DNA of 35,031 nt from Candidatus Bipolaricaulota bacterium (GTDB lineage Bacteria; Bipolaricaulota; Bipolaricaulia; RBG-16-55-9). The notes below the pieces were generated by a model. It was not told the DNA's origin and made no database searches. It was given only the letters and a program-made list of their open reading frames with translations. This document shows positions 1 through 35,031 of this stretch, one piece after another; within the stretch, counting starts at the first letter, position 1; the number at the start of each line of letters is the position of its first letter. The stretch covers positions 1 through 35,031 of the forward strand of contig JALSGO010000165.1 of the NCBI GenBank assembly GCA_026982655.1. The letters are read 5' to 3'. The position numbers were made by a program, and so were the translations under genes.

Positions 1-1050
1 GCGGAGACCTCTTTTGATCTGCTCTTTCGAACACAAGAGGACACGGGCTGGGGCGGGAAGTACGAGCGCCTTGAACTCCAAGGGCCCCGCGGTCGGGTCC
101 TTTTGCACCTCCTCTCGTTCCGCCCTGAAGGGTTGGGTCTGCGGGCCGAGGTCGCGATCCCCCGCGGGGGGATCGGGACGCGCGCGGGCGTTCTCAATCT
201 TACCCGAGGGGCGGAGGCCCTCGTCGGGATCAACGCGAACTACTTCGACCCCCAAACGGGCCTTCCCATCGGGTTTTTGCTGAAAGACGTAAGGCCCTTG
301 GGCACGCCCTACGGGAGGCGGGCCACCTTGGGGATCGAGCTCGGGGGGATCTTACGCTTCCTCAACCCGCAGATCGCATTGCGCGTACGCACCCACCAGG
401 GGAGGATCCCGCTGGACGGGGTGAACCGCCCCGCGCTTCCGGACGGGCTTGTGGCGCGTACGCCCGAGTATCGCGGGCCGCTCGGGAGCTGGAAGGACGC
501 GCGGGTGCTGGCGCTGCGGGACGACCACGTCGTCTGGGTGGGGACGGGGACACAGGCCCTCGCCCGTGCAGGCTCCTTCCGGGAGGAGACGCTCTTGGTC
601 GCGCAGGGGGCGGCCCGGGCCCGCGTCTCCGGGCTGATCCCCGGCGACCCCGCCCGCGTCGACTTCGCGCTCACCCCCGACGTCTTGTTGTTGCGGGATG
701 CCCTCCAGGCCGGACCTCGATTGCTTCGGGAGGGCCGGATCGCCCTTGAGCCCTGGGAGGATTTCTCGGCGGAGCTGATCGAGAGCCCCGCGGCCCGCAG
801 CGCGATCGCCCTTCGGGAGGACGGGACCCTCCTCTTGGTGGTGGTCACCCGGGGGAACGGATCCGTGGGGATGAGCCTCCCGGAGCTGGCCGACTTCCTC
901 CGCTCGCAAGGGGCGGTCGAAGCGATGGCCTTCGACGGGGGCGGCTCCAGCTCGCTCGCCTTCTGGGACGGCGTCCGCGCCCGCTGGAGGTCGCTGGGGA
1001 GCACGACGGAGGTCCCCGTAGCCCTCGTCTTCCGGCCCCTCCCGCGCTAA
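1..1050 (+). CDS. Phosphodiester glycosidase (NAGPA-domain) family protein, 5' end outside the window
   Basis: The reading frame is open from base 1, so the gene begins upstream; the first internal ATG is at 103, but sequence before it (YERLEL..GRVLLHLLSF) already resembles the family's first strands. Seen: a GINANYF-like segment (VGINANYFDP) near 223-250 and the signature AFDGGGSSSL, with the Asp codon at 934, near the C-terminus. These are the hallmarks of the NAGPA/DUF2233 domain, which in characterised members hydrolyses sugar-1-phosphodiester links or acts on exopolysaccharide or peptidoglycan-linked sugars, usually outside the cytoplasm. The N-terminal export signal, if any, is off the window. 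murJ starts 9 bases after the stop, so the two are probably co-transcribed, and an envelope role is plausible. The family is well supported; the substrate is unknown. Confidence 0.8.
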   Translation, partial: AETSFDLLFRTQEDTGWGGKYERLELQGPRGRVLLHLLSFRPEGLGLRAEVAIPRGGIGTRAGVLNLTRGAEALVGINANYFDPQTGLPIGFLLKDVRPLGTPYGRRATLGIELGGILRFLNPQIALRVRTHQGRIPLDGVNRPALPDGLVARTPEYRGPLGSWKDARVLALRDDHVVWVGTGTQALARAGSFREETLLVAQGAARARVSGLIPGDPARVDFALTPDVLLLRDALQAGPRLLREGRIALEPWEDFSAELIESPAARSAIALREDGTLLLVVVTRGNGSVGMSLPELADFLRSQGAVEAMAFDGGGSSSLAFWDGVRARWRSLGSTTEVPVALVFRPLPR

Positions 1051-1059
1051 GCTCCCGCC

Positions 1060-2613
1060 GTGCTCCAAGGGGGACGGCTCCTGCAAAGCGCTCTGGTCAT
1101 CGCCGCGGCGACGGCCCTAAGCCGCCTGCTCGGCTTGGCCCGTGAGGTCGCCATCGCAAACCGCTTCGGCGCGGGCGCGGAGTACGACGCCTTCGTCGTC
1201 GCCTTCCTGCTGCCCCACATGCTGCGGATGCTCCTGGCCGAGGGGGCGCTCAGCACCGCGTTCGTCCCCCTGCTCACGGAGCGGTTGCAAAGGGGCAGGA
1301 GATGGGCCGAGCGCTTCGCCTCCAACGTGCTCACCGTCGCGCTCTTTGCGCTCCCCTTGGTCGTCGTCGCGGGCATCCTCTCGGCCCCCTACTACGTCCC
1401 CTTCCTGGCCGACGGCTTTTCCGCGCCGAAGCAGGCGCTCACGGTGCGCTTGGTGGGGATCACGTTTCCGTTTCTGGGGCTCATCGGGCTGGCCGCGGTG
1501 GTGATGGGGCTTCTGCTGGCCCACGAGCGCTTCCTCGCCCCGGCGCTTGCGCCCGTCTTCTTCAACGTGGGGCTCATCGTCGGGGCCCTGTGGCTCGCGC
1601 CCCATTTCAACCCCCCGGTGCTGGGGCTCGCCTGGGGGGTCCTCCTGGGCGGGATGATGCAGCTCCTCTTCCAGATCCCCTTTCTGCGGGGGATCTTTCG
1701 CTACCGGCCCCTCCTCGATTGGGGCGATGAGGGCCTCCGGCGGCTGGCGCTGCTCATGCTCCCCACGGTCGCGGGGCTCGTCGTCGTGGAGCTCAACCTC
1801 TTGGTGGACAACAAGCTTGCCTCCCGGCTGGGGGACGGGAGCATCGCCTCGCTGCAGTACGCCATCCGCCTCTTTCAGCTGCCCTTGGGACTGTTCGCCG
1901 TCGCGCTGGGGACGGCGCTCCTGCCGCAGCTCAGCCGCCACGCCGCCGCCCAAGACCCGAGGGCCTTCGGGGAGGACCTGCGCCGGGGGTTGAGGCTGGC
2001 GGCGTTCGTCCTCCTCCCGGCGGCGGTGGGGCTGATCGTGCTGGGAGAGCCCGTGATCGCCCTGCTCTTCGAGCACGGGCGCTTCACGCCCGAGGACACG
2101 GCCCGCACCCTCTACGTGCTCCGATTCCTGGCCCTGGGGCTCCTGGGATACGGCGCGACCCATCTGCTCACGCGGGCTTTCTACGCGCTTCAGGACACGC
2201 GCACGCCCGTAGTCGCCAGCGCGGTGGGCGTGGGAGTCAACATCGCGTTCGACCTGTTGCTCATAGGCCCCTTGGGAGTGGGGGGCTTGGCGTTGGCGAC
2301 GGCGCTCGCCGGGTTCGCCCAAGCCGCGGTGCTCGCGGTCCGACTCCGGCGCCGACTGCGGGAGCCCCTCTGGGCCCCCATCGTCCCGGAGGGGGCGAAG
2401 ATGGCCCTCGGCGCGCTCGTGATGGGGGGGATCGTCGGGGCCCTGGACGGGGGGCTTGCCCGACTCCACGCGGCGGAATGGACCCGCGTGGGGCTGGCCG
2501 TCCCGGTCGGGATAGCGAGCTACGGGGCGTTCGCGCTGCGGGCGAGGCTCCTGCCCGCCTCCCTTTGGGGGACCCGCAGAGGGAGTCGAGGGCCGAAAGG
2601 GGCTAACGACTAG
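1060..2613 (+). CDS. murJ: Lipid II flippase MurJ
   Basis: 517 residues, the usual MurJ/MVN length, starting at a GTG. The N-terminus carries the family block SRLLGLAREVAIANRFGAG followed by YDAFVVAFLLPHMLRMLLAEGALSTAFVPLL. This contains the conserved Arg and acidic residues lining the central cavity of MurJ. The rest is a run of about 14 hydrophobic helices. MurJ moves undecaprenyl-linked peptidoglycan precursor (lipid II) across the inner membrane for wall synthesis. It follows the glycosidase-like gene with a 9-base gap. Its TAG stop shares the palindrome CTAG with the stop of trxA on the other strand, so the two genes converge with a 4-base overlap and no room for a separate terminator. 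Confidence 0.93.
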   Translation: MLQGGRLLQSALVIAAATALSRLLGLAREVAIANRFGAGAEYDAFVVAFLLPHMLRMLLAEGALSTAFVPLLTERLQRGRRWAERFASNVLTVALFALPLVVVAGILSAPYYVPFLADGFSAPKQALTVRLVGITFPFLGLIGLAAVVMGLLLAHERFLAPALAPVFFNVGLIVGALWLAPHFNPPVLGLAWGVLLGGMMQLLFQIPFLRGIFRYRPLLDWGDEGLRRLALLMLPTVAGLVVVELNLLVDNKLASRLGDGSIASLQYAIRLFQLPLGLFAVALGTALLPQLSRHAAAQDPRAFGEDLRRGLRLAAFVLLPAAVGLIVLGEPVIALLFEHGRFTPEDTARTLYVLRFLALGLLGYGATHLLTRAFYALQDTRTPVVASAVGVGVNIAFDLLLIGPLGVGGLALATALAGFAQAAVLAVRLRRRLREPLWAPIVPEGAKMALGALVMGGIVGALDGGLARLHAAEWTRVGLAVPVGIASYGAFALRARLLPASLWGTRRGSRGPKGAND

Positions 2614-2948
2614 GAAGCCGTCGCGCTGAGGTGTTTCTCCAAATGCTGCAGGAGCTGGGCTTTGGGCATAAAGCCCACCAGGCGCTCGACCTCCTGGCCG
2701 TTTCGGAACAGGATCAGGGTGGGGATGCTCTGCACCCCGAATTTTGAACTGAGCTGCTCGTTCTGGTCCACGTCGAGCTTGGCCACCTTGAGGCGCCCGG
2801 AAAGCTCTTGGGCCAGCTCCTCCACGATGGGGGCCAGCGCCCGGCAGGGGCCGCACCAGTCGGCGTAGAAGTCGACCAGCACCGGGACGTCCGAATGCAA
2901 AACCTCTTTTTCGAAGTTCACCTCGTTTACCTGTACAACAGAGCTCAT
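2610..2948 (-). CDS. trxA: Thioredoxin
   Basis: 112 residues, normal thioredoxin size. The redox motif WCGPC is at residues 31-35, preceded by VLVDFYAD. The cis-Pro loop (SIPTLILF) and the FRNGQEV turn are present. It reduces protein disulfides in the cytoplasm, normally recharged by thioredoxin reductase, which is not in this window. The ATG at 2948 is preceded by a G-rich ribosome-binding site (AAGGGGGTAGG). A sigma-70-like promoter (2999-3027) lies about 45 bases upstream and faces away from the herA-like operon. The 3' end overlaps murJ by 4 bases, tail to tail. Confidence 0.95.
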   Translation of the reverse strand: MSSVVQVNEVNFEKEVLHSDVPVLVDFYADWCGPCRALAPIVEELAQELSGRLKVAKLDVDQNEQLSSKFGVQSIPTLILFRNGQEVERLVGFMPKAQLLQHLEKHLSATAS

Positions 2949-2998
2949 GACCTACCCCCTTGATCTCGTTCGATGCGGAATCCGTCGTCGCAGGGAGC

Positions 2999-3027
2999 AC
3001 TGTACAAGACGAAGAAGGCCTCTGCAA
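2999..3027 (-). promoter_or_regulatory. Predicted sigma-70 promoter of trxA
   Basis: On the minus strand, TTGCAG (3027-3022) and TACAGT (3004-2999) are separated by exactly 17 bases. Predicted start near 2992 gives a leader of about 45 nt before the trxA ATG. It is back to back with the herA-like promoter. Confidence 0.55.
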
Positions 3028-3037
3028 GCGTTCGCCG

Positions 3038-3066
3038 TTGGCGCTTCGTAGCCCTTGGAGTACAAT
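3038..3066 (+). promoter_or_regulatory. Predicted sigma-70 promoter of the herA-ROK-aldolase operon
   Basis: TTGGCG (3038-3043), 17-base spacer, TACAAT (3061-3066). Transcription would begin near 3073, about 16 bases before the chosen ATG at 3089. The upstream part of the open frame (2960-3088) therefore lies in or before the promoter, which supports the later start. Confidence 0.6.
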
Positions 3067-3088
3067 CCCTCCGAGGGAGGCCCGAGCG

Positions 3089-4879
3089 ATGGCGGACCCC
3101 ACCGAGTGGGAGATCGACGAGAAGCTCAAGGAGCTGGGGATCGTGGAGGACGCGCCCGCCCCCGCCCCTACCCCCTCCCCTTCGTCGCGGGAGGAGCCGA
3201 CCGAAGGCCGAGTACTCAAGCTCGATCCCGACGAGATCGGGCGGGTGGCCATCCGCGAGGAGCTCTTCGTCAGCACCGACGAGCACCGCATCGAGGTCTA
3301 CATCCCTGAGGAGCGGCGGGACGAGGTGGCCGTGGGGCAGTACGTGGTCATCCCGCTAGGGTATCGGGAGGAACTGCTCTTCGCTTATATAGAGAAGCTC
3401 TCGTATCTCAAGAGGGACGCCGTGGACGACATGAGCGAGGTCCACGTGCTGTTGGGGGCCGACCGCGTCGGCGAGGACGAGTACATCGAGCTGGCGACCC
3501 TCGAGCCCCTCTCGCTCATCACCCCCGACGGGAAGTCCGTGGAGGTGCGCTACATCCCGAAGCCCAACTCGCGCGTGCGGCGGGTCCGCAGCAAGGACGA
3601 GGTGATCACGGGGCTCGACCTCCCGGAGCGCGGGCTCTTCCTGGGGTGGGTGGCCGTAAACGGCGAGCCGATCACCTTTCAGGGGGATCTCAAGGTGCCC
3701 TACTACCTCATCAACGACGCGGAGAAGACGGGCGATCCCCTGATCTTCACCCACGTCTTGATCGCAGGCATGAGCGGGCGGGGCAAGACCCACGTCGCCA
3801 AGAACTTCCTGCGGCAGGTGGTGGGATCCGAGTATCTGTTGGAACGCCGCGGCGGGGAGGTACGCAAGCCCTGCATTGTGATCATCGACCCGGACGACGA
3901 GTACTGGGGCCTGCGGGACGACCCCATGACCTCTCCTCCCGCCCAGGACCGGGAGGAACTGCTGGGGGTAGGAGGACAGTACGGCGGGATCGGCGATAAA
4001 CTCACGGTCTTCGCCGCGGTGGAGCGGGGGCACCGCTACCGCGGCTGCGACGCGTACACCGAGTTTACGATCCCCTTCGAACTGGTGCGCGACTTCCCTT
4101 ACTTGATCGCGGGCGGGGAGCTGAACGAAACCCAATACGTCGCGCTGGAGCGTTTGGTGCGCGACTTCTTCCGGCGGACGCCCGAGAAGGACTGGACGTA
4201 CCAGCAATTCCAGCGCTTCCTCGAGGACGACGGGGAGATGCAGCCCTATCTCCAGAGCGGAGCCGTCCACGAGGCCACGCTGGGCGCGATCCGCCGCCGC
4301 GTGCTGCGGGGTCCCTTCGAGGGGATCTTCGACCAGGGGGCCAACCCGCTCACCCAACTGTACGAGGCCGTCTTCCGCGAGGACGGCGTGAGCGTCTTCC
4401 CCACCAACCACCTAAGTGCCGAGGGGGAGCGCGTGGTGGTGCTGGCGATTTTGTCCATGATCGCGGACGCCAAGACCAAGGCCGTGGGCACCGAATGGGG
4501 GCGGCGGATCGCCCGCTATCCCCTGATCTTAGCCGTGGACGAGGCGCACAACTTCCTGACGAGGGCGGAGACCCAGCAGGCGCGCGCGATCGTGCAGAAG
4601 TTCGTCGCCGCGGCCAAGCAGGGGCGCAAGAACCGCCTGGGGCTGGTGCTGATCACCCAGAACCCCCAAGACGTCCACGACGAGGTGCTCTCCCAGATCA
4701 GCACCCGGATTCTATTGGGGATGGAGCAGGCGATGGCCGAGCGGGCCGGGGCCCCCAAGCACTTCCAGCGCGCGCTCCCCTACTTCGAGAAGGGGCGCAT
4801 GGTCGTCCACTCGCCGGACAACTCGAAGCCCCTCGAGGTTCGGGGATTAGAGTTCTGCGTCGTCCGCCACGGGAGATGA
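3089..4879 (+). CDS. HerA-like hexameric DNA-translocase ATPase (DUF87)
   Basis: 596 residues from the ATG at 3089, which has GGGAGG upstream and lies just after a predicted promoter. Residues 1-40 are acidic with an Ala/Pro stretch (21-33). Residues 41-100 fit a HAS-barrel (GRVAIREELFVSTDE.. GQYVVIPL). Then come Walker A GMSGRGKT (227-234), Walker B LILAVDEAH (479-487), a sensor-like LVLITQNPQDV (519-529) and a candidate arginine finger in ISTRILLG (Arg540). HerA-type ATPases form hexamers that pump DNA; in archaea they work with the NurA nuclease in end resection, and bacterial relatives often have defence or repair roles. No NurA-like gene is adjacent. The ATGA at 4876-4879 overlaps the next gene, so it heads an operon with a sugar kinase and an aldolase. 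Confidence 0.85.
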   Translation: MADPTEWEIDEKLKELGIVEDAPAPAPTPSPSSREEPTEGRVLKLDPDEIGRVAIREELFVSTDEHRIEVYIPEERRDEVAVGQYVVIPLGYREELLFAYIEKLSYLKRDAVDDMSEVHVLLGADRVGEDEYIELATLEPLSLITPDGKSVEVRYIPKPNSRVRRVRSKDEVITGLDLPERGLFLGWVAVNGEPITFQGDLKVPYYLINDAEKTGDPLIFTHVLIAGMSGRGKTHVAKNFLRQVVGSEYLLERRGGEVRKPCIVIIDPDDEYWGLRDDPMTSPPAQDREELLGVGGQYGGIGDKLTVFAAVERGHRYRGCDAYTEFTIPFELVRDFPYLIAGGELNETQYVALERLVRDFFRRTPEKDWTYQQFQRFLEDDGEMQPYLQSGAVHEATLGAIRRRVLRGPFEGIFDQGANPLTQLYEAVFREDGVSVFPTNHLSAEGERVVVLAILSMIADAKTKAVGTEWGRRIARYPLILAVDEAHNFLTRAETQQARAIVQKFVAAAKQGRKNRLGLVLITQNPQDVHDEVLSQISTRILLGMEQAMAERAGAPKHFQRALPYFEKGRMVVHSPDNSKPLEVRGLEFCVVRHGR

Positions 4880-5802
4880 GCCGGACCCAGTACACAATCG
4901 GGATCGACGTCGGGGGCACCCGCACCCGGGTGGGGCTCTGCGATGCCGAGGGGAGCCTGATAGCGCAGCGCAAGCTCCGCACGCTCCCGGAGCCCGAGGC
5001 GATGCTCCCCCAGATCGTGGGGGCGATCCAAGAGTGTTTGGGAGAGCAGGGCGTAAGTTGGGACGACTTGGTGGGAATCGGCCTCTCCGTGGCGGGAACC
5101 GTTCACGTGGGGACGGAGCGCGTGGGGAAGGCCCCCAATCTCCCCCAATGGGAGGGCTTCGCGCCCGGGGAGGCCCTTCAAGCACTTCTCCGAGATCAGG
5201 GTGTGAGGGACGATCTGCCCGTGGTGGTGGACAACGACGCGAACGCGGCGGCCTGGGGGATCGCCCGCTGGGAAGCTCCTCAGCTCGAGAACCTCGTGTA
5301 CGTCACCATCAGCACGGGGATCGGGGGCGGGATCGTCATCGGGCGGAAGCTCTATCACGGGGGCGGGGGGAGCGCCGCGGAGGTGGGGCACATGATCCTT
5401 AAGCCGGGCGGACCCCGCTGCCCATGCGGAAAGCTCGGCTGCTGGGAGGCCCTCGCCTCCGGGACGGCCATCGCCCGAGAAGGCCGCGCCCGCTTAGGGG
5501 ACCCTCAGATCACGACCCCGCAGGTCTTCCAGCTTGCTCATGAGGGCAATCGAGAAGCCCAGAAGATCCTCGACGAGGTGGCCGAGTATTTGGGCCTCGG
5601 CTTCGCCAACTTGACGGAGCTCCTCGACCCGGAGACGATCTTCTTAGGCGGAGGGGTCATGAACGAGTGGGAGCAGCTTCAGACCCCGGCGTTAGCCTCC
5701 TACGGGCGAAACGCCCGCTGGCGGGTCCCGATCCGGAGCACCCGGCTGGGGGACGAGGTCGGGTTGTTAGGGGCCGCGGCCCTCGTGGGGGATCGAGACT
5801 GA
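4876..5802 (+). CDS. ROK-family sugar kinase (glucokinase-like)
   Basis: 308 residues, typical ROK length. The ATP phosphate loop DVGGTRTRVG is at 11-20, with the catalytic Asp in VVDNDANAAAWG (Asp121 region) and the glycine-rich STGIGGGIV at 146-154. The ROK zinc motif has His172 with Cys182, Cys184 and Cys189 (CPCGKLGCWE). ROK kinases phosphorylate glucose, fructose, mannose or N-acetyl amino sugars in the cytoplasm; glucokinase is the commonest bacterial activity, but specificity cannot be read from sequence. The ATG overlaps the stop of the herA-like gene (ATGA), indicating translational coupling. The aldolase gene follows after 22 bases, so a hexose-phosphate role is likely. There is no N-terminal DNA-binding domain, so this is not a ROK repressor. 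Confidence 0.9.
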   Translation: MSRTQYTIGIDVGGTRTRVGLCDAEGSLIAQRKLRTLPEPEAMLPQIVGAIQECLGEQGVSWDDLVGIGLSVAGTVHVGTERVGKAPNLPQWEGFAPGEALQALLRDQGVRDDLPVVVDNDANAAAWGIARWEAPQLENLVYVTISTGIGGGIVIGRKLYHGGGGSAAEVGHMILKPGGPRCPCGKLGCWEALASGTAIAREGRARLGDPQITTPQVFQLAHEGNREAQKILDEVAEYLGLGFANLTELLDPETIFLGGGVMNEWEQLQTPALASYGRNARWRVPIRSTRLGDEVGLLGAAALVGDRD

Positions 5803-5824
5803 CCTCTCAGAAAGGAGCCGAGCG

Positions 5825-6853
5825 ATGCCGTTCGGAGACGGAGCGCAGCTTCGGGACGTCTATCGGCGCATGAAACGGGAAGGCTACGCCTTCATCGCGA
5901 GCAACGTCGCCGAGCCCAACGTGCTCTTGGGGCTCTTGGAGGGCGCGGAGGCCTCCCGAGCCGACCTGCTGGTGCAAATCAGCTACGGGGCCATGGGGTT
6001 TGCGGGAGCCGGGGACGCCTGGGCCGGACTTCGGGCCCTCTCGTCGTACCTTCGGGCGGTGAGCGAGTGCTACTCCATCGGGATCTTCCTCAACCTCGAC
6101 CACCAGCAGGAAAAACACCTTGACCTCGTCGAGAGGGCGATCGCTGCCCGGATTCCCAGCTCGATCATGATCGACGCCTCCCACGAGCCCTTCGAGCGCA
6201 ACGTCGCGATCACCCGCAAGGTCGTCGAGATGGCCCACCCTCGGGGCATTCTGGTGGAGGGGGAGCTGGGGATCATCAAGGGGGCCGAGGAGGACGTCGT
6301 CTCCGACGAGGCCTTCTACACCGACCCCGACGACGCGGTGGAGTTCGTCGAGCGTACGGGGGTAGATCTGTTAGCGATCTCCATCGGGACGGAGCACGGC
6401 GTAAGCAAAGGGAGAACGCTCACGCTGCGCCTGGACCTCGCCCGGCGGGTGAACGAGGCCTTGCGGGAAGCCGGGTACGACATCCCCTTGGTGATCCACG
6501 GCTCCTCGGGCCTCTCCACGGAGCAGCTCCGCGAGCTGATCCGCTGCGGGGTCTGCAAGATCAACCGCGACACCTTCTATCAGTATTTGTACACCTGCAC
6601 GGCCTACGACTTCTATCGTCAGCGACACGAGTCGATCGTGCCCCCCGAGGGCGTCCGCTTTGACCCGGAGACGTTCGAGTCCTCTAACGATTGGACCCCC
6701 GACAAGAAGGCCTTCGACCCGCGCGCCGTGGGCAAGGAGATCCAAAGAGCCGTCAAGGAAGCGCTTATGCGCTTCAACGAGGAGATCGGCAGCGCGGGCC
6801 GGAGCCTCTTCGCTTCGGGCTCGGGCTCGGGCTCGGGTTCGAGCCCGAGTTAA
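5825..6853 (+). CDS. Class II fructose-bisphosphate aldolase family protein
   Basis: 342 residues. Class II aldolase features in order: catalytic Asp92 with zinc ligand His93 (NLDHQQ), IDASHEPFERN (117-126), Glu145 (VEGELG), zinc ligand His191 (GTEHG), zinc ligand His225 (VIHGSSGL), and the phosphate-binding CGVCKINRDT. The family catalyses reversible cleavage of fructose- or tagatose-1,6-bisphosphate to dihydroxyacetone phosphate and an aldehyde; fructose-bisphosphate is likeliest beside a hexokinase-type gene. The ATG has AAAGGAG upstream. The C-terminus is odd: the last 12 residues are a Ser-Gly tail encoded by hexamer repeats that also form a hairpin. The stop shares the palindrome TTAA with the convergent small gene downstream. 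Confidence 0.88.
   Translation: MPFGDGAQLRDVYRRMKREGYAFIASNVAEPNVLLGLLEGAEASRADLLVQISYGAMGFAGAGDAWAGLRALSSYLRAVSECYSIGIFLNLDHQQEKHLDLVERAIAARIPSSIMIDASHEPFERNVAITRKVVEMAHPRGILVEGELGIIKGAEEDVVSDEAFYTDPDDAVEFVERTGVDLLAISIGTEHGVSKGRTLTLRLDLARRVNEALREAGYDIPLVIHGSSGLSTEQLRELIRCGVCKINRDTFYQYLYTCTAYDFYRQRHESIVPPEGVRFDPETFESSNDWTPDKKAFDPRAVGKEIQRAVKEALMRFNEEIGSAGRSLFASGSGSGSGSSPS
6815..6849 (+). repeat. Hexamer repeat TCGGGC and hairpin at the aldolase 3' end
   Basis: TCGGGC occurs three times, then TCGGGT (6815-6838), in frame and encoding Ser-Gly pairs. Overlapping it, the 10-base arm CTCGGGCTCG (6826-6835) pairs perfectly with CGAGCCCGAG (6840-6849) across a 4-base loop, ending two bases before the stop codon. 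There is no following T-run, so it is not a standard terminator. It could be a stability hairpin for the operon mRNA. Confidence 0.8.
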
Positions 6854-7038
6854 TCCTCCGCCTCCTTGACGGCCTCCTTGAGGTCGTGGAGGGTGCGCCC
6901 CAGCCGCCCGACGACGTCGTCGAACGTCTCGTAGTCCATCTCCTCTAAAAGCCCTTCGAGCTCCTCGTGGTAGTCCATGAGGTCGTCGATGAGGGGGTTG
7001 ATCTTCTCGATCAGCTCCTTCTTCGTGACGTATGCCAT
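6850..7038 (-). CDS. Small acidic helical protein of unknown function
   Basis: 62 residues from the ATG at 7038, preceded by AGGAGGGATG; the longer open frame upstream (to 7116) has no ribosome-binding site and is rejected. The protein is rich in Glu and Asp, has no hydrophobic or cysteine-rich segment, and reads as two helices (residues 6-33 and 37-61) that could form a coiled-coil hairpin. I do not recognise the family. A near-consensus promoter lies upstream, so it is probably a separately and possibly strongly expressed gene. It converges with the aldolase gene, sharing a TTAA stop palindrome. Confidence 0.65.
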   Translation of the reverse strand: MAYVTKKELIEKINPLIDDLMDYHEELEGLLEEMDYETFDDVVGRLGRTLHDLKEAVKEAED

Positions 7039-7118
7039 TCGAACATCCCTCCTCCTGCAAGTTTTACGGTAGCGAGGAAAGGGGTGCCTTGCTCTTTGAA
7101 GAAGGGTATGTCTCAAGG

Positions 7119-7147
7119 ATTGTAGAAGAACACCCCCAAAAGGTCAA
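7119..7147 (-). promoter_or_regulatory. Predicted strong sigma-70 promoter of the 62-residue gene
   Basis: TTGACC (7147-7142), a 17-base spacer and TACAAT (7124-7119) on the minus strand. Predicted start near 7112 gives a leader of about 74 nt with AGGAGG just before the ATG. Confidence 0.65.
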
Positions 7148-7193
7148 GCACAAAAGCCGATGTCGCTTGTGGGATGACGCAACGACCTATCGC

Positions 7194-8525
7194 TTAAAAC
7201 CCTAGCTTCACGTTCAGGGAAAACGCCGTTGCGGTTGTGGTACGAGTGGGAGCGTTGGGCGATCGTCTTGCCTTCCACGCGCCCTTGAGGGTGAGCGTAA
7301 GGCCTGGGAGGGGCTCCGTGTCTACAACAAACTCAGCCTTTAGCTGACGAACGTCGCGAGCGGGATCGTCCGGGTAGTGGGTCTTGCGTATCCCTCCTGC
7401 GAGCGAGACGCTCCAGGGATCGCGGGTCCAGGTGACCGCGGCATCCCAGCGGATAAGACGCTTATCTCTCTCGGGATCTTGCGGGAAGTTCGTGATCTCA
7501 TGCTCCAAGGACGCGCTCAGCACCCAGGGCTTCCACTCCCCTGCGAGCGCGAGGAGCGCCTCCCATACTCCTCGGTCGCGGTCGGGATCGTGCGGGTACC
7601 GGATCGCACGTTGGGTCAAGCGCACCTCGAGTTGTCCCCACGGCGCGGGGAGCTTGAGATCCGCCTGCAGATGCCGGAGGCGTCGCGTGAGCACGGGGGT
7701 CTCAGGGCGGTCCACGTCCGAGAGCTTTCCCCACAGCGTAAGCTCTCCCCAGCTGCCCGGAAGCGTTGCCTTGAGGGATCCTTCCCACTCCCGTCGGTTC
7801 CGAAAGGAATCTCGGGGGAAATCCTTCTGCTCATGGGCGAATGCGATTTCCACCGCCCCGGCGCTGCTTCTAGCTCCCCATTGGACTCCCAGCTTCCTCC
7901 GGATCTCGTCCCGCTCCGGATCGTTGAGGAACCACCGGACCCTGTGCTCGTAGGACACCTCTACGAGCACAGGCTCGTGGGCCGTCCTAGACCCCTCGGC
8001 TCCGGCGGCCAGAGAGAGGGCAACTCTGCGCTCGTCCTTCGAGGGAGCGTGCGGAAACGCCCGAGTCTCTTGGGTCACCGCGCCCTCCAACCGCACGTCG
8101 CCGTAGGCGAGTTCACCCTGGAGGGCGTAGGCCTGCAGGCGAACGTCCTTCCGGGGAGCATAGGGGTAGGTCACATCTCGTCCTTCAACAAGCGCTCTCC
8201 AGGAGAACGGGTCCAAGCGTAGGGACAAGCTGTACTCTTGCATGCGGTACCGACGACTGAGGTACGTCCTCTGCGTGTGGGTCTTCTGCCCCTGTTCCAG
8301 CGTTGCTCCCAGCTCGATCCCCCAGAGGGACAGATCAAACGCCGTCTTGGTGAGGACGTCGTAGAACTCATCGTTTGGACCTCGCGTATGCTCGTTTTGG
8401 AACGACTGCTCCACTGCGATTTGCCCGGAAGCCTTCGGTGTTCCTCCCCCAAGGTCCGGTACGCTCAGGGAGACGAAGCCTATAAGAAGCGCGAGGCCCC
8501 GACTGCGGATTCCCGCGCTCCCCAT
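7194..8525 (-). CDS. Outer-membrane beta-barrel made of 37-residue hairpin repeats
   Basis: 443 residues. Residues 1-34 look like a signal peptide (LALLIGFVSLSV core, Gly/Ala-rich end). The rest alternates polar and hydrophobic/aromatic residues and ends in NVKLGF; a terminal Phe is the usual signal for BAM-assisted outer-membrane insertion. From residue 46 on, a loop motif [Y/F]-P-x-D-P-x-R-D recurs every 37 residues: starts at 120, 157, 199, 236, 273, 310, 347, 384 and 422, with degenerate copies at 46 and 83. Each unit reads as loop, strand, tight turn (often PW), strand, predicting about 22 strands. I know no named family for it. Codon use is less G+C-rich at third positions than in neighbours. 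It could be a porin or adhesin; no function is claimed. A promoter lies only 8 bases upstream of the ATG. Confidence 0.75.
   Translation of the reverse strand: MGSAGIRSRGLALLIGFVSLSVPDLGGGTPKASGQIAVEQSFQNEHTRGPNDEFYDVLTKTAFDLSLWGIELGATLEQGQKTHTQRTYLSRRYRMQEYSLSLRLDPFSWRALVEGRDVTYPYAPRKDVRLQAYALQGELAYGDVRLEGAVTQETRAFPHAPSKDERRVALSLAAGAEGSRTAHEPVLVEVSYEHRVRWFLNDPERDEIRRKLGVQWGARSSAGAVEIAFAHEQKDFPRDSFRNRREWEGSLKATLPGSWGELTLWGKLSDVDRPETPVLTRRLRHLQADLKLPAPWGQLEVRLTQRAIRYPHDPDRDRGVWEALLALAGEWKPWVLSASLEHEITNFPQDPERDKRLIRWDAAVTWTRDPWSVSLAGGIRKTHYPDDPARDVRQLKAEFVVDTEPLPGLTLTLKGAWKARRSPNAPTRTTTATAFSLNVKLGF
7197..8390 (-). repeat. Protein-level tandem repeat, about 11 units of 37 residues
   Basis: Spacing between successive loop motifs is 37, 42, 37, 37, 37, 37, 37 and 38 residues, counted from residue 120. 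The best copies are YPHDPDRD (310), FPQDPERD (347) and YPDDPARD (384). The DNA copies have diverged, so the repeat is seen in the protein rather than as a nucleotide tandem array. The 42-residue unit (157-198) carries a five-residue insertion. Confidence 0.75.
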
Positions 8526-8533
8526 AGCGCCGC

Positions 8534-8563
8534 TTTATAGCTCTTTTATGAGATCGGGGTCAA
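8534..8563 (-). promoter_or_regulatory. Predicted promoter of the barrel gene, close to the start codon
   Basis: TTGACC (8563-8558), an 18-base spacer and TATAAA (8539-8534) on the minus strand. Only 8 bases separate the -10 box from the ATG at 8525 and there is no Shine-Dalgarno sequence between, so the transcript should be leaderless or nearly so. Confidence 0.5.
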
Positions 8564-8592
8564 ATCGGGGAGGGGGGCCTCGGTTGCAGGCG

Positions 8593-10074
8593 TTAGCCCT
8601 CAAAGGGGTAGGTCAACACCGGCTGGCGGGCGGCCTTCACGTCGTCCAAGCGCCCCACGATCGTCGTGTGCGGGGCCTCCTTCAGCACCTCCGGGCTCTC
8701 CTTGGCCTCTTCGGCGATCTTGGAGAAGGCGTCCGCCAGCGCGTCCAGCTCCTCTTTCATCACGGTCTCCGTGGGCTCGATCATCAGCGCCTCCGGAACG
8801 ATCAAGGGGAAGTACACGGTGGGCGGGTGGAAGCCGTAGTCGATGAGCCTCTTGGCGATGTCCACCGTGCGGACCTCGGGGTGCAGCCCCTTGCCCGAGA
8901 GCACGAACTCGTGCTTGCACAAACGATCATAGGGTAGTCGGTAGACCCCTTTGAGCTTCTCCTTGAGGTAGTTCGCGTTCAGCACGGCGGCCTCGCTCAC
9001 GGCTCGTAAGCCCTCATCGCCCAACATCCGGATGTACGTGTACGCCCGGACCATCACCCCGAAGTTCCCGTAGAACGAGTGGACCCGCCCCAGCGACTTG
9101 GGGAGGTCATAGTCGAGAGAAAAGCTGCCATCGTCGCGCCGTCGCACGATGGGCACGGGCAGATAAGGCGCGAGCGCCTCGCAGACGGCCACCGGCCCCG
9201 AACCGGGCCCCCCGCCGCCGTGAGGGGTGGAGAAGGTCTTGTGCAGGTTGAAGTGCACGATGTCCACCCCGAAGTCCCCGGGACGCGCGCGGCCCAAGAT
9301 GGAGTTGAGGTTCGCCCCGTCAAAGTAGCAGAAGCCCCCGACCTCGTGGACGAGCTTTGTAATCTGTAAAATGTCCTCCTCGAAGATGCCCAGCGTGTTG
9401 GGGACGGTGAGCATGATCCCGGCCACGGATCCATCCAGGTGCTCCTTGAGCTTTCGGAGGTCGACCATCCCCCGCTCGTCGGAGGGGATCTCCACGACCT
9501 CGAAGCCCGCGATGTGCGCCGAGGCCGGGTTCGTCCCGTGGGCCGAGTCGGGCAACAAGATCTTGCGGCGCTTTGGAAGCTCGCCGTGATCTTCAAAGTA
9601 GCGCTTGATGAGGAGCATCCCCACAAATTCCCCGTGGGCTCCCGCCGCGGGCTGCAGGGTGATCGCGGACAGGCCCGCGATCTTCTTGAGGAGCTCCCCC
9701 AGCTCGTACATCAGCCGCAAGATGCCCTGGGAGAGTTCCTCTCCCTGGAGGGGGTGCGCATGGGCGAACTGGGGCAGCCGGGCCACTTCCTCGTTGACCC
9801 GAGGGTTGTACTTCATGGTGCACGACCCGAGGGGATAGACGCCCGTATCCACCCCGTAGTTGACGAGCGAGAGGTCCGTGTAGTGGCGCACCAGCTCGAT
9901 CTGGCTCACTTCCGGAAGCCGGGGGGCCTCCTCCTCGGAGCGGAGCAGCTCCTCGGGGATCAGCTCCTCCAGGGGCCGGGTGTCGACGTCGGGCTCCGGC
10001 AGGCGCAGTCCCCGCCGCCCCGGCCTTCCCAAATCGAAAAGGGTCCGCCCCGGCTCGAGTTCTCCCCACGTCAT
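8593..10074 (-). CDS. gcvPB: Glycine dehydrogenase (decarboxylating) subunit 2
   Basis: 493 residues, the normal length for the C-terminal half of the split P-protein. The pyridoxal-phosphate lysine is Lys279 in FNLHKTFSTPHGGGGPGSGP. The upstream DSAHGTNPASAHIAGF (176-191) and FDGANLNSILG (251-261) are P-protein signatures. With subunit 1 it decarboxylates glycine and passes the aminomethyl group to lipoyl-GcvH. The ATG overlaps the stop of gcvPA by 4 bases. gcvT and lipoamide dehydrogenase are absent from the window, so the system is completed elsewhere. The gene is last in gcvH-gcvPA-gcvPB. Confidence 0.96.
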   Translation of the reverse strand: MTWGELEPGRTLFDLGRPGRRGLRLPEPDVDTRPLEELIPEELLRSEEEAPRLPEVSQIELVRHYTDLSLVNYGVDTGVYPLGSCTMKYNPRVNEEVARLPQFAHAHPLQGEELSQGILRLMYELGELLKKIAGLSAITLQPAAGAHGEFVGMLLIKRYFEDHGELPKRRKILLPDSAHGTNPASAHIAGFEVVEIPSDERGMVDLRKLKEHLDGSVAGIMLTVPNTLGIFEEDILQITKLVHEVGGFCYFDGANLNSILGRARPGDFGVDIVHFNLHKTFSTPHGGGGPGSGPVAVCEALAPYLPVPIVRRRDDGSFSLDYDLPKSLGRVHSFYGNFGVMVRAYTYIRMLGDEGLRAVSEAAVLNANYLKEKLKGVYRLPYDRLCKHEFVLSGKGLHPEVRTVDIAKRLIDYGFHPPTVYFPLIVPEALMIEPTETVMKEELDALADAFSKIAEEAKESPEVLKEAPHTTIVGRLDDVKAARQPVLTYPFEG

Positions 10075-11444
10075 CGGGATCGTGTGACCTCCTTGAGCGC
10101 CTCGACAAACCCATCCAGCTCGGCGCGCGTGCGCCTCTCGGTGACGGCGATCAAAAGAGCGTTCGGGTGTCCGAAGGGCTCCAGATCGACGCCGCCCAGG
10201 AAGCCCCGCTCCCGCAGTCGGGGCAGAATCTCCCGGGGAGGGACGGGCGTCTCCACGGCAAACTCGTTAAAGAACGGCCCCTTCCATCGGCGGGGCCAGC
10301 CCAGCTCCTCTTCGATCCTGCGCGCCAGATAGTGCGCCTTCTGCGCGATCAACGCCGCAAGCTCCCTCAGCCCGCGCTTTCCCAAGAGCCCCAGGAAGAG
10401 GGTGGCCGCAAAGGCACAGAGCGCTTGGTTGGTGCAGATGTTCGAGGTGGCCTTGGCCCGACGGATGTGCTGCTCCCGGGCCTGGAGGGTCATGATGTAG
10501 CCCACCCGCCCTTGGGCGTCCGTGGTCCGCCCGGAGATCCTCCCGGGCATCCGGCGCATGTGCTCTTTTCGACAAGCGAAGAGGCCCAACAGCGGTCCCC
10601 CAAAGGCGGAAGGGTTCCCCAACACCTGCCCTTCGCCCACGACGATGTCGGCCCCGAACGCCCCCGGCGGCTTCACGATCCCCAAGGCGATGGGATGGGC
10701 GCTCACACACAAGAGCCCCTTCCCCAACGCGTCTTTGAGGTTGCGGAGGTCTTCGAGGACCCCGAAGAAGTTCGGGGTCTGCATCAGGAGACCGCCCGTC
10801 TCCTCGTCCACGTTCTCTGCGACAAATCCCTTGTCGAGCTGCCCTTGATCGTCGTAGGGAACGCTCGCCAGCTCCAAGTCTGCGGCCCAGGCGTACGTCC
10901 GGATCACCCGGCGGTAGTGGGGGTGGACGCTCTCGGCCACGAGGAACTTCCGGCGGCCCGTGAGGTTGTGGGCCATGAGCATCGCCTCGGCGAGGGCCGA
11001 GCCGCCGTCGTACATCGAGGCGTTCGCGACGTCCATGCCCGTGAGCTCGCAGACCATCGTCTGGTACTCGAACATCCAGGTGAGCGTCCCCTGTGAGGCC
11101 TCGGCCTGATAGGGCGTATAGCTCGTGAAGAACTCCGAGCGGGTCATAAAATACGAGACCACGCTGGGGATGTCGTGGTCGTAGACGCCCGCACCCAAGA
11201 ACGAGACGAACCTGCGGGGATCGAGGTTCTCCTCGGCGATCTGGGTGAGGAGCCGTTTGGCCTCCAGCTCGCTGAGGGGATCAAGGCCTAGGGGCTCATA
11301 ACGATCGAGGATCTCTCGAGGGATGTCTTGAAAGAGATCGTCTACGGACTGCAGGCCGACGGCCCGGAGCATCTCCTCGACGTCTTGGGGGGTGTGAGGG
11401 ATGAACTCGCTCCGGCGGAGGGATCCTCCCTCACGGGTGCCCAT
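10071..11444 (-). CDS. gcvPA: Glycine dehydrogenase (decarboxylating) subunit 1
   Basis: 457 residues, the normal length for the N-terminal half of the split P-protein. It begins with the family's FIPHTPQDVEEMLRAVG segment and contains FLGAGVYDHDIPSVVSYFMTRSEF (line of residues near 85-108), then SMYDGGSALAEA. It pairs with subunit 2 to form the glycine decarboxylase; it carries no PLP lysine itself. The split arrangement is typical of Firmicutes, Thermotogae, Thermus and several deep lineages, whereas many Proteobacteria carry one fused gene. It starts 6 bases after the gcvH stop and overlaps gcvPB, so all three are one operon. Confidence 0.95.
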   Translation of the reverse strand: MGTREGGSLRRSEFIPHTPQDVEEMLRAVGLQSVDDLFQDIPREILDRYEPLGLDPLSELEAKRLLTQIAEENLDPRRFVSFLGAGVYDHDIPSVVSYFMTRSEFFTSYTPYQAEASQGTLTWMFEYQTMVCELTGMDVANASMYDGGSALAEAMLMAHNLTGRRKFLVAESVHPHYRRVIRTYAWAADLELASVPYDDQGQLDKGFVAENVDEETGGLLMQTPNFFGVLEDLRNLKDALGKGLLCVSAHPIALGIVKPPGAFGADIVVGEGQVLGNPSAFGGPLLGLFACRKEHMRRMPGRISGRTTDAQGRVGYIMTLQAREQHIRRAKATSNICTNQALCAFAATLFLGLLGKRGLRELAALIAQKAHYLARRIEEELGWPRRWKGPFFNEFAVETPVPPREILPRLRERGFLGGVDLEPFGHPNALLIAVTERRTRAELDGFVEALKEVTRSR

Positions 11445-11450
11445 GGCCGA

Positions 11451-11846
11451 TCAGCCCTCACCCTCCGCTTCGCCGATGAGTCTTTCGTACTCCTCGGCGC
11501 TGAGGAGCCTCTCGAGTTCGGAGGGATCGCCCATCTCGAGGAGGGCCATCCAGCCCTTCCCGTACGGGTCTTGGTTCACGTACTCGGGATGGGATTCCAG
11601 CTCCGGGTTGACCTCCACGACTTTCCCGCTTACGGGCGCGTAGACGTCGGAGGCGGCCTTGACAGATTCTACCGTGATGATCGCCTCCCCTTGTTTTACC
11701 TCGCGGCCCACCTCGGGAAGCTCCACGTAGACGATGTCCCCCAACTCCTTTTGGGCGAAGTCGGTGATGCCCATCCGTACCCTGCCGTCTTCGACCTTGG
11801 CCCATTCGTGTTCCTTCGTGTACTTGAGCTCCTTAGGATAGGACAT
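11451..11846 (-). CDS. gcvH: Glycine cleavage system H protein
   Basis: 131 residues. The lipoyl attachment site is Lys63 in ITVESVKAASDVYAPVSG, with the usual N-terminal KYTKEHEWAKV and the GWMALLEM segment. The lipoyl arm shuttles the aminomethyl intermediate between the P, T and L proteins. GGAGGGAG precedes the ATG at 11846. It is the first gene of the operon and diverges from the EamA gene across 56 bases, too short to hold a glycine riboswitch as well as the promoters. Confidence 0.96.
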   Translation of the reverse strand: MSYPKELKYTKEHEWAKVEDGRVRMGITDFAQKELGDIVYVELPEVGREVKQGEAIITVESVKAASDVYAPVSGKVVEVNPELESHPEYVNQDPYGKGWMALLEMGDPSELERLLSAEEYERLIGEAEGEG

Positions 11847-11868
11847 TCGCGCTCCCTCCGGATTGGGG

Positions 11869-11896
11869 TTGCCTGAGGATTATAGATCCCTAGAAT
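11869..11896 (+). promoter_or_regulatory. Possible promoter of the EamA gene
   Basis: TTGCCT (11869-11874), 16 bases, TAGAAT (11891-11896). The ATG at 11903 is only 6 bases beyond the -10 box, which would give a leaderless mRNA. It overlaps the opposite-facing gcvH promoter. Confidence 0.35.
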
Positions 11897-11908
11897 TGGG
11901 GGATGCAA
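11879..11908 (-). promoter_or_regulatory. Possible promoter of the gcvH-gcvPA-gcvPB operon
   Basis: On the minus strand a perfect TATAAT box (11884-11879) lies 18 bases from a weak TTGCAT (11908-11903). Predicted start near 11872 gives a leader of about 26 nt containing the ribosome-binding site. Confidence 0.45.
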
Positions 11909-12805
11909 ATGACGCACGTCAGTCTGTCCGTCTATTTCGCCCTCTTTGGGGCCGTGGGGGTCATCAGTTTCGCATCGATTCTGATCAAGCTGGCCGACGC
12001 GCCCGCCCTGATCATCGCCGCCTATCGCCTGGGGATCGCCTCCTTGATCCTGCTGCCCCTCGCCGTGACCGGGCGGAAGGGGGAGCTCCGACGGCTGGCT
12101 CCCCGGGATTGGGGGCTCTCCGTCGCGAGCGGGACGTTCTTGAGCCTGCACTTCATCGCCTGGATCGCCTCATTGCAATACACCTCCGTGGCCAGCTCGG
12201 TGGTGCTGGTGGCCACCAACCCGATCTTCGTCGGGCTCGGGACGGTCCTCTTCCTCCGCGAGCGGCTCCCTCCCCTGCTCGGGACGGCGATCCTCCTCTC
12301 CACCGCGGGGGGGATCATGATCGGGTGGGACGACTTCCGCCGGGGAGGGCAAGCGCTCTACGGGGACCTCCTGGCGCTGCTGGGGGCGATCGCCCATTCG
12401 GCCTATCTCTTGATCGGGCGTCGGGTCCGGCAGGGGACGAGCGCCTTGACCTACATCACCCTCGTGTACGGGACGGCGGCCGTTCTGACCCTTGCGGTAG
12501 CCCTCATGGCGGGCGTGCCCTGGACGGGCTACTCCCTCCGAACCTACACGATGATTGGGTTGTTGGCCCTGGGGCCGCAGCTCCTGGGGCATACGGCGTA
12601 CAACTGGGCGCTGCGCTACGTGACGCCCGCGGTCGTGGCCGTGGTGATTTTAGCCGAACCCGTGGGCGCAACGGTCCTCGCCTATGCCCTTCTCGGGGAG
12701 TCCCTGACCCCGACGAAGGCCATCGGCGGCCTTCTCACGCTTCTGGGGATCTACTGGGCCGTTCGAGCCGGACGCTCTGCGCCCCGCGCCGAGGCCACAG
12801 GGTGA
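11903..12805 (+). CDS. EamA-family (drug/metabolite superfamily) transporter
   Basis: 300 residues with ten hydrophobic helices in two five-helix EamA halves. The first runs about residues 8-140 and contains RLGIASLILLPL and SVVLVATNPIFVGLGTVLFLRERL. The second runs about 153-290 with AVVAVVILAEPVGATVLAYALLGESLTP. Paired ..NP..V....LF..E and ..EP......Y..LGE blocks are typical of the family. These are inner-membrane carriers for amino acids, metabolites or nucleotide sugars; the substrate cannot be inferred. No Shine-Dalgarno sequence precedes the ATG apart from GGGGG touching it. A second ATG two codons later is an alternative start. The gene diverges from gcvH. Confidence 0.88.
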   Translation: MQMTHVSLSVYFALFGAVGVISFASILIKLADAPALIIAAYRLGIASLILLPLAVTGRKGELRRLAPRDWGLSVASGTFLSLHFIAWIASLQYTSVASSVVLVATNPIFVGLGTVLFLRERLPPLLGTAILLSTAGGIMIGWDDFRRGGQALYGDLLALLGAIAHSAYLLIGRRVRQGTSALTYITLVYGTAAVLTLAVALMAGVPWTGYSLRTYTMIGLLALGPQLLGHTAYNWALRYVTPAVVAVVILAEPVGATVLAYALLGESLTPTKAIGGLLTLLGIYWAVRAGRSAPRAEATG

Positions 12806-12833
12806 AATCCCTGATTCCATCGGGATTTTCCTC
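12805..12833 (+). terminator. Possible weak intrinsic terminator after the EamA gene
   Basis: AAATCCC (12805-12811) pairs with GGGATTT (12822-12828) across a 10-base loop, followed by TTCC. It starts at the stop codon. The stem is short and the T-run poor, so confidence is limited. Confidence 0.35.
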
Positions 12834-12843
12834 GAATCACCTC

Positions 12844-12872
12844 TTGACAATCCTCACAGATTATGCTATAGT
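12844..12872 (+). promoter_or_regulatory. Near-consensus sigma-70 promoter of the amino-acid binding protein gene
   Basis: Perfect TTGACA (12844-12849), 17-base spacer, TATAGT (12867-12872). The predicted start near 12879 leaves a leader of about 144 nt before the ATG at 13023. This is one of the two best promoters in the window, in keeping with strong expression of a binding protein. Confidence 0.8.
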
Positions 12873-13022
12873 CACCGTTTAGAAAACCGTGGCTCTGGCC
12901 CAGACGGCCCGTGGGTTGGGGGGTGGAAGCCTACTTGTGTGACCATCAGCGGGATTCGGCGGCCTATCACCCTTCCGTCTTCAGTCCGAAACTTCCATAC
13001 CAAACTCCAAAGGAGGGATAAA

Positions 13023-14333
13023 ATGGTAGACAAGGGGAGGATCTCCCGACGGACGTTCCTCAAGGGACTGGGAGTTGCCGCAGGGGCGAGTGTGCTCCCC
13101 GGCCCGCTCTTCAGCTTCGCGCAGGAGGGCGTGGTCATGGGTGCGGTCGTGCCCCTCACGGGTCAGCTTCAGAGCTTCGGTCCTCGGTTCCAGATCGCGG
13201 CGGAGATCGCCCGCGACGAGGTCAACGCGGCGGGCGGCATCCCCGGCGTGGGGATCCTGCAGCTGGCCGTCCGCGACTCCGGGACGAACCCCGAGACGGG
13301 CGTCCAGTCCGCGACGGAGCTGGTGAACACCGTGGGCGTGCCCGCCATCTTCGGGGCCGCGGCCAGCGGCGTGACCATCCCCGTAAGCTCCGTGACCATC
13401 CCCGCGGGCGTGCTGCTCATCTCCCCCTCGGCCACCTCTCCGGCCATCTCCAACCTGGACGACAACGACCTGGTCTGGAGGACGGCTCCCCCGGACTCCT
13501 TGCAAGGGATTGTCCTGGCCCAGCTCGCCTACAGCGTTAAGGGCTACCGCAAGATCGCCGTCATCAGCCGTAACGACGCCTACGGCGCGGGTCTGGCCGA
13601 CGCGCTGCGGGCCAACTTCGAGAAGCTCGGCGGCACCGTCACCAACGTCTCGCTCTACGACCCGGCGACCACCGACTTCTCTGCGGAGATCGCCGCCGCC
13701 GAGGCCGACAACCCCGATGCCGTCAGCCTCATCACCTTCGACGAGGGCGAGGCCCTCATCACCCAGATGGTCGCCGCCGGGTACACCAACTTCGACCTCT
13801 TCGTGGACGGGAACAAGAACCAAGACCTCATCGACCGCCTGGTCGAGGCCCTGGGGGCCGAGCTGCTCGAGGGCAAGGTCGGCACCGCCCCGGCGCTGGC
13901 CGAGACTCCCGGAGGCGAGGTCTTCGCCGCCGCCTACCGCGAGCGGCTCAACGAGGACCCCTTCGTCTTCACGCCGCACAGCTACGACGCGATCGCCGTG
14001 ACCGCGCTGGCAATGGCCAAGGCCGCCGCGCAGGGCCAGGAGATCACCGGAGCCAACATCGCGGCCAGCATGCGGGACGTGGCCAACCCGCCGGGCACGG
14101 AGTACTCCGTCGGCCAGCTGGGCGAGGCGCTGGCGGCGGTCGCCGCGGGCGAGGACATCAACTACGTCGGCGCCAGCGGCGCGGTCGACTTCGACGCCAA
14201 CGGCGACCCCTTCGGACCCGTGGGCATCTGGACCATCAAGGACGGCAAGATCGTCGACACCGAGGTCGTCAACTGCGGCTTCGGCGAGGGCGGCGAGCCG
14301 TTCTGCGAGGAGCCCAAGGGCGAAGGGCTCTGA
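13023..14333 (+). CDS. Branched-chain amino-acid-type ABC transporter substrate-binding protein (Tat-exported)
   Basis: 436 residues from the ATG at 13023, which has AAAGGAGGG just upstream; the longer frame to 12939 lacks a ribosome-binding site. Residues 8-14 are SRRTFLK, a twin-arginine signal, followed by GLGVAAGASVLPG and a probable cleavage after FSFA (about residue 36). No lipobox Cys is present, so the mature protein should be a soluble periplasmic type I binding protein (VPLTGQLQSFG.., ARDEVNAAGGIPG..). Family members bind Leu/Ile/Val, other amino acids, amides or urea and deliver them to LivHM. Third codon positions are almost all C or G, suggesting high expression. It faces livGFHM tail to tail. 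Ligand identity is not readable; the pair Cys near the C-terminus (CGFG..PFC) may form a disulfide. Confidence 0.93.
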   Translation: MVDKGRISRRTFLKGLGVAAGASVLPGPLFSFAQEGVVMGAVVPLTGQLQSFGPRFQIAAEIARDEVNAAGGIPGVGILQLAVRDSGTNPETGVQSATELVNTVGVPAIFGAAASGVTIPVSSVTIPAGVLLISPSATSPAISNLDDNDLVWRTAPPDSLQGIVLAQLAYSVKGYRKIAVISRNDAYGAGLADALRANFEKLGGTVTNVSLYDPATTDFSAEIAAAEADNPDAVSLITFDEGEALITQMVAAGYTNFDLFVDGNKNQDLIDRLVEALGAELLEGKVGTAPALAETPGGEVFAAAYRERLNEDPFVFTPHSYDAIAVTALAMAKAAAQGQEITGANIAASMRDVANPPGTEYSVGQLGEALAAVAAGEDINYVGASGAVDFDANGDPFGPVGIWTIKDGKIVDTEVVNCGFGEGGEPFCEEPKGEGL

Positions 14334-14363
14334 TCTCGTAGGGTAGCAAGATTAGGAAAGCCG

Positions 14364-14419
14364 AGAGGGAGCGCTCGGGCATCGTGTTGGGTGCGGCCCG
14401 CGCGCTCCCTCTTCTTTTG
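14364..14419 (+). terminator. Intrinsic terminator after the binding-protein gene
   Basis: AGAGGGAGCGC (14364-14374) pairs perfectly with GCGCTCCCTCT (14402-14412), followed by TCTTTTG. The 27-base loop contains a further GC-rich stretch that could extend the fold. It sits between the convergent binding-protein gene and livM. Confidence 0.8.
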
Positions 14420-14439
14420 AATTCTTATCTTCTGCTTGT

Positions 14440-15936
14440 TTAGTCCTCCTTCGAGGCCGGAGGGTGGGAGTGAGACTCGGGAGCCGATGCGGGTCGGAGC
14501 TCTTTCGGCTCGATCATCGTGGAGGTCACCCGCTCCTCGCCCAGGAGCCCTCGGGGGCGGAACAACAGGATCAACTCTAAGATGATCACGATGGCCATGA
14601 TGCGTATCGGCCCGAAGAGCTGGGCGGCGACGTCGATGCGTCCGATGGGGGTCTCCAGCGTGGGCGGGAGCACGTCGTTGAGGAAGTTCGTCCCGCTCCA
14701 GATCCCCCACATGATGAACGCTCCCAGGATGACCCCGCGGTTGTTCCCCGTCCCGCCCACGATGAGCATCACCCACACCAGGAACGTCCGGGAGATGGCG
14801 TCGAAGATCTGGGGATCGACGAACTTCACGAAGTGGGCCCAGAGGCTCCCGGCGGCCCCCATGATCACCGCGCCCACGACGAAGGCCTGCATCTTGAAGC
14901 GGAAGGTGTTCTTCCCCAGGGCGAGCGCGGCGTCCTCGTCCTCGCGGATGGCCCGCAACGAGCGCCCCCAGGGCGAGCGGGCGATCCGCTCCAGCGCCAG
15001 GAACGCCAAGAAGATGACTCCTAAGACGAGCACGAGGTAGAACCAGTTGTACTGGGCCGGCTCGAGGAACCGAGGGATCTCGATCCCCAAGAGCGTGCAG
15101 GGCGGGGCCTCCCGGACGGGGATCACGAGGCACTCGTGCAGCGGCTGGGGGATGTTGGGGATCCCGCGGTTGCCCTCGGTCAGCTCCTGTTCGTTGGCGG
15201 CGATCAGTCGTAAGATCTCGGCGATCCCGATGGTGGCGATCGCCAGATAATCCGCCCGCAGCCGGAGGGTGGCGAACCCCACCACCAAGGCCGTAAGGCC
15301 CGAGGCGGCCATCGCGGCCACAAATCCCACCAAGAACGGCTGGTTGAAGTAGGTGGCGAAGAAGCCCTCCAAGCCCGCGCCGACGGCCATCTTCGCCGGG
15401 TCCTGCACCAGGATGGTGGACACGTACGCCCCCACGCCGAAGAAGCCCGCCACCCCGATGTTGAAGAGCCCGGTGTACCCCCACTGGATGTTAAGCCCCA
15501 AGGTGAGGACGGCGTAGATGCCTGCAATGATCAAGAACGCCGAGAGGAACGAGAACATCCGGTCGGGGGGGACGCCTGTAAACGCAGCAGCAGCCAAGTA
15601 AAAGCTCCAGAGGAGAAGCGTGCCTACAAAGGCTCCCCAACGGGTTCGGCGGTTGGTTCGTGTGAGAAGGACCCATAGACCGGCCAAGGATACGACCATA
15701 AGCAATAGGGAATAGATCTGAGGCAAGTAGGCAAACCCCTCGATCACGGAGAGTGCTTGTCTGAGGAACTCACGCAGGGAGACTCCGTTCTGAACCACAT
15801 AGATGGCGATAAGCCCCCCCCAGCCAGCTATCAAGAAGGCTATTCCTGCGAGGATCACCCAGGCCTTGCGGACCGCTAAGAAGATCCCTGGCAAGGCCAG
15901 CGAGAGGGTGAAAGCCCAAAGGATCGCAGCATCCAT
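14440..15936 (-). CDS. livM: Branched-chain amino-acid ABC transporter permease LivM
   Basis: 498 residues, longer than common LivM proteins. Residues 131-450 form the core BPD_transp_2 permease: LGLNIQWGYTGLFNIGVAGFFGVGAY, LRLRADYLAIATIGIAEILR, and the coupling loop SLRAIREDEDAALALGKNTFRFK. This is followed by VGGTGNNRGVILGAF and LLFRPRGLLGEE. Residues 1-130 add three to four extra hydrophobic helices. The C-terminal tail (about 468-498) is polar and Pro/Ser-rich. With LivH it forms the membrane channel of the importer. Codon and base composition of the first 380 or so bases (15550-15936) is visibly less G+C-rich than the core, coinciding with the domain boundary. ATG at 15936, three bases after the livH stop. 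Confidence 0.93.
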   Translation of the reverse strand: MDAAILWAFTLSLALPGIFLAVRKAWVILAGIAFLIAGWGGLIAIYVVQNGVSLREFLRQALSVIEGFAYLPQIYSLLLMVVSLAGLWVLLTRTNRRTRWGAFVGTLLLWSFYLAAAAFTGVPPDRMFSFLSAFLIIAGIYAVLTLGLNIQWGYTGLFNIGVAGFFGVGAYVSTILVQDPAKMAVGAGLEGFFATYFNQPFLVGFVAAMAASGLTALVVGFATLRLRADYLAIATIGIAEILRLIAANEQELTEGNRGIPNIPQPLHECLVIPVREAPPCTLLGIEIPRFLEPAQYNWFYLVLVLGVIFLAFLALERIARSPWGRSLRAIREDEDAALALGKNTFRFKMQAFVVGAVIMGAAGSLWAHFVKFVDPQIFDAISRTFLVWVMLIVGGTGNNRGVILGAFIMWGIWSGTNFLNDVLPPTLETPIGRIDVAAQLFGPIRIMAIVIILELILLFRPRGLLGEERVTSTMIEPKELRPASAPESHSHPPASKED

Positions 15937-15939
15937 GCT

Positions 15940-17061
15940 CTACCCCTTCCTCTCCGCTTCGCCGAGGAGCCCCTGCGGGCGGACCAGCAGCATCAGGATC
16001 ATCATCGCGAAGGCGATGGCGGGCTTGTATTGCGAGTTGATCTGGGGGATCGCCGGGGCCACCAGGAGGTTCTGCGCCACCCCGATGACGAGCGCCCCCA
16101 GCATCGCGCCGTAGGGGCTCCCGATCCCCCCCAAGATGACGGCGGCAAAGAGCGAAAGCAGCACCAGAGCGCCCGTGTTGGGGGTGATGATCCCCCAATT
16201 CAACCCGATGAAGACCCCGGCGATGGCGGCCAAGCCCGCACCGATGGCCCACGCCCAGCGGATGATCCGCTCGGCGTTGATCCCCGTCACCCGCGCGAGG
16301 TCCATGTTATCGGCGAGGGCCCGCATCGCCTTCCCCGTCTTGGTGTACTTCAGGAAGAGGTGGAGCAGGGTCACCAGCGCGAGCGAGACGATCAGCGTCA
16401 CCCACTGGACGGGAGTCATGGTGATCACCACCGCTCCCTCGGGACGGGGCGTGCCCGCCAGCGCGATCAGATCCCGTAACGCGCCCGCGAAGACGTCGAA
16501 ACGTCCATCGCCGTCGAGGTCTCCGAAGGCGTAGAAGGTCGGCAGCTGGGTGCGCATCGCATAGGCTTGGTTCCCCACGCCCCAGATCGCCTGCACCAGC
16601 GCCCGGAGGAAGAGGGCCATCCCGAAGGAGGCGATCACCAGCACGACGGCGGCGCTGCGCCGCAGGCGGGAATAGATGAGCTTGTCGATGAGCAGCGCGA
16701 TCCCGATGGCCCCGATCGCGCCGCCGACCATCGCCCCCACGATCGCCAGCCAGCGGACGGCCATGTCCGCTTCGGCCAGCTGCGGGAACCACTCCGGGAG
16801 CTGCCCCACCAGCCACCAGTCCACCGTGAGCGCCACGTAGGCCCCGAAGATGAGGATGTCCCCGTGGGAGAAGTTGGCGAAGTTCAGGATGCGATACGTG
16901 AGCGTAAGCCCGATGGCCCCGAGCATGAGGATGCTGCCGAAGCGGATGCCGTTGACGATGAACTGCGGCCCGTTCTTGACGAAGAAGAGCCCCCAGATCA
17001 GCCCGAGGACGATCACGCCCCAGATGGCCCACTTGACGATGTCCACGCGTTGGGATCGCAC
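15940..17061 (-). CDS. livH: Branched-chain amino-acid ABC transporter permease LivH with an FG-GAP-like calcium-loop insert
   Basis: 373 residues starting at GTG (17061), with GGGAGG at the end of livF as ribosome-binding site. Core LivH features are GLTLTYRILNFANFSHGDIL (51-70), the coupling loop TGKAMRALADNMDLARVTGI (242-261), AAVILGGIGSPYGAMLGAL (307-324) and LLVRPQGLLGE (358-368). Between two membrane helices an insert at about 172-215 contains FGDLDGDGRFDVF: Asp181, Asp183, Asp185, Gly186 and Asp189 match the DxDxDGxxD calcium loop of FG-GAP/VCBS repeats. The insert is separated from the cytoplasmic coupling loop by one helix (about 219-238), so it should lie outside the inner membrane. 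It is part of livG-livF-livH-livM. Confidence 0.92.
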   Translation of the reverse strand: MRSQRVDIVKWAIWGVIVLGLIWGLFFVKNGPQFIVNGIRFGSILMLGAIGLTLTYRILNFANFSHGDILIFGAYVALTVDWWLVGQLPEWFPQLAEADMAVRWLAIVGAMVGGAIGAIGIALLIDKLIYSRLRRSAAVVLVIASFGMALFLRALVQAIWGVGNQAYAMRTQLPTFYAFGDLDGDGRFDVFAGALRDLIALAGTPRPEGAVVITMTPVQWVTLIVSLALVTLLHLFLKYTKTGKAMRALADNMDLARVTGINAERIIRWAWAIGAGLAAIAGVFIGLNWGIITPNTGALVLLSLFAAVILGGIGSPYGAMLGALVIGVAQNLLVAPAIPQINSQYKPAIAFAMMILMLLVRPQGLLGEAERKG

Positions 17062-17068
17062 GGGATGC

Positions 17069-17773
17069 CTAGCCTCCCAAGTAGAGTTTCGCGACCTGGG
17101 GGTCGTTGAGCAGCTCGTCTCCGGTGCCCTCGAAGCGGTTGCGGCCCGTGGCTAAGACATAGCCGCGGTCGGCCATCTTGAGGGCCTGCTTGGCGTTCTG
17201 CTCCACCATGAGGATGGAGACCCCGGTCTCGTTGATGTCCACGATCTTCTCGAAGATGAGCTCCACGAGCTTGGGGGCCAGCCCCGCCGAGGGCTCGTCC
17301 AGAAGCAGCACCTTGGGGTCCAGCATCAAGGCCCGGCCCATCGCGAGCATCTGGCGCTGGCCGCCGCTTAAGGAGCCCGCTTTCTTGGTGTGAAAGCGCT
17401 TGAGATCGGGGAACACTTGGTAGACGCGCTCGATGCGCTCGCTGAGGTCCTCGTTGAGGATGAACGCCCCCATCTCTAAATTTTCCTTTACGGTGAGGCT
17501 GGGGAAGACGTTGTCCGTCTGGGGGACGTAGCAGATCCCCAATCGCACGATCCGGTCCGGGGACCGGCCCGTGATGTCCTGCCCGTCGAAGGTGATGCTG
17601 CCCGCCCGGGGGCGGAGCAGCCCGAAGATCGTCTTCATCAAGGTGCTCTTGCCTGCGCCGTTGGGGCCGATTAAAGCGACGATCTCCCCCTCCCGCAGCT
17701 CCATGTGCACGCCGTGGAGGATGTCCATCTCGCCGTACCCGGCGGTGATGTTCTCAGCCTTCAGTAGCGACAT
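17069..17773 (-). CDS. livF: Branched-chain amino-acid ABC transporter ATP-binding protein LivF
   Basis: 234 residues, the usual LivF length. Walker A is GPNGAGKST (36-44), the signature is LSGGQRQML (135-143), followed by Walker B VLLLDEPSAGLAP and the H-loop-equivalent MVEQN. It is one of two cytoplasmic ATPases that power LivHM. The His normally in the switch loop is Gln (VEQN), as is usual for LivF proteins. The ATG lies 20 bases inside livG with GGAGGG upstream, so translation is coupled. livH follows after 7 bases. Confidence 0.95.
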   Translation of the reverse strand: MSLLKAENITAGYGEMDILHGVHMELREGEIVALIGPNGAGKSTLMKTIFGLLRPRAGSITFDGQDITGRSPDRIVRLGICYVPQTDNVFPSLTVKENLEMGAFILNEDLSERIERVYQVFPDLKRFHTKKAGSLSGGQRQMLAMGRALMLDPKVLLLDEPSAGLAPKLVELIFEKIVDINETGVSILMVEQNAKQALKMADRGYVLATGRNRFEGTGDELLNDPQVAKLYLGG

Positions 17774-18599
17774 ACTGCCCTCCGAGATAGGCGTCGAGCA
17801 CCCGGGGGTCGGAGCGGACCTCGTCGGGCGTCCCCTCCATGAGCTTCTTCCCCTCGCTCATCACGATCACGGGGTTGCACAGCGTCATCACCAGGTCCAT
17901 GTCGTGCTCGATGAGCAAGAACGTCACCCCCCGCTCGTAGCAGAGCGTCTCGATGTAGCCGACGAGCTTCTTCATGAGGGTGGGGTTGACCCCGGCGCCG
18001 GGTTCGTCCAGCAAGATCATTTCGGGGTCGGCCATCATGGCCCGCGCCAACTCTAGAAGCTTCTTCTGTCCCCCGGAGAGGTTCCCGGCGTACTCGTCCT
18101 TGAGGTGGATGAGCTCGACGAACTCCAGCACCGAGATGGCCTTCTCGTAGACCTCGCGCTCCTGGCGGCGCACCAAGTCGGGGCGGAACCAAGGGTACAG
18201 GAGCCGCTCCCCCTTCTGGTCCTTGGGGACGAGCATGAGGTTTTCCAGCACGGTCATCTCCGCGAACTCGCGCGGGATCTGGAAGGTGCGCACCAATCCC
18301 TTGCGGAAGACCGTATAGGGGGGGAGCCCCGTGATCTCCTCGCCGTTGAAGAAGACCCGGCCCGCATCGGGCTTGTAGAAGCCCGTAATTAAATTGAAGA
18401 GCGTGGTCTTGCCCGCGCCGTTGGGGCCGATGAGCCCCGTGATCGTCCCCTTCTTGACCTCCAAGGAACAACGATCCACGGCCCGCAGGCCGCCGAAGTC
18501 CTTCACGAGCTTCTCCACGCGGAGGATGATCCCCTCCGGCTGGGGGCGGCGGCGCAGCGTCGCTTCCGGCTCCGTCTCTGGGATGACGGTCTCGCTCAT
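17754..18599 (-). CDS. livG: Branched-chain amino-acid ABC transporter ATP-binding protein LivG
   Basis: 281 residues from the ATG at 18599 with GAGGTG upstream; the open frame extends further to 18677 but that part overlaps the promoter. Walker A GPNGAGKTT (58-66), signature LSGGQ (174-178), Walker B MILLDEP (Asp198-Glu199), switch His232 (LIEHDMDLV). The LivG-specific C-terminus (LDAYLGG) is present. It is the first gene of livG-livF-livH-livM and powers import by hydrolysing ATP. The non-conserved first 22 residues are polar. Confidence 0.95.
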   Translation of the reverse strand: MSETVIPETEPEATLRRRPQPEGIILRVEKLVKDFGGLRAVDRCSLEVKKGTITGLIGPNGAGKTTLFNLITGFYKPDAGRVFFNGEEITGLPPYTVFRKGLVRTFQIPREFAEMTVLENLMLVPKDQKGERLLYPWFRPDLVRRQEREVYEKAISVLEFVELIHLKDEYAGNLSGGQKKLLELARAMMADPEMILLDEPGAGVNPTLMKKLVGYIETLCYERGVTFLLIEHDMDLVMTLCNPVIVMSEGKKLMEGTPDEVRSDPRVLDAYLGGQYVATEG

Positions 18600-18648
18600 C
18601 GGGCACCTCGGGGAGCAGAGCACGCTTTTGGATCCTGCGTTGGAGGGG

Positions 18649-18677
18649 ATTATAGCGTGATCGCTTCTAAAGAGCAA
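18649..18677 (-). promoter_or_regulatory. Predicted promoter of livGFHM
   Basis: TTGCTC (18677-18672), 17 bases, TATAAT (18654-18649) on the minus strand. Predicted start near 18642 gives a leader of about 43 nt. The -35 box begins 19 bases after the dnaB stop and I see no intrinsic terminator between them, so read-through from dnaB is possible. Confidence 0.65.
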
Positions 18678-18696
18678 AACGGCGGGCTCTGTCGGG

Positions 18697-21414
18697 CTAA
18701 AACGGCGGAGCGGTCCGGTCCCGCTCGGCCTCGGGGCCGGCAGGGACGGCCTGCCCGGGGAGGAACTCGTAGAAGCAGGCGTAGACCCGGTGGAACATGA
18801 GCGTGAACGAGTCGGTAGGGCCGTTGCGCTGCTTGCCGATGATGATCTCCGTCTCGCTGACGTTGGCCTCCTGGGGGCGGGGCTCCCGCAGGTCCCCGTC
18901 GAACTCCTCGTCCTCGTCCCCCTTGGGATCGTCGTAGTAGTCGGGCCGGTAGAGGAACATCACGACATCCGCGGTCTGTTCGATTTCGCCGGAGTTGTGG
19001 ACGACCAGATCGTTGGCTACGAAGTTATGGGTGCCGGGGACCACGAGATCGTACGTCATCTCCTCCCCATCGGGCTCGATGGAGACGATGGGATCCCACA
19101 ATAGATCGCTATGGGCCAACCGAGTGAGGAAGGGATCCTCCAGCTTGGCGGCAACTTGCTGGAGATGAGCTCGCCCGATGGCCTTTCCCTGGCAGCGGTA
19201 GCCCAGCTCGCTCCAGGAGAGTCCCTGGGCCCGCTTGAGGGCGGCCACCCGCTCCGTCACGCTTCGGGGGAATCGATCGATCTGTTCGTTGCTTCGGGGC
19301 TCCTCGGCCCAGCGGGCCGCCTCCCGAAGGCGGCGGCCCTTCTCCTCTACAATAGGGATGAGCCGGGCGAAGCGGCGGATGGCCTGCCGCCCATCCACCC
19401 GAATGCTGGCGATGTCTACCGTGGACTTCGTGTGCCTTGTCCTTCGCTCCAGCACGGCAACGATCCCCAGGCGCGTAAGGAGGTGGTGGACGCCCCGCAG
19501 TAGCTCCCGGCTGGTGGAGGTGAACTTCAGCGACCAAGAGCGATACCGCGGGCGGTAAAAGACGCTCCCGTCCCCCGCCCATAGCCCACCGAGGAAGGCC
19601 GCCACGACCTCCAGGGGGGCCTCAAAGACGACCTGAGGGATGTGCTTCTCTGTCGTGGTTTCGCCGTGGATCCCCAGCGCTTTGAGCCAATTGATCAGGC
19701 GATTTCGTCCCGGACCGTACTGTCCGGGCACCGAGAACTCCACGTGAAGGGTTCCCGACCAATGGGCCTTTGGGCGGGCCGGGACCCCGAAGTGGCGTGC
19801 AACGATTTGGATTGCGTCTTCGATGACGTCCGGATCGGAGCTGCTGAGTCCTACGGCCCCGTGACGTCGGTAGCTGCCGTCGGAGATCAGGTACCCCAGA
19901 AGGCGGGCCTCCTCCGGGGACAGCTCTCCCTTGCCTAGGAGCGGCAGGTGGCGGGGGGCGGCGATCCGATCGCCTACGCGTAGCTCTTCCAGCTTCTTCC
20001 ACCCCTCCACGGTCAAGAACGGGTGGTTCGCAGAGGCCCGGATCACCCGCCCTGTGCGTGTCCTGAGCCGAAAGACGGGCTTGATACCGGACCGCACGAC
20101 CCGGGCGGGCAGGGTAACCCCCAACTTGAGGTCCGGTGTGACGGTATGGACGGGAATCAACTCCTGCCGCTCGTACAGCTCCCGAATTGTGAAGGGGCGT
20201 CCGGTGACTGCGTGGTAGAGAACCGTGTCCCCCGTTAAGCACTCCCGCAAGTCGCTTAATCGAGGCCGCTTCGAGTCGCGGCGCTCGACGGCCCGCGAGA
20301 GCTGGGAGCAGGCGATCACGGGGATCTGGAGCTCCCGCGCCAACCCCTTGAGCGAGCGGGCGATGTACGAAATTTCTTGCTCGCGCACCTCGACGCGCGC
20401 GCCGCCCTCCACCAGCTGCAGGTAGTCGATGATCAAGAGATCGAGCCCGTGCTCGGCCTTCATCCGCCGGGCCTTGGCCTTGAGCTCCATCACGGAGATG
20501 GCGGGCGTGTCGTCGATGAGGATGCGGGCCTTCTGGAGCGCGTTGGCCGCGCGCATGATCCGCCGCCACGCCTCGCTGTCCGCGCCTAGGTACCCTCCCC
20601 GCAGCCGCAGCAAGTTGACGCGGGCCTCGGCGCAGAGCAGCCGCTCGATGAGCTGCTCCTTCGTCATCTCCAGGCTGAAGATCCCCACGGATTTTCCGCC
20701 TTGCAGGGCGACGTTGCGGGCGATGGAGAGCACGAAGCTCGTCTTCCCCATCGAGGGTCGGCCCGCCACCACGATGAGATCCGAAGGGTGGAAGCCCGCG
20801 GTCCGCTTGTCCAGCTCCTTAAAGCCCGAGGAGAGTCCCGTGACCGTGCTGCGCCGCGGGTCTTGGAGTTTCTCCAGCACGTCGAGGTGCTGATGCAAGA
20901 TCTCCGAGAGGGCGTAGTAGCTCTGTTTCAGCGTTTGACGGGAGACCTGAAAGACCTTCTCTTCGGCCAAGTCGAGGAGCTTGTCCAGATCCTCGTCCTC
21001 ACGGTACCCCAGCTCGGCGATCTCCTGGCCCACCTGCGCCAGCTCCCTCAGCAGCGCCTTCTTGACGACGATCTCAGCGTAGTAGGGCACCGAGGTGGTG
21101 GTGGTCACTCGAGAGACGAGTTCCGAGAGATAGGAACGTCCCCCCACCTCCGCGAGCAGGCCCTTCTCCTCCAAGCGGTTCCCTACGGTGATGAGGTCCA
21201 CGGGTTGGGAGTTCTCGAAGAGCTCGATCAGCGTTTGATAGATGAGCCGGTGAGCGCGGAAGTAGAAATGACCTGGCGTAAGCTTCTCCATGAGGTGAGG
21301 CAGGACGGACTCCGCGTCCACCAACGCGGCCCCGAGCACGACCTGCTCTGCCTCGCGGTTCTTCGGGAGCGGGCGAACTTCGGGTGACGGCGACCCAGAT
21401 TGCATCTTAGACAT
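18697..21414 (-). CDS. dnaB: Replicative DNA helicase DnaB, interrupted by an intein
   Basis: 905 residues as translated. Host protein: N-terminal domain (PLPKNREAEQVVLGAAL.., residues 15-120), linker, then RecA-like domain with Walker A GRPSMGKT (218-225) and Walker B LLIIDYLQL (326-334). The host sequence stops at RPRLSDLRE (391) and resumes at SGEIEQTADVVMFLYRPDYY (808-), with IIGKQRNGPT (858-867) after it. Removing residues 392-807 leaves a 489-residue helicase of normal size. DnaB is the hexameric 5'-3' helicase that opens the fork. The start is M1 (21414) or M4 (21405); neither has a Shine-Dalgarno sequence, and a TATAAT box lies 12 bases before M1. The gene appears intact in frame on both sides of the intein. 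Confidence 0.96.
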   Translation of the reverse strand: MSKMQSGSPSPEVRPLPKNREAEQVVLGAALVDAESVLPHLMEKLTPGHFYFRAHRLIYQTLIELFENSQPVDLITVGNRLEEKGLLAEVGGRSYLSELVSRVTTTTSVPYYAEIVVKKALLRELAQVGQEIAELGYREDEDLDKLLDLAEEKVFQVSRQTLKQSYYALSEILHQHLDVLEKLQDPRRSTVTGLSSGFKELDKRTAGFHPSDLIVVAGRPSMGKTSFVLSIARNVALQGGKSVGIFSLEMTKEQLIERLLCAEARVNLLRLRGGYLGADSEAWRRIMRAANALQKARILIDDTPAISVMELKAKARRMKAEHGLDLLIIDYLQLVEGGARVEVREQEISYIARSLKGLARELQIPVIACSQLSRAVERRDSKRPRLSDLRECLTGDTVLYHAVTGRPFTIRELYERQELIPVHTVTPDLKLGVTLPARVVRSGIKPVFRLRTRTGRVIRASANHPFLTVEGWKKLEELRVGDRIAAPRHLPLLGKGELSPEEARLLGYLISDGSYRRHGAVGLSSSDPDVIEDAIQIVARHFGVPARPKAHWSGTLHVEFSVPGQYGPGRNRLINWLKALGIHGETTTEKHIPQVVFEAPLEVVAAFLGGLWAGDGSVFYRPRYRSWSLKFTSTSRELLRGVHHLLTRLGIVAVLERRTRHTKSTVDIASIRVDGRQAIRRFARLIPIVEEKGRRLREAARWAEEPRSNEQIDRFPRSVTERVAALKRAQGLSWSELGYRCQGKAIGRAHLQQVAAKLEDPFLTRLAHSDLLWDPIVSIEPDGEEMTYDLVVPGTHNFVANDLVVHNSGEIEQTADVVMFLYRPDYYDDPKGDEDEEFDGDLREPRPQEANVSETEIIIGKQRNGPTDSFTLMFHRVYACFYEFLPGQAVPAGPEAERDRTAPPF
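18994..20241 (-). mobile_element. DnaB intein with LAGLIDADG homing endonuclease
   Basis: 416 residues (392-807 of DnaB). Splicing features: Cys1 in CLTGDTVL (block A); SANHPFL with the block B His at residue 463; GWKKLEELRVGDRIA; block F TYDLVVPGTHNFVANDLVVHN ending in His-Asn; and Ser808 as the +1 residue. The homing-endonuclease domain has two dodecapeptide motifs, LLGYLISDG (505-513, acidic Asp512) and FLGGLWAGDG (607-616, acidic Asp615). Residues about 720-760 (RVAALKRAQGLSWSELGYRC..) read as a helix-turn-helix-like DNA-contact region before block F. The insertion point (LSDLRE | SGEIEQ) is the site used by the Synechocystis DnaB intein. All key residues are present, so both splicing and endonuclease activity could be intact. 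Confidence 0.95.
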
Positions 21415-21426
21415 GGGGATCGCTCC

Positions 21427-21455
21427 ATTATAGCCGCTCCCGGGAGCGGGACAAA
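21427..21455 (-). promoter_or_regulatory. Predicted dnaB promoter with palindromic spacer
   Basis: TATAAT (21432-21427) with TTTGTC (21455-21450) 17 bases upstream, or TTGTCC (21454-21449) at 16. The spacer is almost entirely the perfect palindrome CCGCTCCCGGGAGCGG. The -10 box lies 12 bases from the dnaB ATG. Confidence 0.55.
21434..21449. repeat. Perfect 16-bp palindrome, possible operator
   Basis: CCGCTCCCGGGAGCGG reads the same on both strands and fills the spacer between the predicted -35 and -10 boxes of dnaB. As RNA it has no T-run on either side, so a terminator for the upstream DUF402 gene is unlikely. A dimeric repressor site is the simplest reading; this is inference. Confidence 0.55.
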
Positions 21456-21530
21456 GCGACTCGGATCACATCCTCTCGGGGAAGGGTGAGAAAGCCCTGC
21501 CGGATCGATCGTCCGTGGCGATCGGGGCTC

Positions 21531-22019
21531 TCAGGCGATGTAGGGCAGCGCGGTTAAGATCTCCCTATAGCGGGACCGTAGCTCCTGAAGCGTCCCCTCC
21601 ACGACTCGGAGCTGCTCCGGGGCGAGCAGCCCCCGGGCGCGGGCGTCCCGGAGTTCGTCCTCGTCCAGCACGAAGAAGCCCCCTCGAGTATCCACCCAGA
21701 CGTCGACGATGAGGTCGAGATACCGGATCTCCCGGGAGGAGATGGAGACGTCCGTGCAAATGTCGAAGCGGTGGCCCCAGAGCTTTCCCTGGGGATGGGG
21801 TTGCCGCATCTCGTAGATGAGATAGGAGCGATCCGTCCAGAAGTAGCCCCGGGTCACCAGGGGGCCGGACGGGATGTGCAGCGGGCCGTCGCGTAGAGGC
21901 TCTTCCAGGCTCGTCCTCCAGAGGACCACGGCCCGCTCGCCGGGGAGGAGCTCTACGAGCTCGCAGACGAAGCGCTCCTCGCGCCCGTCGAGATGGCGCT
22001 TGACCTCGACGATCTGCAT
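21531..22019 (-). CDS. DUF402-domain protein (nucleotide phosphatase-like fold)
   Basis: 162 residues from the ATG at 22019. The DUF402 core runs from YFWTDRSYLIYEM (59-71) through GHRFDICTDV (82-91) and IRYLDLIVDVWVDTRGG (98-114) to FVLDEDEL (116-123). The conserved acidic residues (Asp86, Asp102, Asp106, Asp119, Glu120, Asp121) are those that bind divalent cations in characterised members. Those members include nucleoside di/triphosphatases and the fosfomycin-pathway hydrolase FomD. Substrate here is unknown; most likely a small phosphate-ester or nucleotide hydrolase. An in-frame ATG at 22040 lies upstream of a TACAAT box (22032-22027), so the later start is preferred, with no leader. Confidence 0.75.
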   Translation of the reverse strand: MQIVEVKRHLDGREERFVCELVELLPGERAVVLWRTSLEEPLRDGPLHIPSGPLVTRGYFWTDRSYLIYEMRQPHPQGKLWGHRFDICTDVSISSREIRYLDLIVDVWVDTRGGFFVLDEDELRDARARGLLAPEQLRVVEGTLQELRSRYREILTALPYIA

Positions 22020-22026
22020 AGCCAAT

Positions 22027-22032
22027 ATTGTA
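22027..22032 (-). promoter_or_regulatory. Possible -10 box of the DUF402 gene
   Basis: TACAAT on the minus strand, 7 bases before the ATG at 22019. The best -35 match (CTGCAT, 22056-22051, 18 bases away) is poor, so this is a weak call. If used, the mRNA would be leaderless. Confidence 0.3.
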
Positions 22033-22070
22033 CTGTTCATTAAGAAAAGGATGCAGGGAGGGATTCAGCT

Positions 22071-23144
22071 ATGGCAATCCCTGCTGAGGCACTGGAGCGG
22101 TTAAAGGCGGTCTTAGCCAGGGCAGAATCGGATGCCGAAATTCACAGAATCGTGAAAGCCCGAGATGAAGTTCTTGCGCGTTATCAGTCCGTCTTTCACC
22201 CTCGCCGAATTTCAGAGCTACAGGAGATGGAATTCCGTTCATTCCTATATTTTGAGAACAACCAGCACTGGACAGGACTCACTCGACAGATCACCCGCCT
22301 TACGGCAGACATGGATCTCCTGCGAGAAGCTTTAGCCGCACTCCTTGATGAGGACAGACCGCTAGCCAAACGTTTTGACCAAGCCCTCGAAAGTGTTAAG
22401 GGATTAGGCAAGGCTCTGGCCACAGCCATTCTGCTGGTCGCGTATCCCGATCGCTATGGGGTGTGGAACAACACCTCCGAGGCCGCTCTGAAGGCCCTCG
22501 ACCTCTGGCCATCGTTCGATCGCGGTCTAAGCATGGGGCAAAAATATGAGCAGATCAATTGGATCTTGAATGAGTTGGCCAAACGGCTGGACATAGATCT
22601 GTGGACGCTGGATGCCCTTCTCTTTGCCATAGTGGAGCAACTTTCAGAGGACGACTCGGGGGTGAAGGATAGCTCAGAGCAGCTGCTCAAGGGCGAAGAG
22701 ACCAAGTTTGGATTGGAGCGCCATCTGCACGAGTTCCTGCGCGATAATTGGAGGCTGACCGAACTAGCCCGAGAATGGGAGATCTACAGCGAGCCTGGTG
22801 ACGACACCGCGGGCTATGAATATCCGACGGATGTGGGCCGGATTGACATCCTAGCCAGGCACAAGACTCGAGCTGAGTGGTTGGTGATTGAGCTAAAACG
22901 AGGTCAGAGCACTGACCAAACGGTCGGCCAAGTCCTTCGCTACATGGGTTGGGTCAGGAGGAAGATGGCAAGACCAGATGAGAAGGTCAAGGGTATGATC
23001 ATCGCGCGGAATGCAGATAAGGGACTCCTCTATGCCGTTGAGGCCATGGGAACGGAGCGCATCTCGGTGATGGAGTACGAGGTGCAGTTTCAGCTCAAGG
23101 CCATCCATCTCGATAGGACTGAGGAGGAAGTCATTTCCGCTTGA
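22071..23144 (+). CDS. HhH-like plus NucS-like (PD-(D/E)xK) endonuclease
   Basis: 357 residues; ATG preceded by GGGAGGGATTCAGCT. The C-terminal third carries a PD-(D/E)xK nuclease core of the NucS/DUF91 type: Glu216, then GRIDILA with Asp259, VIELKRGQSTDQ with Glu274 and Lys276, and QVLRYMGWV with Gln287. The N-terminal 200 residues are not NucS-like; they contain a helix-hairpin-helix-like segment VKGLGKALATAILLVAYP (109-126) reminiscent of DNA glycosylase folds. NucS/EndoMS cuts mismatched or branched DNA in archaea and Actinobacteria; related C-terminal domains occur in defence nucleases. The gene is clearly AT-richer and uses different codons from its neighbours, a sign of transfer. A repair or defence role is inferred; there is no methylase partner beside it. 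Confidence 0.78.
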   Translation: MAIPAEALERLKAVLARAESDAEIHRIVKARDEVLARYQSVFHPRRISELQEMEFRSFLYFENNQHWTGLTRQITRLTADMDLLREALAALLDEDRPLAKRFDQALESVKGLGKALATAILLVAYPDRYGVWNNTSEAALKALDLWPSFDRGLSMGQKYEQINWILNELAKRLDIDLWTLDALLFAIVEQLSEDDSGVKDSSEQLLKGEETKFGLERHLHEFLRDNWRLTELAREWEIYSEPGDDTAGYEYPTDVGRIDILARHKTRAEWLVIELKRGQSTDQTVGQVLRYMGWVRRKMARPDEKVKGMIIARNADKGLLYAVEAMGTERISVMEYEVQFQLKAIHLDRTEEEVISA

Positions 23145-23176
23145 GGTTTCCACAGCAGCAAGGAGGGAGCAGCACG

Positions 23177-23518
23177 ATGCCTTCTCGTGTGCCAGGAGTT
23201 CTTCAGGTTATCACCACGGTGGACAGCTCTGAAAAAGCCCATGAGATCGCGAGGACGCTTGTGGAACGGCGGCTTGTGGCCTGTGCCCAAGTCGTCGGCC
23301 CTATCCGGAGCACCTACTGGTGGCAGGGGCAAGTGGAACAAACCGAAGAGTGGCTCCTGCAGCTGAAAACCCGCGCGGACCTCTACGCCCCATTAGAGCA
23401 AGCGCTGCGGGAGGCGCATCCCTACACCGTCCCGGAGATCCTGGCCTTCCCCGTGTCCCAGGGGAATCCGGCCTATCTGGAGTGGCTGGCCCAGGAGACC
23501 CAAGCGCCCAAGGAGTGA
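23177..23518 (+). CDS. cutA: CutA family divalent-cation tolerance protein
   Basis: 113 residues from the ATG at 23177 with AGGAGGGAG upstream; an earlier in-frame start (23141) overlaps the nuclease gene and is rejected. CutA1 signatures are present: the ITTVDSSEKAHEIARTLVERRLVACAQVV stretch, STYWWQGQVEQTEEWLLQLKT, and HPYTVPEILAFPV. CutA forms a very stable ferredoxin-like trimer linked to metal tolerance, with an undefined biochemical role. It begins 32 bases after the nuclease stop and may be co-transcribed with it. Its composition is closer to the host average. Confidence 0.93.
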   Translation: MPSRVPGVLQVITTVDSSEKAHEIARTLVERRLVACAQVVGPIRSTYWWQGQVEQTEEWLLQLKTRADLYAPLEQALREAHPYTVPEILAFPVSQGNPAYLEWLAQETQAPKE

Positions 23519-23572
23519 GGTGGTAAGGGACCCGAAGATTTGCTACCGTGGAGCCAAAGGGGGAAGGGACCG

Positions 23573-24739
23573 ATGCCGGAATTCGAAGGCGTGGATTACT
23601 ACGGGCTGGACGAGCTCCTCTCCGAGGAGCAGAAGCGCATCCGCAAGACGGTTCGCGCCTGGGTGGACGAGCGGGTGATGCCCCTCATCGCCGACTGCTA
23701 CGAAAATCACCGCTTCCCCGACGAGCTGATCCCGGAGATGGCCGAGCTGGGCTTCTTTGGAGCGAATTTAAAGGGGTACGGCTGCGCCGGGGTGGACAAC
23801 ATCTCGTACGGGCTCATGATGCAGGAGCTGGAGCGGGGGGACTCGGGGCTGCGGTCGATGGCCTCCGTCCAGGGCTCCTTGGTGATGTACCCCATCTACA
23901 CCTTCGGCTCCGAGGAGCAGAAGCAGAAGTACCTCCCCGCCCTGGCCCGCGGGGAGATCGTCGGGTGCTTCGGGCTCACCGAGCCGGAGCACGGCTCCGA
24001 CCCCGGCGGGATGGAGACCACCGCCGTGGACGCCGGGGACCACTACGTCCTCAACGGGACGAAGACGTGGATCACCAATGCCGACGTGGCCGACCTCGCC
24101 GTGGTGTGGGCCAAGCTCGACGGCGAGATCCACGGCTTCCTCGTGGAGAAGGGGACGCCGGGCTTCTCCGCCGCCCCTATCGAGGGGAAGTTCTCCATGC
24201 GCGCCTCGCACACGGGCGAACTCTACTTGAACGACTGCAAGGTGCCCAAGGAGAATCGGCTCCCCGAGGCCCGGGGCTTAAAAGCGCCGCTGATGTGCCT
24301 CAACCAAGCCCGCTACGGCATCGCCTGGGGCGTCGTGGGGGCCGCGATGGCCTGCTACGAGGAAGCCCTCCACTACTGCTTGGAGCGGAAGCAGTTCGGA
24401 AAGCCCATCGCCTCCTTCCAGCTCGTGCAGGAGAAGCTCGTGGACATGCTCACGGAGATCACCAAGGCCCAACTGCTCTGCTTCCGCTTGGGGCAGCTCA
24501 AGGACCAAGGGAAGGTCAAGCACACGCAGATCTCGTTGGCGAAGCGGAACAACTGCCGCATGGCCCTGGACGTAGCCCGCAAGGCCCGGGATCTGCTGGG
24601 GGGAAACGGGATCACCCTCGACTACCAAGCGATTCGCCACATGACCAACCTCGAGACCGTCTACACCTACGAGGGGACGGATCACATCCACACCCTCATC
24701 GTAGGCCACGACATCACGGGGATCGAGGCCTACCGCTGA
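23573..24739 (+). CDS. Glutaryl-CoA dehydrogenase-like acyl-CoA dehydrogenase
   Basis: 388 residues from the ATG at 23573 (GGAAGGGA upstream; an open TTG at 23540 is less likely). It has the full acyl-CoA dehydrogenase fold: GCFGLTEPEHGSDPGGMET (FAD/substrate loop), GTKTWITNADVADLAVVWA, the ERKQFGKPIASFQLVQ segment and the catalytic Glu367 in TYEGTDHIHTLI. Arg94 and Ser98 in LRSMASVQGSLVMYPIY match residues that hold the distal carboxylate in glutaryl-CoA dehydrogenase, so glutaryl-CoA is the favoured substrate; the product would be crotonyl-CoA after decarboxylation, or glutaconyl-CoA in non-decarboxylating forms. This reaction belongs to lysine/tryptophan or aromatic degradation. No electron-transfer flavoprotein genes are nearby. 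Confidence 0.85.
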   Translation: MPEFEGVDYYGLDELLSEEQKRIRKTVRAWVDERVMPLIADCYENHRFPDELIPEMAELGFFGANLKGYGCAGVDNISYGLMMQELERGDSGLRSMASVQGSLVMYPIYTFGSEEQKQKYLPALARGEIVGCFGLTEPEHGSDPGGMETTAVDAGDHYVLNGTKTWITNADVADLAVVWAKLDGEIHGFLVEKGTPGFSAAPIEGKFSMRASHTGELYLNDCKVPKENRLPEARGLKAPLMCLNQARYGIAWGVVGAAMACYEEALHYCLERKQFGKPIASFQLVQEKLVDMLTEITKAQLLCFRLGQLKDQGKVKHTQISLAKRNNCRMALDVARKARDLLGGNGITLDYQAIRHMTNLETVYTYEGTDHIHTLIVGHDITGIEAYR

Positions 24740-24761
24740 CGAGGACACAGGAGAAAAACAA

Positions 24762-24800
24762 GAACCCCGGTCCCGCGCGGGACCGGGGTTCCCTCTTATT
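24762..24800. terminator. Bidirectional intrinsic terminator between the dehydrogenase and cold-shock genes
   Basis: A perfect inverted repeat with 15-base arms, GAACCCCGGTCCCGC (24762-24776) and GCGGGACCGGGGTTC (24777-24791). On the minus strand it is followed by TTGTTTTTC, a good terminator for the cold-shock gene; on the plus strand it is followed by CCTCTTATT, a weaker one for the dehydrogenase. Confidence 0.9.
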
Positions 24801-24850
24801 CGATGATTCGATTCCGTTCGTCCGGTCAGGTTTGTCGAATGCGCCTGGGT

Positions 24851-25054
24851 TTACCGGGGCCGTACGTTGGCCGCGCGGAGACCCTTGGCGTCCTCTTCCA
24901 GGTCGAACTCGACGGCCTGACCCTCGCGGAGGGTCTTGTAGCCCTCGCCCTGGATGGCGGAGAAGTGGACGAACACGTCGGGGCCTCCGTCATCCTGCTG
25001 GATGAACCCGAAGCCCTTGGCGTCGTTGAACCACTTGACGGTGCCGGTCGCCAT
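24851..25054 (-). CDS. Cold-shock protein
   Basis: 67 residues, a single cold-shock domain. RNP1 is KGFGFI (13-18), RNP2 is VFVHF (27-31), and the family start [16 protein letters not shown] is present. It binds single-stranded nucleic acid as an RNA chaperone; family members may be cold-induced, growth-phase induced or constitutive. The mRNA leader is long: the predicted promoter is about 200 bases upstream, as in the thermosensing E. coli cspA leader. A strong terminator follows about 60 bases after the stop. The ATG has AGGGGAG upstream. Confidence 0.95.
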
Positions 25055-25251
25055 GCGAATCTCCCCTACCTTTCTGCTTCGGATTTGACTGCCTTTTCCC
25101 GACTGCCTTCGACCTGCTCGGTGGGACTGGGATGGGAGATCCCGCGACCTGCACCTGCACGTCTACAGCTTGGGTACGACAGTCACAGCTCGACGATCCC
25201 TCACCTGGGGAAACCTTCGGTAGGCTTCGCGTCCGGCGGGAGATCGACTTC
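25055..25251 (-). promoter_or_regulatory. Long 5' untranslated leader of the cold-shock gene
   Basis: Between the predicted start (about 25251) and the ATG (25054) lie about 197 bases with no convincing gene. They hold short internal direct repeats, including AAGGCAGTC twice and GATCTCCC twice, which could support alternative folds. Its role as a temperature-responsive leader is inferred from the gene family. Confidence 0.45.
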
Positions 25252-25257
25252 GCCCTG

Positions 25258-25286
25258 ACTATAGCACAGGGATCGCGGCTTGTCAA
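25258..25286 (-). promoter_or_regulatory. Near-consensus promoter of the cold-shock gene
   Basis: Perfect TTGACA (25286-25281), 17 bases, TATAGT (25263-25258) on the minus strand. Its -35 box overlaps that of the opposite-facing acyl-CoA synthetase promoter within TTGTCAA (25280-25286). Confidence 0.75.
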
Positions 25287-25309
25287 GGGGATAGCCTCCG
25301 TGCTACAAA
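25280..25309 (+). promoter_or_regulatory. Predicted promoter of the acyl-CoA synthetase gene
   Basis: TTGTCA (25280-25285), 18 bases, TACAAA (25304-25309). Predicted start near 25316 gives a leader of about 31 nt with GGAAAGG before the ATG. The -35 hexamer is almost the same base pairs as the cold-shock gene's. Confidence 0.55.
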
Positions 25310-25346
25310 GGGATCGAGGCATCGGCAAAGGAAAGGGGCGACCGGC

Positions 25347-27290
25347 ATGACCCAAGAGGCGGAGATCATCTGGACCCCGTCGGAGGAGCTGCGGGAGAAG
25401 AGCAACGTAGCCCGTTTCATGCGCGCCCACGGCATCTCCTCGTATGAGGAACTCGTTCAGCGGTCGACGGAGGAGATCGAGTGGTTCTGGGACGCGGTCG
25501 TCAAAGACTTGCAGATCGAGTTCTTCGAGCCCTACGAGCGCGTGCTGGACACCTCCCGAGGGGTCATGTGGGCGAAGTGGTTCGTGGGCGGGAGGATCAA
25601 CGTCGCGCACAACTGCCTCGACCGCCACGCTCGGGGCTCTCAACGCGACAAACTCGCGCTGCTTGCCGAGACGGAGGACGGCCACACCATCCGCTGGACC
25701 TACGAGAAGCTGTACGCCCACACGAACAAGCTGGCAAACGCCCTAAAGGATCTGGGGGTTCAGCGGGGCGACGCCGTGGGGTTATACATGCCCATGGTCC
25801 CGGAGATCGTCGCAGCGTTCCTGGCCGTCGCCAAGATCGGGGCCGTCGTCGTCCCGATCTTCTCGGGCTTTGGAGCGGAAGCGGTCGCCACCCGCCTCCG
25901 CGACTGCTCGGCCAAGGTGTTGATCACCGCCGACGGCTTCCTCCGCAAGGGGAAGCCCATCCCCATGAAGCGGACGGCGGACGAGGCCGCGGCCCAAACG
26001 CCCAGCGTTACGAACGTGATCGTCTATCGACGCCTCGGGATGGAGGTCCCCTGGACCCAGGGGCGGGACTTGTGGTGGCACGATCTGCTTGCCTCCCAAA
26101 GCGAGGAGTGTCCCGCGGAGCCCATGGACTCCGAAGATCCCTTTATGGTGATCTACACCTCGGGCACCACGGGGAGGCCCAAGGGGGCCGTCCACGTCCA
26201 CGGCGGCTTCCTCGTCAAGATCGCGGAAGAAGTGGCCTACCAGACGGATCTTCGAGAGGGAGACGTGCTCTACTGGATCACGGACATGGGCTGGATCATG
26301 GGGCCCTGGGAGGTGGTGGGGGGGCTGGCCTTAGGCGGGACCGTCTTCCTGTACGAGGGCGCGCCGGACCACCCCGGTCCCGACCGGCTGTGGGCGATGG
26401 TCGAGCGGCATCGCATCTCGATCTTGGGCGTTTCGCCCACGCTGATCCGGGCGCTGATGCGCTACGGCTCGGAGCCCCTCCAAAAGCACGACCTCAGCTC
26501 TCTGCGCATCCTGGGCTCCACCGGCGAACCTTGGAACCCCGACCCCTATCTCTGGTGCTTCGAGCACGTGGGCGGGAAGCGCTGTCCCATCATCAACTTG
26601 TCCGGGGGCACGGAGGTGGGCGCGTGCTTCCTCTCGCCGCACCCGATCAACGAACTCAAAGCGTGCACGTTGAGGGGCCCCGCGCTGGGGATGGCGGTGG
26701 ACGTCTACGACGAGAAGGGCCGCCCCGTGCGGGGTCAGGTCGGCGAGCTCGTCTGTAAAAAGCCCTGGCCGGGGATGACCCGCGGGCTCTACAAAGATCC
26801 GGAGCGCTATATCGAGACGTACTGGTCCCGCTTCGAAGGGGTGTGGACCCACGGCGACTGGGCCTATATCGACGAGGACGGCTTCTGGTTCCTCCACGGG
26901 CGAAGCGACGACACCATAAAAATTGCGGGCAAGCGCCTGGGTCCTGCCGAAGTGGAGTCCGCTGTCGTGGAGCACCCCCACGTCGCGGAGGCGGCGGCCA
27001 TCGGGGTCCCCCATGAACTCAAGGGCGAGATGATCTGGGTCTACGCCGTCTTGAAGCCCGAGGTCGAGCCCACGGACGCCCTGCGGGAGGAGCTGAAACG
27101 GCTCGTGGTCGAGAAGCTGGGCAAGGCCTTCGCGCCCGAGCGCGTGCAATTCGTCAAGGAGCTGCCCAAGACCCGCAACGCCAAGATCTTACGCCGGGCC
27201 GTCCGGGCCGTGGCCCTGGGGAAGGACCCCGGGGACCTCTCCAACCTCGAAAACCCTCAGGCGCTGGAGGAGATCCGGCGGGCGGTGTGA
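25347..27290 (+). CDS. AMP-forming acyl-CoA (acetyl-CoA-like) synthetase
   Basis: 647 residues, the length of acetyl-CoA synthetases, with an Acs-type N-terminal region (WFVGGRINVAHNCLDRH, 78-94). The adenylation P-loop is YTSGTTGRPKG (270-280); the hinge region contains GRSDDTIKIAGKRLGPAEVES (518-538); the C-terminal catalytic lysine is Lys613 in PKTRNAKILRR. It activates a carboxylic acid to acyl-AMP and then acyl-CoA in the cytoplasm. Two departures from classical Acs: the acetate-pocket WWQTETG motif is replaced by NLSGGTEVG (417-425), so acetate is not assured and a propionate or longer acid is possible; and the residue before the lysine is Ala, not Gly. It is divergent from the cold-shock gene and convergent with the ferredoxin gene. 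Confidence 0.88.
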   Translation: MTQEAEIIWTPSEELREKSNVARFMRAHGISSYEELVQRSTEEIEWFWDAVVKDLQIEFFEPYERVLDTSRGVMWAKWFVGGRINVAHNCLDRHARGSQRDKLALLAETEDGHTIRWTYEKLYAHTNKLANALKDLGVQRGDAVGLYMPMVPEIVAAFLAVAKIGAVVVPIFSGFGAEAVATRLRDCSAKVLITADGFLRKGKPIPMKRTADEAAAQTPSVTNVIVYRRLGMEVPWTQGRDLWWHDLLASQSEECPAEPMDSEDPFMVIYTSGTTGRPKGAVHVHGGFLVKIAEEVAYQTDLREGDVLYWITDMGWIMGPWEVVGGLALGGTVFLYEGAPDHPGPDRLWAMVERHRISILGVSPTLIRALMRYGSEPLQKHDLSSLRILGSTGEPWNPDPYLWCFEHVGGKRCPIINLSGGTEVGACFLSPHPINELKACTLRGPALGMAVDVYDEKGRPVRGQVGELVCKKPWPGMTRGLYKDPERYIETYWSRFEGVWTHGDWAYIDEDGFWFLHGRSDDTIKIAGKRLGPAEVESAVVEHPHVAEAAAIGVPHELKGEMIWVYAVLKPEVEPTDALREELKRLVVEKLGKAFAPERVQFVKELPKTRNAKILRRAVRAVALGKDPGDLSNLENPQALEEIRRAV

Positions 27291-27304
27291 GTGACCTAAT
27301 TTGT

Positions 27305-27706
27305 TTAACCCGCTTCGGGAGGCGGAGGAGCTTGGGGCTGTGGTTGCGCTTGAGGCTGCGGCTGCTTCGGTTTCTGCTTGGCCATCCACTGCTTGAGCAG
27401 CTCCTTGCTCTTGCCCACGGGCCACTTTTGGTGGAACTCCTCCAGGCTCATGCGGTAGAAGTCGGCGTTCTTCTCGATAAACATGCGGAACGGCGCGGGC
27501 ACCTCCTCCTCGGGGTAGATGGCCCGCACAGGACAGACGGCCATGCACGCCCCGCAGTTGATGCAAGTCCAGGGATCGATGTAGAGCTGCTCGACCTCCT
27601 CGAACCCCGGCTCCCCCTCCCTGGGGTGGATGCAGTCTACGGGACAGACCTTCTCGCATTCGGTGGCCTTGGTGCCGATGCACGCCTGTGTGATCACGAG
27701 CGACAT
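27305..27706 (-). CDS. 7Fe-type ferredoxin with a Pro/Gln-rich C-terminal tail
   Basis: 133 residues. The first cluster motif is Cys9-x7-Cys17-x3-Cys21-Pro with Cys25; the second is Cys48-x2-Cys51-x2-Cys54-x3-Cys58-Pro. This spacing and the following AIYPEEEVP and FIEKN segments match the [3Fe-4S][4Fe-4S] ferredoxins of Thermus and Azotobacter. It carries low-potential electrons in the cytoplasm. Residues 112-133 are an added tail of Pro, Gln and Ala in a dipeptide pattern, not part of the fold. AGGAGG precedes the ATG. It starts 15 bases after the hydrolase gene and is the last gene of the infC-to-ferredoxin run. Confidence 0.92.
   Translation of the reverse strand: MSLVITQACIGTKATECEKVCPVDCIHPREGEPGFEEVEQLYIDPWTCINCGACMAVCPVRAIYPEEEVPAPFRMFIEKNADFYRMSLEEFHQKWPVGKSKELLKQWMAKQKPKQPQPQAQPQPQAPPPPEAG
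27308..27364 (-). repeat. Hexamer-periodic tail of the ferredoxin gene
   Basis: The codons for residues 115-133 fall into six-base units of the form CARNCN (for example CAGCCG, CAGCCT, CAACCA, CAGCCC), then CCTCCG and CCTCCC. They give alternating Gln and Pro or Ala. It resembles the hexamer tail of the aldolase gene in period and position, but not in sequence. Confidence 0.6.
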
Positions 27707-27721
27707 GGGACAGCCTCCTTT

Positions 27722-28492
27722 TCAGCTGCGATCGAGGGCGCTCACGAACCGGCGAATCGCCCCGTTGAGGGCCTCGGGCCGTTCGACCATCACCATGTGC
27801 CCGGCCCCCTCGATCACCTCGAGTATAGCACCTTCGATGCGGTCCCGCAGGTACTCGGAGTACTTGACGGGTGTGAGCCTATCCTCCCGACCGACCACAA
27901 CCAAGGCGGGAACTTCCACATCCCCGAGGCGGTCCATGACGTCGAAGGCGTCGCACGTCCGAAAATCCCGGCTCAGAGCCGCTTGGCCGTTGCGCAGCAT
28001 CTGCTCTTTCGCCCTCTGGTAGAGGTCCGAGGGGGGATCGGGGGCGAAGGCCCACTGCAGGATCTGCTCCACCGCGCGCTCGAAGTCCTCGTCGATCGCC
28101 CTCAAGATGTCGGGATGGACCCGGAGCTTGGCCCCCGTGCCGATCAGACCCAGGGCTCTCAAGCCCTTGGGCTTTTGCAGGGCTGCGTGGAGCGCGACGG
28201 CCCCTCCCAACGAGTGCCCCAGCAACACCGCGGGGCCGTGCTCCTCGGCCAGCGCGTCCAGAACGGAGAGGACGTCCTCCGTGTAGAGCGAAAGGCCATC
28301 GCCCTCGCGCCGAGGACTGCGACCGTGGCCGTTCAGATCCAGCGCGGCCACGGTGAACGCGTCCTTGAGTCCCTCGAGCTGGTATCCCCAGATCGTGTGG
28401 TCCCCGCCGGAGCCGTGCACGAACAGCAGCGGCGGACCCGATCCCGCCTTCGCGTAATAAATCTCTGCATCGTTTACGGAAACCGTAGGCAT
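27722..28492 (-). CDS. Alpha/beta-fold hydrolase
   Basis: 256 residues. Nucleophile elbow GHSLGG with Ser94, acid Asp204 (VVVGREDRLTP), base His232 (EGAGHMVMVERP), and oxyanion loop FVHGSGG (24-30). The helical lid lies between about 125 and 180. It resembles esterase / 3-oxoadipate enol-lactonase-type enzymes, but the substrate cannot be assigned. There is no signal peptide, so it is cytoplasmic. The ATG at 28492 directly follows the glyS stop with GGAGGGAG inside glyS, indicating coupled translation; it is the sixth gene in the infC-led series. Confidence 0.88.
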   Translation of the reverse strand: MPTVSVNDAEIYYAKAGSGPPLLFVHGSGGDHTIWGYQLEGLKDAFTVAALDLNGHGRSPRREGDGLSLYTEDVLSVLDALAEEHGPAVLLGHSLGGAVALHAALQKPKGLRALGLIGTGAKLRVHPDILRAIDEDFERAVEQILQWAFAPDPPSDLYQRAKEQMLRNGQAALSRDFRTCDAFDVMDRLGDVEVPALVVVGREDRLTPVKYSEYLRDRIEGAILEVIEGAGHMVMVERPEALNGAIRRFVSALDRS

Positions 28493-30562
28493 CTATTCTC
28501 CCTCCACGACGATTTGCGAGAGGTCTCCCACCGTCAGGAAGAGCTCGCGGACCCTGGATAGCAACCCCAAGCGGTTCTGGCGCAGCAGGGGGTCGGGGTC
28601 CATCACGAGCACCTCGTCGAAGAAGCGATCGATGGGGTCTTTCAGCGCTAAGAGCCTCCGGAGGATCCCGTCGTACTCCCCGGCGGGGAGGAGCTTCTTG
28701 ATGTGTCCCTCGGCCTTAAGATAGGCCCGCCACAGGTCCCGCTCGGCGTCGTCCTGGAAGCGCTGGGGGTCGAAGCCGCGGGCCGTCTGGCCCTTGAGGA
28801 TGTTCGCAACCCGGGAGAACGCGAGCACCAGCGCCTCGAACTCCGCCTCCCCCCGAAGGGCTTCCAAGCTGCGGGCCCGCTGGTACGCCCGGTAGAAGTT
28901 CCCGTCTCTTACGGCTACGACGGCGTTCACCACGTCGTAGGCCACGCGGTAGTCGTCCCGCAGCTCCGCGGCCAACCGCTCTAAGAAGAATCCCTCGACG
29001 CGCTCGAGCGGCTCGCGGCGGCGCAGGAACGCGTACAGGCCCTCCAGCTCGCGCACGAGCTCGAAGAAGTCGAGGTCCAGCTCCTTCTCCACGGCCAGAC
29101 GAATCACGCCGTTCGCCTTGCGCCGCAGCCCGAAGGGGTCTCGGGAGCCCGTGGGCTCCTCGCCCAACAGCAGCGAGCCCACCACGGTGTCCAGCTTGTC
29201 CGCCAGGCTCGCTATGAGCCCCGAGGTGCTCTCGGGCAGGGGGTCCCCGGCGGCCTTGGGGAGGTAGTGCTCGTAGATGCCCTTCCAGACGGGCTCGGGC
29301 TCGCCGTCGAGGCGGGCGTAGATCCCGCCCACGATCCCCTCCAGATCGGGGAACTCCCCCACCATGGCCGTGAGCAGATCGGCCTTGCACAGGTAAAGCG
29401 TGCGGTCTACGGCCTCGCGCTCCTCCTCGGGAAGCCCGAGACGCTCGGCGATCGCCGCGCCGAAGCGGCGCATCCGCTCGACCTTGTCCCAGATCGTCCC
29501 CAGCTGCTCCTGAAAGATGACGGCCTTCAAGCCCTGGGCTCGCTCGGCCAGCGACGTCTTGCGGTCCTCGTGGAAGAAGAAGACGGAGTCCGTAAGCCGC
29601 GCGCGCACGACGCGCTCGTACCCGCGGCGCACGGTGCCGTCCCGATCCTCGGGGCCGTCTCGGAAGCCCACGAAGTACGGCGCGGCCTTCTCGCCGACGG
29701 CGAAGGGGACGAACTTCTGGTGTTCAATAATAGTAGTCTCGATGATCTCCCGCGGCAGCTGCAAGAACTCTTCGGAGAACTCCCCCAGCACGGGGGTGGG
29801 GTGCTCCAGGTTGTTCGTGATCTCTTGGAGAAGGTCCTCGCGGCGCAGGGGGTGGGCCTTCACCTTCTGGGAGATTCGATCGAGCGCTTCCTCGATGCGG
29901 GCGCGGCGCTCCTCCGGGTCGAGGAGGACGCCGTTCTCCTGAAGGGCTTCGAAGTACCGGGGGACGGAGTCAACGGGGATTTCGCGCCTTCCCAGGAAGC
30001 GATGGCCTCGGGTGACGGGGGCCGAGGAGACCCGCCCGTACGCGAAGGAAAGGGGTTCTTCTCCGTACAGGGCCAGGAGCCAGCGGATGGGACGGATGAA
30101 CCGCAGGCCCGAGTCGTCCCAGCGCATCGTCTCCGAGGGCGCCAATCGTTTAAGGACTCGGGGGAGCAGCTCGGGAAGGACCCCGGGGGTGGGACGGCCC
30201 GGGGTCTCCTTGACGGCGAAGACGTACTCCCCCTCGTCCGTCTCCTTGACGACGAGATCCTCCACGGCGACGCCCCGGCTGCGGGCGAACCCTAACGCTG
30301 CCTTCGTGGGGTTGCCCTCCGCGTCGAAGGCCACCCGTTTGGAGGGCCCGCGGATCTCCTCCCGGGCGGCCCGCTGCTCCTCCGCCAGGCCCTTTACGAG
30401 CAACACCAGGCGGCGGGGGGTGTGATAAGCCACCGTGGCCTCGAAGTCGAGGCGCTCTTGGCGGAAGAGCTCCTCGGCGGCGAGGCGCAGCTGCTCCGCC
30501 AGGCGCGGAGCCTCCCGCGGGGGGATCTCCTCCACGCCGACCTCCAACAAGAGATCTCTCAC
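28493..30562 (-). CDS. glyS: Glycyl-tRNA synthetase beta subunit
   Basis: 689 residues, the usual beta-subunit length, starting at GTG (30562) with AAAGGAG upstream. It opens with LLLEVGVEEIPPREAPR and contains YHTPRRLVLLVKGLA, IRWLLALYG, IETTIIEHQKFVPFA and FRDGPEDRDGTVRRGYERVVRARLTDSVFFF-type segments. Its C-terminus (about 570-689) is the DALR-like anticodon region ending in FDEVLVMDPDPLLRQNRLGLLSRV. With glyQ it forms the alpha2beta2 enzyme charging tRNA-Gly; beta binds the tRNA. An 88-base gap with a hairpin separates it from glyQ. Confidence 0.97.
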   Translation of the reverse strand: MRDLLLEVGVEEIPPREAPRLAEQLRLAAEELFRQERLDFEATVAYHTPRRLVLLVKGLAEEQRAAREEIRGPSKRVAFDAEGNPTKAALGFARSRGVAVEDLVVKETDEGEYVFAVKETPGRPTPGVLPELLPRVLKRLAPSETMRWDDSGLRFIRPIRWLLALYGEEPLSFAYGRVSSAPVTRGHRFLGRREIPVDSVPRYFEALQENGVLLDPEERRARIEEALDRISQKVKAHPLRREDLLQEITNNLEHPTPVLGEFSEEFLQLPREIIETTIIEHQKFVPFAVGEKAAPYFVGFRDGPEDRDGTVRRGYERVVRARLTDSVFFFHEDRKTSLAERAQGLKAVIFQEQLGTIWDKVERMRRFGAAIAERLGLPEEEREAVDRTLYLCKADLLTAMVGEFPDLEGIVGGIYARLDGEPEPVWKGIYEHYLPKAAGDPLPESTSGLIASLADKLDTVVGSLLLGEEPTGSRDPFGLRRKANGVIRLAVEKELDLDFFELVRELEGLYAFLRRREPLERVEGFFLERLAAELRDDYRVAYDVVNAVVAVRDGNFYRAYQRARSLEALRGEAEFEALVLAFSRVANILKGQTARGFDPQRFQDDAERDLWRAYLKAEGHIKKLLPAGEYDGILRRLLALKDPIDRFFDEVLVMDPDPLLRQNRLGLLSRVRELFLTVGDLSQIVVEGE

Positions 30563-30598
30563 CGGAATGCTCCTTTACGGCGTCGTACGTTGCTGCAC

Positions 30599-30650
30599 GT
30601 TTTCCCCGAAGGCCCGTTGCCCCCGGAACCCGAAACGGAAACGGGAAAAC
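30599..30650 (-). repeat. Intercistronic hairpin between glyQ and glyS, with hexamer repeats
   Basis: GTTTTCCC pairs with GGGAAAAC (30599-30606 with 30643-30650); on the mRNA it starts at the base after the glyQ stop. The loop side carries GAAACG twice (30632-30643, plus-strand reading) next to GAACCC, another six-base periodic stretch. It is not followed by a T-run, so termination is unlikely. It may protect mRNA ends or set the glyQ:glyS ratio; that is inference. Confidence 0.5.
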
Positions 30651-31514
30651 TCAGGCGACCGTTGCGGGCTCCTCGCAGTACGTCTCGACGTACCGTCGGG
30701 CGCACGCGCACGCTAAGTCCTGCACCCTTCGGATGAACCGCTCCCGCTCCGTGGTGCTGATCGCCCGCCGGGCGTCCAACAAGTTGAAGAGGTGCGAGCA
30801 CTTGGCGCAGTGCTCGTACGCGGGGAAGACGAGGCCTTCCTCCACCAGGCGCCTGCACTCTCGCTCGTGGATCTCGAAGAGGTTCAACAGGGAGGGGACG
30901 TCCGCGGCCTCGAAGTTGTATCGACAGCCCTCCCGCTCGGGGGGCAACTTCAGCTCCCCGTACGTATGATCGTCGTTCCAGCGGAGATCCCAGACGGTCT
31001 CTGTGCCCTGGAGGACCATGGCGATCCGCTCCGTCCCGTAGGTGAGCTCGCAGGAGACGGGGTCGAGCTCGAAGCCGCCCATCTGCTGGAAGTACGTGAA
31101 CTGCGAGATCTCCAGGCCGTCTAGCACGACTTGCCAGCCCAGCCCCGAAGCGCCGAGCGTGGGGCTCTTCCAGTCGTCCTTCTCAAAGCGGACGTCGTGC
31201 TTCGCCAAGTCGATGCCGAGTTCCTCCAGAGAGCGCAGATACAGATCTTGCACGTCGTCGGGCGAGGGCTTCAAGATCACTTGGTATTGATAATAAAACT
31301 GCATCCGGATGGGGTTGTCGCCGTAGCGCCCGTCGGTGGGGCGGCGGCTCGGCTGCACGTAGGCGACCTTCCAGGGCTTCGGCCCCAGGACCCCGAAGAA
31401 GGTCGCGGGGTGGAACGTCCCGGCTCCCACCTCGATGTCAAAGGGCTGCTCCAAGACGCAGCCCTGCGCCCGCCAGAACTCTTGGAGCGTAAGGAGCAGA
31501 TCTTGGAAGTTCAT
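30651..31514 (-). CDS. glyQ: Glycyl-tRNA synthetase alpha subunit
   Basis: 287 residues, the usual length. Family signatures: [19 protein letters not shown] at the start, [18 protein letters not shown] (25-43 region), [23 protein letters not shown], and [26 protein letters not shown] in the class II core. Alpha holds the active site for glycine and ATP. The ATG at 31514 has only a weak GCCGGAA upstream. It lies 41 bases after rplT on the same strand and precedes glyS. Confidence 0.97.
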
Positions 31515-31555
31515 TTCCGGCTTGGCCGAAAGCTGATTAAGCTTGCAGCGGCAAA

Positions 31556-31909
31556 CTACGAAAGATTGGCTTTCGCCAGCTCCACCAACTCGTCGAACGC
31601 CTGCTCGTCGCGGATGGCCAAGTCCGCGAGCATCTTGCGGTTGATCTTGACCCCGGCGGCTTGGAGGCCGTGGATGAACTGTGAATATTTAAGCCCCCGC
31701 TGGCGGCTGGCCGCGTTCACCCGCAGGATCCACAACCTCCGGAAATCGCGCTTGCGCAGCCTCCGGGAGATGTAGGCGTTCTTGAGCGCCTTCATCACCC
31801 GCTCCTTGGCGATGCGGTAGCAGGAGTGCCGCTTGCCCTTAAAGCCCTTTGCTAGCTTTAAGATTCGCTTCCGTCGCTTGAGGCGTACGTTTCCGCCCTT
31901 GACCCTCAT
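31556..31909 (-). CDS. rplT: 50S ribosomal protein L20
   Basis: 117 residues with the typical [29 protein letters not shown] and [17 protein letters not shown]-like core. L20 is needed for early 50S assembly on 23S rRNA and in many bacteria represses the infC-rpmI-rplT operon by binding a structure in its own mRNA. GGAGGGATGAG precedes the ATG. Third gene of infC-rpmI-rplT. Confidence 0.98.
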
Positions 31910-31942
31910 CGTCGCTCATCCCTCCGTAGTTCGTAAGAGCCC

Positions 31943-32143
31943 TCACGCGGAGAGCATCTCGAGGAAGCGCTTGCGCATCCGGCCCTTCACTTGCATCCCC
32001 AGGCGGGCCCGGCGGACGCGCTTGCTCCCCTTCTTGACGTTCTTGTGATGATAGCCCGTCTTCGCGCCCAAGATCTTCCCCGTCCGGGTGACCTTGACGC
32101 GCTTGGCCAAGCTGCGATGCGTCTTCTTCTTCCGTCTCGCCAT
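31943..32143 (-). CDS. rpmI: 50S ribosomal protein L35
   Basis: 66 residues, standard length, very basic (KKKTHRSLAKRVKVTRTGKI.., HHKNVKKGSKRVRRARL). It binds the 50S subunit. GAAGGAGCACGGAG precedes the ATG. It lies 44 bases after infC and 33 bases before rplT, the near-universal infC-rpmI-rplT order. Confidence 0.98.
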   Translation of the reverse strand: MARRKKKTHRSLAKRVKVTRTGKILGAKTGYHHKNVKKGSKRVRRARLGMQVKGRMRKRFLEMLSA

Positions 32144-32172
32144 CTCCGTGCTCCTTCTCTCGTGGGTTGCTC

Positions 32173-32190
32173 GTCTCAGTCTCAGTCTCA
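32173..32190 (-). repeat. Triple hexamer starting at the infC stop codon
   Basis: Read on the mRNA strand, TGAGAC occurs three times in a row; the first TGA is the infC stop codon. On the plus strand it is GTCTCA three times. It occupies part of the infC-rpmI spacer. Confidence 0.75.
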
Positions 32191-32793
32191 GCCCGCACCC
32201 TTCTCGTTCGTGTTGGGACCTCGATTCGGGTTTGGGGTGTGTCCCTGTCCCTGCGCCTGCGCGGCCTTGGCCGCTTCCTTGGGGTCCCCGGTGGGGACCA
32301 GCAGCATCTGCAGGGAACGGCCCCGCATGGTCGGCGGCTGATCGACCTTCCCGTAGCCCTGGGTGGCCTCCACCAGTCGGTTCAGCAGCTCCCGGCCTCG
32401 GTCGGTGTGGACGATCTCCCGCCCGCGGAAGATCACCGTCACCTTCACCTTGTCGCCGTGCTGCAGGAAGCGCTGGATGTGGCGTACCTTGGTCAGGAAG
32501 TCGTGCTCCTCGATCTGGGACGTAAAGCGCATCTCCTTGAGCTTCTGCACCTTGTGCTTCTTCTTCTCCCGCTTCTCCAGCTGGTATTTGTATTTCCCGT
32601 AGTCCAGGATGCGACAGACGGGCGGGCTGGCCTGCGGGGCCACCTCCACCAGATCGAGCCCCCGGCTGCGGGCCTCCTGCAGGGCCTGCTTTAAAGGCAT
32701 CACGCCCAGCTGCTTCCCGTCCGGGTCGATTACCCGGACGGACTCCGCCCGGATCGCCTCGTTGACCCGAATTCGAATCCGTCGATTAACGAT
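32188..32793 (-). CDS. infC: Translation initiation factor IF-3, ATC start
   Basis: 201 residues when started at ATC (32793-32791). GAGGAGGT lies at 32805-32798, four bases upstream, and IVNRRIRIRVNEAIRA is the expected IF-3 N-terminus. The longer frame to 32859 overlaps the -10 box of the predicted promoter and cannot be translated from that transcript. A rare AUU/AUC-type start is the known basis of infC autoregulation, because IF-3 rejects non-canonical start codons. IF-3 signatures include APQASPPVCRILDYGKYKYQLEKREKK and VKVTVIFRGREI. After GRSLQMLLVPTGD the protein has a polar tail of about 33 residues (Ala/Gln/Gly/Asn/Pro-rich) not seen in compact IF-3. Confidence 0.95.
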   Translation of the reverse strand: MVNRRIRIRVNEAIRAESVRVIDPDGKQLGVMPLKQALQEARSRGLDLVEVAPQASPPVCRILDYGKYKYQLEKREKKKHKVQKLKEMRFTSQIEEHDFLTKVRHIQRFLQHGDKVKVTVIFRGREIVHTDRGRELLNRLVEATQGYGKVDQPPTMRGRSLQMLLVPTGDPKEAAKAAQAQGQGHTPNPNRGPNTNEKGAG

Positions 32794-32849
32794 GCTGACC
32801 TCCTCGGTGGAACAGAACGGACTCTTCTCGCATCTTGAGCGTTTTCCGC

Positions 32850-32878
32850 AAGATACCACACCCCTTTCGCGCTGTCAA
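32850..32878 (-). promoter_or_regulatory. Predicted promoter of infC-rpmI-rplT
   Basis: Perfect TTGACA (32878-32873), 17 bases, TATCTT (32855-32850) on the minus strand. The -35 box overlaps the last codon of obg. Start near 32843 gives a leader of about 50 nt to the ATC start of infC. Confidence 0.65.
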
Positions 32879-34245
32879 GGTTCTCCCCCGGGTGGAGCCG
32901 AGGCCGACGACGACGTCGTGAGCGGGACGTCGGGGTCCGGGTCGAACTGGAACTCCCGATGGCCCAGCAGGACGAGATCGCCGCGCTTGGCCCCCCAGCG
33001 TCGAAGCTCCCGAAAGACCCCGAGTCGCTCCAGCTGTTCTTGCAAATACTCTTGGGCATCGGGCTCCTCCAACCGCAGGCGGGCCAGCCGCCGGGCCGCC
33101 CGTCCCTCGAGCCGGAAGCGCCCCGGGCCCTCCCGGACGATCTCGATCTCCTCTTCCTCGGGCTCCGGTCGGTAGACCTTCACACGGTGCCTCGGCTCCT
33201 CTCGCTCCTCCGAGGGCTCCCACGAGGGCATCGCCTCCTCGAGGGCCGTGAGCTTCTCGTAGCAGAGCTGCGTGAGTTCGCGCACGCCTTGGCCCGTGGC
33301 GGCGGAGATCCCCATCACCTCTACGCCCTCCTCCCGGCGGAAGCGCTCCTTCAGCTCTTCTAGATAGTCCTCGGGGACGAGGTCGACCTTGTTGCCCACG
33401 ACGATCTGGGGCTTCTTCATTAACTCGGGCGAGAACGCCTCCATCTCCCGATTGACGACCCGATAGGCCTCCACGGGGTCGGGGCCCTGTTCGGTGAGGG
33501 GCGTCGAGACGTCGAGGAGGTGGATGAGCAGCCGGGTCCGCTCGATGTGTTTCAAGAACTTGTGCCCAAGCCCCCTGCCCTCGTGGGCCCCCTCGATGAG
33601 CCCGGGGATGTCGACCACCACGAAGCTCTCCCACTCGCTGATCTGCACGACACCCAGATTGGGCTCTACGGTCGTAAAGGGGTAGTCCGCGATCTTGGGG
33701 CGCTTGGCGGTCATCTTGGAGAGCAGGGTGGACTTCCCCGCGTTGGGGAGCCCGATGATCCCCACATCGGCCAAGAGCTTGAGCTCGAGCTTGACCCATC
33801 GCTCCTCGCCGGGCTCGCCCACCTCGCAAATCCGGGGGGCCCGGCGGGTGGAGCTCTTGAAGTGCCAGTTGCCCCGACCGCCCTCGCCGCCGCGGGCGAT
33901 CACCACCTTCTGCCCGGGGCGGCTCAAATCCGCGAGGACCTCTTGGGTTCGTAGGTCTTTGACCACGGTGCCCACGGGGACGTCCACGATGAGGTCCCGC
34001 CCCTTGCGGCCCCGCTTGCGGTTCGGCCCGCCGTGGCCGCCCTTCTCCGCCTTCCAGTGGATCTTCTTCGTGAAGGGCAAAAGGGTCCGCATCCGGGGGT
34101 TGGCCCGCAGGAGGACGTCCCCGCCGCGGCCCCCGTCCCCGCCGTCGGGACCGCCCTTGGGGCGATACTTCTCCCGGTGGAAGCTGATGATGCCGTTTCC
34201 GCCCCGTCCGCCTACGAGGCAGATCTTCGCTTCGTCGATGAACAT
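32875..34245 (-). CDS. obg: GTPase Obg/CgtA
   Basis: 456 residues. Obg fold at 1-158 with its glycine-rich loops (GGRGGNGIISFHREKYRPKGGPDGGDGGRGG); G domain with G1 GLPNAGKST (165-173), switch YPFTT (188-192), G3 DIPG (212-215) and the G4 motif NKVD; then an acidic linker and a C-terminal OCT domain (FRLEGRAARRLARLRLEEPDAQEYLQ.., about 390-440). It is a ribosome-associated GTPase in 50S assembly and stress control. The last 18 residues are Ser/Ala/Pro-rich. It follows rpmA after 117 bases; I see no clear Shine-Dalgarno sequence before its ATG and no convincing promoter in the gap. Confidence 0.96.
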   Translation of the reverse strand: MFIDEAKICLVGGRGGNGIISFHREKYRPKGGPDGGDGGRGGDVLLRANPRMRTLLPFTKKIHWKAEKGGHGGPNRKRGRKGRDLIVDVPVGTVVKDLRTQEVLADLSRPGQKVVIARGGEGGRGNWHFKSSTRRAPRICEVGEPGEERWVKLELKLLADVGIIGLPNAGKSTLLSKMTAKRPKIADYPFTTVEPNLGVVQISEWESFVVVDIPGLIEGAHEGRGLGHKFLKHIERTRLLIHLLDVSTPLTEQGPDPVEAYRVVNREMEAFSPELMKKPQIVVGNKVDLVPEDYLEELKERFRREEGVEVMGISAATGQGVRELTQLCYEKLTALEEAMPSWEPSEEREEPRHRVKVYRPEPEEEEIEIVREGPGRFRLEGRAARRLARLRLEEPDAQEYLQEQLERLGVFRELRRWGAKRGDLVLLGHREFQFDPDPDVPLTTSSSASAPPGGEP

Positions 34246-34362
34246 AAGAGAATCACATTAGATGACAGACAAGGGATGCTCACGGACAAGGCGGATACGG
34301 CACGAGGCGGGAGGAAGGGCGGGGGATGGAGCGCGTAGCGAGCAGGGAGGGGGTCACCGAAG

Positions 34363-34629
34363 TCATGAAGCCTGCGTCGGTTGCGTCTGCGGACGGGGCA
34401 GGACGCTCACCTTCCTCCCTCGGAAGTGGACCACGCCCTCTTGGAGGGCGAACAGCGTAAAATCGCGCCCCAAGCCGACGCCCGGCCCGGGCTGAAAGCG
34501 CGTCCCGCGCTGCCGTACCAAAATCTCCCCCGGCTTGACGTACTGGCCGCCGAAGCGCTTGATCCCTAAACGCTTCGAGTGGCTATCTCGACCGTTCTTC
34601 GTGCTTCCGCCGCTCGTCTTGTGGGCCAT
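34363..34629 (-). CDS. rpmA: 50S ribosomal protein L27, without a cleavable leader
   Basis: 88 residues beginning [16 protein letters not shown], the mature-type N-terminus. The Firmicute-type leader cleaved by Prp (ending in FFAS-like sequence) is absent; the codons upstream of the ATG show no in-frame start and instead hold the ribosome-binding site GGGAGGGAGAG. Core: [43 protein letters not shown]. The L27 N-terminus reaches the peptidyl-transferase centre, so its start matters. The C-terminal [11 protein letters not shown] is a short polar extension. It lies 27 bases after the prp-like gene. Confidence 0.97.
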
Positions 34630-34656
34630 CTTCTCTCTCCCTCCCTTGGGATTAGG

Positions 34657-34998
34657 CTATACCCGCACGCCGCTGGGCACGTCTTTTAGGGTCAGGAAAT
34701 TGGGGTATCGCCGCTCCATGGCCCGCAAGCCCAGCAGCATCGTCTCCAAGATCGCGTCGATCTCGCGGTTTAAGAGGTAATCCCGTTTGAGTCGCAACAC
34801 CAAGCGCTCCGGCTCGTCCTCGACCTCGGGGTCGAGTTTTAGGTATTCCCGCAGGCCCAGGACGGCGGTGCGCAGCAGGGTGGTGACCCCCACTTCCACG
34901 TAGCGCCCTTCCTCGGCGACGCTCTCGGGGATCTCCCCCTGGCAGCGCAGCTCCTGGATGCGCCCCTCGGAGTCGCGTACGATCTCCACTTCCATCAT
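34657..34998 (-). CDS. Prp-family protein (ribosomal-processing protease homologue) lacking catalytic residues
   Basis: 113 residues between rplU and rpmA, the standard prp position. Fold signatures: an N-terminal strand with charged turn (VEIVRDSEGRIQEL), a central helix after VEVGVTTLLRTAVLGL, and the C-terminal helix ILETMLLGLRAMERRYPNFLTL, which matches the QTML.SL..I...Y pattern of Prp. The two catalytic sites are replaced: the GH(A) His position is Glu22 (QGEI), and the Cys of the (I/V)-V-C-A-x-x-S motif is Glu35 (YVEVGVTT). It cannot act as the usual cysteine protease. The start codon overlaps the rplU stop (ATGA), so translation is coupled. Family assignment rests on position, length and these segments; activity loss is read directly. 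Confidence 0.78.
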   Translation of the reverse strand: MMEVEIVRDSEGRIQELRCQGEIPESVAEEGRYVEVGVTTLLRTAVLGLREYLKLDPEVEDEPERLVLRLKRDYLLNREIDAILETMLLGLRAMERRYPNFLTLKDVPSGVRV

Positions 34999-35031
34999 GA
35001 CCGGATCTCCTGGATGAGGGCTTTCATGTAG
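34995..35031 (-). CDS. rplU: C-terminal end of 50S ribosomal protein L21 (partial)
   Basis: Only the last 11 codons and stop are in the window, reading YMKALIQEIRS then TGA. That resembles the end of L21 (Y.K..I.EI). The stop overlaps the ATG of the prp-like gene. Identification depends mainly on the conserved rplU-prp-rpmA order. Confidence 0.65.
   Translation of the reverse strand, partial: YMKALIQEIRS

Follow-up and report, generated by a model that had tools for sequence, protein, structure and literature searches.

The window and the predicted barrel gene

The window analysed here is a 35,031-nucleotide stretch of a Candidatus Bipolaricaulota contig (JALSGO010000165.1, assembly GCA_026982655.1). 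On its reverse strand it carries an open reading frame of 443 amino acids, with an ATG start and a C-terminus reading KLGF, which we describe as the putative gene for an outer-membrane beta-barrel assembled from repeated hairpins. The gene, its parts and its upstream neighbourhood are as follows.

8593..11846, minus strand: gcvPB, gcvPA and gcvH, directly upstream of the barrel gene (gcvPB named from sequence)
8534..8563, minus strand: probable promoter of its own, with TTGACC and TATAAA 18 nt apart and the latter 8 nt ahead of the ATG (read by eye)
7194..8525, minus strand: complete barrel gene, encoding 443 aa with 22 strands predicted (open reading frame and AlphaFold2)
8424..8525, minus strand: signal peptide-like N-terminus, residues 1-34, MGSAGIRSRGLALLIGFVSLSVPDLGG...KAS (read by eye; low pLDDT in the model)
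8388..8432, minus strand: first strand, residues 32-46 (AlphaFold2)
8280..8390, minus strand: hairpin unit 1, residues 46-82, motif degenerate (spacing and model)
8169..8279, minus strand: hairpin unit 2, residues 83-119, motif degenerate, with loop L2 (spacing and model)
8058..8168, minus strand: hairpin unit 3, residues 120-156, YPYAPRKD (spacing and unit HMM)
7932..8057, minus strand: hairpin unit 4, residues 157-198, FPHAPSKD (spacing, model and unit HMM)
7821..7931, minus strand: hairpin unit 5, residues 199-235, FLNDPERD, with loop L5, the FIMAH insert site in long forms
7710..7820, minus strand: hairpin unit 6, residues 236-272, FPRDSFRN (spacing and unit HMM)
7599..7709, minus strand: hairpin unit 7, residues 273-309, RPETPVLT (unit HMM)
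7488..7598, minus strand: hairpin unit 8, residues 310-346, YPHDPDRD (spacing and unit HMM)
7377..7487, minus strand: hairpin unit 9, residues 347-383, FPQDPERD (spacing and unit HMM)
7263..7376, minus strand: hairpin unit 10, residues 384-421, YPDDPARD (spacing and unit HMM)
7197..7262, minus strand: last loop and closing strand, residues 422-443 (sequence, model and unit HMM)

The promoter-like site is omitted by a consensus promoter scan because the last base of its second hexamer is not T; a similar pattern (TTGACT-18-TATAAC) precedes the homologous gene in genome G001, suggesting that the barrel transcript may be leaderless in both G001 and the window genome (G000). Membership of an operon with the glycine-cleavage genes was considered as a clue to function and rejected, because the promoter-like site at the start codon is conserved in two species and the neighbouring genes vary between genomes. 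Just downstream of the barrel gene lies an 88-aa open reading frame (6850-7116, minus strand) with an acidic, helix-like second part and no Pfam match, preceded by a promoter-like TTGACC-17-TACAAT of its own at 7147..7119.

A 37-residue repeat spans the protein

From residue 46 onwards the loop motif recurs at successive spacings of 37, 37, 37, 42, 37, 37, 37, 37, 37 and 38 residues. The strict pattern [YFW][PL]x[DA]Px[RK]D has six matches (residues 120, 157, 199, 310, 347 and 384), against 0.0006 expected from composition. In the autocorrelation of the mature protein the top lag is 37 (z = 9.7), followed by 74 (4.8) and 111 (4.0); across 2,000 shuffles, the maximum z at any lag had a 99.9th percentile of 4.6. 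Aligned against itself with HHalign, the same test as used by Franklin et al., the family profile matches at a shift of one hairpin over about 340 columns (E = 2.6e-29, probability 99.8), with further shifts at 6e-21 and 2e-11. An iterated unit HMM, with the consensus YPNDPSKDRRTRELELALEFELGGGDLTLSLEQ, finds nine significant units and two weak N-terminal ones in the window protein, and gave one match in 210 shuffled sequences. The original prediction had placed loop motifs at residues 120, 157, 199, 236, 273, 310, 347, 384 and 422, with degenerate copies at 46 and 83; all eleven positions are correct, and its 37-residue period is borne out by the autocorrelation, the self-alignment and the unit HMM alike. 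Its count of 10-11 repeats agrees with the nine significant and two weak units at eleven loop positions.

Adjacent units, compared in register, are only about 21% identical in the window protein, pointing to an old amplification whose pattern has been strongly kept. A DNA tandem-repeat search of the window gene found no remnant of a 111-bp unit. The units are regular with small exceptions: unit 4 is five residues longer than the rest, the extra falling mostly within its turn, and the RP start of unit 7 is retained in all four short forms of the family.

The family is absent from Pfam and NCBIfam, neither of which gave a significant match to the window protein, so the earlier impression of an unrecognised family holds. 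A profile search of PDB sequences returned only antibody chains, at E near 1.

Predicted structure

AlphaFold2, given 17 sequences drawn from the window genome and its relatives, models the window protein with a mean pLDDT of 89.5 and a pTM of 0.76, and places 22 strands across residues 32-441, exactly two per unit with one loop, where about 22 had been anticipated. Confidence in the first strand is only moderate. Odd-numbered connections are six- to eight-residue loops carrying the YPxDPxRD motif, and even-numbered ones are two-residue turns (one of five). Despite their degenerate sequences, the motif copies at residues 46 and 83 form regular hairpins in the model. All of the DPxRD loops lie on one side of this all-beta protein, in keeping with the single rim that was foreseen, and the closing strand ends, as had been read from the sequence, in Phe, as in outer-membrane beta-signals. 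A hydrophobic or aromatic last residue is found throughout the family members.

Hydrophobic alternation along the strands scores 2.53, against 1.43 +/- 0.23 in shuffled sequences, none of 5,000 scoring as high. Outward strand faces carry L/A/V/W/I/F and inward faces E/R/S/K/T; in the unit profile, strongly hydrophobic residues occupy positions 16, 18, 27, 29 and 31, next to polar neighbours. At unit positions 10 and 12 the profile has basic residues; these are assigned outward, adjoining the loops, and might interact with lipid head groups. Mean identity is 0.47 in loops and 0.33 at outward strand positions, falling to 0.22, the lowest in the strands, at inward positions.

In the majority of motif loops, P-x-R/K lies in a helical turn of three residues, so the preceding D is a likely N-cap with P at N1, and the model suggests that DPxRD serves as a structural helix-capping turn. 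The original prediction had proposed that the Asp/Arg loops form a salt-bridge or cation ring; this is unsupported, as the helical-turn loops, with their near-balanced charge (+13/-17), look structural.

Foldseek against the PDB returned outer-membrane barrel proteins throughout the 50 matches listed for each model (window protein and long form). The lists are led by TonB-dependent receptors such as BtuB, ZnuD and PirA, which share the 22 antiparallel strands and give the best E-values (1.9e-07). None of the solved barrels superposes well, the TM-score reaching at most 0.51 and the rmsd lying above 10 A. A closed barrel, in which strand 1 would pair with strand 22, is presumed. Taking n = 22 and a shear of about 24, we calculate from standard barrel geometry that the backbone radius would be near 20 A; the lumen, if open, would therefore be wide. 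The model of the short form has no loop long enough to fold into the lumen and no plug domain, the barrel strands starting right after the signal; no significant Pfam or NCBIfam match is seen.

Short and long forms in Bipolaricaulota

Sequence relatives were found in 20 of 100 genomes examined from the same class, these 100 making up the whole of the phylum in the set. The count of 20 takes in a distant G008 barrel and, in G013, a match limited to the helical FIMAH insert. Named records of relatives are Candidatus Bipolaricaulota/Acetothermia metagenome-assembled genomes (contig scan, six-sequence alignment). A contig search with the window protein alone, and a scan of viral contigs with the short-form profile, returned no relatives.

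The short form, about 440 aa in length, is found in the window genome, G001, G003 (partial) and G006. Families f2 and f6 have the long form, of about 710 aa, whose representatives include L013, L014, L044-L054 and the following relative.

L012:6267-8399, minus strand: long-form relative of about 710 aa; loops 2 and 5 carry helical inserts

Modelled separately, a long-form homologue also has 22 strands, and the only helical inserts predicted in it fall in loop 2 (between strands 3 and 4) and loop 5 (between strands 9 and 10). The insert in loop L2 comprises about 170 residues; that in loop 5, absent from the window short form, matches the FIMAH domain (PF22888; E = 3.9e-18 in G005 and 9.6e-6 in G059). 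The order gcvH-gcvPA-gcvPB-barrel is identical at the window short form and the G005 long form, and the two forms are therefore same-locus orthologues. A tree built from the C-terminal half places all four short forms on one side of a branch (SH-aLRT 94), and one change between short and long suffices. Although the tree is unrooted, loss of the inserts appears the likelier direction because long forms occur in two orders.

The distant relative in G008 (L073:3575-5212, plus strand; 546 aa) is barrel-like, with FPNDPGK and FPLEPDK loops, an acidic insert resembling a calcium loop (DDDGDGLIDEDG) and no Pfam match. Several barrel homologues have right-handed beta-helix (NosD-like) secreted proteins as neighbours (L009:1295-2545, plus; L014:5844-6599, minus; L080:6273-7064, plus), an assignment confirmed by Pfam for L080 only; their presence could be chance or could reflect a partner. 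In G091, an SLH and coiled-coil open reading frame followed by an unassigned beta-rich one (L078:1727-3698, plus strand) lies directly upstream of a long-form barrel, making this a possible envelope-tethering locus.

Age of the repeats and a probable present-day duplication

Compared across species, units that occupy equivalent positions have a mean score of 44.6, and units at different positions score 22-25. The eleven-hairpin plan therefore predates the split of these families, and recent homogenisation of the units is ruled out by the same comparison.

That homologues should differ in unit number had also been anticipated, and one such case was found. In genome G099 (isolate RS_12_53, JAGLXM010000078.1; L046:1860-4007, minus strand), a 111-bp, 37-codon unit is present in two tandem copies, identical over 118 bp, in frame and running loop to loop. 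The sister genome G098 has a single copy, with 86-91% nucleotide identity around it. The G099 product is thus predicted from its sequence to have twelve hairpins and to form a 24-strand barrel. An assembly artefact was considered and seems the less likely source: the match is exact over 118 bp, and assemblers tend to collapse such repeats rather than create them.

Hairpin-amplified outer-membrane barrels are already known as a kind, and the prototypical examples of Franklin et al. 2018 (PMC6340704) show repeats at a one-hairpin shift in the same HHalign test. In that survey, however, repeats were more characteristic of smaller barrels, fixed partial duplications were rare, and the origin of 22-stranded barrels was opaque, with an overall lack of internal duplication (PMC6340704). 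The window family differs from those barrels in combining 22 strands and clear internal repeats with a short form that has no plug and with a live, exact hairpin duplication. Sensitive methods do find weak repeats in the 22-strand receptor 5NEC_A, at 18.9% identity (PMC13055192), so the contrast with known 22-strand barrels is one of degree. We consider the chances evenly balanced that this is a new family, a plug-less 22-strand barrel made by repeated single-hairpin duplication whose hairpin number is still changing (22 to 24 strands in G099).

Proposed function and alternatives

Beyond the repeat and the strand plan, which are computed results, we infer the barrel closure, membrane location, orientation and pore function of the protein. 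We propose that ancient tandem amplification of a 37-residue beta-hairpin gave rise to an exported 22-strand outer-membrane beta-barrel. Each unit would run as down-strand, two-residue turn, up-strand and eight-residue loop, and the D-P-x-R/K of each loop would form a capped three-residue helical turn. Known outer-membrane proteins have both termini in the periplasm, and on that basis the DPxRD loops would face outwards; the helical domains that the long forms carry in loops 2 and 5, both outer, would be caps or surface domains. The protein's job may be that of a wide, low-specificity diffusion channel across an outer membrane that has BamA and no detectable LptD. To this explanation as a whole, an exported, hairpin-amplified 22-strand barrel acting most likely as a wide channel, we give a probability of roughly 0.7.

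The window genome encodes both Omp85/BamA and an SLH protein. An LptD profile matched neither the window protein nor anything in that genome, a weak negative since the control misses several diderms. Together these genes may be taken as evidence towards a diderm envelope without LptD-type lipopolysaccharide export. Hao et al. found no lipopolysaccharide genes in an Acetothermia bacterium and left undecided whether it was mono- or diderm (PMC6092417).

Among possible roles, an open, wide, low-specificity channel ranks first, although we hold it tentatively and at a little under even odds. Inward residues are the least conserved in the strands, so a low-specificity lumen or a structural role fits better than a binding site. 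Against an open channel, the unplugged lumen of 22 strands would be very wide, and a plug may be needed beyond 18 strands, as Franklin et al. suggested (PMC6340704).

That same oddity, 22 strands with no plug of their own (PMC6340704), is consistent with a real barrel serving as a sleeve whose lumen is filled by a separate partner, for example a lipoprotein on the LptD/E model or a cytochrome on the MtrA/B model. The best query-normalised TM-score (0.51) falls on another wide barrel, the 26-stranded MtrB (6r2q_B), which serves the Mtr complex as a sleeve around a decahaem cytochrome. The window barrel, in contrast, has no profile match to MtrB/PioB in Pfam or NCBIfam, and the whole window lacks a CXXCH motif. 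Comparison of neighbourhoods found no conserved partner gene adjoining the homologues, and poor conservation of the inward-facing residues also argues against a fixed occupant; we regard this second-ranked possibility as unlikely, if less so than those below.

Ranked third, and less probable again, is a mainly structural or surface protein with an incidental pore: an outer-membrane scaffold, a display platform for helical domains, or a phage receptor. Conservation concentrated in the outer loops, the FIMAH and other helical domains of the long forms and the SLH protein near the G091 homologue are consistent with such a role, but short forms with no displayed domain still keep 22 strands. The SlpA/SDBC barrel of Deinococcus (8ae1, 7zgx, 8agd; TM 0.46-0.50) is likewise a large barrel from an atypical diderm lineage; the window protein, however, is a barrel alone, without an SLH domain, and has 443 aa against 950-1,100.

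It is improbable that the protein is an open repetitive beta-sheet or superhelix, periplasmic or on the surface. Low TM-scores against closed barrels and the indirect case for closure would allow it; the membrane-type hydrophobic alternation of the strands, the hydrophobic or aromatic last residues, the outer-membrane barrels throughout the fold matches listed and an even strand number, 22, constant in short and long forms, all speak for a membrane barrel. A TonB-dependent receptor minus its plug is the least probable reading of all: strand number is equal, such receptors dominate the Foldseek matches listed and the NCBIfam TonB-B12 model gives a weak, non-significant match (E = 0.19), but no plug or barrel model in Pfam or NCBIfam matches significantly, no plug is seen, the outer loops are far shorter, the TM-score is about 0.4 and the sequence repeat is clear in the window barrel.

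Implications

Hairpin duplication is the presumed route by which outer-membrane barrels have grown, although its trace is hidden in the large ones. The window family retains that trace in a 22-strand barrel, together with one exact present-day duplication beside a sister genome without one. If our reading is true, it would reveal a plug-free route to large barrels, of which the survey by Franklin et al. found no trace, and G099 and G098, as close relatives, would offer a natural comparison in which to test barrel widening. The family also bears on whether Bipolaricaulota are diderm, a question left unsettled by the first closed-genome paper (PMC6092417).
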